A stretch of DNA of 64,000 bases, taken from positions 806,001 to 870,000 of the forward strand of contig NZ_CP012983.1 in the NCBI RefSeq assembly GCF_001411495.1, written 5' to 3'. The DNA is from Burkholderia cepacia ATCC 25416. GTDB taxonomy: Bacteria; Pseudomonadota; Gammaproteobacteria; Burkholderiales; Burkholderiaceae. The translations under genes were made by a program, and so were the position numbers. Each line of letters opens with the position of its first letter. The stretch's first letter is position 1. Shown in pieces: positions 1 to 64,000 of this stretch. The notes below the pieces were generated by a model. That model saw only the letters and a program-made list of their open reading frames with translations, did not search any database and was not told the origin of the DNA.

Positions 1-2862
1 GGTGGCCTCCACTACCGCATCGAACGGCGCCATGCCCGCACGCGTGTTCTCTTCGATCTGGCCGATCAGGATCAGCGTGTTGCGCATCAGGATGCCGGAG
101 AGCGCAATGAGCCCCACCAATGCGTTGATGCCGAAGGGCTGATTGAACAGCAGGAGTGTCGGCACCACGCCGATCAAACCCAGCGGACTGGTCGCGAACA
201 CCATCATGGTCGCGGCAATCGAGCGCGTCTGGAAAATGATGATGAGCAGCGTCAGCGCAATCATGATCGGGAACAGCGGCGCGAGCGCATTGGTCGCCTT
301 GTTGGCCTCCTCGATGGAGCCGGCCTCCTCGATCCGGTAGCCGCCCGGCAGCTTCGCGATGATGGGCTGCAATTGCGCGAGCATCGCGGTCGACACGTCG
401 GGCGGTTGCAATCCTTCGGCGATATCGCCACGCACGGTAATCGTCGGCGTTCGATCGCGACGGCGCAGGATCGGATCCTCCATGCGGATGTCGACCTTGC
501 CGACCTGCGAGAGCGGCACCCGCTGCCCTGCGTTACCGATCAGCGTGAATCCCTCGATCCGTTGCGGGTCGAGCCGGGTGTCTCCCGCCGAACGCGCGAC
601 CAGCTCCACCGAACGAATGTCCTCGCGCACGTGCGTGACGGGAATTCCGGTCAGCAGGAATTGCAGTTGCTGCGCGACCGAGCTGGACGTCAGCCCGAAC
701 GACCCGAGACGATTTTGATCGAGCGTGAAATGCACGGTGGGAACACGCGGCCCCCAGTCGGCGTTCACCGTTCGCATCATCGGGCTGGCCTTCATGGTCC
801 GCTCGACCTGCGCGGCGATGGTGCGCAACGTCCCCGCGTCCGGGCCCATGACCCTGAACGCAACGGGGTAAGGCGAGTAAGGGCCGAACACCAGCTGCGT
901 GACGCGAACCTGCGCCCCGGGCACCAATCCTTCGGCGACGACCTTGCGCAGACGGAATTTGAGCGCTTCCCGCTGGTGCTCATCGCTCGTGCGGATCACG
1001 ATCTTCGAGAAGGACGAATCCGGCAACTCCGGAGACATGGCCAGATAAAAGCGCGGCGCGCCCTGCCCGATGTATGAGGTCACGATCTGCGCTTCCGGCT
1101 GCTTCGCGAGCCACGCCTCGACCTTTTCCGTTGCCGACGCGGTCTGCTCGATCGACGTCCCATAGGGCATCTGCACTTCGACGAGCACTTCCGGGCGATC
1201 GGACGTCGGGAAGAACTGCTTCTTCACCAGTCCCATGCCCATCACGGCAACCACGAACGATGCCACCACGATCCCGGCGACCATCCACTTGCGTCCGATC
1301 ACGCGTCCGAGGAAACGGCGAAAGCGCTGGTAGCTCCGCGTGTTGTAGATCGCTTCGTGGCCGCCTTCGATCACGGCAATGTCGGGTAACAGCTTGACGC
1401 CGAGGTACGGTGTGAAGACGACGGCCACGACCCACGACGTGATCAGCGCGATGCCGACGATCCAGAACATGTTGCTCGTGTATTCGCCGGCCGTCGAGCG
1501 CGCGAAGCCGTTCGGCATGAAGCCGACCGCCGTGACCAGCGTGCCCGACAGCATCGGCGCGGCCGTATGGCTCCACGCGTAAGCCGACGCCTGGACGCGG
1601 TTGTAGCCCTCCTCCATTTTCACGACCATCATTTCGATGGCGATGATCGCGTCGTCGACGAGCAGGCCCAGCGCGAGAATCAGCGAACCGAGCGTGATGC
1701 GGTCGAAGCTCTTGCCCGTGGCGGCCATCACGACGAAGACCCCCGCGAGCGTCAGCGGCACTGCCGCCGACACGACGATGCCGACGCGCCATCCCATGCT
1801 CGCGAAGCTCACGACCATCACCACGAGCAGCGCGACGAAGAACTTGACCATGAATTCGTCGACGGCCGAATGGATATTGACGGCCTGGTCGGTCACCTTC
1901 GTGAGGCTCATGCCCAGCGGCATCCCGGCATTGATCGATGCGACCTCCGCGTCGAGCGCGTTGCCGAGGTTGAGCCCGTTCCAGCCGTCCCGCATCACGA
2001 CGCCGAGCAGCAACGCCGGTTCGCCGTTGTTGCGAATCTGGAACGTGGCCGGGTCTTCGTACCCGCGTTCGACGGTCGCCACGTCGGAGAGCTTCAACGT
2101 GCGGCCCTGAACGACGATCGGCGTGTCACGAATGGTCTGCAGCTTGTCGAACGCGCCTTCGACACGAATGAAGACCTGCGCGCCCGCCGTATCGATCGAA
2201 CCGGCCGGCGTCAGAACGTTCTGGTTGTTCAACGCGGCAAAGATCTCCTGGGGCGTCACGCCGAGTGTCGCGAGCCGGTCGTGCGAAAACGAGACATAGA
2301 TCCGTTCCGCCTGCTCGCCGATGATGTTCACCTTCTTGACGCCCGGCACATGAAGAAGCCGCTGGCGCAATCCCTCGGCGTCGCGCACCAGCACTCGTTG
2401 CGGCTCGCCTTTTGCCTTGAGCGCGAAAAGCGCGAACGTTACGTCGGAGTACTCATCGTTGACGAGCGGGCCGATTACGCCGGGCGGCAGGTTGCCCGCT
2501 TCGTCATGCAGCTTCTTGCGCGCCTGATAGAACTCCTCGGGCACGTCCGCGGGCGGCGTACTGTCGAGCAAGGTCACCGTGGTGAAGGCCAACCCCGGAC
2601 GCGTATAGGTCTCCGTCCGGTCGTACCAGCGCAGTTCCTGCATGCGCTTTTCGAGCGGCTCGGCCACCTGGTCCTGCATTTCCTGTGCGGTCGCGCCGGG
2701 CCATGCCGTAATGACCGTCATCGACTTGACGGTAAAGGGCGGATCTTCGGCCCGCCCCAGTTTCAGGAAGGCAACCACGCCGGCGATCGAGATCAGGATG
2801 ATCAGAAACAGCGTGACCGAGCGCTCCCGCACCGCGAGCGCCGACAAGTTGAAACCGCTCAT
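1..2862 (-). CDS. RND multidrug efflux permease (HAE1/AcrB family), partial
   Basis: Inner-membrane, proton-driven pump subunit of a tripartite exporter. The 954 visible residues start MSGFNLSALAVRERS, followed at once by the first membrane helix (about 15-35). The reading frame runs off the left edge after ...PFDAVVEAT, so the last membrane helices are missing; the family is normally about 1030-1050 residues. The proton-relay pair is present in the fourth helix as LLVDDAIIAIE (Asp about 403-404). The two large periplasmic loops lie at about 40-335 and 550-850. The ATG at 2862 overlaps the stop of the upstream adaptor by 4 bp (ATGA), indicating translational coupling. The substrate is unknown. 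The family call is certain; the specific pump identity is not. Confidence 0.93.
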   Translation of the reverse strand, partial: MSGFNLSALAVRERSVTLFLIILISIAGVVAFLKLGRAEDPPFTVKSMTVITAWPGATAQEMQDQVAEPLEKRMQELRWYDRTETYTRPGLAFTTVTLLDSTPPADVPEEFYQARKKLHDEAGNLPPGVIGPLVNDEYSDVTFALFALKAKGEPQRVLVRDAEGLRQRLLHVPGVKKVNIIGEQAERIYVSFSHDRLATLGVTPQEIFAALNNQNVLTPAGSIDTAGAQVFIRVEGAFDKLQTIRDTPIVVQGRTLKLSDVATVERGYEDPATFQIRNNGEPALLLGVVMRDGWNGLNLGNALDAEVASINAGMPLGMSLTKVTDQAVNIHSAVDEFMVKFFVALLVVMVVSFASMGWRVGIVVSAAVPLTLAGVFVVMAATGKSFDRITLGSLILALGLLVDDAIIAIEMMVVKMEEGYNRVQASAYAWSHTAAPMLSGTLVTAVGFMPNGFARSTAGEYTSNMFWIVGIALITSWVVAVVFTPYLGVKLLPDIAVIEGGHEAIYNTRSYQRFRRFLGRVIGRKWMVAGIVVASFVVAVMGMGLVKKQFFPTSDRPEVLVEVQMPYGTSIEQTASATEKVEAWLAKQPEAQIVTSYIGQGAPRFYLAMSPELPDSSFSKIVIRTSDEHQREALKFRLRKVVAEGLVPGAQVRVTQLVFGPYSPYPVAFRVMGPDAGTLRTIAAQVERTMKASPMMRTVNADWGPRVPTVHFTLDQNRLGSFGLTSSSVAQQLQFLLTGIPVTHVREDIRSVELVARSAGDTRLDPQRIEGFTLIGNAGQRVPLSQVGKVDIRMEDPILRRRDRTPTITVRGDIAEGLQPPDVSTAMLAQLQPIIAKLPGGYRIEEAGSIEEANKATNALAPLFPIMIALTLLIIIFQTRSIAATMMVFATSPLGLIGVVPTLLLFNQPFGINALVGLIALSGILMRNTLILIGQIEENTRAGMAPFDAVVEAT

Positions 2863-3980
2863 TGCGCCGCTCCTTGCGCGGAGACGGATGCCGCGATCAT
2901 CTTGTCGTTGGCGAGACGCACATGCTCTCCGTCGTGCAACAACTGGGCACCGAGCGCGACGACCTGGTCGCCGTCGCGAAGGTCGCCCGTTACCGTCGCA
3001 CTGTCGTCGCTCAATGCGGTGACACGCACCTTGCGCCAGGTCACGCGCGACTGGGCCCGGTCGACCGTCCAGACGCCGGTGCCCGTGCCCGGATCGAACA
3101 CGGCGCCGACCGGGACCACCATGCCGGCGGGTGCGTGGCCGGCATCGCCGGCGAGATCGAGCGTCACGGTCGCGCCGAGCGGCGCATTCGACAGCGCGCC
3201 CTGGAGGACGTACCGCGCCTCGTAGGTCCGTGTCAGCCGATCGGCGGAGTCGGAGAGCTGACGCAGGACGGCGGGAACAGGCTTCTGGGCCGCGCCGTAC
3301 AGCGTCGCCTCGGCAATCGAGCCGGATGCGGGACGCAGCGTCTCGGGAAGCTGGACGACGGCTTCGCGGGGGCCGGCATGCGCGAGCCGCACGACGATTT
3401 GTCCCGGCGCGACGACCTGGCCGGGCTCCGCCAGCGTCTCGACCACCACGCCGTCGGCGTCCGCCATGACGACGGCGTATCCGGACGCATTGTTGGCGAG
3501 CACGGCCTGCGCCTGCGCCGCGACGAGCTGGGCCTTGGCGGAGTCCGCGGCCGCCTTGAGCTGGTCATAGGTCGATGCCGAAACCGCGCCTGCCGCGACG
3601 AGATCCCGATAGCGCGCCTCGTCAGCGGCCGTCTGCGTCGCGCGCGCCTGCGCGGCATCCACGAGCTTCTGCTGTGCACGGGCCTGCAGCCCCAGATCGA
3701 TCGGATCGATGCGCATCAGCGGCTGGCCGCGCTTGACCGTCTGGCCCGCGTCGACCAGCCGCTCGATGACCTTGCCCTGAACCCGGAAACCGAGATCGCT
3801 CTGAACGCGGGCGCCCACGACACCCGAAAACGATCGGCTCGCTCCCGCCGCGCCGTGAACGGCGCTCGTACGCACAAGTGGCGCCTCGGTACGCGGATCA
3901 GCGGCCGGATGCTCGCCGCATGCCGCGAGCGCAAGCGAAGCCACGCCCAATGTGTAGACAAAATGATGGCGCCGGAACAT
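2859..3980 (-). CDS. RND efflux periplasmic adaptor lipoprotein (MFP, HlyD/AcrA family)
   Basis: Membrane-fusion protein linking the RND permease to the outer-membrane channel. It has 373 residues. The N-terminus has a short basic region, a hydrophobic stretch and a lipobox ending LALAAC, with Cys21 the predicted lipid anchor. A lipoyl/barrel-sandwich half (FRVQGKVIERLVDAGQTV, about 67-85) precedes an Ala/Gln-rich coiled-coil hairpin (about 100-165), followed by the beta-barrel region with VVVRLAH. It overlaps the permease gene by 4 bp and lies 76 bp downstream of the TetR gene, so tetR-adaptor-permease are probably one transcript read from the 4.7 kb operator region. Confidence 0.93.
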   Translation of the reverse strand: MFRRHHFVYTLGVASLALAACGEHPAADPRTEAPLVRTSAVHGAAGASRSFSGVVGARVQSDLGFRVQGKVIERLVDAGQTVKRGQPLMRIDPIDLGLQARAQQKLVDAAQARATQTAADEARYRDLVAAGAVSASTYDQLKAAADSAKAQLVAAQAQAVLANNASGYAVVMADADGVVVETLAEPGQVVAPGQIVVRLAHAGPREAVVQLPETLRPASGSIAEATLYGAAQKPVPAVLRQLSDSADRLTRTYEARYVLQGALSNAPLGATVTLDLAGDAGHAPAGMVVPVGAVFDPGTGTGVWTVDRAQSRVTWRKVRVTALSDDSATVTGDLRDGDQVVALGAQLLHDGEHVRLANDKMIAASVSAQGAAQ

Positions 3981-4056
3981 GAGGTCCCCTCTCGCAAAGA
4001 ACAGGAGCCCTCATTCTGATACCGGTGACCAATTCAGTCAACAGTCACAACGAGAT

Positions 4057-4674
4057 TCATGGAGCGAGACTTCTGAGTACCAGGTTCGCAAGTTGGGTCG
4101 TCGCCTCTTCCGCACCCTCGAGGTTGTACTGGAGCAGCAGCGGATTGAAATAGGGTTTCATCACCAGGAAGATCGCGTTCACCGCCTCGTCCTGCGGGGT
4201 CTTGCGTTCGAATTCGCCGGTTTCGCGCCCGAGCCGCAGGATCTCGGCGACGAGTTGCCGGATCTGGTCCTCATAACCCTGGACCGATGGCCAGGGTGAT
4301 GCGGCCGACACGGCGGCGATGTCGTACAGCTTGCGATCCTGGAAGAAGAGGTCGCTTCCGGATGAAAGCAAGGTCTTGAACATACGGCGAAATTTTTCCG
4401 TCGCACTGTGTACGCCGTCGATGTTTTCCCTGACGGCGGTGATCATCGCGGCGAGGCGATTCGCGCAGATGACTTGACCGATCGCCTGTTTGGAATCGAA
4501 GAATTTGTAGATATAGGCTTTTGAAAACCCGATTTCCTTCGCAAGGTCGGAAACGGTGGTCTTTTCGTAGCCGTAGCGGCTGAAGTATTCCGTTGCGGCG
4601 TCGACGATCTGGGCGCGAACTTCGTGGTCCGAGGGGCCGCGGGACGGGGAGGCGGAGGGAGTCGGTTTGTTCAT
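4057..4674 (-). CDS. TetR/AcrR-family transcriptional repressor of the RND pump
   Basis: Probable local repressor, 205 residues. The N-terminal TetR helix-turn-helix is clear at about 20-68 (AATEYFSRYGYEKTTVSDLA, then FSKAYIYKFFDSKQA), followed by an all-helical ligand-binding C-terminus with no recognisable subfamily signature. It lies between the divergent outer-membrane channel gene and the adaptor/permease pair. The only strong dyad in the 90-bp divergent spacer (4713-4736) is the obvious target. Repression of both transcription units and autoregulation is inferred from position, not shown. Confidence 0.9.
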   Translation of the reverse strand: MNKPTPSASPSRGPSDHEVRAQIVDAATEYFSRYGYEKTTVSDLAKEIGFSKAYIYKFFDSKQAIGQVICANRLAAMITAVRENIDGVHSATEKFRRMFKTLLSSGSDLFFQDRKLYDIAAVSAASPWPSVQGYEDQIRQLVAEILRLGRETGEFERKTPQDEAVNAIFLVMKPYFNPLLLQYNLEGAEEATTQLANLVLRSLAP

Positions 4675-4712
4675 GTCTCAAGCTTAGCCCCTCACTCGCG
4701 AGTTGACAACGC

Positions 4713-4736
4713 GTGACCATATTGTATATTGGTCAC
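4713..4736. promoter_or_regulatory. Candidate TetR operator (7-bp arms, 10-bp spacer)
   Basis: GTGACCA (4713-4719) and its exact inverse TGGTCAC (4730-4736) flank a 10-bp AT-rich centre in the divergent spacer between tetR (start 4674) and the channel gene (start 4765). A TTGACA-like element lies just to the left at 4703-4708. The size and position suit a TetR-family operator that could block both promoters. Confidence 0.6.
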
Positions 4737-4764
4737 AACATCCGCTCACCGTTGCGCTCCCGAA

Positions 4765-6237
4765 ATGATCATGCCCCTGCACCGTTCACTTGTTCTCCTG
4801 ACCAGCGTCGCCGCCCTCTCGGCGTGCGCCGTGGGTCCCGACTACCACCGCCCGGATGCGCCGCTGGCGCAGCACTACATGACCCAGCCGCCCGCCGGCA
4901 CGGCAAAGGCTCCGGTTGCCGATCTGCCCGCGTGGTGGGAAAGCTTCAACGACCCGCTGCTCACGCGTTACGTTTCGCGGGCGCTGGCGCAGAACCTGGA
5001 CCTGGCCCAGGCCGTTGCGCAAATTACTCAGGCGCGTGCGCGCCTCGGCACGGCCAACGCGGCGCTTCTTCCGTCGGCCTCGGTTTCCGCGTCGGCCGCA
5101 CGCGCCTATCAGTCCGTCGACACGCCGCTGGGACAATTGCTCAATGCCACGCCGGGTTACTCGCGCTGGGGCACCGAGTACGAAACCAACCTGGAGGCCG
5201 GTTGGGAGATCGACATCTTCGGCGGTCTGCGCCGTCAGCGTGAAGCCGCGCTCGCCGATTACTCGGCGACGCAGGCGGCGGCAGTCGCCACCCGCCTTGC
5301 CGTCGCGGCCCAGACCGCGGACATCTACGTCACGATCCGGGGGCTCCAGGCCCGTCTGGACATCGCGACCCGGCAGGTGCAGACGCAGCAGGCGCTGCTC
5401 TCGGACGTGAAACTCCTGTATTCGAAAGGCGCGGCGGCCGACTATCAGGTTCAGCAGGCGCAGGGTGCGCTCGACCAGGTTCAGGCCGGCGTGCCCGTCC
5501 TGCTTGCGGCGCTCGATGCAGCGTCGAACGCCCTCGATGTGATGCTCGGCTCCCCTCCCGGCACGCACCGCGCGGAGCTGAGCCCGCCGTCCCTGATCCC
5601 CGTTGCGCCGTCGCTCGCGGAAATGGGCACGCCGGCCGATCTGCTGCAAAGACGTCCCGACCTGATCGCCGCCGAACGTCACCTCGCTGCGGCCAATGCG
5701 CGCATTGGCGCCGCGATCGGCGAGTACTACCCGACGGTCTCGCTGAACGCCTTCCTCGGCAGCGCGACCTCCGCCGCCACCGGCACGTTGTTCTCGGGCG
5801 GCGCCAACCAGGCGGCCGGCCTCGTCGGGCTGCGCTGGCGCCTGTTCGATTTCGTGCGCATCGGCGCCGATGTCGAAGCGGCGAAAGGCGCCGACGCGCA
5901 AGCGCTCGCGGCCTATCGGCAGGCCGTGCTCCGCGCGTCCGAGGACGTCGAAAACTCGCTCTCGTCATTGGTGAACCGACAGGCGCAGGCGGCCACGCTG
6001 TCGCATGCCGAGTCGTCGTTTTCCCGCGCCAAGGATGCGTCGATGACCGCGTACCGCAGCGGTGCGGCGAGTTTCATCGACGTATTGCACGCCAACGAGA
6101 CGCTGCTCCAGGCCGCCGACGCGCGTGCGCAAGCACAAACGGAATCCGCGCGTGCGGCGATCTCGACGTTCAAGGCACTCGGCGGCGGCTGGGATCCGGC
6201 ATCGCACGTCGGGCAGACGTCGCTGACTTCACGCTGA
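4765..6237 (+). CDS. Outer-membrane efflux lipoprotein (NodT/OprM family)
   Basis: Outer-membrane exit duct for the RND pump. It has 490 residues from the ATG at 4765; a second ATG at 4771 is also possible. An upstream in-frame TTG at 4729 would lie inside the operator dyad and is rejected. The signal peptide ends in a lipobox (ALSAC, Cys21), followed by AVGPDYHRP, the usual NodT-family start. Two repeated outer-membrane-factor halves follow; the second half contains LLQRRPDLIAAERHLAAANARIGAA, split here as LLQRRPDLIAAERHL then AAANARIGAA. The gene is divergent from tetR-adaptor-permease, an arrangement that supplies all three pump parts from one control region. Confidence 0.92.
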   Translation: MIMPLHRSLVLLTSVAALSACAVGPDYHRPDAPLAQHYMTQPPAGTAKAPVADLPAWWESFNDPLLTRYVSRALAQNLDLAQAVAQITQARARLGTANAALLPSASVSASAARAYQSVDTPLGQLLNATPGYSRWGTEYETNLEAGWEIDIFGGLRRQREAALADYSATQAAAVATRLAVAAQTADIYVTIRGLQARLDIATRQVQTQQALLSDVKLLYSKGAAADYQVQQAQGALDQVQAGVPVLLAALDAASNALDVMLGSPPGTHRAELSPPSLIPVAPSLAEMGTPADLLQRRPDLIAAERHLAAANARIGAAIGEYYPTVSLNAFLGSATSAATGTLFSGGANQAAGLVGLRWRLFDFVRIGADVEAAKGADAQALAAYRQAVLRASEDVENSLSSLVNRQAQAATLSHAESSFSRAKDASMTAYRSGAASFIDVLHANETLLQAADARAQAQTESARAAISTFKALGGGWDPASHVGQTSLTSR

Positions 6238-6474
6238 CGAAGCCGCCCAGCATTGGCGCGCGCAACGAAACCCGCGCACTTTCCGGGTTCGCGCGAGTGC
6301 GAAACGAGCCATTTGCGGTGCGCGTCGCGCCCGCAATCGGACAGCGTCTCGCGCGTCACAACACCCATCGCGCGGCCGTCATCGAATTGCGCTAAATTGG
6401 GCCAGATTTCGTTTGAACACGCCGTCGGGTAAAGGCACACCACGCCCGACCGGGCGCACTCCAGGGCGCGATGA

Positions 6475-7407
6475 ATGAACGACAAGGATCCTGTCGATTT
6501 CGGGCAACCCGTTGCAGACGACACGCTCGCCAGACGGTTTCTCCTGCGAGACGCGCCCACCGTAAGGGCCGGCGTTTTCTCCCACGGGCAACCGATCTCG
6601 TTCACCCGGTTGATCAACCCGCGGCCTCAACCGGGGCGCTCGCTCACGCCGCAACCGGAGGAAGCCTTCGTCTTCCAGATGCCGCTGATACTCGGCCCCG
6701 ATCCCGGCCTCCGTTATTCAAGCGGCAACCTCGATGCTTCCGCATCGTGCAGTCCTGGCAGCTGTTATCTGCTCGACCTGCGCGCGAGCCCGACGCGCCG
6801 TCTCGACATGCCGTTCGATACCATGCGGCTCTATCTGGCCCAGGGTGCGATCGAGGAGTTCACCGATCAAAAGCGGCGCCGGCGCATAGGAGGACTCGTG
6901 CAGCCGCATCTCGGCGCCAGCGACCCGGTGCTGTTCAGTCTGTCGCATACGCTGCAGACGGTCCTGCAGCAGCCCGACCTGACGAGTGCGTTGTTCATCG
7001 ATTACCTCGCGCTGGCGTTTTGCGAACACGTCGTCACACGCTATGGCCGAGCCGATCCGGTGCTCCGGCCACGCCGCTCCGGAATCGCTCCTTGGCAGAT
7101 GCGGCGCATCGAGGATTATTTCGCGTCCCACCTGCACGACAATCCGTCGATCGCCGATCTCGCACGCGAGTGCAATCTCTCCACCAGCTACTTCGGCGAA
7201 GCCTTCAAGCAGACCACCGGCAGCACGCCCCATCAGTGGCTGCTCAAGCGCCGTATCGAGCGCGCGAAATCGCTGTTGCGGGAAACCGATGCGAGCCTGG
7301 CCAGCATCGCATCGGACTGCGGATTTTTCGACCAGAGTCATTTTTCGCGCGTGTTCTCGCGTCTCGAGGGATGCGGGCCGAAAGACTGGGCGCAGCGGAA
7401 CCGATAG
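6475..7407 (+). CDS. AraC-family transcriptional regulator
   Basis: DNA-binding regulator of 310 residues. The AraC-type double helix-turn-helix occupies about 210-308: IADLARECNLSTSYFGEAF forms the first HTH and IASDCGFFDQSHFSRVF the second. The N-terminal 200 residues resemble a cupin-like sensor without a clear subfamily. Two overlapping ATGs occur at 6471 and 6475; only 6475 is in this frame. It sits 360 bp upstream of the catalase gene on the same strand, so it may respond to an oxidant or phenolic signal and act on the catalase-HD-SDR set. The target is inferred from position only. Confidence 0.88.
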   Translation: MNDKDPVDFGQPVADDTLARRFLLRDAPTVRAGVFSHGQPISFTRLINPRPQPGRSLTPQPEEAFVFQMPLILGPDPGLRYSSGNLDASASCSPGSCYLLDLRASPTRRLDMPFDTMRLYLAQGAIEEFTDQKRRRRIGGLVQPHLGASDPVLFSLSHTLQTVLQQPDLTSALFIDYLALAFCEHVVTRYGRADPVLRPRRSGIAPWQMRRIEDYFASHLHDNPSIADLARECNLSTSYFGEAFKQTTGSTPHQWLLKRRIERAKSLLRETDASLASIASDCGFFDQSHFSRVFSRLEGCGPKDWAQRNR

Positions 7408-7766
7408 CACCGGACAGGTGCAAACGTCACGGGCGGCGCATGTGTGTCAGCTCGATCCGCCGCCTCCTGATCCGAATTCAGCCACTGCCCCCCCCCGGTA
7501 TTCGACGGTCGCCCGCGAATCGTCCAACGAATCGTTGTTTTATACAAGATCGCGCGGTCACCCCGCAGGTACGCTTCTCTCACATCGACTCGTCGATGCC
7601 TCCGCGGCTCGTCACTCGTTGAACGGGTGGCCATCGCGGTCCGGCCGTTTCATTTCGGCGCACCTGCCGAGATAGCACGTTGATTTGCCCGTCAAGCCTC
7701 GCGCGGCCGCCAGCCCGGAACGGCATGGCGCTGCGCCGGTCCGCCCAACCCTCCTGGAGTCGACGC
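7408..7766. other. Intergenic region upstream of catalase
   Basis: This 359-bp stretch has no convincing gene. It contains a run of nine C (7488-7496) and a direct repeat CGAATCGT at 7516-7523 and 7528-7535, 12 bp apart. An AT-rich TTGTTTTATAC follows at about 7535, which could be promoter sequence for the catalase operon. A Shine-Dalgarno-like GGAG lies about 9 bp before the catalase ATG. Confidence 0.4.
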
Positions 7767-9236
7767 ATGAAGAATCGCGATACGTCTACGCGTCTTGATC
7801 ACGCAACGGGTGCACCCGTTGCCGACAATCTGAACATCGAAACGGCCGGCCCGCGCGGTCCCGCGCTGCTGCAGGATATCTGGCTGATCGAGAAACTCGC
7901 GCACTTCGACCGCGAGGTCATTCCCGAACGACGCATGCACGCCAAAGGATCGGGCGCGCACGGCGTATTCACGGTGACGCACGACATCACGCGCTACACC
8001 AAGGCGAAACTCTTTTCGGAAATCGGCAAGGCAACGCCGGTATTCATGCGCTTTTCGACCGTCGCCGGCGAGCGCGGCGCCGCGGATGCCGAGCGCGACA
8101 TCCGCGGCTTCGCGGTGAAGTTCTATACGGAAGAAGGGAACTGGGACATCGTGGGCAACAACACGCCCGTGTTCTTTTTCCGTGACCCGCTGCGTTTTCC
8201 CGATCTCAACCACGCGATCAAGCGCGACCCGCGCACGGGACTGCGCAGCGCAAACAGCAACTGGGACTTCTGGACGCTCCTGCCGGAAGCGCTTCACCAG
8301 GTCACGATCGTCATGAGCGACAGGGGCATACCGCGCAGCTATCGCCACATGCATGGATTCGGTAGCCATACGTTCAGCCTCGTCGATGCCGACAATCGGC
8401 GGACGTGGGTGAAATTCCACTTCCGTACGCAGCAAGGCATCGCGAATCTGACCGACGGCGAAGCCGAACAGCTCGTGGGCAAGGATCGCGAAACGCATGG
8501 CCGCGACCTTTACGAAAGCATCGAACGCGGCGACTTCCCGCGCTGGACTCTCTTCATTCAGGTGATGAACGACGACGAGGCCAGGGCACTGCCGTTCAAC
8601 CCGTTCGACCTGACCAAGGTCTGGCCGAAAAGCGATTTCCCGTTGATCGAGGCAGGCGTGCTCGAATTGAACCGCAACCCGGGCAACTACTTCGCCGAGG
8701 TCGAGCAGGCGGCGTTTTCGCCCGCGAACGTCGTGCCCGGCATCGGCTTTTCGCCGGACAAGATGCTGCAGGCGCGGCTGTTCTCTTATGGCGACACGCA
8801 ACGTTATCGGCTGGGCGTGAACTTCAATCACATTCCCGTCAATGCGCCGAAGTGCCCCTTCCACAGCTACCATCGCGATGGCGCCATGCGCACCGACGAC
8901 AACCTCGGCGGCACACCGTCCTACTACCCGAATAGTTCCGGCGAGTGGGAAGTGCGGCCCGATCTTCACGAGCCGCCGCTGCGGATCGAAGGCGACGCCG
9001 CACATTGGGACCACCGCGTGGACGTCGATCACTTCGCGCAGCCCGGGAATCTGTTTCGCCTGATGAGCCAGGCGCAACAACACTTGCTGTTCGATAACAC
9101 CGCTCGCCAGATGGCCTCCGTCCACGCGCATATCCAGGAGCGCCACATCCTCAATTGCGCGAAGGCCGACCCCGAGTACGGCGCGGGCGTTCGCGAGGCG
9201 CTGGCAAGAATCGGGGCAACGACTGCGACGAAGTAG
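7767..9236 (+). CDS. Heme catalase, small-subunit (clade 3) type
   Basis: Converts hydrogen peroxide to water and oxygen. It has 489 residues from the ATG at 7767, which is preceded by GGAG; the frame is open further upstream to 7680 but that stretch shows no catalase similarity. Catalytic His58 lies in [12 protein letters not shown], distal Asn131 in [13 protein letters not shown], and the proximal heme ligand Tyr341 in [15 protein letters not shown]. The length matches small-subunit clade 3 enzymes. There is no signal peptide, so it is cytosolic. It is co-directional with the HD protein (66-bp gap) and SDR, suggesting oxidant-linked co-expression. Confidence 0.95.
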
Positions 9237-9302
9237 CCGGCCATTCGCGTGCGGCGTCCGCCACGACGCCAGCGTCCGCTCACATTTCGATGGAGAACCG
9301 TC

Positions 9303-9944
9303 ATGTCGCAGGTCATTCAGGATGTCGCCGTGCCCGACAGTCAGCTTGCGCGGGAAATTACCGAGTTCGTGCGCGACACGTCCACCCCGCTGCTCTTTCA
9401 TCATTCGAGCCGCGTCTATTTGTTCGGCGCCCTGGAGGGCGCGCGCCGCGGCCTGAAATTCGATCCGGAACTGTTGTACGCGGGCGCCATGTTCCATGAC
9501 ATCGGCCTCACCGGCGCGTACAGCAGCGCCACCGAGCGCTTCGAAGTCGACGGAGCCAATGCGGCCCGCGAGTTTCTCTCGGGCCGGGGCATCACCGCGG
9601 CCGACATCGATCTCGTCTGGACGGCCATTGCGCTGCATACCACGCCCGGCATTCCGCGCCATATGCACCCGGTTGTCGCACTGGTGACCGCCGGGGTCGA
9701 GATGGATGTGCTCGGACTTTCGTACCACGCGTTCTCGCACGAGGAACGCGAAGCCGTCACGCATGCGCATCCGCGCCCGCCGCACTTCAAGGAAGAGATC
9801 ATTCAGGCGTTCTACAACGGCATCAAGCACAAACCGGAGACCACGTTCGGCAACGTGAAAGCCGACGTGATCGCCGACAAGGAGCCTCATTTCCATCGGG
9901 GAGACTTCTGTTCCGTCATCCGCAATTCGGCATGGCCGGGTTGA
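9303..9944 (+). CDS. HD-domain hydrolase, cyanamide-hydratase-like (copy 1, intact HD)
   Basis: Predicted metal-dependent HD-fold hydrolase of 213 residues. The metal ligands expected of the family are all visible: His34 in FHHSSRVYLFG, the His65-Asp66 doublet in AMFHDIGLT, and His112 in AIALHTTPGI. The layout resembles the fungal/bacterial cyanamide hydratase (DDI2-like) branch rather than nucleotide phosphohydrolases. The start at 9303 was chosen because it aligns end to end with copy 2 (26638-27279, also 213 residues). It follows catalase by 66 bp. The substrate is unknown. Two diverged paralogues occur in this window. Confidence 0.85.
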   Translation: MSQVIQDVAVPDSQLAREITEFVRDTSTPLLFHHSSRVYLFGALEGARRGLKFDPELLYAGAMFHDIGLTGAYSSATERFEVDGANAAREFLSGRGITAADIDLVWTAIALHTTPGIPRHMHPVVALVTAGVEMDVLGLSYHAFSHEEREAVTHAHPRPPHFKEEIIQAFYNGIKHKPETTFGNVKADVIADKEPHFHRGDFCSVIRNSAWPG

Positions 9945-10103
9945 CGATGCCGTGTCCCGCGCATCGATGCCCGGCCAGTCGCGCCGCGCCAACCGATCGC
10001 GACCGCATGCAGGTCCGCATAGGCAGAAAACACCGGCGATCGCATCGTGCGAGACGGCAGGCCGGTGTCCATCAACGGAATCATTCACACTGAGGTGAAC
10101 ATC

Positions 10104-10850
10104 ATGGGCAAGCTTGCAGGGAAAGTGGCCGTTGTAACCGGTGCGTCGAAGGGTATCGGCGCCGCCATCGCCAAGGCGCTCGCGGCAGAGGGCGCGTCGG
10201 TCGTCGTGAACTACGCAAGCAGCAAGGCCGGCGCGGACGACGTCGTGTCCGCCATCACCACGGCCGGTGGGAAAGCCGTTGCCGTGGGCGGCGACGTGTC
10301 GAAGGCGGCCGACGCGAAAGGCATCGTCGATGCGGCGATCGAAACGTACGGCCGCCTCGACATCCTCGTCAACAACTCGGGCGTCTACGAGTTCGCGCCG
10401 ATCGAAGCATTCGCGGAAGCGCAATACCGCAGGCAGTTCGACATCAACGTGCTCGGGGTCCTGCTCACGACACAGGCCGCCGTCCAGCACCTCGGCGAAG
10501 GCGCCAGCATCATCAATGTCAGCTCGGTCGTCTCGACGCTCACACCGGCGACGACCGCCGTCTACAGCGGCACGAAAGGCGCGGTGGATTCCATCACTGG
10601 CGCACTCGCACGTGAACTCGGGCCACGAGGAATTCGCGTGAACACGATCAATCCGGGCGTGATCGTGACCGAAGGCGCGCAAAGCGCCGGGGTGATCGGA
10701 TCGGAGTTCGAGCATTCGGCGGTCAGCCAGACGCCACTCGGGCGCGTGGGCAGACCGGACGACGTCGCATCGATTGCGGTTTTCCTCGCTTCCGACGACG
10801 CAAAGTGGCTGACGGGCGAGCACATCGTCGCCAGTGGCGGCATGCGCTGA
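10104..10850 (+). CDS. Short-chain dehydrogenase/reductase (SDR, classical)
   Basis: NAD(P)-dependent oxidoreductase of 248 residues, related to 3-oxoacyl-ACP reductase/glucose dehydrogenase-type SDRs. The cofactor motif TGASKGIG is at 12-19, the structural NNSG at 90-93, and the catalytic set is Ser140/141, Tyr154 and Lys158 (YSGTK). The proline-glycine motif NPGVIVTEG follows, and the C-terminus ends LTGEHIVASGGMR, typical of the tetrameric classical type. The start at 10104 (MGKLAGKVAVVTG) is standard for the family. It lies 159 bp after HD copy 1 on the same strand. Its substrate cannot be read from the sequence. Confidence 0.92.
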   Translation: MGKLAGKVAVVTGASKGIGAAIAKALAAEGASVVVNYASSKAGADDVVSAITTAGGKAVAVGGDVSKAADAKGIVDAAIETYGRLDILVNNSGVYEFAPIEAFAEAQYRRQFDINVLGVLLTTQAAVQHLGEGASIINVSSVVSTLTPATTAVYSGTKGAVDSITGALARELGPRGIRVNTINPGVIVTEGAQSAGVIGSEFEHSAVSQTPLGRVGRPDDVASIAVFLASDDAKWLTGEHIVASGGMR

Positions 10851-11011
10851 CGCAGGTTCGCGAAACCGCGGGCGTACCGTCGGCCTCGACATCGACAAAC
10901 AGAAAGGTGACGGTCGTTCCGGATCGCCCGCGGTTCAGCGGGTTGCCGCGTGAGTCTGCCAACGATACGGTTTGGTAACCGGCACACTTTCCGGCTAACC
11001 CCGGCCGCCCC

Positions 11012-11767
11012 CTACACCCTCCCCGCCAAATGAAACCGCGACGCCGGATGCCACAACCGCACCGACGTCGCGACCTGTTCACCGACCCAGGTCCGCCGCC
11101 GGAGCAACAAGCACGGCTCGCCGATTTCCATCACCAGGTGCCGGCGCACCTGCGCATCGGGCTTCTGCGCATAGATCCGGAACTCCGCGCGCTGGATCGG
11201 CGCGAGCCGCACCATATAGTGATTCGGCGTCTCGACCGTGAAGTCCTGTTCCAGATACGCGGGAAACAGCGCCGGGTTCACGTAGCGATCCTCGAACTGG
11301 ATCGGCTCGTCGTCCTCGTAATGCACGATACGCGAATGAAACACCGGCCCCGAGCGCAGCCCGAGCGCTTCGATCGCCTCCGTATCGTCGCTGCTTTCGA
11401 GCAGCAGCACGCGCCCGCTATGCCGATGGCCGCGCTCCGCGATCTCGTCCGCGATGTTGCGGATCTCCAGCACCGTCGATTCGTAATGCCGCCGTTCGAC
11501 GAACGTGCCCGCGCCCTGGATGCGGGTCAGCACGCGCTCGGCGGTCAGCTCGCGCAGTGCACGCGACACCGTCATCCGCGCGACGCCGAACTCCTTGACC
11601 AGTTCGGCTTCGGTCGGAATCGCCCCGCCGGGTTTCCAGTCGCCTTTCGCGATCCGCTCGACGACGTAGCGCTTGATCTGCTGGTAGGCCGGCAGCGCGC
11701 GCGCCGGCACGTCGTCGCCCGACGCGACCGCCAGCCCGGCGGAAAGGTGTCGTTCCGTATGGTTCAT
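11012..11767 (-). CDS. hutC: GntR/HutC-family transcriptional repressor
   Basis: Histidine-utilisation-type repressor of 251 residues. A GntR winged helix (about 27-95: PAYQQIKRYVVERI..., TEAELVKEFGVARMTVSRAL) is joined to a UTRA ligand-binding domain (about 110-245). In hut systems HutC senses urocanate. It is the last gene of a minus-strand operon, 64 bp after the lyase homologue. A near-match to the HutC site pattern TGTA-N2-TACA lies upstream of the first gene of the operon (16647-16656). The HutC subfamily call is good. That it senses urocanate here is uncertain, because the accompanying lyase is atypical and no hutU, hutI or hutG is visible. Confidence 0.8.
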   Translation of the reverse strand: MNHTERHLSAGLAVASGDDVPARALPAYQQIKRYVVERIAKGDWKPGGAIPTEAELVKEFGVARMTVSRALRELTAERVLTRIQGAGTFVERRHYESTVLEIRNIADEIAERGHRHSGRVLLLESSDDTEAIEALGLRSGPVFHSRIVHYEDDEPIQFEDRYVNPALFPAYLEQDFTVETPNHYMVRLAPIQRAEFRIYAQKPDAQVRRHLVMEIGEPCLLLRRRTWVGEQVATSVRLWHPASRFHLAGRV

Positions 11768-11831
11768 GCGCCCTCGCCCGAATGATTGTTAGATATCCAG
11801 ATAACCCGCCACCGCCCCCCGTCGCCCGACG

Positions 11832-13325
11832 TCACAGCACCGGCGGCGGCATCCCTGCGACGATGCCGGTCGCGATCGCGATGTCGTCCGCGAGCGGCCG
11901 GTCGTCCTGGTACGCGGGCACGCGTTCGCGCACGTGCCGCCACAACGTATCGGTGGGCGCGGCCCGCGCCGCGCCGTTCGCCTGCAGATCGTACGCCTGC
12001 GCGGCCGCCAGCATCTCGATCGCGAGCACGCGCGTCGTGTTCTCGATGATGTCGAGCGCCTTCAGCGCCGCCGGCGTCGCATGGCACAGGTGATCTTCCT
12101 GCAGCCCCGACGTGATGCCGCCGTCGAGGCTCGCGGGCGCCGCGAGCCGCTGGTTCTGCGCGACGAGGGCGACTGCCGTGTACTGCGCGATCATGAAGCC
12201 GGAACACGTGCCGCCCGGCGTCGCGAGAAACGCCGGCAGCCCGCTGACGAGCGGATTGACGAGACGGTCGAGACGCCGTTCGGCGATCGCCGCGACCTGT
12301 GCCATCGCGGCCGCGAGGCTGTCCATCGCGAGCGCAATGCCGGCGCCGACCGCATGCGCCTGCGAATGGACGGCCGGTTCGTCGCGCGTGCCGGCGACGA
12401 TCGGGTTGTCGGTGACGGACGCCAGTTCGCGATCGACCACTTCCGCCGTCACGGCGAATACGTCGCGTGCCGCGCCGTGCACATGCGGAATCGTGCGCAG
12501 GCTGAGCGGATCCTGCGTATGCCGGCCGCTCGCCGCGCCGAGCATCCCGCTGTCGGCGAGCAGCGCGCGCAGCCGTGCGCCGACCTGCCCGATGCCGGGC
12601 GAAACGCGTAGCGCGAGCGATGCCGGATCGAAGGAGGCCAGCTGCCCGCCGAGGTTCTCGAAGCTCATCGCCGCGACCCAGTCGGCCCAGTCGAGCAGCC
12701 GCTCCGCGCGGGCGAGCGCGAGCGCGGCCAGCCCCGTCACGCACGGCGTGCCGTTGACGAGGCTCAGCCCCTCCTTCGCACCGAGCACCAGCGGCTCGCG
12801 GCCGATGCGGCGCAACGCTTCGTCGCCGCGCATCCGCTCGCCGCGGTGGCGCGCATGGCCGTGACCGATGCAGACGAGCGCGACGTGCGCCATATGTGTC
12901 AGATACCCGACCGACCCGTGCGCCGGCACCTCCGGCAGGCAATCGTGTTCAAGCAGCGCGACGAGCTGGTCGACGACATCGGCGCGCACGCCGGAATGCC
13001 CGTGCGCGTAATTGTTGATCGCCGCCGCGATGATCGCGCGCGTTTCCGCCGCGCCGAGCGGCGCGCCGACGCCGACCGCGTGGCTCATCAGGATGTTGCG
13101 CGACAGCGTGCTCTGCTGCGCCGGCGACACGATCACGTTGCACAGCGCGCCGACGCCGGTGTTGACGCCGTACGCGCGGATGCCGCGCGCGACGATTTCA
13201 TCGACGAGCTCGCGTGCCACGGCGACACGCACGCGCGCTTCGTCCGTGAGCGCCAGCGGTTCGCCGGCGGCCACCTCCGCGATCTGCCGCCAGTCGAGCG
13301 GCCTTGCCGAACGGAATACGGTCAT
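11832..13325 (-). CDS. Histidine/aromatic ammonia-lyase homologue lacking the MIO-forming triad
   Basis: Aromatic amino-acid lyase fold, 497 residues. Normal family members cyclise an internal Ala-Ser-Gly, within GSVGASGDLAPLAH, to the electrophilic MIO cofactor. Here the segment reads GSVGYLTHMAHVAL (Gly137-Tyr141 onward): the ASG and following residues are absent and the frame is otherwise intact. Other family landmarks remain: YGVNTGVG (52-59), SLVNGTPCVTGLA, QDPLSLRTIP, SVTDNPIV and the QEDH-like GLQEDHLCHATP. The gene lies 7 bp downstream of the ABC ATPase and 64 bp upstream of hutC, so it is co-expressed with an amino-acid importer. It cannot use classical MIO chemistry. It may be a different lyase or mutase, or a binding or regulatory protein. 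Confidence 0.85.
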   Translation of the reverse strand: MTVFRSARPLDWRQIAEVAAGEPLALTDEARVRVAVARELVDEIVARGIRAYGVNTGVGALCNVIVSPAQQSTLSRNILMSHAVGVGAPLGAAETRAIIAAAINNYAHGHSGVRADVVDQLVALLEHDCLPEVPAHGSVGYLTHMAHVALVCIGHGHARHRGERMRGDEALRRIGREPLVLGAKEGLSLVNGTPCVTGLAALALARAERLLDWADWVAAMSFENLGGQLASFDPASLALRVSPGIGQVGARLRALLADSGMLGAASGRHTQDPLSLRTIPHVHGAARDVFAVTAEVVDRELASVTDNPIVAGTRDEPAVHSQAHAVGAGIALAMDSLAAAMAQVAAIAERRLDRLVNPLVSGLPAFLATPGGTCSGFMIAQYTAVALVAQNQRLAAPASLDGGITSGLQEDHLCHATPAALKALDIIENTTRVLAIEMLAAAQAYDLQANGAARAAPTDTLWRHVRERVPAYQDDRPLADDIAIATGIVAGMPPPVL

Positions 13326-13332
13326 GATGGCC

Positions 13333-14124
13333 TCAGTTCGCGGCGCGGTCGTGATGGCTCGACACGAACTGCCGGAAGCGCTCCGAGCACTGGCCGCCGA
13401 ACAGGTCGCCGGGCGTGCCGTCGGAGTCGACCTCGCCCTGATGCAGGAACATCACGCGATTCGACACGTGCCGTGCGAAACCCATTTCATGCGTGACGAC
13501 CAGCATCGTGCGCCCTTCCTCGGCGAGCGAACGCATCACGCGCAGCACCTCGCCGACCAGTTCCGGATCGAGCGCCGACGTCGGTTCGTCGAACAGCATC
13601 ACCTTCGGATGCATCGCGAGCGCACGGGCGATCGCGACGCGCTGCTGCTGGCCGCCGGACAGGTGCGCCGGATAGTAGCCGCGCTTGTCCGCGAGGCCGA
13701 CGCGCGCGAGGAGCGCCTCGGCTTCCTCGACCGCTTCGGCGCGACTGCGCTTCTGCACGCGCAGCGGACCTTCGACGAGGTTGTCGAGCACCGTCATGTG
13801 CGACCACAGGTTGAAGTTCTGGAACACCATCCCGAGCTGCGAGCGGATCCGGTCGACCTGGCGCCGGTCGCCCGGCTGCAGCTTGCCGTCGCGCGCGCGC
13901 TTCATCTTCAGTTCCTCGCCGGCGAGCGCGACAGTGCCGTCGTCGGGCGTTTCGAGCAGGTTCAGGCAGCGCAGGAACGTGCTCTTGCCCGAGCCGCTCG
14001 CGCCGAGGATCGAGATCACGTCGCCTTCGTGCGCGTCGAGCGAAATGCCCTTCAGCACGTGATGATCGCCGAACGACTTGTGGATGTTCCTGACCGACAG
14101 GGCAACGGGAGCAGCGGTGTTCAT
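13333..14124 (-). CDS. Polar amino-acid ABC transporter ATP-binding protein (HisP/GlnQ type)
   Basis: Cytoplasmic ATPase driving amino-acid import, 263 residues. Walker A is GASGSGKST (41-49), the ABC signature is LSGGQQQR, and Walker B with D-loop is [13 protein letters not shown]. The histidine-type insertion before the Q-loop ([21 protein letters not shown]) is as in HisP-like subunits. It sits 27 bp after a permease gene and 7 bp before the lyase homologue, in the order binding protein, permease, permease, ATPase, lyase, HutC. The substrate is probably histidine or a related amino acid, inferred from HutC and the lyase neighbour. Confidence 0.94.
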
Positions 14125-14151
14125 CGGATTCTCCTGGAAGGATGGATGCGC

Positions 14152-14898
14152 TCAGGACGCGACGCGCCGGGCGTCGCGCGCGGCCGCGGCCGGCGCGCCG
14201 GTCTGCTTCGGCGCGCGCAGGTGGCCCGACAGCCGCCATTCGAGCGCGCCGAGCACGCGCACGACAATGAAGTTCAGGCCCAGGTAGATGAGGGCCGCGC
14301 ACACGAACACCTCGGTCGTCCGGTAGGTCTGTTGAATGATCTGCTGCGCGACGCCCGTCACTTCCCACACGGTGACGAGGCTCGCCAGCGCGGTCGACTT
14401 GACGAGCAGCACGGCTTCGGTCGAATACGCGGGCAGGCACTGGCGCAGCGCGATCGGGCCGATCACGCGACGCAGCAGCGCGAAGCCCGAGAGGCCGATC
14501 GAATAACCGGCCTCGATCTGCCCGACCGGCACGGCCATCAAGCCGCCGCGCAGGATTTCGGCCGTATAGCCGGCCGTGCACAGCGCGAGGGACAGCACCG
14601 CGCACACATACGGTTCGCGCAGCAGCGGCCACATGAAGCTCTCGCGGATCACGCCGAACTGGCCGAGCCCGTAGTACACGAGGAACATCTGGATCAGCAG
14701 CGGCGAGCCGCGAAACACGAGGATGTACGCACGCGCGAAGCGGTTCGGCAGCCAGTGCGGCGACACGCGCATCGTGACGATGACGAGCGACAGCAGGCCG
14801 CCGAGCACGAGCGATGCGAAGAACAGGCCGAGCGTGGTCGGCACGGCCGCGAGCAGCTGGCGCAGCGTGTCGAGGAGAAAGTCGAAATCGATGGACAT
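14152..14898 (-). CDS. Polar amino-acid ABC transporter permease (HisM type)
   Basis: Inner-membrane permease of 248 residues with the usual five-helix layout. It opens with a periplasmic/first-helix segment (LLAAVPTTLGLFFASLVLGG) and carries the EAA loop as QIEAGYSIGLSGFALLRRVI (about 155-175), which docks on the ATPase. The motif FRGSPLLIQMFLVYYGL (about 82-98) is the standard amino-acid permease signature. It is preceded by the other permease gene by 12 bp. No truncation or odd residue was noticed. Confidence 0.93.
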   Translation of the reverse strand: MSIDFDFLLDTLRQLLAAVPTTLGLFFASLVLGGLLSLVIVTMRVSPHWLPNRFARAYILVFRGSPLLIQMFLVYYGLGQFGVIRESFMWPLLREPYVCAVLSLALCTAGYTAEILRGGLMAVPVGQIEAGYSIGLSGFALLRRVIGPIALRQCLPAYSTEAVLLVKSTALASLVTVWEVTGVAQQIIQQTYRTTEVFVCAALIYLGLNFIVVRVLGALEWRLSGHLRAPKQTGAPAAAARDARRVAS

Positions 14899-14910
14899 GC
14901 GATCGCTCCG

Positions 14911-15633
14911 TCAGTTGCGTGCGAAATTGCGGCGGAACGAGCGGCCGACAATCGCTTCCGCCCGGTTGAACACGCGGTTCGACAGGCCCGTCATCACGAG
15001 ATAGAGCGCCCCGCCCGCGACGAAGAACACGAAATACTGGTGCGTCGAGTTCGCGGCGATCTGGCTGGTGCGCAGCAGCTCGGCGAGCCCGGTGACCGAG
15101 ATCAGCGCGGAATCCTTGAGGCTCAGTTGCCACACGTTGCCGATGCCGGGCAGCGCGAAACGCAGCACCTGCGGAATCAGGATGCGGCGCAGCACCATGC
15201 TTCGCGGCATGCCGATCGAGCGCGCCGCTTCGAGCTCGCCCTTCGACACGGCCAGCACGGCCGCGCGATACACCTCGGCCTGGTACGCGCCCGAGATCAT
15301 TCCGACCGCCAGCGCGCCGATCACGAACGGCGGCACGCCGATGAAACCTTCCGCGCCGAACCACTGGCCGACGGTCGTGACGAGCGTCGAGCCGCCGAAA
15401 TAGAACAGGTAGATCACGAGCAGTTCGGGCACGCCGCGAAACACCGTCGTGTAGAGGTCGCCGAACACGCGCGCGCTGCGGTGGCGCGACAGTTTCGCGG
15501 CTGCGATGCCGGCGCCGATCACGGCACCGACCGCGAGCGCGGCGAGCGTCAGCGCGATCGTCATCAGCGCTGCGAGCAGCAGGACGCCGCCCCAGCCTTC
15601 GGTTCCGAAGCCCAGCATTTCAAGGATGGCCAT
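14911..15633 (-). CDS. Polar amino-acid ABC transporter permease (HisQ type)
   Basis: Second inner-membrane permease, 240 residues. Its signature YTTVFRGVPELLVIYLFYFGG (shortened here to FRGVPELLVIYLFYFGG) and EAA loop ELEAARSIGMPRSMVLRRI match HisQ/ArtQ proteins. It pairs with the downstream HisM-type permease to form the channel. It begins 92 bp after the binding-protein gene ends, the usual spacing when the binding protein is made in excess. The start codon ATG at 15633 precedes a membrane helix directly. Confidence 0.93.
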   Translation of the reverse strand: MAILEMLGFGTEGWGGVLLLAALMTIALTLAALAVGAVIGAGIAAAKLSRHRSARVFGDLYTTVFRGVPELLVIYLFYFGGSTLVTTVGQWFGAEGFIGVPPFVIGALAVGMISGAYQAEVYRAAVLAVSKGELEAARSIGMPRSMVLRRILIPQVLRFALPGIGNVWQLSLKDSALISVTGLAELLRTSQIAANSTHQYFVFFVAGGALYLVMTGLSNRVFNRAEAIVGRSFRRNFARN

Positions 15634-15725
15634 GCGTGCCTCCCGGCAAGCGTTGAGTGGATCGGCAGGATGCGCGCCGCTGCGCGACCGTCGGGTCGCT
15701 CATGCAGCGGCGGCCACGCGTGTAC

Positions 15726-16586
15726 TTACGGCGTGACGTCGGTCTTGAACCACTTGTCGGCGAGTTTCTTCACGGTGCCGTCCGCGAGTGCCGCGCCGAT
15801 CGCCGCATCGAACTTCGTCTTCAGGTCGGCATCCTGCTTGCGGAACGCGAGGCCCTCGCCCGGCCCCCAGATCGGGCCGCCGAGCTTCGGGCCCGCGAGC
15901 ACGATCGACGCGTTCTCCTTCTTCCCGGTGTTCGCCGCGTAGTACGTGACGTCGTCGAACGATGCGTCGATGCGACCGGCGACGAGGTCGAGATCGCGCT
16001 CGGGCGACGTCTTGTATACGCGGATCGACGCGATGTCCTTGAAGCCGTCGTTGATGAACTTCGTATAGACGGTGCCCGACTGGATGCCGATCGTCTTGCC
16101 CTTCAACTGCTTGCGCAGCGCATCGACGGTTGCCTTGTCCGCATTCGCGTCGCCGGTCAGCTTGACGATCGGCGCGCCGGGCGCGGCCTTCGGCAGGATC
16201 TTCGTATCGGTGACGGCGAACGTCGCGGGCGTGGCTGCATACGGACGCGAGAACAGCAGGATCTTCTCGCGCTCCGGCGTGATCGAGATCGCATCCATCA
16301 GGATGTCGAACTTGCCGGCCTGCAGGCCAGGAATCATCCCGTCCCAGTCCTGCGCGACCATGTTGCACTGGACCTTGATCCGCTCGCACACGTTGGCGAG
16401 CAGTTCCGGTTCGAAGCCGCCGAGCTTGCCGCCCGGCAGCGTGAGGTTCCACGGCGCGTAGCCGCCTTCGAGCGCGACCGTCACAGTCTTCCATTCCTTT
16501 GCCTGCACCGGCGCGGCGAGGGTTGCCGCAGCCGCCGCGATCGCGCCGATCGTCCTGATTGCCCACTTGATGCGCTTGCCGTTCAC
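15726..16586 (-). CDS. Periplasmic amino-acid-binding protein of ABC importer (HisJ/ArgT type)
   Basis: Solute-binding protein capturing a polar amino acid in the periplasm, 286 residues. I chose the GTG at 16586: an AAGGAG Shine-Dalgarno lies 8-13 bp upstream, and it gives a clean signal peptide (MNGKRIKWAIRTIGAI..., cleavage after APVQA at residue 29). The frame is open to 16631, but that extension has no role in a signal sequence. The mature start KEWKTVTVALEGGYAPWNL and the binding-cleft region FDILMDAISITPEREKILLFS are typical of the lysine/arginine/ornithine/histidine family. It is the first gene of the six-gene importer-lyase-HutC operon. Confidence 0.92.
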   Translation of the reverse strand: MNGKRIKWAIRTIGAIAAAAATLAAPVQAKEWKTVTVALEGGYAPWNLTLPGGKLGGFEPELLANVCERIKVQCNMVAQDWDGMIPGLQAGKFDILMDAISITPEREKILLFSRPYAATPATFAVTDTKILPKAAPGAPIVKLTGDANADKATVDALRKQLKGKTIGIQSGTVYTKFINDGFKDIASIRVYKTSPERDLDLVAGRIDASFDDVTYYAANTGKKENASIVLAGPKLGGPIWGPGEGLAFRKQDADLKTKFDAAIGAALADGTVKKLADKWFKTDVTP

Positions 16587-16644
16587 GAGATTTCTCCTTG
16601 CGTTGAAGTTCGTCATCCCTTCGGTCTGCAAGACGCCTCAGGAA

Positions 16645-16658
16645 TTTGTCTATACAAG
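16645..16658 (-). promoter_or_regulatory. Candidate HutC operator overlapping a -10 element
   Basis: The + strand reads TTTGTCTATACAAG. The inner TGTCTATACA (16647-16656) matches the HutC pattern TGTA-N2-TACA at seven of eight positions. Read toward the operon (minus strand), the same bases contain TATAGA, a plausible -10 box, about 65 bp before the GTG start of the binding-protein gene. Repression by steric block of the promoter is inferred. Confidence 0.5.
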
Positions 16659-16694
16659 CATGCAAGAAGAAAAACGGCCGGACAAGCGTTGATC

Positions 16695-16716
16695 AAAAAA
16701 AACCGCGTAAACGCGG
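16695..16716 (-). terminator. Intrinsic terminator ahead of the importer-lyase operon
   Basis: Read on the minus strand this is CCGCG-TTTA-CGCGG followed by eight T (stem 16703-16716, A-run on the + strand 16695-16702). A second small GC hairpin, CCCC/GGGG, lies just before it (16722-16736). The position, 110 bp upstream of the binding-protein start, suits termination of transcripts coming from the DoxX/amidohydrolase operon. It could also be a leader attenuator if the operon promoter lies beyond it. Confidence 0.6.
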
Positions 16717-16780
16717 GAAATCCCCTAAATACGGGGCTCTGACGCGCCTCTTTGCGGGGAATTCCGGCACGGATTTGGTG

Positions 16781-16819
16781 CAGGATGAATGGACAAATCG
16801 CCAGGATGACTAGACAAAT
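16781..16819 (-). repeat. Two 18-bp direct repeats 21 bp apart
   Basis: CAGGATGAATGGACAAAT (16781-16798) and CAGGATGACTAGACAAAT (16802-16819) match at 16 of 18 positions and are spaced two helical turns apart. The TAGACAAATT end of the second repeat equals the left part, read inversely, of the HutC-like site at 16645. These may be further regulator half-sites upstream of the operon. The rest of 16587-17034 shows no credible gene. Confidence 0.45.
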
Positions 16820-17034
16820 TTTGAATTCGATCAGTCGACGCTTGCCGCGCGACATGCGGCGGCGGGCAACTCGACCTCGCGCAAATCGGAGCGCTGACCG
16901 GAACGCCGGTTCATGCTCGATCGATTGTTTCGGGCGCGGGTTTAGCCGGGGTCGATGAACCGTGGCGCCGCTTGCGCTGTCGGTCATCAGGAAGGCAGAC
17001 CTGGATCGTGGCCGCTGCGCAGCCTGCAATGGGA

Positions 17035-17455
17035 TCAGTGCGGCCGATAGGCCGGTGTTCGGGTGGGGGCGTGCCCCGTTGCTGACGTCAGTGCCGGATG
17101 CACGACGTTTCCCACATATTGGCAAGTGCCGAAATCGCGCGGCACGGCGCGAAGGCGAGCCGGGAAATGGTCTGACCATACGTCGGCGTCACCTGGAAAA
17201 CGCCCCCGCTTCGACTTGCTGCCGCCGTACGTGGCGACGATGCTGTCGGTGAAACGGTCGAATTCCTCGGGCGGGCGCCGCGTGCACGTGCGCCGTGTCG
17301 TCATGCGGCCCGACCGCGAGCGTCGGCGCCGGTACGACGAAGGGTTTCGGCCACGCCGCGAACGCCGTGCGTGCGGCGCGGAAACCGCCCGCCCACATCG
17401 GCGCCGGGCATGTCGAGCGAACGTGCTTCGTGATCGCCGCTCCTTCCTGCTGCAA
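17035..17455 (-). pseudogene. Possible frameshifted small gene of unknown function
   Basis: Two minus-strand frames join to give one plausible protein of about 140 residues. The first part (from about 17455) includes MWAGGFRAARTAFAAWPKP and PAPTLAVGPHDDTAHVHAAPA. The second (to the stop at 17035) includes EEFDRFTDSIVATYGGSKSK and FGTCQYVGNVVHPAL. The break is in a C-rich run near 17266-17275; removing one C joins APA to EEFDRF. No clear start codon was found; an ATG at 17398 (MWAGG) and a TTG at 17455 are options. It follows DoxX on the same strand. I do not recognise the family. It may be a decayed gene, a sequencing error or chance. Confidence 0.3.
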
Positions 17456-17475
17456 TCGTCTGGACAGCAGACGAT
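17455..17475 (-). terminator. Hairpin directly after doxX stop
   Basis: A perfect 8-bp stem with a 5-nt loop, ATCGTCTG-N5-CAGACGAT, overlaps the last base of the DoxX-family stop codon. There is no T-run after it on the minus strand, so it is at best a weak terminator or an mRNA-stabilising hairpin. Confidence 0.35.
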
Positions 17476-17921
17476 CAGCTTCGTCCGTCCCCTTCCCCGC
17501 TTCGCACGTCGCCGAGCATCGTGACGAGGACGAGTGCCGCGATCAGCCCGAGATGCTCGAAGAAGCTGTTGAGCGCCATGAAATGCGCAGCGCCCGTCTG
17601 GTTCCAGAAGTCGTTCGCCACCGCCATCGCGACGAGCGTCAGCATGCCGAGGCTGCCGGCGCCGAGCCACGTGAAGCGGCGAAACACGATGCACAGCGAG
17701 CCGCCGATCTCGACGACGACCGCCAGTGCAGCCCACAACGCGGGCGGGTGCAAACCGAAATGCGCCTGCTCCGCGATTGCTGCGTCGAAGTGCATCGCCT
17801 TGTTGATCCCGCCGATCAGAAAGGCGGACACGAGTGCAAGTCGAACCAGCGCGCCGATCCACGGCTGCGCGAGCAGCGCACGGATCCACGCGGGGCTGTA
17901 CCGGCCGGTTGTCGTCACCAT
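17475..17921 (-). CDS. DoxX-family integral membrane protein
   Basis: Small four-helix membrane protein of 148 residues with the DoxX layout: helices at about 22-42, 60-80, 88-106 and 118-138, and the family-typical LVSAFLIGGINKAMHF near the first helix. The ATG at 17921 was chosen because it lies one base after the amidohydrolase stop (TGACATG) and yields a normal DoxX start; the longer upstream frame is only the shadow of the amidohydrolase. DoxX proteins are linked to quinone/thiol redox functions in other bacteria. Its role here is unknown. It is the last gene of the YcaC-XapX-amidohydrolase-DoxX set. Confidence 0.85.
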   Translation of the reverse strand: MVTTTGRYSPAWIRALLAQPWIGALVRLALVSAFLIGGINKAMHFDAAIAEQAHFGLHPPALWAALAVVVEIGGSLCIVFRRFTWLGAGSLGMLTLVAMAVANDFWNQTGAAHFMALNSFFEHLGLIAALVLVTMLGDVRSGEGDGRS

Positions 17922-17922
17922 G

Positions 17923-19812
17923 TCAGACCGCCCAGCAGGAACAGCCGAACGCGCCCCAGAAGCCCTTCGTGTCCGACGTCGGCAATGCGCTGCCCCACGC
18001 GCTCGCGTGCGCATGCTGGTGCACGTTGCACGCATTCGCGCAGCCGCACATCGCGGCGGCCGCCGCGCGTTGCAGCGGTGCGCCGCTGCGCTGCGTCGCG
18101 CCCCAGCCGCCGTAGCCGCCGTACTCGCGCACCGGCGACCAGTCCGGCATCGCGGGCGGAATCGGCGCGTCATGCGACGCGAACGGGCCCGCGCCCCACA
18201 CGATCCGGCCGCCGACCACCGTCAGCAACGCGGTCGTGCCCGCGATGTCGTCCTCCGCGCACGCGAAGAAGTCGCGATCCGGCACGACCACGTCGGCCAA
18301 CTGCCCGACCGCGATCCGCCCTTTCTTGCCGACCTCGTTCGAGAACCACGTCACGTATTCGGTCCACATGCGCAGCGCGGTCTCGCGATCGAGCAGGTTG
18401 CGCTGCGGATACATGCGCAGCCCGCCGATCGTCTTGCCCGTCACGAGCCAGGACAGCGACACCCACGGGTTGTACGACGCCACGCGCGTCGCGTCGGTGC
18501 CGGCCGACACCTTGAGGCCCTTCGACAGCATCTTCGCGACCGGCGGCGTCGCTTCGGCCGCCTGCGCGCCGTAACGCTCGACGAAGTATTCGCCCTGGTA
18601 CGCCATCCGGTGCTGCACCGCGATGCCGCCGCCCAGCGCCGCGATACGATCCATCGACTTTTCGGTGATGGTTTCCGCGTGATCGAAGAACCAGTTCAGC
18701 CCTTCGAGCGGGATGTCCTTGTTCACCTTCTCGAACACGTCGAGCGCGCGGCTGATCGTTTCGTCATACGTCGCATGCATGCGCCACGGCCAGCGGTTCT
18801 GTGCGAGCACGCGCACGACGCCCTCGAGATCGTCTTCCATCTGCGCCGGCAGGTCCGGACGCGCGACGCGGAAGTCCTCGAAGTCGGCCGCCGAGAACAC
18901 CAGCATTTCGCCCGCGCCGTTGTTGCGGAAGTAGTCGGTGCCATCGTGATACTTCGTGCTCTTCGTCCAGTTCACGAAGTCTTCCTTCTCGGCGTTCGGC
19001 TTCTGCGTGAACAGGTTGTACGCGATCCGGATCGTCATCTCGCCCGCGTCGTGCAGCTTGCGGATCACCTCGTAGTCGTCCGGATAGTTTTGCGAACCGC
19101 CGCCCGCGTCGATCACGCCGGTCACGCCGAGACGGTTCAGTTCGCGCATGAAGTGGCGCGTCGAGTTGTACTGGTATTCGAACGGCAGCTTGGGCCCCTT
19201 CGCGAGCGTCGCGTACAGGATCGTCGCGTTCGGGTTCGCGAGCAGCAGCCCGGTCGGGTTGCCCGCGGCATCGCGCAGGATCGTGCCGCCCGGCGGCTCC
19301 GGCGTGTCCTTCGTGTAGCCGACCACGCGCAGCGCGGCCGCGTTCAGCAGCGCGCGATCGTACAGGTGCAGGATGAACACCGGCGTATCGGGCGCGGCCG
19401 CGTTGAGTTCGTCGATCGTCGGCAGGCGCTTCTCGGCGAACTGGTGCTCGGTGAAGCCGCCGACCACGCGCACCCATTGCGGCGCGGGCGTGATCGCCAC
19501 CTGCCGCTTGAGCATGTCCATTGCAACCGCGAGCGACGGCACGCCGTCCCAACGCAGTTCCATGTTGTAGTTCAGGCCGCCGCGAATCACGTGGCAGTGG
19601 TTGTCGATCAGGCCCGGCAGCGCGCCGCGGCCCTCGAGATCGACGACCTTCGTCGCGCGGCCCGCGAGCGGCATCACGTCCGCGTCGTGGCCGACCGCGA
19701 CGAAGCGGCCGTCCTTGATTGCGACGGCGGTCGCGACGGGGTTCGCGCGGTCGAGGGTCGTGAACCTTCCGTTGTGAAGGATCAGATCCGGTTGGGACTC
19801 GGTTGCGGTCAT
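17923..19812 (-). CDS. YtcJ-type amidohydrolase with Cys/His-rich C-terminal tail (copy 1)
   Basis: Predicted metal-dependent hydrolase of the amidohydrolase superfamily (YtcJ/AepA branch), 629 residues from the ATG at 19812. The first metal motif is GLIDNHCHVIRGG (about 69-81); MHATYDE, WFFDHAET and SAGTDATRVASYNPW mark later metal strands. The closing composite domain reads GQLADVVVPDRDFF and LLTVVGGRIVWGAGPF. After residue about 575 a tail holds CGCANAC, NVHQHAHA and a final GCSCWAV, which looks like an added metal site. The substrate is unknown. XapX lies 19 bp upstream and DoxX follows at 1 bp. A paralogue without the Cys tail is at 61176-63059. Confidence 0.9.
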   Translation of the reverse strand: MTATESQPDLILHNGRFTTLDRANPVATAVAIKDGRFVAVGHDADVMPLAGRATKVVDLEGRGALPGLIDNHCHVIRGGLNYNMELRWDGVPSLAVAMDMLKRQVAITPAPQWVRVVGGFTEHQFAEKRLPTIDELNAAAPDTPVFILHLYDRALLNAAALRVVGYTKDTPEPPGGTILRDAAGNPTGLLLANPNATILYATLAKGPKLPFEYQYNSTRHFMRELNRLGVTGVIDAGGGSQNYPDDYEVIRKLHDAGEMTIRIAYNLFTQKPNAEKEDFVNWTKSTKYHDGTDYFRNNGAGEMLVFSAADFEDFRVARPDLPAQMEDDLEGVVRVLAQNRWPWRMHATYDETISRALDVFEKVNKDIPLEGLNWFFDHAETITEKSMDRIAALGGGIAVQHRMAYQGEYFVERYGAQAAEATPPVAKMLSKGLKVSAGTDATRVASYNPWVSLSWLVTGKTIGGLRMYPQRNLLDRETALRMWTEYVTWFSNEVGKKGRIAVGQLADVVVPDRDFFACAEDDIAGTTALLTVVGGRIVWGAGPFASHDAPIPPAMPDWSPVREYGGYGGWGATQRSGAPLQRAAAAAMCGCANACNVHQHAHASAWGSALPTSDTKGFWGAFGCSCWAV

Positions 19813-19831
19813 GTGCGTCACCTCGTATCGA

Positions 19832-19999
19832 TCAGAAGCCAAAAAGCTGTTTGACGGCGGGAATGGCCTGCACGCCGATCACCATGCCGAGCAACCCGAC
19901 AAGGGCAATCAGCGGCGGTGCCGGAGAACGGACCTTGATCGCGCTGTAGATCACGCCGATCAGCAAACCCGCGCCAAGGGAAACCAGATAAGGTTCCAT
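19832..19999 (-). CDS. XapX-domain small membrane protein (copy 1)
   Basis: Small protein of 55 residues, two predicted membrane helices. The sequence MEPYLVSLGAGLLIGVIYS, then VRSPAPPLIALVGLLGMVIG, shows the XapX signature (a glycine-rich first helix, SPAPP and a second helix). The start at 19999 was chosen because upstream residues are hydrophilic and out of character. It lies 19 bp before the amidohydrolase and 169 bp after the YcaC-like gene. XapX proteins have no known biochemical role. A second copy lies divergently at 21166-21447. Confidence 0.8.
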   Translation of the reverse strand: MEPYLVSLGAGLLIGVIYSAIKVRSPAPPLIALVGLLGMVIGVQAIPAVKQLFGF

Positions 20000-20168
20000 A
20001 CGATCAATGTCCCGGTCAGGTTGAAATGCAGGCTTTACGTCCTGGAAAACAGGCGCGGGCGACATCCGTGAGGCAGTCACGGCAGCCGCCCGCGATTTTC
20101 ATGGAGCCGATGGCGCGTATTCGTGCAGAACACGCGGCATCGGCACGGGCAGTCGCAACTGCCCGCAA

Positions 20169-20855
20169 TTACTTCGCCGGAACCGGCGGAATCGACTCGT
20201 GCGGCGTCGCCGTGCGCGGTGCAGCCTTGTGGACCATCGTGTACGCGTAGTCGACACCCATCCCGTACGCGCCCGAGTGTTCCTTCGCGATCGCCATCAC
20301 AGCGTCATAGGTCTCGCGGTGCGCCCAGTCGCGCTGCCATTCGAGCAGCACCTGCTGCCAGGTCACCGGCACGACGCCGGCCTGCACCATCCGCTGCATC
20401 GCGAAGTCGTGCGCGTCCTTCGACGTGCCGCCCGACGCATCGGCGACCATGTAGATCTCGTAGTCGCCTTCGAGCATCGCGCAGAGCGCGAACGTCGTGT
20501 TGCAGACCTCCGTCCACAGGCCCGACACGACCACCTTCTTGCGGCCGTTTGCGGCCAGCGCGTCGCGCACCTTCTGGTCGTCCCACGAGTTCATCGACGT
20601 GCGTTCGAGCGTCTTCTGGTTCGGGAACACGTCGAGCAGTTCGGGGTAGGTGTAACCCGAGAAGCTGTCGCTCTCGACCGTCGTGATCGTGGTCGGGATG
20701 TTGAACACCTTCGCGGCCTTCGCGAGCCCGACGACGTTGTTCTTCAGTACCTGGCGGTCGATCGACTGCACGCCGAACGCCATCTGCGGCTGCTGATCGA
20801 TGAAGATGATCTGGCTGTTGTGGGGAGTGAGTACTTCAAGTTTCGGATTGCTCAT
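20169..20855 (-). CDS. YcaC-like hydrolase (isochorismatase/cysteine-hydrolase superfamily)
   Basis: Cytosolic cysteine hydrolase of 228 residues. Catalytic Asp20 lies in IIFIDQQPQM, Cys118 in GLWTEVCNTTFAL, and Lys81 in NQKTLERTSMNSW is the likely third residue. The family includes nicotinamidase, isochorismatase and YcaC; close sequence style (SWDDQKVRDAL, VADASGGTSKDAHDFAMQRM) fits YcaC, whose substrate is not established. The ATG at 20855 was preferred over 20864 because AAAGGA lies 10 bp ahead. It is the first gene of the XapX-amidohydrolase-DoxX set and is divergent from XapX copy 2. Confidence 0.88.
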   Translation of the reverse strand: MSNPKLEVLTPHNSQIIFIDQQPQMAFGVQSIDRQVLKNNVVGLAKAAKVFNIPTTITTVESDSFSGYTYPELLDVFPNQKTLERTSMNSWDDQKVRDALAANGRKKVVVSGLWTEVCNTTFALCAMLEGDYEIYMVADASGGTSKDAHDFAMQRMVQAGVVPVTWQQVLLEWQRDWAHRETYDAVMAIAKEHSGAYGMGVDYAYTMVHKAAPRTATPHESIPPVPAK

Positions 20856-20988
20856 GGCGGTCATATCCTTTGACGCGGGAAAAGAGAGAGCCAGCCTCAC
20901 CGGCCAACCGGGAGGCGCCCACTGCGCTGTGACGGGAGGTTCGCCTACCAGCCGGTGTCATTCAACACGCGAATTCATCGTAGCGCCA

Positions 20989-21043
20989 ATTAATCGATTT
21001 GATTAATAAAAACCCTAAATTCAGGCCTTAAAAGATCTTAAAA
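20989..21043. promoter_or_regulatory. Divergent control region with dyad and tandem decamers
   Basis: The 310-bp spacer between the YcaC-like gene and XapX copy 2 is unusually AT-rich. It holds a perfect dyad ATTAATC-gattt-GATTAAT (20989-21007), of the size and T-N11-A style used by LysR proteins, and a direct repeat CTTAAAA at 21027-21033 and 21037-21043. A TACGCT hexamer at 21081 could be a -10 box toward XapX copy 2. The LysR gene at 21563 is the nearest candidate regulator. Confidence 0.5.
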
Positions 21044-21165
21044 CCGCCGAATTAAATACGCGCCTCCGGAGCAGACCTGCTACGCTCCAAATTGATTTTC
21101 CGATCATCGACCGATCGGTATTTATCCGTATTTTTCACACGGTTGTCATTTCCCTTATTCGAATC

Positions 21166-21447
21166 ATGACGTCCTATATTGCATCGTTATTGGCCGGCAT
21201 CCTCGCGGGCGTCGTCTACGCGCTGATCGGGGTTGCATCGCCGGCGCCGCCCACCGTCGCATTGGCCGGCCTGCTGGGCATCCTCGCCGGCGAACAGATC
21301 CTGCCGGTCGCACGCCGCGTGCTGTCCGGGATCCAGCTGAAAACCGCGTGGAGCGACGCGAAGTGCGGCCAGCACATGTTCGGCACGCTGCCCGGTGCGC
21401 AGGCCACCCGGGCCGCCGCGAAGAAAGGGCCGTCGACGCCGGCCTGA
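21166..21447 (+). CDS. XapX-domain protein (copy 2) with hydrophilic tail
   Basis: Protein of 93 residues whose first 50 residues parallel copy 1: MTSYIASLLAGILAGVVYAL, SPAPPTVALAGLLGILAGEQ. The remaining 43 residues are a polar tail (including KTAWSDAKCGQHMFGTLPGA) not found in copy 1. It is predicted to insert two helices in the inner membrane. It is divergent from the YcaC-like operon and 115 bp upstream of the LysR gene on the same strand, so it may be read with it. Function is unknown. Confidence 0.75.
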   Translation: MTSYIASLLAGILAGVVYALIGVASPAPPTVALAGLLGILAGEQILPVARRVLSGIQLKTAWSDAKCGQHMFGTLPGAQATRAAAKKGPSTPA

Positions 21448-21562
21448 TGCGCGCCGATCGAGGGCGCTCCGATCGCGTACGCGGCTGAATTGTCGTGAAT
21501 CGTGTTGGAGCCGGGCGTGCTTGGCGATAACATGACAGCCCGATGCCCCCGTGGAATTCATC

Positions 21563-22471
21563 ATGAAGCTGTCATTCGAAGCGCTCGAGGCACTGGACGC
21601 GATCGACCGCACCGGCACGTTCGCCGAGGCCGCCGAGTTGCTGCACCGCGTACCGTCCGCGCTGACCTATCTCGTGCAAAAGCTCGAAAGCGATCTCGGC
21701 GTCGCGCTGTTCGACCGCAGCGGACGCCGCGCGAAGCTCACGCACGCGGGGCGCGTGGTCGTCGAGGAAGGCCGCCGGCTCCTGTATGCGGCCGAGCAGC
21801 TCGAACTGAAAGCGCAGCGCGCGCAGCAAGGCTGGGAAACCGAGGTGCGCATCTGCATCGACGAGATCCTGCCCTTCGAGGCATTGTGGCCGTACGTGCA
21901 TGCGTTCTACGGGCTCGAGATGGACACGCGGCTGCGCCTGTCCACCGAAGTCCTCGGCGGCACCTGGGATGCGCTGATTTCGCGGCGCGCGGATCTCGTC
22001 GTCGGCGCGGCGGGCGAGCCGCCGGAACTGCCGGACATCGTCGCGCGGCCGATCGGCTCGCTCCGGCACGTGTTCGCCGTCGCCCCCACCCATCCGCTCG
22101 CGGCATTGCCCGAACCGCTGTCGATGGCGTCCGTCGTCGAGTATCGCGGCGCCGTGATCAGCGATACATCGCGCGAGCTGCAGCCGCGCTCGGTCGCGAT
22201 CGATGCCGGACAGCCGTATCTCGCGGTCCCCACCCTCGCCGCGAAACTGGCCGCGCAGTGCGAAGGGCTCGCGGTGGGCACGCTCCCGGATTGCATCGCG
22301 GCACGCGCGATCGAGCAGGGCAAGCTCGTCGCACGCGAGGTGACCGGCATGCGCGACACGACGCAGTGCTATCTCGCGTGGCGCGGCGACGAAGCCGGAC
22401 GCGCGCTGCACTGGTGGGTCGACCAGCTCGATCAACCCGATCTCGTCGACCGGTTTACCGCGCTCGTCTGA
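21563..22471 (+). CDS. LysR-family transcriptional regulator
   Basis: DNA-binding regulator of 302 residues from the ATG at 21563; an in-frame GTG lies 12 bp earlier. The winged HTH is at about 1-60 (FEALEALDAIDRTGTFAEAA, VPSALTYLVQKLESDLGV, FDRSGRRAKLTHAG), followed by a LysR substrate-binding domain. It follows XapX copy 2 and faces away from the YcaC-XapX-amidohydrolase-DoxX operon. The dyad at 20989-21007 has LysR-box geometry, so this protein is the best candidate to control that divergent region. The effector is unknown. Confidence 0.92.
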   Translation: MKLSFEALEALDAIDRTGTFAEAAELLHRVPSALTYLVQKLESDLGVALFDRSGRRAKLTHAGRVVVEEGRRLLYAAEQLELKAQRAQQGWETEVRICIDEILPFEALWPYVHAFYGLEMDTRLRLSTEVLGGTWDALISRRADLVVGAAGEPPELPDIVARPIGSLRHVFAVAPTHPLAALPEPLSMASVVEYRGAVISDTSRELQPRSVAIDAGQPYLAVPTLAAKLAAQCEGLAVGTLPDCIAARAIEQGKLVAREVTGMRDTTQCYLAWRGDEAGRALHWWVDQLDQPDLVDRFTALV

Positions 22472-22524
22472 TGCCGCCGCCCGCGGCCCGCGTTCGCGCC
22501 CCGGTCGCAGGCAACCGCCCCGCA

Positions 22525-23988
22525 TCAGCCGAACGAATCGTGCAGGCGCTTCATCTCCTTCTCGAGCCACTCGATCAGTTTGAACGACGCATGCGCACTC
22601 GCGGCCGGCGGGATCATCATCTTCTCCTCGGTCGCGATGTGTTCGGACAGCGATTCGCACATCAGCCGCCCGAGCTCGGGCTTGCGCGCGATCAGCGGCG
22701 ACAGGTCGCCGCTGCTCAGCTGAAACGCCGTCACCGTCGTCACCGCATGGACGCTCGCATGCAGTTGCGTGCCGGCCAGCACGACGGACTGGCCGATCGC
22801 GTCGCCCGGCGCCATCCGCCTGACCTCGATGTCCCCCGCCGCGCCCGGCACGAACACCGACGCGACACCGGCCCCGACGATCGTCAGCAGGCGCGTATCG
22901 GCATTCGATGCATAGATCACGTCCCCTTTGTGGAACACGCGTGACGCGAGCGCATCGGCGAGCACCGCCAGATCGTCGTCGCCGAGCTGCCGGAAGAGTT
23001 CGACCGCGCGCAGCAGCCGTTGCCCGCGCGACACCGGCCGGTGCGTCGCGGCCGTCCCGCCCAGCGGGCGCAACGCGATGTCCGCGGCGGCCAGATGCCG
23101 GTGGGCCAGGTCGTAGAGCTGGTTGCGCACGGCGATCTTCTTCTGCAGCGCGTCGACGTAGCAGACGAGTTCGTATTCGACGGAATTGGTACGGAACGCC
23201 TTGACGACCGAAACCGGTGCGGGACGGGGCAGCACGTCCAGCGAGCTGGCGGCGGCGCGGTCGAGCGCATCGACGACGATGGCCGGCCGCACTTCCGGAT
23301 CGATCTCGATCGTCAATGTCACGCCGTGCACGTTCTCGGGCTCGCTCAGGTTGACGATCGTCGTCTTCGCCGCCGTGCTGTTCGGCACGACGACCAGGTT
23401 GCCGAGGCCGTCGATCAGCTTGGTCGCGCGCCAGTTGCTTTCGACGATCCGCCCTTCCAGCTCGCCGATGGCCACCGTATCGCCGAGCCGAAACGGCTGG
23501 GTGGTATTCAGCACGAGGCCGGAGAACACGTCGTTCAGCGTGTTCTGGACGGCCAGCCCGAGGATCACGGCCACCGCGCCCGACGTCGCGACCAGCCCGC
23601 TCAGCGGCAGGCCCAGCACATAGCCGAGCGCGGCCACCGCGGCCGCGCCGAACACGGCGCCGGCGGCGATGTCGTGAAACAGCCGTTGGGTGCGCCACGC
23701 GCGCGGCAGCAGCAGATGGTCGAGCATCAGGCTGAACACGAGCGCGCACTGCAGCCACCACGCGACCCCGATCACCTGGATCGCCAGCCGGTCGAGCCGG
23801 TCGGGCGACGGCGGCACCGCGAGCGGGCTCACGCCGGTCGCGAACAGTACATAGGTCAGCGCGGCGAACGACGCGCAGCGCCCTATCGCTTTCGCCGTCG
23901 AACGGCCGGGCCCGAGCAACCGCCATGCGACGAGATCGGCAATGACGATCGGTGCGCCGTAAGCGACCGTGGCGGAAAGATTCAGCAT
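22525..23988 (-). CDS. MscS-like mechanosensitive channel with C-terminal cyclic-nucleotide-binding-like domain
   Basis: Inner-membrane channel fused to a cNMP-fold domain, 487 residues from the ATG at 23988; a GTG at 24051 is the alternative start. Four hydrophobic helices lie in the first 150 residues. The MscS pore helix and beta domain follow (SGAVAVILGLAVQNTLNDVF, FRLGDTVAIGELEGRIVES). From about 340 a cNMP-binding fold is seen (LFRQLGDDDLAVLADALASR). Its phosphate-binding cassette reads GQSVVLAGTQLHASVHA, where the usual Glu and Arg are Gln and Leu, so nucleotide binding is doubtful. The gene is convergent with the LysR gene. Confidence 0.87.
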   Translation of the reverse strand: MLNLSATVAYGAPIVIADLVAWRLLGPGRSTAKAIGRCASFAALTYVLFATGVSPLAVPPSPDRLDRLAIQVIGVAWWLQCALVFSLMLDHLLLPRAWRTQRLFHDIAAGAVFGAAAVAALGYVLGLPLSGLVATSGAVAVILGLAVQNTLNDVFSGLVLNTTQPFRLGDTVAIGELEGRIVESNWRATKLIDGLGNLVVVPNSTAAKTTIVNLSEPENVHGVTLTIEIDPEVRPAIVVDALDRAAASSLDVLPRPAPVSVVKAFRTNSVEYELVCYVDALQKKIAVRNQLYDLAHRHLAAADIALRPLGGTAATHRPVSRGQRLLRAVELFRQLGDDDLAVLADALASRVFHKGDVIYASNADTRLLTIVGAGVASVFVPGAAGDIEVRRMAPGDAIGQSVVLAGTQLHASVHAVTTVTAFQLSSGDLSPLIARKPELGRLMCESLSEHIATEEKMMIPPAASAHASFKLIEWLEKEMKRLHDSFG

Positions 23989-24352
23989 GATGGAGCGGGC
24001 GAAAAGCGTGACACACGTCGCGAGCGGAACCCGCGCGCGCACATCGCCCACGGCCCGATCCGGCGTGTGGCCGCGGGCGGTGAATCGTGGCGCGAAAGGT
24101 CGGACTGGACAGGTTTCATGCGGTAGTCGTTCGATGACGCGCGAAGCCGCCGCGGCCGCACGTGTGGCGACCGCCGCCCCGCGCCGGCGTTCAGCGGCGT
24201 CGCGACCGCGCGTCGCCGCAGCGCGAGCCGGTGGCGTGCCCGCCTGCCCGCGTATCGCCGACGATCCGTGCGTCCGATCAATGTAGACGCACCGGCCGGC
24301 CCGGTCATGTGTTCAGCCTGAAACGTTCTGAAGCCGCGACGGCCGCGCGCCG
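23989..24352. other. Intergenic region, no feature seen
   Basis: This 364-bp stretch lies between the channel gene start and the stop of the winged-helix/STAND regulator; both are on the minus strand. I see no credible gene, dyad or T-run terminator in it. Confidence 0.4.
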
Positions 24353-26134
24353 CTACGATTCGCGCGGCGGCAGCTCGCTCTCGCCCGTGTCGAACCCGAG
24401 CGCGTGCACTTCCGACCACGCGTCGTGCGCGACCTGCGTCGACCCGGCGGTATGGGCATACGCGGCCAGCAGACGCACGCGCGCGTCGTCGCGCGTGCGC
24501 GTCTCGTCCATGTCGCGCATCGAATCGAGCGCCGCGCGCGCGCGTTCGCGACATTCGTCGACCAGCGACAGGTCGAACAGGCACGGCACCGCCACGGCCG
24601 CCAGCGCGATGCCGATCTCCGCATCGCCGTTCGGCGAAAACGCCCAGTCGAGCGCCGCGCGCAGGTTGCCGAGCTCGCGCCGGATCACGTCGAGCCGCGA
24701 TTCGGCGAGCGGCCCGCCGTCGTCGACCGGCGCGAGCCGGAACAGCGCGTGGAAGTAGTTCGCGTGAGCGCGGGCGGCGGCCGCGCATTCGCCGTTGTTC
24801 TCGAGCTGCTGCAACGCGTATGCACGCGTCGTCGTCAGCAGACGGTAACGCGGTGCGCCGTGCGCGTTTTCGAGACTCAGCAGCGACTTCGACAAGAGGC
24901 CGGCGATCGTGTCGAGCAGGTCCGCATCGGCCAGCCGCGTGGCCCCGACGATCTCCCGCACCGCGTCGATCGAGAAGGTGTCGCGGAATACGCCGAGCCA
25001 TCGCAACAGCAGACGCTCCGCATCGCCGAGCAGGCGGTAGCTCCAGTCGTACATCGCCTGCAGCGTCTGATGACGCGGCAACGCCGTGCGAAACCCGCCG
25101 GTCAGCAACCGGAAATGATCGTCGAGATGCGCGGCCAGCACGTCGATGCCGAGCACGGCCGCGCGGGCCGCGGCCAGTTCGATCGCGAGCGGCAGGCCGT
25201 CGAGGCGCCTGCACACCGATGCCATCAGCGACACGCTGCGTTCGTCGAGCGGGAAACGCGGATCGGCGGCCTGCACACGCGCCGAGAACAGCTGCACCGC
25301 GCTCGCGCCCAGCGTTTCGGCATCGTCGGCACCTTCGCGCGGCACCTCGAGCGGCGGGATCGGACACAGCCGCTCGCCCTGGATACGCAGCGCCTCGCGG
25401 CTGGTCGCGAGGACGCGCAAGCCGGCGTCGGATTCGGTCAGCGCGCTCGCGATCCGCGCGGCCGCGTCGAGCAGATGCTCGCAATTGTCCAGCACCAGCA
25501 ACATCCGGCGGTTCGCGACGCTGGCCAGCACCGCCTCGAGGGTCAGCGATCCGGCGGACTGCGCGATGCCGAACGCCGCCGCCAGTGCGTCGGGCACGAA
25601 TTGCGGACAGGCGACCGTGGCCAGCGACACGAACGCGGCGCCGTCCGGAAAACTGGCTTCGGCGCGCATGGCCGCTTCGAGCGCAACCCGCGTCTTGCCG
25701 ATGCCGCCCGCCCCGACCAGCGTCACGACGCGCGCGGTGTCGAGCGCCGCCAGCACCTCGGCGACGGTCTGCTCGCGGCCGACGAGCGCGGTCGGCGCGG
25801 CCGTCAGCCGCGATGTCACAGCGCGCACGGGGGCCGCGACCTCGGCCCGGCCGCCGACCAGCCGATAGCCGCGCCCCGGCACCGTCACGATCAGGTTGCG
25901 ATCGTCGGCGAGCGCCTTGCGCAACGCGGCGACGTGCACCTGCAGGTTGTTTTCCTCCACGACCGTGTGCGGCCACACGCGCTGCATGATCTCGTCTTTC
26001 GAGACCAGGGCGCCGTTCGCCCGAATCAGGAGTTCGAGAATTTCGAATGCGCGACTGCCGATACGCAGCAGTTTGCCGTTCGAGCGAATTTCACGCCTGT
26101 CAAGAAATACGTGTAGCGTTCCAATTCGGATCAT
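24353..26134 (-). CDS. Winged-helix/STAND (NB-ARC) transcriptional regulator, copy 1
   Basis: Single-chain regulator of 593 residues. An OmpR/ToxR-type winged helix (about 1-95: SRAFEILELLIRANGALVSK, VWPHTVVEENNLQVHVAALR, GRGYRLVGG) is followed by a STAND-type ATPase. Walker A is GAGGIGKTR (141-149), Walker B is MLLVLDNCEH, and GLPLAIELAAAR is the sensor motif. The C-terminus has only a short helical end instead of a long TPR array. The ATG at 26134 is preferred over the upstream TTG at 26146. It is divergent from HD copy 2, across a 500-bp spacer full of GATTCA half-sites. Confidence 0.9.
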   Translation of the reverse strand: MIRIGTLHVFLDRREIRSNGKLLRIGSRAFEILELLIRANGALVSKDEIMQRVWPHTVVEENNLQVHVAALRKALADDRNLIVTVPGRGYRLVGGRAEVAAPVRAVTSRLTAAPTALVGREQTVAEVLAALDTARVVTLVGAGGIGKTRVALEAAMRAEASFPDGAAFVSLATVACPQFVPDALAAAFGIAQSAGSLTLEAVLASVANRRMLLVLDNCEHLLDAAARIASALTESDAGLRVLATSREALRIQGERLCPIPPLEVPREGADDAETLGASAVQLFSARVQAADPRFPLDERSVSLMASVCRRLDGLPLAIELAAARAAVLGIDVLAAHLDDHFRLLTGGFRTALPRHQTLQAMYDWSYRLLGDAERLLLRWLGVFRDTFSIDAVREIVGATRLADADLLDTIAGLLSKSLLSLENAHGAPRYRLLTTTRAYALQQLENNGECAAAARAHANYFHALFRLAPVDDGGPLAESRLDVIRRELGNLRAALDWAFSPNGDAEIGIALAAVAVPCLFDLSLVDECRERARAALDSMRDMDETRTRDDARVRLLAAYAHTAGSTQVAHDAWSEVHALGFDTGESELPPRES

Positions 26135-26222
26135 GAGAATTTTCAATCGATAGCGTGCATCGATGCCCTGTCAAAAATGACATCGATTGGACGCTCATGC
26201 TACGGCATTTGCCTCTTGAGAT

Positions 26223-26371
26223 GATTCAAATTATCAGAAGCTATTGAGCAAATTTTTTGAATCGATGAAAACCACGATTTCCCCGGCGTCTCCGCGTGCG
26301 GGCGCCGCTGCCCCAGTGCGGTGCGGCATCCCGCGCTCACTGCACGCGAAACAGTGATTCATCCATGAATC
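26223..26371. promoter_or_regulatory. Array of GATTCA/TGAATC half-sites in divergent spacer
   Basis: The 503-bp spacer 26135-26637 is AT-rich and has no gene. It contains GATTCAAA (26223-26230), its inverse TTTGAATC (26256-26263), and a compact dyad GATTCATCCATGAATC (26356-26371). That dyad is itself flanked by inverted GAAACA/TGTTTC (26348-26353, 26372-26377). Four copies of the same hexamer in two inverted pairs suggest an operator for the adjacent winged-helix/STAND regulator, controlling itself and HD copy 2. Confidence 0.5.
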
Positions 26372-26637
26372 TGTTTCGTAGGATAAAACCTGCGATTTGC
26401 CGGAATTAACTTCTTCGACTCATCAATTAAATATAACCGCACGCCTGATTTGCGGATAAGACCGGGTAAAAAAGACATGCCGGACGCGGTGTAACCGATT
26501 TCGCGGGCGGCGGTCGGTCGGATTTTCCGTTCATAACGATTCAGGCGCCGCTCAGGACATTCAGCGGCGCGGCGCGCAACGATGGGTCGATGGCGCCAGC
26601 GTCGAGCGACTTTCACCACGCCGCGAGGAACACGACC

Positions 26638-27279
26638 ATGGGCAACCGTATCGCCGGCATCAGGATTCCCGACGCCCCGCTCGCACGGGACGCCGCCGAC
26701 ACCGTACGCGCGTGCGAACCGGAACTGCTGTTCCGGCACGCGATGCGCGTGTTCGCGTTTGCATCGATCATCGGGCTGCGTCGCGGCATCGCGTTCAACG
26801 CCGAGCTGCTGTACGTCGCCGCGCTGTTCCATCACTTCGGCTTGACGGAGCGCTACCGGCATTCGCGCCGGCGCTTCGAGATCGACGGCGCGAATGCGGC
26901 GCACGCATTCCTCCGAGGATACGGCGTCGCCGACGACGACGCGGCGGAGGTCTGGCGCGCGATCGCGCTGCATGCGACGTTCGGGATCCACCCGTACATG
27001 ACGCCGTTGACGGCGTTGCTCGGCGCCGGCGTCGAGACCGACCTCTTCGCGCATCACTTCGACGAGGTGAGCCTGTCCGAACGCGACGCGATCGTGCACG
27101 CATGGCCGCGCGGCCCTTGCTTCAAGGACCTGTTTCTCGAAGCGCTCGCCGCGGGCACCGCGCATCGCCCCGCCGCCGCGTTCGGCAACGTGTCCGCCGA
27201 CGTGCTCGAGCGTTGCGACCCGGACTATCGTCGGACGAATTTCTGCGGGCTGGTGCTCGGGTCGAAATGGGCGGAGTGA
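26638..27279 (+). CDS. HD-domain-like protein, copy 2 (HD doublet changed to HH)
   Basis: Paralogue of the 9303-9944 protein with exactly the same length, 213 residues, and ungapped motif positions. His34 (LFRHAMRVFAF) and His112 (AIALHATFGI) are kept, but the metal doublet reads AALFHHFGLT: Asp66 is His. Loss of the bridging Asp would normally abolish HD phosphohydrolase chemistry, though an all-His site could hold another metal. The C-terminal SADVLERCDPDYRRTNFCG matches copy 3 closely. It is divergent from winged-helix/STAND copy 1 and convergent with an alpha/beta hydrolase. The ATG at 26638 was chosen by alignment to copy 1. Confidence 0.82.
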   Translation: MGNRIAGIRIPDAPLARDAADTVRACEPELLFRHAMRVFAFASIIGLRRGIAFNAELLYVAALFHHFGLTERYRHSRRRFEIDGANAAHAFLRGYGVADDDAAEVWRAIALHATFGIHPYMTPLTALLGAGVETDLFAHHFDEVSLSERDAIVHAWPRGPCFKDLFLEALAAGTAHRPAAAFGNVSADVLERCDPDYRRTNFCGLVLGSKWAE

Positions 27280-27280
27280 G

Positions 27281-27296
27281 CCGGCCGTCCGGCCGG
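27281..27296. terminator. Hairpin between convergent genes
   Basis: CCGGCC-GTCC-GGCCGG forms a 6-bp GC stem with a 4-nt loop directly after the HD copy 2 stop. The alpha/beta hydrolase gene ends 36 bp further right on the other strand. There is no T-run, so a bidirectional terminator is plausible but unproven. Confidence 0.4.
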
Positions 27297-27331
27297 GCCC
27301 GTGCGGCCGCGTCACCGCCGCCACCGCCGGA

Positions 27332-28153
27332 TCATGCGCGCGCGAACGCCAGCAGTTCGTCGTTCAGGCGTTGCGCGTGCGTCAGGTACAACGCGTGCGG
27401 GCCGCCCTCGTAGATGCTCAGCGTCGCGTGCGGCACGCGCCGCGCCGTGACGGCGCCCGTGAGCGCGAGCGGTGCCGTCTGGTCGTCGTCGCCGTGAATC
27501 ACGAGCGTCGGCACGTCGAACTTGTCGAGATCCGCACGGAAATCGGTTTCGGAAAACGCGCCGACGCAGTCGAGCGTCCCCTTCAACCCGGCCTGCAGCG
27601 CCATGAACGACGTCCAGTCGAGCGCGGCGCGCGAGATCGTCGAAGCGGCCCGGTTCGACCCGGTGAACAGCGGCCAGAATTGCTCGTAGAACGCCGCGCG
27701 ATCGGCCACGATGCCCGCGCGAATCCCGTCGAACACGGCGACGTCGACACCGTCCGGATGATCGTCGCGCCGCGCGACCAGCGGCGTCACCGAGCCGATC
27801 AGCACGGCTTTCGCGATGTGCCGCGTGCCGTGCCGGCCGATGTAGCGGGCCACCTCGCCGCCGCCCATCGAGAAGCCGACGAGCGTCACGTCGTGCAGCC
27901 CGAGCGTGTCGATCAGCGTCGCGAGATCGTCCGCCAGCGTGTCGTAGTCGTATCCCGTCCACGGCTGGCCGGAGCGGCCGAAGCCGCGCCGGTCGTAGGC
28001 GATGCCGCGCAGGCCGTTCGACGCGAGGTGATGCATCTGGACGTCCCACATATCCGCGTTCAGCGGCCAGCCGTGAATGAACACGACCGGGCGCCCGGCG
28101 CCCCAGTCCTTGTAGTGAATCGACACGCCGTCGCGGGTCGTGAACGTGCTCAT
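27332..28153 (-). CDS. Alpha/beta hydrolase (non-heme haloperoxidase/esterase-like)
   Basis: Cytosolic alpha/beta-fold hydrolase of 273 residues. The oxyanion-hole motif is FIHGWPL, the nucleophile Ser95 lies in LVGFSMGGGE, the acid Asp in VIHGDDDQTAP, and the His in YEGGPHALYLTH. This pattern is typical of bacterial cofactor-free haloperoxidases and arylesterases, annotated as such by habit; the natural substrate is rarely known. It is close in sequence to the exported hydrolase at 29055-30026 (same HYKDWG.GRPVVF.HGWPL opening). DUF3331 lies 70 bp upstream on the same strand. Confidence 0.92.
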   Translation of the reverse strand: MSTFTTRDGVSIHYKDWGAGRPVVFIHGWPLNADMWDVQMHHLASNGLRGIAYDRRGFGRSGQPWTGYDYDTLADDLATLIDTLGLHDVTLVGFSMGGGEVARYIGRHGTRHIAKAVLIGSVTPLVARRDDHPDGVDVAVFDGIRAGIVADRAAFYEQFWPLFTGSNRAASTISRAALDWTSFMALQAGLKGTLDCVGAFSETDFRADLDKFDVPTLVIHGDDDQTAPLALTGAVTARRVPHATLSIYEGGPHALYLTHAQRLNDELLAFARA

Positions 28154-28223
28154 ACGGATTCCTCAGTGGTGAAAAAGCAGCGCGCGCCGGCGTCGGCCGG
28201 CGGACGGGGTACCGCGTCCGCCG

Positions 28224-28649
28224 TCACGACCGGGACAGCCGGCCGATGAACCGGTCCATCTCGGACGCGAGGATCACTTCCCGGTAGTTCGCGGGACGCT
28301 TGGCCCCGCGCCATTGCGGCTTGTAGATCGCGTCGCCGGGACGAATCGTCGTGCCGGTCAGCGCGCAGCGCGCGAGTGCGCGCGACTTCGCGCTGATCCA
28401 GCGCTGCTCGTCGTAGCGGCAGCGCGTCGGGTCGCTCCACGACACCAGGACCGACGAATCGGTCTGCCGCTCGGCGGCGATGATCGCGCAACGACGGCGC
28501 ACGCCGCCGCTCGACGCGGCCGATGCGTCGTTGCAATGGCGGCGGCGCGCGGTGTCCGGGTCGCGCACAAGCGACGGCGCGCAATGGCGTGCGGCCGGCG
28601 ACGGGTCGAGCAGCGTCATCACGTGCTCCCAGCGATCGAATGCGTCCAT
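28224..28649 (-). CDS. DUF3331-family protein
   Basis: Protein of 141 residues from the ATG at 28649. The second half carries the family core VLVSWSDPTRCRYDEQRW, then CALTGTTIRPGDAIYKPQWR and REVILASEMD. Conserved Cys residues in SWSDPTRC and ARCALTG could bind a metal, but no function is known. DUF3331 is largely a Burkholderia/Paraburkholderia family, which supports the taxonomic call. It is upstream of and co-directional with the alpha/beta hydrolase. Confidence 0.75.
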   Translation of the reverse strand: MDAFDRWEHVMTLLDPSPAARHCAPSLVRDPDTARRRHCNDASAASSGGVRRRCAIIAAERQTDSSVLVSWSDPTRCRYDEQRWISAKSRALARCALTGTTIRPGDAIYKPQWRGAKRPANYREVILASEMDRFIGRLSRS

Positions 28650-28861
28650 GGCAGATCCAGGCAGGTGAGGCGGGCCGGATGCCTTGCACCCGCCCGCTAC
28701 GCGATCGTCATCCGCCGCGCGAGCCGGCACCGGCCCGCGACGGGATGACCTGACACTGACGATAGCGGGCCGCCGCTGAAGAGTCTTGATGCGAGACTTA
28801 ATTTTTCTGGCCGGTGCGCGCACGCGTCGCGCGGCGTGCACCACATACGGCTTCACGAAAA

Positions 28862-28905
28862 TTCAGCGCGATTTCAGTACAGCCCGCATGGCCGCGGGAT
28901 AGGCT
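28862..28905 (+). promoter_or_regulatory. TTnAG tandem-repeat promoter upstream of exported alpha/beta hydrolase
   Basis: The 405-bp spacer 28650-29054 has no gene. It contains TTCAG at 28862-28866 and again at 28873-28877 (11-bp period), then a -10-like TAGGCT at 28900-28905. Direct pentamers one helical turn apart and about 22 bp ahead of a -10 box fit binding by an OmpR-type winged-helix activator. The same layout occurs at 45040, 51876 and 57353. Confidence 0.45.
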
Positions 28906-29054
28906 CCTGTCGGCTTTCGTTCACGACGTTCGCGCGCCGGCCTGCGCGCGGCCGCTCGAACGCACGCCGGCTGCCCGCTGGATTGCCGCCTGCGGGCAGA
29001 TCCGAACCCACCATCCAACGCGGCATCGTTGTACCGCACGTTCAAGGAGACTTC

Positions 29055-30026
29055 ATGCGTCCCGCAGATACCGACGCCGTTCCCTCGGCACGCCGCCGAG
29101 ACATGCTGCTCGCCGGCGCGACCGCCGTTGCAGCCGCCGCGCTGCCGGCAGCCGCCGCGGCTGCCCCCAAGCATGCCGCTTCCACCCATCCAGGAGCCCA
29201 TACGATGAATACGATCACCACGAAAGACGGTACCCAGATTTACTACAAGGACTGGGGCAGCGGCCGTCCGGTCGTGTTCTCGCACGGCTGGCCGCTGTGC
29301 GCCGACGCGTGGGATTCGCAGATGCTGTTCCTCGTGCAGCACGGCTTCCGTGTGATCGCGCACGACCGCCGCGGTCACGGCCGCTCGAGCCAGCCGTCGC
29401 AGGGCAACGACATGGACACGTATGCCGACGATCTCGCCGCGCTGATGAACGCGCTCGACCTGCACGAAGCCACGCTCGTCGGCCACTCCACCGGCGGCGG
29501 TGAAGTCGCACACTACATCGGCCGGCACGGCACGAAGCGCGTCGCGAAGGCCGTGCTGATCGGCGCCGTACCGCCGCAGATGGTGAAGTCGGCGACCAAT
29601 CCCGGCGGCCTGCCGATGGACGTGTTCGACGGGATCCGCAAGAACGTCGCGGAAAACCGCTCGCAGTTCTACAAGGATCTCGCGGTGCCGTTCTTCGGCT
29701 TCAACCGGCCGCAGGCAAAGGTGTCGCAAGGCACGATCGATGCGTTCTGGGCGCAGGGCATGATGGGTGGCGTGCACGGCCAGTACCTGTGCGTGAAGGA
29801 ATTCTCCGAGGTCGACTACACGGAAGACCTGAAGAAGATCGACGTGCCGACGCTGATCCTGCACGGCGACGACGACCAGATCGTGCCGATCGACGATTCG
29901 GCCCGGCTGTCCGCGAAGATCGTGAAGCACGCGGAACTCAAGGTGATCCCGGGCGGCTCGCACGGCATGTGCGTCGTCGATGCCGCACGGATCAACGCCG
30001 AACTGCTCGCGTTCCTGAAGGCGTAA
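29055..30026 (+). CDS. Exported alpha/beta hydrolase (haloperoxidase/esterase-like) with Tat-type signal
   Basis: Alpha/beta hydrolase of 323 residues with an N-terminal extension absent from the paralogue at 27332. The extension has twin arginines and a long Ala-rich hydrophobic stretch ([20 protein letters not shown]), which fits a Tat signal, so the enzyme is probably periplasmic. The nucleophile is in [10 protein letters not shown], the acid in [10 protein letters not shown] and the His in PGGSHGMCV. The ATG at 29055 follows AAGGAG by 5 bp. An internal ATG at 29204 ([18 protein letters not shown]) would give a cytosolic form. The substrate is unknown. Confidence 0.9.
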
Positions 30027-30163
30027 GCCGCGCGACACGGCGCGCCCGGCCGTCACACCGTCACGCCGGCGCGCCCTTCAGCATTTTTCAGGAATTTTCA
30101 GGCCGACGCGATTCCGCATGCCGCATGCGCCGTCGCCAGGATCGCCGCCGCGGCGGCGGGCGC

Positions 30164-31741
30164 TCACGGCGTGCGCGCCGGCCTGAGCAGCAAGCCGATC
30201 AACGCACCCGCGATCGCGAACGACATCGCCACCCGGAAGTTGTCGGCCAGCGCGAGCGTGGTCGCCTGGACGCGAACCGCCCGGTCGAGCAGCGCGTAAG
30301 TCGCCTGGTCGCCGGCCGCGAAGGTCGCGCCGTGCGCGACCAGCGACGCCGCGCCGGCCCGCAGCCGCTCCAGCGTTTGCGGATCCGACAGCGTGACATG
30401 CAGACCGACGAGATTCGAATGGGTAGCCTCCATGATGCGCTGGATCACCGCGATCGACGTCGTGCCGAGCTGCCCGCTCAGCAGGCGCGTCGTCTGCACG
30501 ACCGCGCCGAACGTCAGCGCGTGCTCGGCCGTCACGTGCTTGCCGAAAAAGAAGATCACCGACGTGAGCGCCATCGTCTGGCCCAATGCCTGCAGCAGTT
30601 GCGACGGGATGAAATCGGGTTCGGCCCACACGGGCGTGAGGCGCGCGCCGAGTGCGAACGCGAACGCCACCATCACGAAGCCGGTGACGATCAGCCGGCG
30701 CGGATCGACGCGTTGCAGCAGCCATGCGACGCATGGCGCGAACAGCAGCTGCGGGATCGCGATCCAGCGCAGCGTGTCGCCGATCTGCAGCGGGCGCAGC
30801 CCGTAGGTGCTCGCGAGAAACGCCGACGGAATGAAGCTCGTATTGAGCACGGTGAAGCGCACGAGGCCGACCAGCACGATCAGCCACGCGATGTTGGGCC
30901 GCGCGAGGTAGCCGAGATCGAGCCCGGCGCTGCGCGACGCCAGCTCGTGGATCAGGAACGCGGCCACCATCACGATGCCGACACACAGCAACGTGACGAT
31001 CAGCGGCGACTGGAACCAGAACAGCCGTTCGCCCTGGTCGAGCGCGACGCACAGGCACGCGAACCCGCCGGCGCCGAGCACCATGCCGCGCGTGTCGATA
31101 CCGGACGCGAAGCGCTTGACCGGTTCGTTGGACAGCGACAGCATCAGGCACACGATGAACGGCACGGTCAGCAGCGCGTTCTGCCAGAACAGCCAGCGCC
31201 AGCTCAGGTGTTCGCTGTACCACCCTTCGAGCGTCGCCGACAGGTTCAGCGACATCTCGAGGTTCATCGCATACGCGGCGATGCCGAACGGAATGAGCCG
31301 CGGCGGCAGCGTGCGGACGACGAACCCGACGGTCAACGGCACGAACACGCCGGACGCGAAACCGGCTACGCTCTGCAGTGCGATGAACGTGCCGAAGTCG
31401 GTGCACAGCGGCAGCATGCTTTCGACGACCAGGAATACCGCGGCGCCCGCCAGCAGCACGCGGCGCGTGCCGAACACGAAGGCCGCCGCGATCGCGAGCG
31501 GCCCGACGAACATCTGCGACGCGGTGAACGCGGTGTTGATCCACGCGCCCTCGTCGAAGCCGACGCCGAGCGCGCCGCGTACGTCGGCGAGCCCGAGCGA
31601 CGTGATGCGCGAGGTCAGCGTCGAGATGATCGCGCCGAGCAGCACGGCCGCGATCGCGGCGATGGAACGAAACGTCGGTATGTCGGTGGCCGGTGCGGCC
31701 GGCCCCGGTGTCGCGCCACCGGGGGCGAACGTGGTATTCAT
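30164..31741 (-). CDS. DHA2-family MFS drug exporter (EmrB-like, 14 helices)
   Basis: Proton-driven inner-membrane exporter of 525 residues with about 14 predicted helices, as in EmrB/FarB proteins. It starts MNTTFAPGGATP at the ATG at 31741. The first helices contain LLGAIISTLTSRI and DEGAWINTAFTASQMFVGPL, an EmrB-like substrate-path region. It is divergent from a HlyD/EmrA adaptor (31825) and an outer-membrane channel (32859), which together would make a tripartite pump. It is convergent with the exported hydrolase. Confidence 0.92.
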   Translation of the reverse strand: MNTTFAPGGATPGPAAPATDIPTFRSIAAIAAVLLGAIISTLTSRITSLGLADVRGALGVGFDEGAWINTAFTASQMFVGPLAIAAAFVFGTRRVLLAGAAVFLVVESMLPLCTDFGTFIALQSVAGFASGVFVPLTVGFVVRTLPPRLIPFGIAAYAMNLEMSLNLSATLEGWYSEHLSWRWLFWQNALLTVPFIVCLMLSLSNEPVKRFASGIDTRGMVLGAGGFACLCVALDQGERLFWFQSPLIVTLLCVGIVMVAAFLIHELASRSAGLDLGYLARPNIAWLIVLVGLVRFTVLNTSFIPSAFLASTYGLRPLQIGDTLRWIAIPQLLFAPCVAWLLQRVDPRRLIVTGFVMVAFAFALGARLTPVWAEPDFIPSQLLQALGQTMALTSVIFFFGKHVTAEHALTFGAVVQTTRLLSGQLGTTSIAVIQRIMEATHSNLVGLHVTLSDPQTLERLRAGAASLVAHGATFAAGDQATYALLDRAVRVQATTLALADNFRVAMSFAIAGALIGLLLRPARTP

Positions 31742-31767
31742 CGTCGTGCGGCTCCCGTATTTGAGGC

Positions 31768-31786
31768 TCGCGCAAGCATAGCGCGA
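31768..31786. promoter_or_regulatory. Candidate operator in EmrB/EmrA divergent spacer
   Basis: TCGCGC (31768-31773) and GCGCGA (31781-31786) form an inverted repeat with a 7-bp spacer in the 83-bp region between the two divergent starts. The geometry suits a LysR or MarR protein. The LysR gene at 34432 is the nearest candidate. Confidence 0.35.
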
Positions 31787-31824
31787 TGTGAAGAAACCTG
31801 TCCGTTCGATGGAGTTACCCGATT

Positions 31825-32862
31825 GTGAGCACGAACCCGACGAACGCGTCGAACCCGCCGCCCGCCTCCCCCGCACGCTCGCGCAAATGGCCGATCGTCC
31901 TGATCGCCGGCGCCGCGTTGGGGCTCGTCGCGCTGCTGGTCTACGAATACGATGCGCATGAACGCGGCACCGACGACGCGTACGTGACGGGCCACCTGCA
32001 CGTGATCTCGCCGCGCGTGGCCGGTACCGTCGAGCGCGTGCTGGTAGACGACAACCAGTTCGTGCATGCGGGCGACCCGCTCGTGCGGCTCGACCCGCGC
32101 GATTTCGACGTGCGCGTCGCGCTGCAGCGTGCGCGCGTCGCGCAGGCGCGCGCCGATGCGATGCGCGCGAAGGCGCTGGTCGAGCAGGCCGACGCGACGC
32201 TCGTGTCCGCGCACGCCGACGCCGAGAAGGCCGAACTCGACTACGCACGGGCGCGCGAGCTGACCCGCGAGACGCCGCGCGGGTTGTCGCAACAGGAATT
32301 CGATGCGGCCAACGCGGCGCGCAAGTCCGCGCGTGCCCGCATCGATGCGGCGCAAGCGCAGCAGCGCAGCGCGCAGGCCGCATGGCAGGCGGCCGACGCC
32401 GTGTCGCACCAGGGCGACGCCGACTTGCGCGATGCGGAGTTGCAGCTGCAGTACACGACCGTCGTCGCGCCGACGGACGGCCGCGTCGGGAAGAAGACCG
32501 TCGAGACCGGCGAGCACGTCGCGCCGGGCCAGGCGCTGCTCACGCTGGTCGAACCGCACCCGTGGGTCGTCGCGAACTTCCGCGAAACGCAGCTCAAGCA
32601 CGTGCGCGCCGGCGATGCCGTGCGGCTGCGTTTCGACGCGCTGCCGGACCTGACCTTCAACGGGCACGTCGACAGCCTGTCGCCCGCGACCGGCGGGCAG
32701 TTCGCGCTGTTGCCGCCCGACAACGCGACCGGCAACTTCACGAAGGTCACGCAGCGGGTGCCGGTCAAGATCCTGCTCGACGGGCAGGCGTCGACCGAGC
32801 CGCGCATCCGGCCCGGCCTGTCGGTCGTCGTCACGCTGCAAGCCGGCCGGGAACAGCCATGA
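31825..32862 (+). CDS. HlyD/EmrA-family membrane-fusion protein
   Basis: Periplasmic adaptor of 345 residues anchored by one N-terminal helix (WPIVLIAGAALGLVALLVYE, about 23-42). The barrel-sandwich halves DDAYVTGHLHVISPRVAGTV and TVVAPTDGRVGKKTVETGEH flank an Ala-rich coiled coil (about 95-190), and VVANFRETQLKHVRAGD matches the EmrA family. The start is a GTG at 31825 with GGAG upstream. It overlaps the channel gene by 4 bp and is divergent from the EmrB-like exporter. Confidence 0.92.
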   Translation: MSTNPTNASNPPPASPARSRKWPIVLIAGAALGLVALLVYEYDAHERGTDDAYVTGHLHVISPRVAGTVERVLVDDNQFVHAGDPLVRLDPRDFDVRVALQRARVAQARADAMRAKALVEQADATLVSAHADAEKAELDYARARELTRETPRGLSQQEFDAANAARKSARARIDAAQAQQRSAQAAWQAADAVSHQGDADLRDAELQLQYTTVVAPTDGRVGKKTVETGEHVAPGQALLTLVEPHPWVVANFRETQLKHVRAGDAVRLRFDALPDLTFNGHVDSLSPATGGQFALLPPDNATGNFTKVTQRVPVKILLDGQASTEPRIRPGLSVVVTLQAGREQP

Positions 32863-34283
32863 GCCGCCTCGTCGCGCTGCTCGCCGCCGGCCTGCTGGGC
32901 GCCTGCACGATCGCGCCGCAGCCGCTCGCGCCCGTCCCGGTCGGCACCGACCGGTTCCGCCATGCGGATGCGCCCGGCGAACCGGCCCCGTCGCTCGCGG
33001 GATGGACCGCGTCGTTCGGCGATGCGCCGCTCGTCGCGCTCGTCGATGCGGCGCTCGCCGGCAACTTCGACATCCGCGCGGCCGCCGCACGCGTCGACCA
33101 GGCGCAGGCGCTGCTCGGCGTGCGCGAAGCCACGCTTTCACCCACTGTCGGCGTCGATCCGTCGTTCAACCGTTCGCGTGTGTCCGGCACGGTCGACAAT
33201 GCGTTGCCGAAGCGCCTGATGCACAACTGGTCGGTGCCGTTCAACGCGAGCTATGAAGTCGATCTGTGGGGCCGCCTGCGCGGCGACGCGGAAATCGGCA
33301 GGCAGAACGTGCTGCAGGCCGACGCCGATCGCGCGGCCGTGCGGCTGCGCGTCGCGACCGAGGTCGCGAGCGACTACCTGACGCTGCATTTCGTCGAGGA
33401 GGATCTGGCGACGCTCGCCCGCGCGATCGAGCTGCGCCGCACCGCGCTCGACGTGATCGCCGCGCGCGTGCGGGCCGGCGCGGCAAGCGATCTCGACGCG
33501 CTGCGCGCGGCGGCCGATCTCGATACCGCGCGCGCCGATCTCGCGGACAGCCGGCGGCTGCGCGAAAACCTCGTCGATGCACTCGCGGTGCTGACCGGCG
33601 TGTCGCCGACCGGCTTCACGGTCGCGCCGACCGCCGCCGCGATTCGCGTGCCGGCGGTACCGCCCGGCCTGCCGTCCGTGCTGCTCGCGCAGCGGCCGGA
33701 CGTCTACGCGGCGGCACGCCGTGTCGACGCGGCATCGCTCGAAACCGGCGTTGCCCGCACCGCATGGCTGCCGACGCTGACGCTGACGGCCCAGGGCGGG
33801 TTCGCGAGCCGCGACCTCGGCTCGTTTCTCGAGCGCAACAGTTCACTGTGGGGCCTCGGGGCGAGCGTGGCCGAAACGCTGTTCGACGGCGGCAAGCGCA
33901 ACGCCGCGGTAGCCGCCGCGACGGCCGGCACGGCACTCGCCGACGCGAACTATCGAGCGACCGCGCTGGGCGCGCTGCGCGAGGTGCAGGACGCGCTCAA
34001 CGACATCGCCGCGCAGAACGAGCGGATCGTGCGTTACGACAGCGCGGCGCGCTCGACCGAAGCGGCCGCGCGGCTGTCGCTGAGCCGCTACGCACATGGC
34101 TACGTCAGCTATCTCGAGGTCATCGACGCGGACCGCGACGCATTGAACGCGCAACGCCAGTTGATCCACAGCCGCCAGGCGCTCGCGATTGCGACGGTCG
34201 ATCTGGTGCGCGCGCTGGGCGGCGGGTGGACGCCGCCCTCCGTCGCACCGCAAAACGTCGCGCAACGCGACGACCGGCTTTGA
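32859..34283 (+). CDS. Outer-membrane efflux lipoprotein (NodT family)
   Basis: Outer-membrane duct of 474 residues. The signal peptide ends in the lipobox LLGAC (Cys16). The family motif FNASYEVDLWGRLRGDAE lies at about 128-145, and the second half has LAQRPDVYAAARRVDAASLE. The start at 32859 overlaps the adaptor stop (ATGA), indicating coupling. With the adaptor and the divergent EmrB-like exporter it forms a complete exporter, independent of the RND pump at 1-6.2 kb. Confidence 0.92.
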   Translation: MSRLVALLAAGLLGACTIAPQPLAPVPVGTDRFRHADAPGEPAPSLAGWTASFGDAPLVALVDAALAGNFDIRAAAARVDQAQALLGVREATLSPTVGVDPSFNRSRVSGTVDNALPKRLMHNWSVPFNASYEVDLWGRLRGDAEIGRQNVLQADADRAAVRLRVATEVASDYLTLHFVEEDLATLARAIELRRTALDVIAARVRAGAASDLDALRAAADLDTARADLADSRRLRENLVDALAVLTGVSPTGFTVAPTAAAIRVPAVPPGLPSVLLAQRPDVYAAARRVDAASLETGVARTAWLPTLTLTAQGGFASRDLGSFLERNSSLWGLGASVAETLFDGGKRNAAVAAATAGTALADANYRATALGALREVQDALNDIAAQNERIVRYDSAARSTEAAARLSLSRYAHGYVSYLEVIDADRDALNAQRQLIHSRQALAIATVDLVRALGGGWTPPSVAPQNVAQRDDRL

Positions 34284-34431
34284 AAGATACCCGCCGTGCG
34301 GCCGACCGGTCATTCTGGCGGCCTCACGAATTTTCAAGTTGCTCTTAAGCTTACCTAACGTTTTTTGTGTTGCCCGGTGCCGACGCACTGCCTACATTGA
34401 GCGTATCGAATTCACCGGAGCGAGACCCGTC

Positions 34432-35403
34432 ATGGATCGCCTGAAAACGCTCGAGATATTCAAGACGGTTGCCGAGCACGGCAGCTTCACGAAAGCCGCC
34501 GAGCTTCACGGGCTCGGCGTTCCCTGCGTCAGCCGCTCGATCCAGTGCCTCGAAACGTCGCTCGGCGTGCTGCTGTTTCACCGCACGACGCGCAAGGTGA
34601 CGCTGACCCGCGTCGGCCACGACGTGCTCGAACAGGCGCTCGCGCTGCTGGAGCAATACGAGCACCTTTCCGTCTGCTGTCACGCCAACGCAAGCGAGAT
34701 GCAGGGCGAGATATCGATCGAGGTGTCGAACCTGTTCGGCGCCGACCGGCTGGTGCCGGCGCTCGCCGATTTCAACCGGCAACATCCGCTCGTACGGGTC
34801 CGGATCGACTGGACCGATCATCCGAGCGCGGCGTTGAACGGCGCGACGGACCTGTCGATCGTCACCTCACGCACGTCGAGCCTCACGTGCGTCGAGCGGC
34901 GCCTCGGGCGCATCCCGATGGGCCTGTACGCAAGCCCGCGGTATCGCGCCTCCTGCGGCGAGGGGCTCACGCCGCAGGCGCTCGAGCGCATGGGCCCGCA
35001 CGGTGGCAAGACGGGTGCCGCCGGGTCGCCATGGCCGCTGCGGCATCGGCGCAGCGGCGCGATCGCCGAGATCCGTCTTGCCGGCGCGATCAGCTCGAAC
35101 TGCCTCGACACGCTGATTCTCGCGACGGCCCGCGGCACCGGTTTCGCGGTGCTGCCCGAGCATCTTGCCCGGCCGCTCGAGCGCGACGGCGCGCTCGTTC
35201 GCCTGCTGCCCGACTGGCAGGTCGGCGATCTCGATGCATCGCTGCTCTATCACTCGCGCCGCAACCTGCCCGCGCGCATCCGTGCACTCGCCGACCATCT
35301 CGTTGCCGCGTTCGACGATGCGCCCGCCGCGCGGCCGGCCGTGCAACACGACGTGCGTGCGGTCACGCAAGCCACGGTCGCTGGCAACACGGTGGCCGCA
35401 TGA
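34432..35403 (+). CDS. LysR-family transcriptional regulator
   Basis: Regulator of 323 residues. The LysR HTH is at about 1-60 (MDRLKTLEIFKTVAEHGSFT, KAAELHGLGVPCVSRSIQCL), and HRTTRKVTLTRVGHDVLEQA closes the domain. The effector-binding domain follows. It is downstream of and co-directional with the adaptor-channel pair, so it probably regulates the EmrAB-type pump. The 148-bp upstream spacer contains TTCAAG and CTTAAG 11 bp apart (34333 and 34444 minus 100, that is 34344) and a TACATT hexamer at 34393. The effector is unknown. Confidence 0.9.
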   Translation: MDRLKTLEIFKTVAEHGSFTKAAELHGLGVPCVSRSIQCLETSLGVLLFHRTTRKVTLTRVGHDVLEQALALLEQYEHLSVCCHANASEMQGEISIEVSNLFGADRLVPALADFNRQHPLVRVRIDWTDHPSAALNGATDLSIVTSRTSSLTCVERRLGRIPMGLYASPRYRASCGEGLTPQALERMGPHGGKTGAAGSPWPLRHRRSGAIAEIRLAGAISSNCLDTLILATARGTGFAVLPEHLARPLERDGALVRLLPDWQVGDLDASLLYHSRRNLPARIRALADHLVAAFDDAPAARPAVQHDVRAVTQATVAGNTVAA

Positions 35404-35480
35404 GCACCTTCGTCATCGTCGCGGCACGCCACGCCACGCCGAAACCCGCACCGTTGCGCCGCCAGGCCGGCCCCGCGCGC

Positions 35481-36134
35481 TCAGTCGCGCGCGCCGGCCG
35501 GGCGCACGCCCAGCGCATCGGCCTGCCGCACGAGATCCGGCAGCGTGCGCACCCGCATCTTCTTCATCACCTGGGCCCGATGCACCTTCACCGTGATTTC
35601 CTGAAGGCCGAGATTCGCGGCAATCTGCTTGTTCATCAGGCCCGCGACGACCTGGCTCATCACTTCGCGCTCGCGCGGCGTCAACGACGCATAGGCGCCG
35701 CGCACCGCGTGAAGCGTGCGGTCGCGCTCCAGCGCGCGGCCGACGGCATCGAGCATCGCCTCGTCGTCGAACGGCTTGGTCAGGAAATCGAGCGCGCCGC
35801 CCTTCATCGCCTTGACCGTCGTGGCCACGTCGCCGTAACCCGTCATGAACAGGATCGGCACGTTCAGGCCCGCGCGCACCGCCGCCTCCTGGACGGCCAG
35901 CCCGCTCTCGTCGGCGAGCCGCACGTCGAGGATCAGGCAGCTCGGCACGTCGGGCCGCTCGAACGCGAGAAACGCACGCGACGACGCGAAGGTCTCCACG
36001 CGAAATCCTGCCGAACGCAACAGCGCGCTCAACGCGCGCCGCAACGTTTCGTCGTCGTCGACCACATAGACGATCGGCGCGGGTTCTCCCGCGCCGCCGT
36101 TGCCGCTCGACGTCATGTCCGGCGTACTCGCCAT
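35481..36134 (-). CDS. FixJ/NarL-type two-component response regulator
   Basis: DNA-binding response regulator of 217 residues. The receiver domain (about 20-135) has the acidic cluster VVDDDE (25-29), phosphoacceptor Asp70 in CLILDVRLADESG, the Thr in FMTGYG and the Lys in DFLTKPFDDE. A LuxR-type HTH follows (LTPREREVMSQVVAGLMNKQ, EITVKVHRAQVMKKM). FixJ-like organisation is clear. It lies 106 bp after a stand-alone receiver, and both are probable partners of the 38.5 kb histidine-kinase fusion, the only sensor kinase in the window. It is convergent with the LysR gene. Confidence 0.93.
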   Translation of the reverse strand: MASTPDMTSSGNGGAGEPAPIVYVVDDDETLRRALSALLRSAGFRVETFASSRAFLAFERPDVPSCLILDVRLADESGLAVQEAAVRAGLNVPILFMTGYGDVATTVKAMKGGALDFLTKPFDDEAMLDAVGRALERDRTLHAVRGAYASLTPREREVMSQVVAGLMNKQIAANLGLQEITVKVHRAQVMKKMRVRTLPDLVRQADALGVRPAGARD

Positions 36135-36162
36135 TGCATTCCCTGTGTAGGCATCCGCTTCA

Positions 36163-36176
36163 TTATCAAATGATAA
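36163..36176. promoter_or_regulatory. Perfect dyad TTATCA-AA-TGATAA
   Basis: A perfect inverted repeat with 6-bp arms and an AA spacer lies 28 bp upstream of the FixJ-type regulator start. A near-identical site, TTATCG-AA-CGATAA, occurs upstream of the VOC-monooxygenase operon at 45525. It may be an operator for a shared regulator. Confidence 0.45.
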
Positions 36177-36240
36177 ACTAACAAAATGCCGGGCGGAACC
36201 GCCACGCGTCGGACGGCGCGGCCGGCCGGTGGAGCGCCGT

Positions 36241-36612
36241 TCACGCGGGCGGCGTGCCGGATGCGACCTGGTCGATCAGGTTGAGCATGTCGTCTGACGG
36301 AAACGGCTTGCGCAGGAACGCGATCGCGCCTTGCGCCAGCGCGCGGCGGATCGATTCGTCGTCGCCGTGCGCCGACATGAAGATGACCGGCAGCGTCGCG
36401 TTGCGCTGAATCAGCTGACGCTGGACGTCGAGCCCGCTCATCCCTTTCATCTTCAGGTCGACCAGCACGCAAATCGCGCCGGCCGGCGCATCGGCCGCCA
36501 GGAATTCCTCGCCCGACGCAAACGGCAATGCAGTATGGCCAGCCGATTTCAGCAGGCTGGCGAGACTCTTACGGACCGACGCATCGTCATCGATGATGCA
36601 AACAATGGCCAT
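36241..36612 (-). CDS. Stand-alone response-regulator receiver domain
   Basis: Protein of 123 residues consisting only of a CheY-like receiver. It has IIDDD (7-10), phosphoacceptor Asp52 in VLVDLKMKGMSG, Ser in FMSAHGDD and Lys in FLRKPFPSDD. There is no output domain. Such proteins act as phosphate sinks or allosteric partners of kinases. Its close spacing with the FixJ-type regulator suggests a branched phosphorelay from the kinase fusion at 38547-43631. The ATG at 36612 was chosen because the longer open frame upstream is the shadow of the next gene. Confidence 0.9.
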   Translation of the reverse strand: MAIVCIIDDDASVRKSLASLLKSAGHTALPFASGEEFLAADAPAGAICVLVDLKMKGMSGLDVQRQLIQRNATLPVIFMSAHGDDESIRRALAQGAIAFLRKPFPSDDMLNLIDQVASGTPPA

Positions 36613-36706
36613 GAAATGAGAACCTGAAAATTGTGTCAATCCAGTACAGCGTGATGCAACGCGGGGCCGCGTCGACGGGCGTCGCCCCGCCCCCGCGATC
36701 CGTGCG

Positions 36707-38200
36707 TCATGCCCACGGCGCCGCGGCCAGCCGCGGCTGCGCGGGCGCGGCCGGCGCCGGCGGACGCGAATCCGCGCGTTCGGCGGCGGTGAACGACGCG
36801 CACCGCGCATGCACGCGGCCCGCTTCCCCCGATTCCGCCAGCTTCTCGAGCGCGTACGCGCGCACGACCTCGAGCAGCGAATAACGCTTCGACAGCCCGA
36901 CCGAATGAACGACCAGCAACGATTTCGACGCGAGACTGACGAGACAGTCGAGCACGCGTGCGCCGCCCAGTTCGTCGCACGCGGCGAGCGCGCACGCCGC
37001 GTCAAGCGGGAACGCATCCGGAAACACCGCGAGGCGGCACAGCACGGTGCGTTCCGCGTCGTCGAGCAGCCGGTAGCTCCACTCGATCGTGGCCCGCAGC
37101 GTCTGCTGGCGCGGATGGGCGGTCCGCAGGCCGCCGGACAACGACAGCACCGACTTGTCGAGATCGGCGGCCAGCCCCTGGATCCCGAGCAGCGCGACGC
37201 GTGCCGCGCCGAGTTCGAGCGCGAGCGGCAGGCCGCTCAGGCGCCGGCAGACGGTCGCGATCGCGTCCAGCGTCCTCGCATCCGCGGGCACGTCGGTGCC
37301 CATCGCGCGCGCCCGCGCCAGGAACATGCGGACGGCCCCGCACGCGACGATCTCGCCTTCGGTCGCGCCGGCCGGCGGCACGGGCAGCGGCCCGACACGA
37401 TACACGCGCTCGCCGGCGACCCGCAGCGGCTCGCGGCTGGTCACGACGAGGATCGCGCCGGCATTCTCGTCGGCGATCGCTTCGCACAGGTCCGCCAGTT
37501 CGCCGACATGCTGCTCCGCGTTGTCGAACACCAGCATCACGCGCTGCCCGCCGATCGCGCGCACGACGTCCGCCTGCCCGGCGGCCGGGCCGCCCGGCAG
37601 GCCGAGCGCGCCCAGCACCGCGGACTCCAGCGTCGCGCCTCCCGGCCAGCCGGCCAGGTCGATCCGGACCATCTCGATGCCGCGCACGGCCGACCACGCG
37701 GCGGCGACCTCCAGCGCAAGATGCGTCTTGCCGACGCCACCGGGGCCGACCAGCGTGACGAACGCCTCGCGTTCGAGCAGCGCGTGCAGCTCGGCCGCTT
37801 CCGGCTCGCGGCCGATCAGCGGACACTTGCGCGGTGCGGCACCCGTGCGGACGCCGCGCACCGGCTCGAGCGCGTCCGGCAGGCGGCCGGCATGGGCCGC
37901 ATGGGTGGCATCGACCGGCGGCGCGAGCCGGTAGCCGCGGCCCGACTCGGTCCGGATCCAGCCGTGCTTGCCGCCGAACAGCTTGCGCAGCGTCGAGATG
38001 TGCACCTGGATGTTGTTCTCGACGACGATCGTGTCCGGCCACACGGCCTCCATGATCTCGTCCTTCGACACGAGCTTGCCGGCCGCCTTCACCAGCAGCT
38101 CGAGAATCTCGAACGCCCGGGCACCGATATACCGGGGCTGCCCGTCGACGCAGACTTCGCGGCACTCAAGGGAAACCGTCACCCGCCCGAACGTATACAT
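36707..38200 (-). CDS. Winged-helix/STAND (NB-ARC) transcriptional regulator, copy 2 (short)
   Basis: Paralogue of the 24353-26134 regulator, 497 residues from the ATG at 38200. The OmpR-type winged helix is at about 1-95 (ARAFEILELLVKAAGKLVSK, VWPDTIVVENNIQVHISTLR). Walker A is GPGGVGKT (152-159), Walker B is VMLVFDNAEQ, and the sensor motif is GLPLALELGAAR. It ends soon after the STAND helical region (YSLLEVVRAYALEKLAESGE) with a Pro/Ala-rich tail and no TPR part. It lies 94 bp upstream of the receiver gene and is divergent from the kinase fusion. A truncated sensor end may make it constitutive or partner-dependent. Confidence 0.9.
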   Translation of the reverse strand: MYTFGRVTVSLECREVCVDGQPRYIGARAFEILELLVKAAGKLVSKDEIMEAVWPDTIVVENNIQVHISTLRKLFGGKHGWIRTESGRGYRLAPPVDATHAAHAGRLPDALEPVRGVRTGAAPRKCPLIGREPEAAELHALLEREAFVTLVGPGGVGKTHLALEVAAAWSAVRGIEMVRIDLAGWPGGATLESAVLGALGLPGGPAAGQADVVRAIGGQRVMLVFDNAEQHVGELADLCEAIADENAGAILVVTSREPLRVAGERVYRVGPLPVPPAGATEGEIVACGAVRMFLARARAMGTDVPADARTLDAIATVCRRLSGLPLALELGAARVALLGIQGLAADLDKSVLSLSGGLRTAHPRQQTLRATIEWSYRLLDDAERTVLCRLAVFPDAFPLDAACALAACDELGGARVLDCLVSLASKSLLVVHSVGLSKRYSLLEVVRAYALEKLAESGEAGRVHARCASFTAAERADSRPPAPAAPAQPRLAAAPWA

Positions 38201-38301
38201 GATCCGCACCCGCCTTATGCTGCTCCGCATCGTGCGCCGCCCAGCGAGGCGACACCCCCTGTTCCGCCCGTCCGGTCGCATCGATGCGGGCCGGCAGGCA
38301 T

Positions 38302-38320
38302 GACCCTATCGTATGGGGTC
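38302..38320. promoter_or_regulatory. Candidate operator between winged-helix/STAND copy 2 and the kinase fusion
   Basis: The 346-bp divergent spacer 38201-38546 has no other gene. It holds GACCCTAT-CGT-ATGGGGTC, an inverted repeat with 7 of 8 arm positions paired. It is about 100 bp from the regulator start and 230 bp from the kinase start. Confidence 0.4.
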
Positions 38321-38546
38321 GCGCGCGTGCCGGCCATTATCTATTGGTTTAGTGGGACGCTACCCGCGCGCCGGCAACCCCGGGAGGGGGTACTGCAGAT
38401 TTCCGCGGGCTGTCGGACAATGCCCGGGCATGCCGCGCGTGCGATCGTGCCCGGCCGCTGCCTGCCGACATGCCGTTGCGTCCCGTTCCATCCAGCCTGC
38501 CCTCATCGTGAACCAACCCTTGCGTAAGCCCGACGACACGAACCGA

Positions 38547-41500
38547 ATGGATGCCGACTGGCTGGCACGCGCCCGCCTGTCGAACGCAGTCCGCGCAGAC
38601 GACGTGCTGTGCTTCGACCTGACCGATGCCGACACCGGACGCGTGTGGTCCGCGTGCCGGACCGGCTGGGAATCCGACGGGCGCTGCCGGCAATTCGAGC
38701 GCGAGTACGCATTGAACGGCGTGCTGGATCCGGCATGGGCGCTGCTGCCGGCCGCGCTGATCCGCGCGGCGGACGGCCCGGTGCTCGTCTTTCCGCGTGT
38801 CGACGGGCGCACGTTCGACACGCTCGCCGACGCGCAGCTGCCGCTCGACGCGTTTCTCGACACGGCGATCCACGCGGTGCGCACGCTCGGCGCACTGCAT
38901 CGGCTCGGCTGGCTGCACGGCGACCTGCAACCGGCCAGTTTCGTCGCCCTGCCCGACGGCACGGTCATGCTGCGTGCGTTCGCGCATGCGCGAAATCGTC
39001 GGACGGAACACGCCGCGGCGGAGCCGCTGCGCGCGGAATTCGCCGCGTATGCGGCCCCCGAAGTCTCCGAGGGGGCGGACATCGACGAGCGCTCCGACCT
39101 GTATGCGCTCGGCATCACGCTGTTCCGCCTGCTGACGGGCGCACTCCCGTACAAGGCGGCGTCGACGTCCGAATGGGTGCACGCGCACGTCGCGATGCAG
39201 CCGTCGCCGGCCACGGGGCTGCGCAACGACCTGCCCGCGATCCTGAGCGACCTGCTGCTGAAGCTGATCGCGAAGGAGCCGGCCGAGCGCTACCCGTCCT
39301 GCGACGCGGTACAGCACGATCTCGAACGCATCCGGCGCGACTGGCTGGCAGCCGGCCGGGTCGAGCCGTTCGCGCTCGGCGGCAGCGATCCGCTCGCCGG
39401 TTTGCGCACGCCCGACCGGCTGGTCGGCCGGGAAGCCGAATCCCGCCGGCTCGCGGCCGCGCTGGCCGCGGTCCTGCAGACCGGCGAGGCGGCCATCGTC
39501 ATGGTGGACGGGCCGCCCGGCGTTGGCAAGACCGCGCTGACCGAGGACTTCATGCGCGCGTCGCGCGCGACATCGCGTACGGCCTGGTGCACGTCGGCGA
39601 AGGTCGACCAATTCCAGCCGGCCCGGCCCTACGCGCCGGTGCTGGCGGCGCTGCGCGCGCTGTTCGGCAGCGTGCTCGCCCGGCGCGACGACGAAATCGC
39701 CGCGATCGTCGCACGGCTGCGCGCGTGCATCGGCGCCCAGGCCAGCCTGCTGTCCCGCATCTTTCCGGAGATCGCGTGGCTGCTCGATGTCGAGCCCGTC
39801 GCGTTCGGCCATACCGACGCGATCCCGGAGTTTCATCTGTGCCGGATCGTCGTGAACGCGTTCCGCGCCTTCGCGACACCGGCCGAGCCGCTGGTGATGA
39901 CGCTCGATGACGTCCAGTGGGCCGACGACGCGACGCTCGCGTTCCTCGCGTCGGTCGCGCTCGATCCGCCGCCCCACGTCTGCATCGTCGCCGGTTATCG
40001 CAGCGGGTCGCAGCACGATCACCCGCCGGCGTTCCGCCGCTTCCTGCAGCAGCTCGCCCCCGCGCGCGTGTCGGCGCTGACACTGGCGCCGCTCGACGCG
40101 CCCGGCGTCACGCACATGCTGGCCGGCCTGCTCGGAGAAGCGCCGGACCGGCTGTCCGCGCTCGGCGACATCGTGACGCGGCGGACCGGCGGCAACCCGT
40201 TCTACGTACAGCAGTTCGTGCGCACGCTGATCGACGAGCAACTGCTCGCCTACGACCCGGTGCGGGGGACATGGCAGTGGCAGCCGGCCGACCTCGACGC
40301 GCACCACCTCGCCGAGAATGTCGTGAGCCTGCTTGCCGTCCGCATCCAGCGGCTGCCGCATGAATCCAGAACGCTGCTGTCGCTGCTGGCCTGCATCGGC
40401 ACCGATGCCGACGTCGCGCTGTTGTGTGCCGCCGCCGGCAAGACGCGCGCCGAACTCGCGTTCTGGATGGACCCCGTGCGCCAGGCCGGCCTCGCGTCGC
40501 ACGCCGATGACCGCTGGCGTTGCGTGCACGACCGCGTCATCGAGTCCGTTCACGCGCTCGCCGGGCGGGCGGAGCGCGCGCAGTGCCACGCCCGGATCGC
40601 CGCTGCGATGCTGGCGCGCCCGGGTGCCCGGGCGACCGAAGCGCTGCTGGAACTGGCCGCCCAGATCGAGCAGGCGCGCACCGCGCCGCTCGACCGCACG
40701 CTCGCGCTCGCCTTCGCGAACGCGCTGGTCGCAGCCGCGGAAGCGGCGGCCACGGTCGCCGCGCGCGATCGCGCGCTGTCGTTTCTCGCGTGCGCGCAGA
40801 CGCTGCTCGGCCCGCACGCGTGGGTGCAGCATTACGGTCTCGCGAGCCGCATCGGCATGCTGCGCGGCGGCCTGCTGCTCGCGACCGGCGCCACCGCGCA
40901 GGCATCGAGCACGATCGACGAACTGATGGCGCGCACGCGCACGCCGGCCGACCGCGCCGAGGCCCACCGGCTGAAGGCCGCGCAGCTCACGGTCGAGTCG
41001 CGCTACCGGCAGGCGGTCGACGTCGCGCTCCAGGGGCTGGCGCTGCTTGGTGTGACGCTGCCGGCCGCGCCGACCGCCGCCGATCTCGCGGCGGCCGGCG
41101 ACGCCGTGCGCGACGCGCTCGCCGGCCGTGCGATCGGCGATCTGGTCGGGCTGCCCGTGATGACGGACATGCGCGTCGAAGCGACGATGGCCCTGCTGAC
41201 CGCGCTCGAAGCCGCGATGTTCTATCCGAGCGGCGGGCTGCCGCTGCTGCATTTCGCGACGATGGTCCGGCTGACGCTGCAGCACGGCGTCACCGCCGCA
41301 TCGGTGCAGGGGCTCGCGTGGTACGGCGTGAGCATCGCCGAGCATCACGGCGCGTATGAAGACGGCTTCGAATTCGCGAAGGTCGCGCTCGCGCTGGTCG
41401 ATCGCCACGGCTTCGAGCGTTACCGCTCGGCGACGCTGATCGCGCTCGACCAGGTGAGCGTATGGACCCAGCCGCTGTCGTACGCGCTCGAGCGCGCACG

Positions 41501-43631
41501 CGAAGCGAAAGCGGCCGGCAATGCGAGCGCCGAGCTGCGCTGGATGTGCTACAGCTGCAACCACATCGTCAGCGACCTGCTGTCGATGGGCGAAGCGCTG
41601 CCGGCGATTCGCGACGAGATCGATCCGTTGCTCGCGATCGCGCGCGGCGCGCGCTACGACGACATCGTCGACCTCGTGTCCACCCAGTCGGAATTCGTCG
41701 ACGCGCTGCAGTTCGGCTACGACCGGCCGGTCGGCACGTGGCGCATGCGCGTGTCGACGAAAACGCCGATGTCGGTCCTGCAGTTCTGGACCGACGTCCT
41801 TGCGGGCCAGGCGGCGTTCATCTTCGGCGATGCACCCGCGGCACGCGCGTCGCTCGACGCGGCCGCGGCAAGCGCGTGGTCGACGCCCGCGCACATCATG
41901 ACGTCCGATTTCCACCTGTTCAGCGTGCTCGCCGGCATCGCGGCCGACGGCGGCGCGACACCGCCCGGGCCGCTGCTCGAACGCTTCGCGCCGCAGCGCG
42001 CACGCTTCGCCGGCTGGAGCGAGCGGAATCCGGCGACGTTCCGAAACAAGCTCGCGCTGATCGACGCCGAATTCGCGCGCGTGCGCGGCGACCACGTCGC
42101 GGCGATGCAGCAGTACGACGCGTCGGCCAGCCTCGCCGCGGAACGGGGTTTCGTGCACGAACAGGCGCTTGCGCACGAACTGGCCGCGCGCCACGCGATG
42201 TCGCTCGGGCTCACCGGCCCGGCGCGCCATCAGTGGCGGCTCGCGCATGCGTGCTACCGGCGCTGGGGCGCGACCGGCAAGGCGCAGGCGCTGGAAGCGC
42301 AGCACACGTTCCTCGTGATGGAGCCGCCGCCGGGCGGCGCGGCCGTGCCCGCGCGCGAAGACCTCGATTTCGCGCTCGCGATGCGCGCATCCCATTCGTT
42401 ATCCGAGGAAATCGTGCTGGAGCGCCTGATCCAGACGCTGATGCGCAACATGATCGTGTACGCAGGCGCCGGCTACGGCCTGCTGCTGCTCGCCCGCAAC
42501 GACCGGCTGACGATCGAGGCCGCCGCGCGGATCGTCGACAGCGACGTGGTCGTCGAGATCGCACGCAGCGAACCCACCGAGCACGATGTCCCGCTGTCGA
42601 TCCTGAACACCGTCGCGCGCACCCGCAAGCCGGTCGTGCTCGCGAACGCGCAGCGCGAGGGCCTGCCCGACCACGTCGACAGCCTGCGCGCGCACCCCAC
42701 GCGTTCGCTGTTCTGCCTGCCGCTGCTGAAGCAGGGTGTGCTGATCGGCGTGCTGTACCTGGAGAATGCGCTGAGCAACGGCGTGTTTTCGCCGCGCCGC
42801 ATCGCGATGCTCGAAATGCTCGCGCCGCAGGCGGCCAACGCGCTGGAGTCCGCGCGGCTGTACGCGGAACTGATCGACGAAAACGCGCGCCGGCTCGAAA
42901 CCGAGGCCGCGCTGCGGCATGCGCGCACCGAGCTCGCGCGCACCGCGCACATGACCGTGATGGGCGAGCTGGCCGCGTCGATCGCGCACGAGATCAACCA
43001 GCCGCTGACGAGCATCGTGTCGAGCGCCGGCGCGGGCATGCGCTGGCTGCGCGGCACCCCGCCCGATCTCGACGAGGCGCTCGCGAGCCTCGACGACATC
43101 CGCGCGTCCGGCGTCCGCGCGGCCGACATCGTGCGCGCGCTGCGCTCGCTCGCCCGCCAGACGCCGCCCGCGCTCGCGCCGCTCGCGATCGACGACCTGA
43201 TCCGCGACATGCTGCACCTCACCGCGACCGAAATCGACGCGAAGCAGGTCGCGCTGCGCGTCGACCTGCATTGCGCCGCGATCCGCGTGATGGCCGATCG
43301 CACGCAGATCCAGCAGGTGATCCTGAACCTGGTCACCAACGCGCTCGACGCGATGGACGGGCAGGCGGCATCACGCGAACTCGACATCGCGTCGCAGGCC
43401 GGCGACGGCTACGCGACCGTCTCCATTGCCGACCGCGGCGCGGGCATCGACGCCGGGATCGCGAACCGGATCTTCGACGCGTTCTTCACGACGAAATCGA
43501 ACGGCATGGGGATGGGCCTCGCGATCTGCCGCTCGATCGTCGAAGCGCACGGCGGCACGCTCGAAGCCGCGCCGCGCGGCGACGGCGGGTCCGTGCTGAC
43601 GTTCCGGCTGCCGGTGTCGACGGCGGGCTGA
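38547..43631 (+). CDS. Pseudokinase / AAA-type ATPase / GAF / sensor histidine kinase fusion
   Basis: Very large signalling protein, 1694 residues from the ATG at 38547; a GTG at 38508 would add 13. Domains in order: (1) Ser/Thr-kinase-like, about 60-270, with HGDLQPAS (124-131) and DLYALG, but no VAIK lysine or glycine loop seen, and DFG replaced (MLRAFAHA), so a likely pseudokinase; (2) ATPase from about 290, Walker A GPPGVGKT (322-329), Walker B LVMTLDDVQWADD; (3) a long helical TPR-like region; (4) GAF, about 1290-1440; (5) histidine kinase with His1481 in SIAHEINQPL, N-box NLVTNALDAMDG, FDAFFTTK and GMGMGLAICRS. The type is known in proteobacteria and cyanobacteria. The two response regulators at 35.5-36.6 kb are likely partners. 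Confidence 0.92.
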   Translation: MDADWLARARLSNAVRADDVLCFDLTDADTGRVWSACRTGWESDGRCRQFEREYALNGVLDPAWALLPAALIRAADGPVLVFPRVDGRTFDTLADAQLPLDAFLDTAIHAVRTLGALHRLGWLHGDLQPASFVALPDGTVMLRAFAHARNRRTEHAAAEPLRAEFAAYAAPEVSEGADIDERSDLYALGITLFRLLTGALPYKAASTSEWVHAHVAMQPSPATGLRNDLPAILSDLLLKLIAKEPAERYPSCDAVQHDLERIRRDWLAAGRVEPFALGGSDPLAGLRTPDRLVGREAESRRLAAALAAVLQTGEAAIVMVDGPPGVGKTALTEDFMRASRATSRTAWCTSAKVDQFQPARPYAPVLAALRALFGSVLARRDDEIAAIVARLRACIGAQASLLSRIFPEIAWLLDVEPVAFGHTDAIPEFHLCRIVVNAFRAFATPAEPLVMTLDDVQWADDATLAFLASVALDPPPHVCIVAGYRSGSQHDHPPAFRRFLQQLAPARVSALTLAPLDAPGVTHMLAGLLGEAPDRLSALGDIVTRRTGGNPFYVQQFVRTLIDEQLLAYDPVRGTWQWQPADLDAHHLAENVVSLLAVRIQRLPHESRTLLSLLACIGTDADVALLCAAAGKTRAELAFWMDPVRQAGLASHADDRWRCVHDRVIESVHALAGRAERAQCHARIAAAMLARPGARATEALLELAAQIEQARTAPLDRTLALAFANALVAAAEAAATVAARDRALSFLACAQTLLGPHAWVQHYGLASRIGMLRGGLLLATGATAQASSTIDELMARTRTPADRAEAHRLKAAQLTVESRYRQAVDVALQGLALLGVTLPAAPTAADLAAAGDAVRDALAGRAIGDLVGLPVMTDMRVEATMALLTALEAAMFYPSGGLPLLHFATMVRLTLQHGVTAASVQGLAWYGVSIAEHHGAYEDGFEFAKVALALVDRHGFERYRSATLIALDQVSVWTQPLSYALERAREAKAAGNASAELRWMCYSCNHIVSDLLSMGEALPAIRDEIDPLLAIARGARYDDIVDLVSTQSEFVDALQFGYDRPVGTWRMRVSTKTPMSVLQFWTDVLAGQAAFIFGDAPAARASLDAAAASAWSTPAHIMTSDFHLFSVLAGIAADGGATPPGPLLERFAPQRARFAGWSERNPATFRNKLALIDAEFARVRGDHVAAMQQYDASASLAAERGFVHEQALAHELAARHAMSLGLTGPARHQWRLAHACYRRWGATGKAQALEAQHTFLVMEPPPGGAAVPAREDLDFALAMRASHSLSEEIVLERLIQTLMRNMIVYAGAGYGLLLLARNDRLTIEAAARIVDSDVVVEIARSEPTEHDVPLSILNTVARTRKPVVLANAQREGLPDHVDSLRAHPTRSLFCLPLLKQGVLIGVLYLENALSNGVFSPRRIAMLEMLAPQAANALESARLYAELIDENARRLETEAALRHARTELARTAHMTVMGELAASIAHEINQPLTSIVSSAGAGMRWLRGTPPDLDEALASLDDIRASGVRAADIVRALRSLARQTPPALAPLAIDDLIRDMLHLTATEIDAKQVALRVDLHCAAIRVMADRTQIQQVILNLVTNALDAMDGQAASRELDIASQAGDGYATVSIADRGAGIDAGIANRIFDAFFTTKSNGMGMGLAICRSIVEAHGGTLEAAPRGDGGSVLTFRLPVSTAG

Positions 43632-43641
43632 CGCAAGCGAC

Positions 43642-43665
43642 CGGCGCGGGCCGTCACCCGCGCCG
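43642..43665. terminator. Strong GC hairpin between convergent genes
   Basis: CGGCGCGGG (43642-43650) pairs perfectly with CCCGCGCCG (43657-43665) over a 6-nt loop. It fills the 40-bp gap between the ends of the kinase fusion and the flavoprotein gene, so it could stop transcripts from both sides. It lacks a T-run. Confidence 0.5.
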
Positions 43666-43671
43666 CGCGAT

Positions 43672-44943
43672 TCAGGTTCCGCTCGGCCGGTGCGCGTCCT
43701 CGCCGAGGAACCGGTGCACGAACGTGACGGCCATCGCGCCTTCGCCGACCGCCGACGCCACCCGCTTGACCGACCCCGAACGGACGTCGCCCGCCGCGAA
43801 CGAGCCGGGCACGCTGGTTTCCAGGTAGTACGGCCGGCGCTCGAGCGGCCACACGCGCGCGAAGTCCGGGCAGTCGTACAGGTCGCTGCCCGTCACCAGG
43901 TAGCCGCCCGGATTGCGGATGATGTCGGTGTCGCGCGCCCATTCGGTGTTCGGCGCGCCGCCGATGCAGACGAACAGGTGCGTGGCCGGCAGCACGTCGC
44001 GCGCGCCGTCTTCCGTGCGCAGCACGATCGCCTCGAGCCGGCCGTCGCCCTGCAGCGCGTCGACGGTCGTGCCGTAGCGCACCGTCACGTTCGGCATGCG
44101 CTCGATCCGGTCGATCAGGTAGCGCGACAGCGTCGCCGCGAGCGACGCACCCCGGACGATCATCGTGACTTCGCGCGCGTGCCGCGCGAAGTTCATCACG
44201 GCCTGCCCGGCCGAATTGCCGCCGCCGACGATGAACACGTGCTTGCCCTCGCACATCGGCGCTTCGCTCGATCCCGCGCCGTAGTACAGGCCCGCGTTGA
44301 GAAACTTCGATTCGTCGGGCAGGCCGAGACTGCGGTATTCGATCCCCGTCGCGCAGATGTTCGAGCGTGCGGTCAGGATCGAGCCGTCGGCCATGTCGAC
44401 GCGGATCTTGCCGTCGACGAACGTCGCATGCACGCCCTCGCGCATCATCAGCAACTCGACGCCGAACTTCACCGCCTGCTGGCGCGCGCGTTCCGCCAGC
44501 TCGGCGCCCGGGATGCCGTCCGGAAAGCCCATGTAGTTCTCGATCAGCGAACTCGTGCCCGCCTGCCCGCCGATCGCGTCGCGTTCGATCACGACGGCCC
44601 GCAGCCCCTCGGACGCCGCATAGACGGCCGCCGACAGGCCGGCCGGGCCGGCGCCGTAAATCGAGACGTCGTACTCGATGAAGCGCGGCCGGGAGACCCA
44701 GCCGAGCTTCGCGGCGATCTCCGGCAGCGTCGGCTGGTAGATGCACGTGCCGTCCGGAAACACGACCACCGGCAGCCGGACGTCGCGCAGCGGCGCGATG
44801 CCCAGCTCGCGCACGCAATCGGTGTCGGACGTCAGCTCGCACCATTCGTACTCGACCACGCCGCGCTTCAGGAAGTCGCGGATCGCGTAGGCCTCCTTGC
44901 TGTGAGGCAGGCCGATGACCTTGACATGCTGCGACTGCGCCAT
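43672..44943 (-). CDS. Thioredoxin-reductase-like FAD oxidoreductase without redox CXXC motifs
   Basis: Flavoprotein of 423 residues. The first 85 residues have a thioredoxin/glutaredoxin-like fold (VKVIGLPHSKEAYAIRDFL, RLPVVVFPDGTCIYQPTLPE) but His-Ser-Lys replaces the CXXC. The rest is a thioredoxin-reductase body: FAD motif GAGPAG (97-102), IGGQAGTSSLIENYMGFPDG, NADPH motif IVGGGNSAGQA and the closing SFAAGDVRSGSVKRVASAVG. The catalytic CATC of thioredoxin reductase is absent: the segment reads YYGAGSSEAPMCEGKHV. It binds FAD and probably NAD(P)H but cannot do dithiol exchange. It is divergent from a UBP-type zinc finger. Confidence 0.9.
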   Translation of the reverse strand: MAQSQHVKVIGLPHSKEAYAIRDFLKRGVVEYEWCELTSDTDCVRELGIAPLRDVRLPVVVFPDGTCIYQPTLPEIAAKLGWVSRPRFIEYDVSIYGAGPAGLSAAVYAASEGLRAVVIERDAIGGQAGTSSLIENYMGFPDGIPGAELAERARQQAVKFGVELLMMREGVHATFVDGKIRVDMADGSILTARSNICATGIEYRSLGLPDESKFLNAGLYYGAGSSEAPMCEGKHVFIVGGGNSAGQAVMNFARHAREVTMIVRGASLAATLSRYLIDRIERMPNVTVRYGTTVDALQGDGRLEAIVLRTEDGARDVLPATHLFVCIGGAPNTEWARDTDIIRNPGGYLVTGSDLYDCPDFARVWPLERRPYYLETSVPGSFAAGDVRSGSVKRVASAVGEGAMAVTFVHRFLGEDAHRPSGT

Positions 44944-45039
44944 GAGCGTCTCCCGGTGACCGCGTGTCGGATCCCGGCCGGCTCCCGCGCCGGCCGTACG
45001 CGTGACTGTACGTCGTCATCGCCGCCGCGGCCGCCGCAT

Positions 45040-45083
45040 TTCATAAGAATTAAGGTTCGCGCGCGATGCGCGCCGTCCACAAT
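45040..45083 (+). promoter_or_regulatory. TTnAG-type promoter upstream of UBP zinc-finger gene
   Basis: TTCAT (45040-45044) and TTAAG (45050-45054) are 10 bp apart, and a -10-like CACAAT lies at 45078-45083, 24 bp beyond. The layout matches the sites at 28862, 51876 and 57353. It lies in the 217-bp spacer between the divergent flavoprotein and zinc-finger genes. Confidence 0.4.
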
Positions 45084-45160
45084 GAATCGGGTTCCCCCCG
45101 CTCGCAGCTTCGCGCCGGCCGCGCTGCGAGCGCCCCCCGGCGCCGGCATCGGAGCGACAG

Positions 45161-45433
45161 ATGGCCACGACCTGCACCCATCTCGGTGAAGCGCGCATCC
45201 TGAACACCGACAAGGACTACTGCGAGGAATGCGTGAAGTCCGGCAGCCGATGGGTGCATTTGCGCCTGTGCCTGAGCTGCGGGCATGTCGGCTGTTGCGA
45301 CTCGTCGCCGAACCGTCACGCCAGCCGGCATTTTCATGAAACGACGCACCCGCTCGCCCGTTCGATCGAGCCCGGCGAGCGCTGGGTCTGGTGCTATGCG
45401 GACGACGTGATGGCCGGCGAAATCACGCCGTAA
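45161..45433 (+). CDS. UBP-type zinc-finger protein (ZnF-UBP)
   Basis: Small protein of 90 residues made up of one UBP-type zinc finger. Ligand candidates are Cys5 and His7 (TTCTHL), Cys21 and Cys24 (YCEECV), Cys37, Cys40 and His42 (LCLSCGHVGCC), and the His-rich RHASRHFHETTHPLA. In eukaryotes the domain binds the ubiquitin C-terminus; in bacteria its ligand is unknown. The pairing with a thioredoxin-reductase-like flavoprotein across a divergent promoter suggests a joint function. Confidence 0.88.
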   Translation: MATTCTHLGEARILNTDKDYCEECVKSGSRWVHLRLCLSCGHVGCCDSSPNRHASRHFHETTHPLARSIEPGERWVWCYADDVMAGEITP

Positions 45434-45490
45434 CCCGCCGCGCACCTCTGTCCGGCACCGTTTTCGACCGAGGGTATACACGGTTCGATC

Positions 45491-45514
45491 GCGGCTTCTT
45501 CTCGCCGCTTTTTT
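45491..45514 (+). terminator. Intrinsic terminator after UBP zinc-finger gene
   Basis: GCGGC (45491-45495) and GCCGC (45504-45508) form a 5-bp stem over an 8-nt loop followed by six T (45509-45514). It lies 58 bp after the zinc-finger stop and separates it from the VOC-monooxygenase operon. Confidence 0.5.
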
Positions 45515-45524
45515 CGACTAGTAT

Positions 45525-45553
45525 TTATCGAACGATAACTTATCTATCGATAA
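45525..45553. promoter_or_regulatory. Tandem TTATC/GATAA dyads at the head of the VOC-monooxygenase operon
   Basis: TTATCG-AA-CGATAA (45525-45538) is a perfect dyad and is followed directly by TTATC-TATC-GATAA (45540-45553). Both end 15 bp before the ATG at 45568, overlapping the likely promoter/RBS zone, so they look like repressor sites. No regulator gene adjoins the operon. A near-identical dyad lies at 36163. Confidence 0.5.
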
Positions 45554-45567
45554 ACAAGAGGTTCGTC

Positions 45568-46053
45568 ATGACGGTATCCAGACTCGCGCACTACTCGATC
45601 CGCACGCTCGATCTCGAGCGATCGTGCCGGTTCTACGAACGTGTGCTCGGCTTCAAGCGCGGCTACCGGCCGCCGTTCGACTTTCCCGGCGCATGGCTCT
45701 ACAAGGGCGGCGACGAAAGCGATTACGGCACGGTCCACATCATCGGCGTCGACCCGGCCAACCCGGACGGGCTCGCGGCCTATCTCGGCGACAAGGCGCT
45801 GCCGGCGTCGGGCACCGGCACGGTCGACCACATCGCATTCCTCGCGACCGGCGTCGAGGCGATGTGGGACACGCTGCGCGCCGAACACGTCGCGTGGCGC
45901 GATCGCACCGTGCCGAGCCTCGGGCTGCACCAGGTGTTCATCGAGGACCCGTCCGGCGTGACGATCGAACTCAACTTCCCCGCCGCCGAAGTCGCGGGGC
46001 TGACACTGCCCGCCGCGGTACCGGCCGGCGACTCGCAAGCACACGGAGACTGA
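45568..46053 (+). CDS. VOC-superfamily metalloprotein (glyoxalase/dioxygenase-like)
   Basis: Protein of 161 residues with the vicinal-oxygen-chelate fold. Metal ligand candidates are His8 (LAHYSIRTLD), His88 (TVDHIAFLATG) and Glu134 (GVTIELNFP). The opening DLERSCRFYERVLGF is typical of the glyoxalase/extradiol group, but the exact reaction cannot be told. It is the first gene of a plus-strand set and is 1 bp from the FAD monooxygenase, so the two are translationally linked. It may act on the product of that monooxygenase. Confidence 0.88.
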   Translation: MTVSRLAHYSIRTLDLERSCRFYERVLGFKRGYRPPFDFPGAWLYKGGDESDYGTVHIIGVDPANPDGLAAYLGDKALPASGTGTVDHIAFLATGVEAMWDTLRAEHVAWRDRTVPSLGLHQVFIEDPSGVTIELNFPAAEVAGLTLPAAVPAGDSQAHGD

Positions 46054-46054
46054 C

Positions 46055-47281
46055 ATGAACCACGGCACTTCGACCAAACGCAAGGCCGCGATCGTCGGCG
46101 GCTCGCTGGGCGGCCTGTTCGCCGCGAATCTCCTGCTGCGCAACGGCTGGGACGTGGACGTGTTCGAACGGGTGCCCGACGCGCTGTCGGGCCGCGGCGC
46201 CGGGATCGTCACGCACCCCGAACTGTTCGACGTGATGCGCGCCGCGGGCGTGCGCATCGACGCATCGATCGGCGTGAAGGTCGAGTCGCGGATCACGCTG
46301 GGCCGCGACGGCACCGTCGTATCGGAACGCCGGATGCCGCAGACGCTCACCGCGTGGAGCAAGATGTACCACGTGCTGCGCGCGGCGCTGCCCGACCAGC
46401 ATTACCGCGCGGGCGCGGTCGTCACCGACGTCGCGGACGGCCCCGGGCACGCGTCGGTCACGCTCGCCGACGGCTCGGTCGTGCACGCCGACCTCGTCAT
46501 CGCGGCCGACGGCTTCCGCTCGGCGATCCGCGAGAAATTCCTGCCGGACGCGCGGCTGCAATATGCGGGCTACGTCGCGTGGCGCGGGCTGGTCGACGAA
46601 CCCGGGCTGTCGGAGTCCACCCACGCGACGCTGTTCGGGAATTTCGCGTTCGGCCTGCCGCCGCACGAACAGATCCTCGGTTATCCGGTCGCCGGCCAGG
46701 GCAACAGCACGAAGCCGGGCGAGCGCCGCTACAACTTCGTGTGGTATCGCGCGACCCGCGAGGACACCGACCTGCCGAACCTGCTGACCGACGCGACCGG
46801 CAAGCTGTGGGCGGGCGGCATTCCGCCGACGCTGATCCGGCGCGAGGTGCTCGACGACATGGAAGACGCCGCCCACGCGCTGCTGGCGCCGCAGTTCGCC
46901 GAGGTCGTCGCGCGCGCGACGCAGCCGCTGTTCCAGCCGATCTACGACCTCGAAGTGCCGAACATGGCGTTCGGCCGGATCGCGCTGCTCGGCGACGCCG
47001 CGTTCGTCGCGCGGCCGCATTGCGGGATGGGTGTCACGAAGGCCGCCGGCGATGCCCTTGCGCTCGTCACGGCACTCGCCACGCGCGCCGACACGCTCGA
47101 CGCGCTGTGCGAATACAGCGAGACGCGCACGGCATTCGGCGCGGCGATCGTGGAGCACGCGCGTCACCTCGGCGCCTACATGCAGGCGCAACTGAAGAAC
47201 GACACCGAGCGCGAAATGGCCGAGCGCTATCGCACGCCGGAAGTCGTGATGCGGGAAACCGCCGTTCCGCCGCATTTCTGA
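46055..47281 (+). CDS. FAD-dependent aromatic monooxygenase (DHPH/PHBH-like), copy 1
   Basis: Class A flavoprotein hydroxylase of 408 residues. The FAD motif is [20 protein letters not shown] (14-33), then the ribose-binding FER, the DG motif [14 protein letters not shown] and [20 protein letters not shown]. The overall pattern resembles 2,6-dihydroxypyridine 3-hydroxylase and relatives that hydroxylate N-heterocyclic or phenolic acids. The substrate is not established. It lies in an apparent operon with VOC, DUF485, symporter and amidohydrolase genes. A related monooxygenase occurs at 50714. Confidence 0.9.
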
Positions 47282-47290
47282 GCACGCACG

Positions 47291-47361
47291 GGCGCCGTGC
47301 GCGACACGCGCGGCGCCCGTCGCCAAGCCAAGCCAAGCCATGCCATGCCAGGCCAGGCCAT
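47291..47361 (+). repeat. Hairpin followed by eight GCCAN pentamers
   Basis: GGCGCCG (47291-47297) pairs with CGGCGCC (47311-47317), with inner CGCG/CGCG and a 2-nt bulge. The tract then repeats a pentamer eight times (47322-47361): GCCAA x3, GCCAT x2, GCCAG x2, GCCAT. It sits in the 101-bp gap between the monooxygenase and DUF485 genes and could alter by slippage. The Shine-Dalgarno AAGGAG for DUF485 follows. Confidence 0.7.
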
Positions 47362-47382
47362 TCCAGACGAGAAGGAGACACC

Positions 47383-47742
47383 GTGAACCACCCGCTTTCG
47401 GCTACCGCCGGCACCGCACCCGAACCGGCCGCACCGTCACATGCCACGCATCCGCTGCTGCGCGATGCCCGCTTTCGCGAGCACGTCCGGCGCAGAAGGC
47501 TGTTCGCCTGGTCGCTGACGTTCGTCATGCTCGCCCTCTATTTCGCGTTCATCCTGACGCTGGCGTTTTCGCCGACGCTGCTGGGCGCGCCGATCGTGCC
47601 GGGCCGGCCGACCCCGTGGGGCATCCCGGTCGGGTTCGGCATGTTCGTCGCAACGTTCGCGCTGGTCGCGTTTTACGTGTTCCGCGCCAATGCGGTGCAC
47701 GACACGGTCGTCGCGGCCCTTCGCCACGGAGACGCATCATGA
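47383..47742 (+). CDS. DUF485 (YjcH-like) membrane protein
   Basis: Small membrane protein of 119 residues, two predicted helices (about 43-65 and 80-103). It starts with GTG at 47383 behind GAAGGAG. YjcH-type DUF485 proteins are regularly encoded just before ActP-type sodium:solute symporters, and that is the case here, with a 4-bp overlap. It probably helps symporter assembly or activity; this is inferred from the pairing. Confidence 0.85.
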
Positions 47743-49397
47743 AACGCCTGCTCCCCGCACTGCTCACCGCTTGCAGCTGTGCACCGGCGTTCGCGGCCGG
47801 CCCCGCCGCGCTCGCGCACGGGCACAATCCGGTCGCGATCGGCATGTTCGTCGTGTTCGTCGCGTCGACGCTCTTCATCACGCGCTGGGCCGCGCGCAAG
47901 AACCACAGCGTGGCCGACCACTACGCGGCGGGCGGCAAGATCACCGCGTTCCAGAACGGCTGGGCGATCGCCGGCGACTACATGTCGGCCGCGTCGCTGC
48001 TCGGCATCTCCGCGCTGGTGTTCGCGAGCGGCTACGACGGGCTGATCTATTCGGTCGGGTTTCTCGCGAGCTGGCCGATCATCCTGTTCCTGATCGCCGA
48101 GCCGCTGCGCAACCTCGGCAAGTACACGCTCGCCGACGTCGTGTCGTATCGCCTGCGGCAACGGCCGATCCGCGCGTTCGCGGCGTCGAGCTCGATCGTC
48201 ATCGTGCTGCTGTATCTCGTGTCGCAGATGGTCGGCGCGGGCAAGCTGGTCGAGCTGCTGTTCGGCCTGAACTACACGGTCGCGGTGCTGATCGTCGGCG
48301 TGCTGATGGTCGTCTACGTGTTCTTCGGCGGGATGCTGGCCACCACCTGGATCCAGATCATCAAGGCCGTGCTGCTGCTCGCCGGCGCGGCGTTCATGGC
48401 GATCATGGTGCTGAGCCGTTGCGGCTTCAGTCTCGACGCGCTGTTCGCGCAGGCGATTCTCGTTCACCCGAAACACGCGGCGATCATGCGCCCCGGCGGG
48501 CTGGTGTCCGATCCGGTCTCGGCCGTGTCACTCGGCCTCGCGCTGATCTTCGGCACCGCGGGCCTGCCGCACATCCTGATGCGATTCTTCACGGTCGGCG
48601 ACGTCAAGGCGGCCCGCAAGAGCATCCTCTACGCAACCGGGATCGTCGGCGCCGGCTACGTGCTGATCGTCGTCATCGGCTTCGGCACCATCGCGCTCGT
48701 CGCGTCGGACCCGCAGTACCACGACGCGTCCGGCGCGATCGCCGGCGGCGCGAACATGGTGGCGATCCACCTCGCGCACGCGGTCGGCGGCAACGTGTTC
48801 CTCGGCTTCATCTGCGCGGTCGCGTTCTCGACCATCCTGGCCGTGGTCGCCGGGCTCACGCTCGCGGGTTCGTCGGCGATCTCGCACGACCTCTACGCGA
48901 ACGTGCTGCGGCGCGGGCAGGCGTCCGACCGGGACGAAATGCGCGTGGCGCGCGCCACGACCGTCGTGCTCGGCGTGCTCGCGATCCTGCTCGGCATCGC
49001 GTTCGAGAAGCAGAACATCGCGTTCATCGTCAGCCTCACGTTTTCGATCGCGGCCAGCTCGAATTTCCCGGTGCTGCTGCTCTCGATCTACTGGCGCGGG
49101 CTGACGACGCGCGGCGCGGTGTTGGGCGGCCTGCTCGGGCTCGCCACCGCGGTGACGCTCACCGTGCTGAGCCCGACCGTGTGGGTCCAGGTACTGGGCC
49201 ATGCGCACGCGGTCTATCCGTACGAATACCCGGCGCTGTTCTCGATGGCGGCGGCCTTCGCCGGCGTCGTCCTGTTCTCCGTCACCGATCGCTCGGCGCG
49301 TGCGCAACGCGAGCGCGCGCAGTTCGACACGCAACTCGTCGCGTGCGAGATGGGCCTCACGGCGGGCACCACCACGACCATCACGCAACGCGGCTGA
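47739..49397 (+). CDS. Sodium:solute symporter (SSS family, ActP-like)
   Basis: Cation-coupled importer of 552 residues with a signal-like first segment ([20 protein letters not shown]) and about 13 helices. SSS landmarks: [40 protein letters not shown], and [16 protein letters not shown]. ActP carries acetate/glycolate, but the family also includes carriers of aromatic or heterocyclic acids. In this catabolic setting it more likely imports the pathway substrate. It overlaps DUF485 by 4 bp. Confidence 0.92.
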
Positions 49398-49425
49398 GCC
49401 GCACGTCACGCACCCTCGATACACC

Positions 49426-50562
49426 ATGAGAGACACCATGCTGAATTGCACCTGCTGCCCGTCGCCGGGACGCCGCCGCCTGCTCGGCGCGCTTGCCGCG
49501 TTCGCGGGCACCGCCGTCGCCGGACAGTCCGCGCCGGCCGCCGGCAGCGCCGACACCCCGGCCGCGTTGCCGCCGCACCGGCCGCGCTCGATCGACATCC
49601 ACGCGCATTACTACCCGGAGAGCTTCTGCGACCTGGTCGGCGGCGAAGGCAAGCGCTTCGGCGGCTCGTTCGTGTGCGACGACACATCGTTCACGTTCCG
49701 CACGCCCGCCGGCGGCCTCGGCCCGCTGCCGATGAAGTTCATCGACATCGACGCGCGGCTCAAGGACATGGATGCGTCCGGCGTCGACGTGCAGGCGCTG
49801 TCGCTCAGCGTGCCGATGGCTTACTGGGGCGACCGGCCGTTCAACGCGAAGCTCGCGCGCGACTGGAATGCATCGGCGTCGCGCGTCTACCAGCGGCACC
49901 CGACGCGCTTCGTCGTGCTCGCGACGCTGCCGATGCTGAACGCGGCCGACGCGATCGACGAACTCGAACGCGCCGTGCAATTGCCGGGCGTGCGCGGCGT
50001 GTACATGGGCACCAACATCGACAACCGCGATCTCGACGATCCGCTGTTCGCGCCCGTGTTCGCCCGCATCGAGCAGCTGGGCCTGCCGGTGTTCCTGCAT
50101 CCGCAGCAGACGGTCGGCGGCGCGCGGCTCGGCGATTTCTACCTCAGCAACCTGCTCGGCAACCCGTTCGATACCGCGATCGCGGGCTCGCACCTGATCC
50201 TCGGCGGCGTGCTCGACCGCTACCCGACGCTGGAAATCACGTTGCCGCATGCGGGCGGCGCGCTGCCGATCCTCGTCGGGCGCCTCGACGCGGGCTGGAC
50301 CGTGCGGCCCGAAACGCGCCGGCTCGCGCAGAAGCCCAGCAGCTACCTGCGGCGCTTCAGCTATGACACGGTGTCGCATTCGGGTCCCGTGCTGAACTTC
50401 CTGATCGAGAACGTCGGCGTGGACCGGCTCGTGCTCGGCAGCGACTACTGTTTCGACATGGGCTACGAGCAGCCGGTGCGCTTTCTCGACCGTGTCGACC
50501 TGAGCGCGCGGCAGCGCGCGATGATCCTCGGCGGCAATGCGGGCAAGCTGCTGCGGATCTAG
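49426..50562 (+). CDS. Amidohydrolase-2 (ACMSD/decarboxylase-like), probably exported
   Basis: Metal-dependent hydrolase/decarboxylase of 378 residues. The HxH pair is in SIDIHAHYYPE (His59, His61). Further ligands are in VFLHPQQTVGG, ITLPHAGGALPIL and LVLGSDYCFDMGY. The family includes aminocarboxymuconate-semialdehyde decarboxylase and resorcylate decarboxylases. An N-terminal stretch with arginines and a hydrophobic core (GRRRLLGALAAFAGTAVAG) looks like a Tat signal, unusual for cytosolic decarboxylases. It is downstream of the symporter, so it may act in the same pathway. Confidence 0.9.
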   Translation: MRDTMLNCTCCPSPGRRRLLGALAAFAGTAVAGQSAPAAGSADTPAALPPHRPRSIDIHAHYYPESFCDLVGGEGKRFGGSFVCDDTSFTFRTPAGGLGPLPMKFIDIDARLKDMDASGVDVQALSLSVPMAYWGDRPFNAKLARDWNASASRVYQRHPTRFVVLATLPMLNAADAIDELERAVQLPGVRGVYMGTNIDNRDLDDPLFAPVFARIEQLGLPVFLHPQQTVGGARLGDFYLSNLLGNPFDTAIAGSHLILGGVLDRYPTLEITLPHAGGALPILVGRLDAGWTVRPETRRLAQKPSSYLRRFSYDTVSHSGPVLNFLIENVGVDRLVLGSDYCFDMGYEQPVRFLDRVDLSARQRAMILGGNAGKLLRI

Positions 50563-50713
50563 CAGGCCGGCGCGCCGCGCTTGCACCGTCGGCGCAGCCC
50601 GCGGCCGGACATGGCAAAATCCGCAGCAGCCGTGGCCGCAGGCGCGCGGCGCCGTGCATCACGACGCCTGGCCGACGGCGCACGCCATCGGCCGCACACC
50701 GGAGTCACCCACG

Positions 50714-51838
50714 ATGAAGATAGTCATTGCAGGCGGATCGATCGCCGGTCTCGCGGCCACGCTGACGCTCGACTGCGTCGGACACGACGTGACGGTCTGC
50801 GAACGCTCGCCGTCGCCGCTGCGCGGCCAGGGCGGCGGCGTGGCCGTGTTGCGCCGGATGATGGCGTTTCTCGAACAGCATGGCCGGCATTGCCGCCACG
50901 CGATCAGCGTGCCGACACACCGGCGGCGCTGGATCGATCGCGACGGCATCGTCACGCGCGACGAGCCCGAGATGCTGCCGTTTTCGTCGTGGGACGCCGT
51001 CTACCGCTCGCTGTGCGAAACGCTGCCGCACGGGCGCATCCGGTACGGCCGCACGGTCACCGGCTTCGACCAGGACGCGGACGGCGTCGACGTCCACCTC
51101 GGCGACGAGCGCCTCCACGCGGACGTGCTGATCGCCGCCGACGGGGCCGGCTCGACCCTGCGCGCGCAGCTCTTTCCCGGTTACGCGCCGTCGTTCGCCG
51201 GTTACCTCGCGTGGCGCGGGATCGTCGACGAAGCGGATTTCGACGCCGCGTCGATCGCGCCGCTGGTCGAGAACATGACGCTGCACAAGGCGCCGGGCGA
51301 GCTGTTCATGGCGTTCCTGATTCCCGCGCTCGACGGCTCGCTCGCGCCGGGCACGCGCCGCTTCAACTGGCTGTGGTATCGCAACGAAGCCGATCGCGAA
51401 GCGCTGCGTCACCACCTGACCGATCGGGCCGGCCACGTCCATCACGCGTCCGTGCATCCGGGGCAGCTCGCCGACGACGTCGTCGCGACGCTGCGGCAAC
51501 TCGCCGGCGAACGCCTGCCGGCCCTGCTCGCGCAACTGGTGCACGCGACGCGCATGCCGTTCAACCAGGCGATCTTCGACGCGTTGAGCCCCGCGTTCGT
51601 CGATGGCCGCGTCGCGCTGATCGGCGATGCGGCGTGCACCGTGCGCCCGCATACCGCATCGGGCACGTCGAAGGCCGCGAGCGATGCGGTGTCGCTCGCC
51701 GAAGCGCTGCCGGCGGACGCGACCGACGTCGTCGCGCGTCTCGCGCAATGGTCGGCGCGACGGCGCGACGAAGTGACGTCGCTGCTCGAGAAGGGCCCGC
51801 AGCTGGCCGCGGCGTTCGGCCTCGGCACGCCGCGCTGA
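50714..51838 (+). CDS. FAD-dependent aromatic monooxygenase, copy 2
   Basis: Class A flavin hydroxylase of 374 residues. The FAD motif is IVIAGGSIAGLAATLTLDCV (3-22), then the DG motif VLIAADGAGSTLRAQ and VALIGDAACTVRPHTASGTS. It shares YLAWRGIVDE with copy 1 ([10 protein letters not shown]), marking the same subfamily. It lies 151 bp after the amidohydrolase, co-directional, and is probably the last gene of the catabolic set. Two such monooxygenases suggest successive hydroxylations. Confidence 0.9.
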   Translation: MKIVIAGGSIAGLAATLTLDCVGHDVTVCERSPSPLRGQGGGVAVLRRMMAFLEQHGRHCRHAISVPTHRRRWIDRDGIVTRDEPEMLPFSSWDAVYRSLCETLPHGRIRYGRTVTGFDQDADGVDVHLGDERLHADVLIAADGAGSTLRAQLFPGYAPSFAGYLAWRGIVDEADFDAASIAPLVENMTLHKAPGELFMAFLIPALDGSLAPGTRRFNWLWYRNEADREALRHHLTDRAGHVHHASVHPGQLADDVVATLRQLAGERLPALLAQLVHATRMPFNQAIFDALSPAFVDGRVALIGDAACTVRPHTASGTSKAASDAVSLAEALPADATDVVARLAQWSARRRDEVTSLLEKGPQLAAAFGLGTPR

Positions 51839-51875
51839 CGCGGCGGCGCCCGCGCCGGGCCGCGTCGCGGCGGGG

Positions 51876-51928
51876 TTCAGAACGTTTCAGCGCCGTTTCA
51901 GGAAATGCCGCCGACGCCCACGTAGACT
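51876..51928 (+). promoter_or_regulatory. Triple TTCAG promoter of the molybdenum hydroxylase operon
   Basis: TTCAG occurs at 51876-51880, 51886-51890 and 51897-51901 (10- and 11-bp steps), followed 22 bp later by a -10-like TAGACT (51923-51928). This lies in the 411-bp spacer 51839-52249 and faces the hydroxylase genes. The last pentamer takes the place of a -35 box, as in OmpR/PhoB-activated promoters. Confidence 0.5.
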
Positions 51929-52007
51929 GCCCTCCATCATCCGCCTCGCACACGATGACGCGATTGCGCCATTGCCCGCGCGGCCTCCCCATACCTGGAG
52001 CAACGAC

Positions 52008-52253
52008 ATGATCTCCGCCGCGAACCGCTGCCACCGGGCCGCCTCGCCATGGCCGGATCGCCCGGCGATGCGCCGCCGTCATCCGGCCGCGCCGACCGGA
52101 ACGACCGCCGCCGGCACGCGCGAGCCCGACCTTCCATCCTGCCCCGCGTGCCGCGGCAGCCGAAACCGCGCCGTCGCGCGCGGCCGGCATCCGCGCCATT
52201 GCCCCGCCGCTCGAATGATCGCCGGCGAACCGGTTCGCGTGGAGCGCGCATGA
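52008..52253 (+). CDS. Possible small coupled ORF upstream of cytochrome subunit
   Basis: An 81-residue open frame starts at an ATG with GGAG 7 bp before it and overlaps the cytochrome start by ATGA, the arrangement seen at the next junction in this operon. It follows the candidate TSS by about 75 bp. The product is Arg/Pro-rich and carries SCPACRGSR and a few Cys/His, with no recognised family. Composition is close to that of chance GC-rich frames, so it could be a leader peptide for coupling or not coding. Confidence 0.35.
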   Translation: MISAANRCHRAASPWPDRPAMRRRHPAAPTGTTAAGTREPDLPSCPACRGSRNRAVARGRHPRHCPAARMIAGEPVRVERA

Positions 52254-53530
52254 AGCACAAACGACTCTGGTTCGGCGCGGCCGGCATCGCGGTCGTCGGC
52301 CTGGCGGTCGCGATCGGCATCATGGTCAAGCCGTCGATCGCGCCGATCGATCCGCCCGCCCGCGCATCGTTCGATCCGCAACTCGTTCGCGCCGGCGCGC
52401 GCGTGGTCGCGCTCGGCGATTGCGTCGTGTGCCACACCGCGAACGACGGCAAGCCGTTCGCCGGCGGGCTGCCGCTCGCAACGCCGTTCGGCACGATCTA
52501 CGCGACCAACATCACGCCGGATGCCGACACCGGCATCGGCCGCTGGTCGCGCGACGCGTTCGCACGCGCGCTGCGCAGCGGGATCGCCCGCGACGGCCAT
52601 CCGCTCTACCCGGCATTTCCGTACATCCACTTCACGCGGATGTCCGACGACGACATCACGGCCGCCTATGCGTACCTGATGACCCGCGAACCGGTGCGGA
52701 CGAAAACGCCGCCGAACGACCTGATCTTCCCGCTGAACTTCCGGCCGCTGGTCGCGTTCTGGAACGTGCTGTTCCTGCGCGAAGGCGCGTACCGGCCCGA
52801 CCCGTCGCAATCCGCGCAATGGAATCGCGGCAAGCTGCTCGTCGACGGCCTCGGGCACTGCGCGTCGTGCCATTCGCCGCTCAATGCGATCGGCGGCGAA
52901 CAGGCCGGCAAGGCGTTCGACGGCGGCATCGTCGACGGCTGGGAGGCGCCGCCGCTCAATGCGCTCGGCAGCGCGGTCAAGCCGTGGACGCAGGCGCAGC
53001 TCGTCACCTACCTGCGCACCGGCCGCGCGAGCGAGCACGGCGCGGCGGCCGGCCCGATGCTGCCCGTCACGCGCGATCTCGCGACCGTGCCGCAGGAGGA
53101 CGTCGAGGCGATCGCCGCGTACATCCTGTCGATCCAGAAGCCGGCGGCCGCCCGGCCCGCGACCGCCGGTGCCGGACACGGCCCGACGACGCCCGCCGGC
53201 CAGCGCGGCGCGGTGCTGTTCCAGGCGTCGTGCGCGCAGTGCCACGGGCCGGCAGCGCCGATGCAGTCGATCGGCGAGCGGCCGACGCTCGCGTTCAGCA
53301 CGGCCGTCGCCGCCGATACGCCGCGCAACGCGATCCAGATGATGTTCAACGGGATCGGCTGGCACGGCGAAGACACGCTGAACTACATGCCGTCGTTCAT
53401 CGACCAGTACGACGACGCGCAGATCTCGGACCTCGCCGCGTACCTGCGGGAAACGTATTCCGATCGTCCCGCGTGGAGCGGCGTCGACACCCTGGCCGCG
53501 AAGCTCAGAAAGGAGGACAGCGCGCGATGA
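52250..53530 (+). CDS. Triheme cytochrome c subunit of periplasmic hydroxylase/dehydrogenase
   Basis: Membrane-anchored electron-transfer protein of 426 residues. An N-terminal helix (WFGAAGIAVVGLAVAIGIMV) serves as anchor or signal. Three heme sites are present: CVVCH (58-62), CASCH (204-208) and CAQCH (328-332). Its layout matches the cytochrome subunit of bacterial alcohol dehydrogenases and of nicotinate/isoquinoline-type molybdenum hydroxylases. The next gene, a 2Fe-2S protein, overlaps by 4 bp. It should pass electrons from the Mo/Fe-S pair to the respiratory chain. Confidence 0.92.
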   Translation: MKHKRLWFGAAGIAVVGLAVAIGIMVKPSIAPIDPPARASFDPQLVRAGARVVALGDCVVCHTANDGKPFAGGLPLATPFGTIYATNITPDADTGIGRWSRDAFARALRSGIARDGHPLYPAFPYIHFTRMSDDDITAAYAYLMTREPVRTKTPPNDLIFPLNFRPLVAFWNVLFLREGAYRPDPSQSAQWNRGKLLVDGLGHCASCHSPLNAIGGEQAGKAFDGGIVDGWEAPPLNALGSAVKPWTQAQLVTYLRTGRASEHGAAAGPMLPVTRDLATVPQEDVEAIAAYILSIQKPAAARPATAGAGHGPTTPAGQRGAVLFQASCAQCHGPAAPMQSIGERPTLAFSTAVAADTPRNAIQMMFNGIGWHGEDTLNYMPSFIDQYDDAQISDLAAYLRETYSDRPAWSGVDTLAAKLRKEDSAR

Positions 53531-54027
53531 TCACCCTCACCGTCAACGGCGTGCGGCACACGCTCGACATCGATCCGTCCACGCCGCTGCTGTACGCGCT
53601 GCGCAACGACCTGCACCTGCACGGCGCGAAGTTCGGCTGCGGCCTCGGGCAATGCGGCGCATGCACCGTGATCGTCGACGACAAGCCGATGTTCTCGTGC
53701 CTGATTCCGGTGTCCGCGCTCGGCGAGCGCCGCGTGCGGACCCTCGAAAGCCTCGGCACCGCCGGGCATCCGGGCAAGCTGCAGCAGGCGTTCATCGATC
53801 ACCAGGCCGCGCAGTGCGGGTATTGCATCGCGGGCATGATCATGCGCGCGCAGGCGCTGCTCGAGCGCAACCCGAAACCCACCGAACACGAACTGCGCAC
53901 CCAGATGGAACCGAACCTGTGCCGCTGCGGCACGCACATGCGGATCCTGGCGGCGATCCGCCAGGTCGCCGGCCTGCCCGACCCGGAGCCGGCCGCCGCG
54001 CCCGTCATGATCAGCAAGGGACTCTGA
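53527..54027 (+). CDS. 2Fe-2S small subunit of molybdenum hydroxylase
   Basis: Iron-sulfur subunit of 166 residues with two clusters. The plant-type site has Cys38, Cys43, Cys46 and Cys58 (CGLGQCGAC...C), and the second site has Cys97, Cys100, Cys132 and Cys134 (CGYC...CRC). This is the standard pattern of xanthine-oxidase-family small subunits. The start overlaps the cytochrome stop and its stop overlaps the Mo-subunit start (TGATG), so all three subunits are co-translated. It has no signal peptide, so it probably travels with the Tat-exported Mo subunit. Confidence 0.95.
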   Translation: MITLTVNGVRHTLDIDPSTPLLYALRNDLHLHGAKFGCGLGQCGACTVIVDDKPMFSCLIPVSALGERRVRTLESLGTAGHPGKLQQAFIDHQAAQCGYCIAGMIMRAQALLERNPKPTEHELRTQMEPNLCRCGTHMRILAAIRQVAGLPDPEPAAAPVMISKGL

Positions 54028-56288
54028 TGAACCCACCCGACGACATCGACGAAAGCCGCCGGCACTTCATGGTTTCCGGCGCGCTCTTCGTCGCGTTCAG
54101 CCTCGCGCCGGTCACGCGTGCCGCCGCGCAGCTCGTGATCGCGGACGAAGGCGCCGCCGTCCACGTCGCCAAGGCGACCGAAACGCTGGCCGGTAGCCTG
54201 AAGACCAACCCGCTGCTGGACGCGTGGATCAAGATCACGCCCGACGGCAAGGTCACCGTGTTCACCGGCAAGGTCGAGCTCGGCACCGGCGTGCGAACCG
54301 CGCTGCTGCAGGTGGCGGCCGAGGAGCTGAACATGAAGCCCTCGCTGATCACGTTCCTGACCGCCGACACCGGCGCGTCGCCGGACGAGGGCCTGACGGC
54401 CGGCAGCCACACGATGGCCGACAGCGGCTCCGCATTGCTGAACGCGGCCGCGCAGGTGCGCGGGCTGCTGGTCGACGGCGCGGCGAAACAGTTCGGCGTC
54501 GAGGCGCGCACGCTCACCGTCGCCGACGCGGTGATCAAGGCGCCGGACGGCCGCACGATGCGCTACGGCGACGCGGTGCGCACGGTCGACCTGCACCGCA
54601 ACGCGACGCCGACGTCGCCGCTGAAGCCGCCGGCCACGTTCTCGGTGATCGGCACGTCGCTGCCGCGCGTGGACATTCCGAACAAGGTCACGGGCGGCGT
54701 CAGCTACGTGCAGGACATGGAGCTGCCCGGCATGCTGCACGCGCGTGTCGTGATGCCGCCCGTGTACGACGCGAAGCTGCTGTCGTTCGACGAAGCCGCG
54801 ATCCTGAAGATGCCGGGCGTGGTGCGGATCGTGCGCAACGGCAGCATGCTCGCGGTCGTCGCGCAGGGCGAATGGCAGGCGGTCGTCGCGCAGCGCGCGC
54901 TGGCCGCCGGCAGCCGCTGGTCACCCGGCCGCGTGCTGCCCGAGCGCGGCACCGTGCATCAGGACCTGAAGCGGATCGCGACGCAGCGCATCGAGATCGC
55001 GAACACGAAGGGCAACACCGCGCCGGCCACGAAGACGCTGTCCGCGACGTTCCTGAAGAACTACCTGCTGCACGGCTCGATCGGGCCGTCGTGCTCGGTC
55101 GCGCATCTCGAGAACGGCATGCTGACCGTGTGGACCCACTCGCAGGGCGTGTATCCGCTGCGCGACGCGCTCGCCGAGATGCTGTCGATGCCGAAGGCGA
55201 GCGTGCGCTGCATCCACACCGAGGGTTCCGGCTGCTACGGGCACAACGGTGCGGACGACGTGGCCGCGCACGCGGCACTGATCGCGGCGGCGCTGCCCGG
55301 CAAGGCGATCCGCGTGCAATGGATGCGCGAGCAGGAACATACGTGGGACCACTTCACGCCCGCGATGGTCACCGAGCTCAGCGCGTCGCTCGACGCGAGC
55401 GGCCATATCGTCGACTGGAACTACGCGCTGTGGAGCAGCTCGCACAACGAACGGATCGTCAATGCGGGCCGGCTGCTGCCCGCGCGGATGCTCGAGCCGC
55501 CGTTCGTGCCCGCGCCGTCGACGCCGATGCTGCAGCCCGAGGGCGGCGGCGATCGCAACGCGATCCCGCTGTACGCACTGCCGACCATGCACATCGTCAA
55601 CAACTTCTCGCCGACGATGCCGCTGCAGACCTCGGCGATGCGCTCGCTCGGCGCGCACACCAACGTGTGGGCGATCGAGAGCTTCATGGACGAGCTCGCG
55701 CACGCCGCCGGCGTCGATCCGGTCGAATTCCGGCTGCGGCACTTGCAGGATCACCGCGCGAGCCAGGTGATCAAGCTCGCCGCGACGAAATTCGGCTGGC
55801 CCCGGCCGCCGCGCGAACGCAATCGCGGCGTTGGTTTCGCGTTCGGCAAATACAAGAACCTGATGGCCTACGTCGCGATGGCGGTCGAGATCACGGTCGT
55901 GCCGGAAACGGGCCACGTGACGCTCGAGCGCGCGGAAGTGGCCGTCGACGCGGGCCAGGTCGTGTCGCCGGACGGCATCCGCAACCAGATCGAAGGCGGC
56001 ATCGTGCAGGCCGCGAGCTGGACACTGTACGAGGCGCTGAAATACGATACGCAGCGCATCCGCAGCTTCGACTGGAGCAGCTACCCGATCCTGCGTTTCG
56101 GCACGGCACCGCAAAGCATCAAGGTGCACCTGATCAACCGCCCGGGCGCGCCGTTCCTCGGCGCGGCCGAGGCGTCGATGGGGCCGACCGCGGGCGCGCT
56201 GGCCAACGCGATTTTCGATGCGACGGGCCAGCGGATGCGCGAAATGCCGTTCGCGGGCGACGGGCTCAGGAAGCGCATCGACGCGTAG
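54027..56288 (+). CDS. Molybdopterin-binding large subunit (isoquinoline 1-oxidoreductase/nicotinate-dehydrogenase type), Tat-exported
   Basis: Catalytic subunit of 753 residues. The N-terminus is a Tat signal (ESRRHFMVSGALFVAFSLAP, about 9-28). Xanthine-oxidase-family landmarks are GKVELGTGVRTALLQVAAEE, HGSIGPSCSVAHLENGMLTV, MRSLGAHTNVWAIESFMDEL and the active-site Glu loop GAAEASMGPTAGALANAI. It uses a molybdopterin cytosine dinucleotide and water to oxidise an aromatic N-heterocycle or an aldehyde. With the 2Fe-2S subunit and triheme cytochrome it makes a periplasmic hydroxylase. The substrate is unknown. No XdhC/MocA maturation gene is visible here. Confidence 0.94.
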   Translation: MNPPDDIDESRRHFMVSGALFVAFSLAPVTRAAAQLVIADEGAAVHVAKATETLAGSLKTNPLLDAWIKITPDGKVTVFTGKVELGTGVRTALLQVAAEELNMKPSLITFLTADTGASPDEGLTAGSHTMADSGSALLNAAAQVRGLLVDGAAKQFGVEARTLTVADAVIKAPDGRTMRYGDAVRTVDLHRNATPTSPLKPPATFSVIGTSLPRVDIPNKVTGGVSYVQDMELPGMLHARVVMPPVYDAKLLSFDEAAILKMPGVVRIVRNGSMLAVVAQGEWQAVVAQRALAAGSRWSPGRVLPERGTVHQDLKRIATQRIEIANTKGNTAPATKTLSATFLKNYLLHGSIGPSCSVAHLENGMLTVWTHSQGVYPLRDALAEMLSMPKASVRCIHTEGSGCYGHNGADDVAAHAALIAAALPGKAIRVQWMREQEHTWDHFTPAMVTELSASLDASGHIVDWNYALWSSSHNERIVNAGRLLPARMLEPPFVPAPSTPMLQPEGGGDRNAIPLYALPTMHIVNNFSPTMPLQTSAMRSLGAHTNVWAIESFMDELAHAAGVDPVEFRLRHLQDHRASQVIKLAATKFGWPRPPRERNRGVGFAFGKYKNLMAYVAMAVEITVVPETGHVTLERAEVAVDAGQVVSPDGIRNQIEGGIVQAASWTLYEALKYDTQRIRSFDWSSYPILRFGTAPQSIKVHLINRPGAPFLGAAEASMGPTAGALANAIFDATGQRMREMPFAGDGLRKRIDA

Positions 56289-56363
56289 CGGCGGTACCTC
56301 GACATAAAAGCCGCGCCGGCATGCACCGGCGCAGGCAACGAACAGGCTGGAGAGTTCCGAACG

Positions 56364-57281
56364 ATGGATACCTTGCTTTCGATGCGCGTGTTCACGCGCA
56401 TCGTCGAAACGGGCAGCTTCACGCGCGCGTCCGACACGACCGGGCTGACGACGCCGCGCGTCTCCGCGCTGCTGAGCACGCTCGAACAGCATCTCGGCTG
56501 CCGGCTGCTGAACCGCACCACCCGCCGGATCTCGCTGACCGAGGACGGACAGGCCTACTACGAGCGCTGCGTCGGCGTGCTGCGCGAGATCGACGACATG
56601 GAGGCGGCCGTCTCGCAGGCGCGCAACGTGCCGCGCGGCCGCCTGAAGGTGAACCTGCCGCCGGCGATGGCCAAGCAGATCATGGTGCCCGCGCTGCCCG
56701 AGTTTCTCGCCGCGCATCCGGGCATCTCGGTCGAACTCGGCGTGACCGACCGGCAGATCGACCTCGTCGGCGAAGGCGTCGATTGCGTCGTGCGCATCGG
56801 CGCGCTCGACGACTCGGGGCTGGTCGCGAAACGGATCGGCAGCCTGACCACCTGCACGTGCGCGGCGCCCGCGTATCTCGAGCGCTGCGGCGCGCCCGAA
56901 ACCGTCGACGATCTCACGCAGCACATCGCGGTCAGCCACATGTCGGCCGATACGGGCCGGCCGCGGCCGTGGGACTACGTGGTCGACGGCGAAACGCGCA
57001 TCATGCAGATGTGCGGCACCGTCGCGGTCAACGATGCCGACACCTACATCGCATGCGGCCTCGCCGGCATCGGCCTGATCAAGACCTCGCTGTACCTGGT
57101 CGAGCCGTACCTGCAATCGGGGCGCCTGCGCGAGGTGCTGACCGATTTCAACACGCCGCCGCGGCCGATCTCGATCCTGTATCCGCCCAACCGGCATACG
57201 CCCGTCAAGCTCAAGGTGTTCGTCGACTGGCTCGCCGGGCTGTTCGCGCAGATTCCGACGCTGCAGGGGCAGCGCCGCTGA
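56364..57281 (+). CDS. LysR-family transcriptional regulator
   Basis: Regulator of 305 residues. The HTH is at about 1-60 (MDTLLSMRVFTRIVETGSFT, TTPRVSALLSTLEQHLGC, LLNRTTRRISLTEDG), followed by a LysR effector domain of the CrgA-like type (PRGRLKVNLPPAMAKQIMVP). It starts 75 bp after the molybdenum subunit, co-directional, so it may be co-transcribed and act on the hydroxylase operon or on the MFS gene at 57813. The effector is not known. Confidence 0.92.
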   Translation: MDTLLSMRVFTRIVETGSFTRASDTTGLTTPRVSALLSTLEQHLGCRLLNRTTRRISLTEDGQAYYERCVGVLREIDDMEAAVSQARNVPRGRLKVNLPPAMAKQIMVPALPEFLAAHPGISVELGVTDRQIDLVGEGVDCVVRIGALDDSGLVAKRIGSLTTCTCAAPAYLERCGAPETVDDLTQHIAVSHMSADTGRPRPWDYVVDGETRIMQMCGTVAVNDADTYIACGLAGIGLIKTSLYLVEPYLQSGRLREVLTDFNTPPRPISILYPPNRHTPVKLKVFVDWLAGLFAQIPTLQGQRR

Positions 57282-57352
57282 CGCCCGCCGTCGATGCCCG
57301 TCGCTGAAACCGCGCGGCCGCGCCCGCGCGCACCCCGCATCGATCAAGTGAA

Positions 57353-57395
57353 TTAAGACGCGGTTTAGGACTATTCAGTCCGCCCGATCCAGACT
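57353..57395 (+). promoter_or_regulatory. Triple TTnAG promoter in the 57282-57812 spacer
   Basis: TTAAG (57353-57357), TTTAG (57364-57368) and TTCAG (57374-57378) are spaced 11 and 10 bp, and a -10-like CAGACT lies at 57390-57395. The 531-bp spacer contains no full-size gene. A 34-codon frame at 57500-57604, preceded by AGGA, encodes a signal-like RTRRIAAAALALAG segment and may be a small protein or leader. The MFS gene starts at 57813. Confidence 0.45.
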
Positions 57396-57499
57396 GCTCT
57401 CAGGGGCCTTGCGATCCGCGATATCCGCGCCGGAGGCCCGTTTCGAGAGGCTCGACATGACGATCGCGACCGCCGGCCCGTCCGTCCAGGACGTTTTCG

Positions 57500-57604
57500 A
57501 TGTCCTCGACCCCGCGTTCGCGCACGCGCCGCATCGCAGCGGCCGCCCTCGCCCTCGCCGGCATGCGGCTCGCGACCGGTCTCGGCCTCGCCCCCCTCAC
57601 ATGA
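57500..57604 (+). CDS. Possible very small ORF (34 residues), signal-peptide-like
   Basis: The ATG at 57500 has AGGA 8 bp upstream and the frame closes at TGA 57602-57604. The product has a basic start (RSRTRR) and a short hydrophobic run (IAAAALALAG), like a truncated signal peptide or a small membrane peptide. It lies about 105 bp after the TTnAG promoter. It could also be a remnant or chance frame. There is no family assignment. Confidence 0.22.
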   Translation: MSSTPRSRTRRIAAAALALAGMRLATGLGLAPLT

Positions 57605-57812
57605 ATCCGCACACGCTCCGACCCCTTTGCGTGGCACGCAAAGCTCGATTGCGCGCCGGCCGTATTCTCTTGTTATCGCTCGATCAATAACCTTGACGGC
57701 AATGCGGCGGCTTGCGTTTCACCGCGGCGAACACCGGAACAACCGAACACCCGTATCCCATCACGCCCGCCCGACGACCGGGCACCCGACATCTCTTTCG
57801 AAGGAGTCGACC

Positions 57813-59030
57813 ATGTCAGCAGAATCCACCCCGCTCGCGGCCCACGGGCACGCAGCCAAGCTCACGCAGGGCCTCATCCTGCTGTTCGCGTTCAGTTGCG
57901 GCGCGATCGTCGCGAACCTGTACTACGCGCAGCCGATCACCGAACTCATCGCGCCCAGCCTGCACATGTCCGGCGCAACCGCGAGCCTGATCGTGTCGCT
58001 GACGCAGATCGGCTATGCGTTCGGCCTGTTCTTCATCGTGCCGCTCGGCGACCTGCTCGAGAACCGCAAGCTGATGATCGTCACGGCCGTCGTGTCGATC
58101 GCGAGCCTCGCGGCGGCCGCCGTCGTGCAGACGCCCGGGCTGTTCCTCGCGATCTCGCTGCTGATCGGCTTCAGCTCGGTCGCGGTGCAGATCCTGGTGC
58201 CGCTCGCCGCGCACCTCGCGCCCGATCATTCGCGCGGCCGCGTGGTCGGCACGATCATGGGCGGGCTGCTGCTCGGCATCCTGCTCGCGCGCCCGCTGTC
58301 GAGCGTGGTGGCCGACGCGTTCGGCTGGCGCTTCGTGTTCGCGGCCGCCGCGGTGCTGATGACGCTCGTGACCGCCGTGCTCGCGCTGACGATCCCGTCG
58401 CGCCAGCCCGATCATCGCGCGACCTATTTCGAGCTGATCGGCTCGCTGCTGCACCTGGTCCGCACGATGCCGGTGCTGCGCCATCGCGCGTTCTACCAGG
58501 GCCTGATGTTCGCGTCGTTCAGCCTGTTCTGGACCGCCGTGCCGGTCGAGCTCACGCGCCACTACGGGCTGTCGCAATCGGCCATCGGCCTGTTCGCGCT
58601 GGTCGGGGCGATCGGCGCGACGTCGGCCCCGGTCGCCGGCCGCCTCGCCGATGCCGGCCACGGCGTGCGGGCGACGCTGATCGCGCTGGTCGCCGGCGCG
58701 CTGTCGTACGCGGTCGCGCTGATCCACGGCGCCGGCCTGTACGGCCTCGTCGTCACCGGCATCGTGCTCGACTTCGCGGTGCAGATGAACATGGTGCTCG
58801 GCCAGCGCGAGATCTATGCGCTGCACGCGGCAAGCCGCAACCGGCTGAACGCGCTGTACATGACGAGCATCTTCGTCGGCGGCGCGATCGGCTCCGCGCT
58901 CGCGAGCCCGCTGTACGAACACGGCGGCTGGCCGCTCGTGGCCGCGGTGGCCGGCGCGTTCCCGGTCGTCGCGCTCGCCCACTACCTCGCGATCGGGCGT
59001 CCGCACGCACGACGCCACGCCCAGTCCTGA
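57813..59030 (+). CDS. MFS transporter (12-helix, DHA1-like exporter)
   Basis: Inner-membrane major-facilitator protein of 405 residues with about 12 helices. Motif A-like segments are GDLLENRKLMIVTAVV (after helix 2) and GRLADAGHGVRATLIALV (after helix 8). The start at 57813 follows AAGGAG. FSCGAIVANLYYAQPITELI is typical of the YgaY/YnfM-like DHA1 subgroup. Substrate unknown. It lies 175 bp upstream of the Old Yellow Enzyme gene and may share its promoter. Confidence 0.92.
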   Translation: MSAESTPLAAHGHAAKLTQGLILLFAFSCGAIVANLYYAQPITELIAPSLHMSGATASLIVSLTQIGYAFGLFFIVPLGDLLENRKLMIVTAVVSIASLAAAAVVQTPGLFLAISLLIGFSSVAVQILVPLAAHLAPDHSRGRVVGTIMGGLLLGILLARPLSSVVADAFGWRFVFAAAAVLMTLVTAVLALTIPSRQPDHRATYFELIGSLLHLVRTMPVLRHRAFYQGLMFASFSLFWTAVPVELTRHYGLSQSAIGLFALVGAIGATSAPVAGRLADAGHGVRATLIALVAGALSYAVALIHGAGLYGLVVTGIVLDFAVQMNMVLGQREIYALHAASRNRLNALYMTSIFVGGAIGSALASPLYEHGGWPLVAAVAGAFPVVALAHYLAIGRPHARRHAQS

Positions 59031-59205
59031 ACCGGCGCCGGCACCGGTTCACGCGCGGCGCCCTCCTGGCCGCTCGCGCGCCGGAACGCTGCCGGCACGT
59101 TACCCCCGTCTTTCTTTTCCGAACTTTCCACAGGGCCCGCCGCCCGACCGGTCGCCACCACGCGACACGCGGCGCCGCCCTGCCTCACGCAAAAAGGAAT
59201 CCATC

Positions 59206-60318
59206 ATGTCTTCCCTGCTCAGCCACTACGACCTGCGCGGCCTGCCGCTTCCCAACCGTGTCGTGATGGGGCCGATGACGCGCTCGCGCGCGCCGTCGCG
59301 CGGCCAGCCGACCGAACTGATGGCCGAGTACTACGCGCAGCGCGCGTCCGCCGGCCTGATCGTCACCGAGGCGACCAACGTCAGCCCGGCGTCCGCCTCG
59401 TTCGAACTGACGCCGGGGCTCGTCACCGACGAGCAGGCGGCCGGCTGGAAGCAGGTCACCGACGCCGTGCATGCGAACGGCGGCCGGATCTTCGCGCAGT
59501 TGTGGCACGGCGGCCGCGTGAGCTCGCTGACGCTGCTCGGCGGCGACGCGCCGCTGTCGCCGTCCGGCGTCAACGACGATCTCGAGCAGTTGCAGGTGTG
59601 GGCGCAGTTGCAGAACGGCTATTACACGAAGATTCACGCGACGCCGTCGCGCGCGATGACGACGGACGAGGTGGCCGACACGGTCGACGAATTCCGCGAC
59701 GCGGCCGTACGCGCGATGGCGGCCGGCTTCGACGGCGTCGAGATCCACGCGGCCAACGGCTACCTGCCGCACCAGTTCCTGTCGTCGACGCTGAACCGCC
59801 GCGACGACCGATACGGCGGCTCGGTCGCGAACCGCGCGCGCTTTCTCGAGGAGATCGTCGACGCCGTCGGCGCCGTGATGCCGCTCAGCCGCGTGGGCGT
59901 GCGCATCTCGCCGTACGCGAAATACAACAACGTGCGTGACGCGGATCCGGATACGACGTACGCGTACGTCGGCCGCATGCTCGACGAAGCCGGCGTCGCC
60001 TATGTGCACGCGGCGGACACCAACGGCTGGAGCGGCGAGCCCGACCTGCCGCGCATCGTCGTGAACACGCGCAAGCATTTCGGCGGCACGCTGATCGTCA
60101 ACGGCGGCATCGCGCCGGATGCCGCGAATGCGCTGATCGACGCGGGCGACGCCGATCTCGTCGCGTTCGCGCGTGCGTACATCGCGAACCCCGATCTGGT
60201 CGAACGCCTCGCGGCGAACGCACCGCTCGCCGCGCCGAAGGCGGTCGGCTGGTACGGCGGCGACCGCGCGGGCTACGTCGACTATGCGCGTCACGATGCG
60301 GCGGGCGTGAGTGCGTAA
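59206..60318 (+). CDS. Old Yellow Enzyme-family NADH:flavin oxidoreductase (NemA-like)
   Basis: FMN-dependent ene-reductase of 370 residues acting on alpha,beta-unsaturated carbonyls, nitro compounds or N-ethylmaleimide. The substrate-binding HAANGYLPHQFL gives the His-x-x-Asn pair and Tyr. LWHGGRVSS, SGVNDDLEQLQ and GGSVANRARFLEEI are standard, and the barrel ends DLVAFARAYIANPDLVERL. It follows an MFS gene and is convergent with HD copy 3. A role in electrophile detoxification is likely. Confidence 0.93.
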   Translation: MSSLLSHYDLRGLPLPNRVVMGPMTRSRAPSRGQPTELMAEYYAQRASAGLIVTEATNVSPASASFELTPGLVTDEQAAGWKQVTDAVHANGGRIFAQLWHGGRVSSLTLLGGDAPLSPSGVNDDLEQLQVWAQLQNGYYTKIHATPSRAMTTDEVADTVDEFRDAAVRAMAAGFDGVEIHAANGYLPHQFLSSTLNRRDDRYGGSVANRARFLEEIVDAVGAVMPLSRVGVRISPYAKYNNVRDADPDTTYAYVGRMLDEAGVAYVHAADTNGWSGEPDLPRIVVNTRKHFGGTLIVNGGIAPDAANALIDAGDADLVAFARAYIANPDLVERLAANAPLAAPKAVGWYGGDRAGYVDYARHDAAGVSA

Positions 60319-60322
60319 GTGC

Positions 60323-60358
60323 CCGGGTGCGCAGGCGCGCGAGCGCCTGTGCACCCGG
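60323..60358. terminator. Strong bidirectional hairpin between convergent genes
   Basis: CCGGGTGCGCAGGCGC (60323-60338) pairs with GCGCCTGTGCACCCGG (60343-60358), 16 bp with one G.T position, capped by a GCGA tetraloop. It sits 4 bp after the Old Yellow Enzyme stop and 40 bp before the end of HD copy 3. It is the most stable hairpin I saw in the window. No T-run follows. Confidence 0.6.
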
Positions 60359-60397
60359 CTCACGCCGCCCGAACCAGCCGGAACCCGCAGGACGCCG

Positions 60398-61069
60398 TCA
60401 GGCGTCCTGCCAGCGCGCGCCGAGCACGCGCCCGCAGAAATTCAGCCGGTGGAAATCCGGATCGGCGCGTTCGAGCACGTCGGCGCTCCACGTGCCGAAC
60501 GTCGACGCCGGCCGGTGCGCGACGCCGCGCGCGACCGCATCGAGGAACGCGTCGCCGAAGCCTTCGCCGCGCGGGTAGGCGGTGAGCAGCGCGCGCCGCT
60601 CGTCGGCCGAATACGCGTCGAAATCGGTGGCCATCAGGTCGGTCGAGACGGCGGCCGCCAGCACGCGCGCGAGCGGCGACACGCGCGCGGCCACGCCGGG
60701 CGTCGTATGCAGCGCGATCGCGTGCCACACGTCGTCACGCAGGCGCTGCGACGTCTGGTGGCGCAGCAGGAACGTATCGGCGGCATCGGCGCTGTCGAGC
60801 TCGTAGCGCGCGGCCGAGCGGCCATACGCGGTGCTCAGTCCCATGTTCGCGTACATCGCGGCCACGTAAAGCGCATCGGCATCGCAGGTCTCGCCGGCAC
60901 GCTGCGCGGCCAGCGACGCAAGCACGAACACCCGGCTCGCATGCCCGGTGATCGCCCGCGGCAGCGACGCGCGGGCTGCTTCGGCCGCTTCGATCGCCAT
61001 CGGCGTCCGCGGAATGCGGACACCGGCGACTTCGTCGTCGGCCGACGCGCACGTGTGCGCAGAACTCAT
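60398..61069 (-). CDS. HD-domain-like protein, copy 3 (HD doublet changed to AN)
   Basis: Third paralogue, 223 residues from the ATG at 61069 (AAGGAG 5 bp ahead). His43 (TGHASRVFVLA) and His121 (AIALHTTPGV) are kept, but the metal doublet reads AMYANMGLST: His-Asp has become Ala74-Asn75. It therefore lacks two of four HD ligands and is unlikely to bind the usual metal. The C-terminus SADVLERADPDFHRLNFCGR matches copy 2. It lies 106 bp after amidohydrolase copy 2 on the same strand, so the two are probably co-expressed. It may be a structural or regulatory partner. Confidence 0.82.
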   Translation of the reverse strand: MSSAHTCASADDEVAGVRIPRTPMAIEAAEAARASLPRAITGHASRVFVLASLAAQRAGETCDADALYVAAMYANMGLSTAYGRSAARYELDSADAADTFLLRHQTSQRLRDDVWHAIALHTTPGVAARVSPLARVLAAAVSTDLMATDFDAYSADERRALLTAYPRGEGFGDAFLDAVARGVAHRPASTFGTWSADVLERADPDFHRLNFCGRVLGARWQDA

Positions 61070-61175
61070 CTCGTCTCCTTCTGCCCCTCGCCGGGGGCGG
61101 AAAATTGTCCATGCCTCGCGCGGCCCGCGCCGACGCAGCCGGCGCGGGCACGCTGGCTGCCGGTACGGCGTCGGC

Positions 61176-63059
61176 CTAATACGCGAAACCGGGGTAACCC
61201 GATGCTTCGCACTGCTCGGCGGTTTCCATCGCGGCCGCATGCAGGCGCTGCACGAACGCGCGCCCGAGCCCGCGCGCGGCACCGGCCGCCGGCAGGCCCG
61301 CGCCGGACGCGGCGCGCAGCGAAGCCGACTCGGCCGAACGACGCCGGCCGGCGCCGCCGAATTCGGCGACCGGCGACCACGCGGGGCTGACCGCCGGCGG
61401 CGGCGGTGCGAGCGACGCGAACTCGTCGTCCGCATGCACGATCCTGCCGCCGACGACCGTCAGCACCGACGACAGCGACGTGATCCGCGCTTCGTCGATC
61501 GTGAAGTAGTCGTCCGTCAGCACCGCGAAATCGGCGTAGTGGCCGGGCACCAGCGCGCCCTTGCAGTCGTCCTCGCCGGAAAACCACGCGCTGCCGACCG
61601 TATAGCAGCGCAGCGCTTCCATCCGGCCGAGCCGGTTGCGCTCCGGATACAGCGCCGTGCCGCCGACCGTGCGCCCCGACACCATCCAGTACAGCGACAC
61701 GAACGGGTTGTAGCTCGCGATGCGCGTTGCATCGGTGCCCGCGCCGACCGGCAGCCCGGCCGCCAGCATCGCGCGGATCGGCGGCGTGCGCATCGCGGCT
61801 TGCGCGCCGTAACGCGCGATGAAGTACTCGCCCTGGAACGCCATCCGGTGCTGGACCGTCACGCCGCCGCCGAGCGCGGCGATGCGCGCGATGTTCGCAT
61901 CGGTGATCGTCTCGCAGTGATCGAAGAACCAGCGCAGGCCGTCGAACGGTGTCTCGCGGTTCACGGCTTCGAGCACGTTCAGGAAGCGGCCGATCGATTC
62001 GTCGTAGGTCGCATGCAGCCGGAACGGCCAGCGGTGCCGCACCAGCAGCCGCACCACCGCGGCCAGTTCGGCCTCCAGCGCCGCCGGCAGATCGGGGCGC
62101 GGTTCGAGAAAATTGCCGAAATCGGCGGCCGAATACACCAGCAGCTCGCCGGCGCCGTTCATCCGCAGGAACGCGTCGCCGTCGCCGGGTTTCGCGAGCG
62201 TCACCCAGCGCGCGTAGTCGTCGAGCTCCCGCCCCGCATGCTGCACGAACAGGCTGTACGCGACGCGCACGGTCATTTCGCCGCGCCGCGCGAGTGCCAG
62301 GATCGCGCCGTAGTCGTCCGGAAAGGCCTGGAAATCGCCGCCCGCGTCGATCGCGCTCGTCACGCCGAGCCGGTTCAGCTCGCGCATGAAATGCCGCATC
62401 GAATTCATCTGGTCGTCGTGGCCGAGCTTCGGGGCCCGTTCGAGCGCCTCGTGCAGCACGGCCATGTCCGGGCGCGCGATCAGCAGGCCGGTCGGCCGGC
62501 CGAGGCGATCGCGCTGGATCTCGCCGCCGGGCGGGTTCGACGTGTCGCGGCCGTAGCCGATCGCGCGCAGCGCGGCCGCGTTCAGCAGCGCGCTGTCGCC
62601 CAGGTGCATGATGAAGACCGGCGTGTCGGGCGCGATCTCGTTCAGTTCGGCCGCCGTCGGCCCGCGCTTTTCGGCGAACTGGAATTCGGTCCAGCCGCCG
62701 ACCACGCGCACCCAGTGCGGCGCGGGCGTGCGCAGCACCTGGCGACGCAGCATCGCGAGCGCGTCGGCCAGCGTCGGCACGCCGTCCCAGCGCAGTTCCA
62801 GGTTGAAGTTCAGGCCGCCGCGGATCATGTGCAGGTGCGAATCGTTCAGCCCCGGGATCACGGTGCGGCCGTTCAGGTCGATGCACTGCGTGCCGGCATG
62901 CGCATGCCGCATCACGTCGTGCCCGCTGCCGGCCGCGAGGATCCGGCCGTCCTTCACGGCGAGCGCGGTCACGAACGACTGCCGGTCGTCCTGCGTCGCG
63001 ATCTTGCCGTTGCATACGATGAGGTCCGCCGCCGCGGCGGATGCCGTCGCCCTAAGCAC
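61176..63059 (-). CDS. YtcJ-type amidohydrolase (copy 2)
   Basis: Metal-dependent amidohydrolase of 627 residues, collinear with copy 1 at 17923-19812. The metal motif is GLNDSHLHMIRGG, with later WFFDHCETI, VGAGTDATRIASYNPF and the composite end LLTVVGG.. replaced by SVLTVVGGRIVHADDEFA. A GTG at 63059 was chosen: GGAGG lies 8 bp ahead and it gives the same length as copy 1; there is no ATG nearby. The C-terminal tail lacks copy 1's Cys cluster and reads FVQRLHAAAMETAEQCEASG. It is upstream of HD copy 3 and downstream of a winged-helix/STAND-type regulator. The substrate is unknown. Confidence 0.88.
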   Translation of the reverse strand: MLRATASAAAADLIVCNGKIATQDDRQSFVTALAVKDGRILAAGSGHDVMRHAHAGTQCIDLNGRTVIPGLNDSHLHMIRGGLNFNLELRWDGVPTLADALAMLRRQVLRTPAPHWVRVVGGWTEFQFAEKRGPTAAELNEIAPDTPVFIMHLGDSALLNAAALRAIGYGRDTSNPPGGEIQRDRLGRPTGLLIARPDMAVLHEALERAPKLGHDDQMNSMRHFMRELNRLGVTSAIDAGGDFQAFPDDYGAILALARRGEMTVRVAYSLFVQHAGRELDDYARWVTLAKPGDGDAFLRMNGAGELLVYSAADFGNFLEPRPDLPAALEAELAAVVRLLVRHRWPFRLHATYDESIGRFLNVLEAVNRETPFDGLRWFFDHCETITDANIARIAALGGGVTVQHRMAFQGEYFIARYGAQAAMRTPPIRAMLAAGLPVGAGTDATRIASYNPFVSLYWMVSGRTVGGTALYPERNRLGRMEALRCYTVGSAWFSGEDDCKGALVPGHYADFAVLTDDYFTIDEARITSLSSVLTVVGGRIVHADDEFASLAPPPPAVSPAWSPVAEFGGAGRRRSAESASLRAASGAGLPAAGAARGLGRAFVQRLHAAAMETAEQCEASGYPGFAY

Positions 63060-63223
63060 CGTCAGGCCCTCCGCTTGCGCCGTGAGCCGGCACGCGGCCG
63101 CATGCCGCCTGCCTCCGGTTCGACGATACACGGACCATCCACTCCCCCTTGAACATTGAACGATCGGACCGACGGGCCGCGGCGCGATGGCGCGGTGTCG
63201 TCCTGCGCGAACCGGGCATGCCG

Positions 63224-64000
63224 TTACGCCACCTGCTGCATCGCATCCGCCGCCTCGTGCCGCATGCGCGACCGGCCCGCCGGCAGCGCCGGCTCCGGGC
63301 GCACGAAGTTCTGCAGGCGCGCGAGCCGGCGCACGTCGAACGCGCGCGATTGCGGATCGAAATGCCCCGACAGGTTCGCCACCAGCGACGACGCCTGGCC
63401 CGTCCGCCCGCGCTCGATCAGGTGATCGGCGAGATCGAGCGTGCCGCGCAGCGCCCACATCGCGGCGCCTTGCCCGTTCGCGGTATGGATCCCGGTCAGC
63501 AGATGCCGGTGCCCTTCGACTTCGTACGCGAGCGCGGCATCGGGCTCCGCGGTGCGGGCCTGCTCGAGCATCGCGAGCCCCCGGACGCGCAGCAGTTCCG
63601 GCACGAACAGGTGCTCGCCGTGCGCGCGGCAGCGCGCGAGCGTCGCGTCGAGTTTCGCGCATGCCTCGGCCGCGCGGCCGGTGCGCGTCAGCCCTTCCGC
63701 GTACGCGACGACCAGCGGCGCGAGCAGGCGCCGGAACCCGCTCGCCTCGATGCGCCGCAGCGCGGGTTCGAGCCGCGCGAGACCGGCGCCGGGATGCCCG
63801 GCCTGCATGTCGAACTGCCCGGCGAGGCCTTCCGCGTGGCTGAGCCAGATGTCGAACCCGTTCGCCTCCGCGGTCGAGCGCAGCGTACCGAGATAGTCGG
63901 AAATCACGTCGTGATCGCCGTAGCGCAGCGCGATCGGCACGGCCGCCGCGCCGAGCACGACGCACAGCGCCAGCCCCGACCCGGTGCGGCGCGCGGATTC
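63224..64000 (-). CDS. C-terminal part of a helical-repeat (TPR) regulator, partial; probable third winged-helix/STAND protein
   Basis: The visible 258 residues run from the right edge (ESARRTGSGLALCVVLG...) to a stop at 63224. They are all-helical and TPR-like: ISDYLGTLRSTAEANGFDIW, GLARLEPALRRIEASGFRRL, GRAAEACAKLDATLARCRAH and GQASSLVANLSGHFDP. This is typical of the C-terminal sensor half of winged-helix/STAND or LuxR/MalT-like ATPases. The N-terminal part is outside the window, so the DNA-binding and ATPase domains are inferred. It lies 164 bp upstream of amidohydrolase copy 2. Confidence 0.7.
   Translation of the reverse strand, partial: ESARRTGSGLALCVVLGAAAVPIALRYGDHDVISDYLGTLRSTAEANGFDIWLSHAEGLAGQFDMQAGHPGAGLARLEPALRRIEASGFRRLLAPLVVAYAEGLTRTGRAAEACAKLDATLARCRAHGEHLFVPELLRVRGLAMLEQARTAEPDAALAYEVEGHRHLLTGIHTANGQGAAMWALRGTLDLADHLIERGRTGQASSLVANLSGHFDPQSRAFDVRRLARLQNFVRPEPALPAGRSRMRHEAADAMQQVA

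Follow-up and report, generated by a model that had tools for sequence, protein, structure and literature searches.

A histidase-fold protein with a deleted MIO motif in an importer–HutC operon of Burkholderia cepacia: a candidate hercynine lyase

Introduction

Histidine ammonia-lyase (HAL, HutH) depends on MIO because ammonia, unaided, leaves poorly. Ergothionase converts ergothioneine to thiourocanate and trimethylamine. A passage of a 2026 paper states that ergothionase does without the MIO cofactor (PMC13405746). Hercynine, or trimethylhistidine, is described in an excerpt of another paper as the ergothioneine precursor in fungi and actinobacteria (PMC7653990). For the Hut regulator HutC, a section of PMC12977541 gives TGTA-N2-TACA as the site and urocanate as the effector. 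HutC may answer to ligands other than urocanate; a portion of PMC12772324 names PCA as a second ligand in P. aeruginosa. In Pseudomonas, two hutH copies are induced under iron limitation, and the part of the report that describes them does not tell them apart (PMC8069873). The open-licence literature that we searched describes neither a hercynine lyase nor an entry of hercynine into the Hut pathway.

Here, we analyze a 64,000-nucleotide stretch of the Burkholderia cepacia ATCC 25416 genome (contig NZ_CP012983.1, positions 806,001 to 870,000), referred to below as the window. A prior sequence-only reading of this DNA had pointed out a HAL homolog with the MIO-forming Ala-Ser-Gly (ASG) deleted. 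We compared its gene, the surrounding operon, and their relatives with HutH, ergothionase, and the importers and regulators that accompany them.

Results

A HAL-fold protein with an in-frame deletion of the MIO motif

The gene is the fifth of six on the minus strand, which encode, in order, a solute-binding protein (SBP), two permeases, an ATPase, the lyase-like protein, and HutC (Table 1). An ABC importer and HutC had been noted as its companions from the sequence alone, and both were found as described. Residues 137-150 of the protein are GSVGYLTHMAHVAL, and alignment to HALs leaves a three-residue gap at the Ala-Ser-Gly position. The HAL-fold motifs YGVNTG, SLVNGTP, SVTDNPIV, and QEDH are present, and the Pfam Lyase_aromatic profile covers the protein from position 1 to 466 of 466 (497.5 bits); a domain search of the protein found nothing beyond this lyase domain. 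The motif sequence, the alignment gap, and the full-length profile match thus bear out the claim that the deletion is in frame and the fold kept.

Against TIGR01225, the NCBI HutH equivalog, the window protein scores 452.8, below the cut-off of 539.15. Several MIO-less Pseudomonadaceae proteins exceed the same cut-off (for example, at 551.7), so annotation with TIGR01225 will name them histidine ammonia-lyase.

Table 1. Features of the operon in the window.
Feature	Position	Strand	Remarks
HutC-family repressor (GntR/UTRA)	11012..11767	-	
MIO-less HAL-fold lyase, proposed hercynine trimethylamine-lyase	11832..13325	-	497 aa, intact ORF
Codons for GSVGYLTHMAH, stretch with the ASG deletion	12885..12917	-	
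ABC importer ATPase, HisP-like	13333..14124	-	
ABC importer permease, HisM/ArtM-like	14152..14898	-	
ABC importer permease, HisQ-like	14911..15633	-	
Periplasmic solute-binding protein, SBP_bac_3	15726..16631	-	nearest in sequence, among solved structures, to nopaline- and octopine-binding proteins
Predicted HutC-type operator box, TTGTATAGACAA	16646..16657	-	~15 bp before the TTG opening the SBP frame, ~30 bp before the first ATG

Outside the deleted motif, much of the HAL site is retained. Y53, H83, N195, Q277, R283, Q413, and E414 are unchanged in 25 of 25 aligned rows of the clade to which the window protein belongs, and we take all of these except Q413 to be imidazole/carboxylate-site residues of HAL. 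The window protein therefore shares with HutH both the fold and the imidazole/carboxylate residues. S143 is deleted and Y280 replaced by Leu in all 25 rows, and the alignment shows Ala or Pro for F329. A structure model of the window protein is least certain at residues 402-409, beside E410.

The deletion defines a conserved clade

The motif GSVGYL[ST]HMAH occurs in all of the best 120 of 4,099 database homologs; the two best among the matches listed come from Burkholderia diffusa and B. territorii. Conversely, GASGD is found in none of 96 ORFs longer than 450 aa with the motif G[ST][VA]GY[LI], a set in which some genes appear more than once and which also contains four rows (L019, L057, L107, L112) from two sister clades. 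The clade, at 74-100% identity, is present in 36 of 65 same-genus genomes. A search of 398 Pseudomonadota genomes returned 27 matches at E <= 1e-87, four of which are ASG histidases (L104-L106, L108); the clade is present in 23, and the ASG deletion was read in every one of these 23 members. Of 299 family genomes, 68 gave a match, one of them (G549) at just 43% identity, a level also seen for an ASG histidase read in another genome (L109). All 80 loci from named Pseudomonas genomes, the best 80 out of 588 rather than a random draw, carry GSVGYLTHMAH and Leu at 280, with OpuAC, permease, and ATPase genes in the stretch.

We also checked whether the homologs are scattered broken copies, which would have undermined the initial interpretation. 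This was not so: partial or broken clade copies occur in four of about 67 family genomes (G620, G709, G612, G664). Across 13 pairs that each include the window gene, dN/dS ranges from 0.08 to 0.30, and the clade gene is under purifying selection. Conservation and purifying selection together led us to reject the broken-copy reading. Two Burkholderiaceae assemblies contain broken clade genes (L144, L145), in two pieces in G612 and with a stop in G664, which points to possible occasional loss of the system.

We placed 52 proteins in a maximum-likelihood tree, where the 21 rows of the clade form a monophyletic group (support 100/99) distinct from canonical HAL (14 rows, 100/100) and from the ergothionase-like proteins (7 rows, 100/100). 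The window clade is joined, with support 95/91, by two more clades that lack MIO, D1 (L019) and D2 (L107, L112); a long-branch warning for D1 and some ergothionase-like rows makes this sister relation less sure. The D1 gene (L019:6713-8248; GSVGYLIATAH, about 40% identical) directly adjoins an OpuAC-type betaine importer at L019:8312-11748. D2 proteins (in the regions L107:9457-16611 and L112:9435-11291) have GSVGYLGPEGH or GSVGYLAPEAH and keep Tyr280. In L107, the neighbors of D2 are an opine/HisJ-like importer and, together with a reductase, a Rieske VanA_C oxygenase, and L112 has a binding protein similar to that of L107.

Clade genes keep company with importers and hut genes

We typed the neighbors of the 22 clade loci that remain from the 398-genome set when the window is excluded, using BLAST against reference proteins in 20-kb stretches. 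An importer lies beside the gene in 20 of the 22 loci. Ten have an OpuAC/ProV-type importer (L084, L085, L090, L092, L093, L095-L099), eight a HisJQMP-like importer of the window type (L082, L083, L086-L088, L091, L094, L100), and two a BCCT carrier (L102, L103); in the 20-kb stretches of L089 and L101, we found no recognized importer. Checks of type by library scan placed a ProV-family ATPase above cut-off in L092, OpuAC in L084, and BCCT in L102 and L103. An importer is thus the gene's usual companion, but the type of importer differs among the loci. Family scans of picked neighbor ORFs from ten loci, some of them probably spurious frames, found no trimethylamine-handling gene.

Genes of the Hut pathway (hutU, hutI, hutG, or hutF) are present in 18 of the 22 stretches, several with the complete set, and a canonical ASG histidase in 15. 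In L083, and in L114 from the 299-genome family set outside the 22 loci, the clade gene is followed by hutU, hutD, hutI, hutF, and hutG; the stretch has no histidase and the genome has one elsewhere. The window operon itself lacks hutU, hutI, and hutG, from which it had been concluded that this is not an ordinary histidine pathway. That absence stands, but the gene's place among hut genes in the 18 other loci qualifies the conclusion. The window genome (8.6 Mb, four contigs) has a second PF00221 gene on another contig (L011), a canonical ASG histidase with hutC, hutU, hutI, hutF, and hutG.

One locus, L102 of genome G372, combines the clade gene with hutU, hutI, hutG, hutF, hutC, and a BCCT carrier. 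G372 has three PF00221 genes: the clade gene, an ergothionase-like gene that shares its cluster, and a gene for an ASG protein that reads NQDKVSMG rather than NQEDHVSM. With the three genes typed in this way, no canonical histidase was found in G372. The ergothionase-like gene and an OsmF-like binding protein (L102:3580-6050) lie inside the hut cluster that holds the MIO-less gene.

In Pseudomonadaceae, the importer could be compared with both the clade gene and hutH. The clade is present in 46 of 148 genomes, and hutH scores above the NCBI cut-off in 86, among them all 46. A close OpuAC binding protein (query from L092; E <= 1e-170, a threshold chosen after the list was seen) lies 2.7-3.6 kb from the clade gene in 41 of the 46 genomes and is present in none of the 40 hutH-positive genomes without it. 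Relaxing the threshold to E <= 1e-149 adds three of these 40 (G720, G793, G786); at 1e-60, a threshold loose enough to admit remoter OpuAC proteins, the count is 15 of 40 without the clade gene versus 44 of 46 with it. A Fisher test with G720 counted as positive gives p = 9e-18, for genomes that are related and not independent events. Three exceptions among the 46 have other importers, HisJQMP-like in G419 (L091) and G794 (L141) and a BCCT carrier in G792 (L140); G779 and G800 are the two further exceptions. Three of the 15 genomes found at 1e-60 (G712, G718, G786) have such an OpuAC protein 1.5-7.5 kb from hutH, and in L095 (17185-18315) and L099 (17194-18249) a second OpuAC-type binding protein adjoins canonical hutH, apart from the importer of the clade gene. 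Hut loci can therefore hold a second kind of OpuAC that does not track the clade gene.

The importer and regulator of the window operon

The window SBP is of the opine/HisJ type, matching nopaline-binding protein (213 bits) and octopine-binding protein (207 bits) best, and we found no OpuAC-type binding protein in the operon. By hand alignment, it keeps an Asp at what we take to be the position of the amino-group-binding Asp of HisJ/LAO. Its MDA and FDD stretches are common to SBPs beside clade genes and slightly changed beside D2 proteins.

The window repressor passes the HutC model TIGR02018 (286.3 bits against a cut-off of 220) and fails a second HutC model, NF011575 (220.4 against 424). 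The predicted operator box is one mismatch from the published HutC core, a TGTA-N2-TACA-type palindrome, and the genome's histidase gene has a copy of it that differs at one position (L011:9539-9550). The form TTGTNTANACAA, a pattern derived from these two sites in the window and L011, precedes the SBP gene exactly in 14 of 15 Burkholderiaceae relatives and with one mismatch in all 15, several of which carry the box at hutU too. By chance, a box with one mismatch is expected 0.08 times per 20 kb (mononucleotide shuffles, five loci). The stretches L084, L085, L086, L087, L088, L107, and L112 yielded no HutC-type box, which confines the rule to Burkholderiaceae and some gammaproteobacteria.

A consensus scan of positions 10850-17900 found no sigma-70-type promoter. 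A terminator-like hairpin that has eight T (16703-16716), of a kind no commoner than in shuffles, lies immediately upstream and separates the operon from genes for an amidohydrolase (17923-19842) and an isochorismatase (20169-20900). We rejected these two as members of the system; among L023-L030, the close relative L029 alone has them, and the terminator-like site intervenes.

A separate ergothionase-like gene in Burkholderia

Burkholderia has another MIO-less protein (GSIGEAD...), about 31% identical to the window protein, whose best solved match is ergothionase 6s7j (267 bits). Of the 299 family genomes, 18 have a thiourocanate hydratase that scores above the NCBI cut-off; 11 of the 18 belong to the window's genus, and each of these 11 carries the ergothionase-like gene some 1.5 kb from the hydratase gene. 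The window protein is therefore probably not the ergothionase of the genus. One of the ergothionase-like proteins (L017:7123-8835) opens with a signal-peptide-like stretch, so the Burkholderia enzyme may act in the periplasm. The ergothionase of Burkholderia sp. HME13 (BAM63550) does not appear by name in the best 120 of 4,099 homologs or in a second listing of 120 matches, each with shortened names and one name per cluster.

Discussion

We consider it probable that the window protein is a MIO-independent β-elimination lyase that acts on a quaternary ammonium compound derived from histidine, with hercynine (Nα-trimethyl-L-histidine) as the likeliest candidate. Its substrate, leaving group, product, proton base, and HutC binding are what we infer from context and homology. 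The adjacent importer would take up hercynine. The lyase would hold the imidazole and carboxylate as HAL does, abstract the β proton, and expel trimethylamine; trimethylammonium is already a leaving group, so MIO would not be needed. The resulting urocanate would lift HutC repression of the window operon and the hut genes and would then be broken down by HutU, HutI, HutF, and HutG. We propose hercynine because it would suit two unrelated families of betaine importers and an opine/HisJ-like importer alike, fit a histidine pocket, need no MIO, and give a product recognized by Hut and HutC. The weakest link is the importer of the window itself, which is HisJQMP/opine-like and not of the betaine type. 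The sequence-only reading had offered three roles for a paralog that cannot make MIO: other chemistry, a substrate sensor, or a partner of a MIO enzyme. Other chemistry is the best supported of these, and the sensor and HutH-partner roles are less likely.

The nature of the importer bears on the first alternative, a lyase that likewise gives urocanate but from another Nα-substituted histidine, whether dimethylhistidine or an opine (histopine, for example). Nopaline- and octopine-binding proteins, the closest to the window SBP, have Nα-substituted amino acids as ligands, and the hut context of 18 of the 22 loci fits such a substrate. We nonetheless regard it as unlikely, as the OpuAC/ProV and BCCT importers of 12 of the 22 loci point to a quaternary amine, and a secondary amine should, on chemical grounds, leave poorly without MIO.

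It is also rather improbable that the protein is a catalytically inert paralog, serving as a urocanate or histidine sensor or as a subunit that modulates canonical HutH. Loss of MIO would suit such a role, as would the sharing of a locus with canonical hutH in 65 of the 80 Pseudomonas loci (best 80 of 588). A 2007 genetic study of Pseudomonas fluorescens SBW25 reportedly found two hutH copies, one of them non-functional. Against inertness, the HAL-site residues examined are invariant in 25 rows save for MIO, Y280, and F329; the domain search found no domain besides the lyase; the gene is associated with an importer; and it is present in G372, where we found no canonical histidase.

That the window protein is an ergothionase strikes us as very unlikely. 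The two have the same fold, no MIO, and Leu for Y280, and relatives of the window gene lie near betaine importers, but the proteins fall in separate clades and FMIAQY replaces FGTIQK. Moreover, in all 11 same-genus genomes with a thiourocanate hydratase above cut-off, it is the other MIO-less gene that lies beside it, and no such hydratase scores above cut-off in the window genome. A slow, MIO-independent histidine ammonia-lyase is scarcely credible: histidine-site residues are kept and G372 has hut genes with no canonical histidase found, but ammonia leaves poorly without MIO and a canonical histidase co-occurs in 46 of 46 Pseudomonadaceae genomes with the clade gene.

The hercynine reading can be set in a broader, more tentative frame, for and against which we see nearly equal weight. 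Loss of MIO in the HAL superfamily might mark a switch by which a tertiary amine, rather than ammonia, becomes the leaving group, with the GSVGYL clades forming a second MIO-free branch of betaine lyases besides ergothionase. The main clade would then provide an entry from hercynine to urocanate and Hut, and the sister clades, D1 with its adjoining OpuAC importer and D2 with a Rieske oxygenase nearby in one locus, would act on other betaines. If the hercynine reading itself is right, a gene found in many Burkholderia, Paraburkholderia, and Pseudomonas genomes, and often named histidine ammonia-lyase, encodes a different enzyme, which could explain the second hutH-like copy in Pseudomonas hut loci. 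A betaine would join the nutrients that enter through urocanate, bacteria would have a further route to trimethylamine, and the role of MIO would become testable in the same pocket with a better leaving group and no cofactor.

Comparison with known systems

HutH (P. putida 1b8f; Thermoplasma 7tqr) has ASG/MIO, Y280, and F329, whereas the window protein has ASG deleted, Leu at 280, and Ala/Pro at 329 in its clade, and falls below the NCBI HutH cut-off (452.8 versus 539.15). Pseudomonas hut loci contain a second hutH-like gene that belongs to the same clade as the window gene, at about 53% identity, but its importer is mostly OpuAC/ProV rather than HisJQMP/opine type.

The premise that all relatives need MIO overlooked ergothionase, a solved HAL-fold relative that eliminates trimethylamine without it. 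Like the window protein, the Treponema denticola enzyme (6s7j) has the HAL fold without ASG and Leu at 280; by analogy, the window protein may work like it, and the expected chemistry is the same elimination of trimethylamine. The two are 27% identical and belong to different clades. The FGTIQK stretch of ergothionase, whose Lys is presumably catalytic, becomes FMIAQY in the window protein, so that the Lys is missing, and the window protein differs further in keeping N195 and Q413 of HAL. Their company also differs, thiourocanate hydratase for ergothionase and hut genes for the clade.

EgtU, an ergothioneine ABC importer of the quaternary-amine family, shows that transport of a histidine betaine is within the reach of that family; the relevant section of its description reports a preference for ergothioneine and only a weak response to hercynine (PMC9732360). 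The window has no importer of the EgtU family. MIO-free trimethylamine elimination on the HAL fold is known from ergothionase; what appears to be new is a second MIO-free branch, linked to urocanate and HutC by its genomic context.
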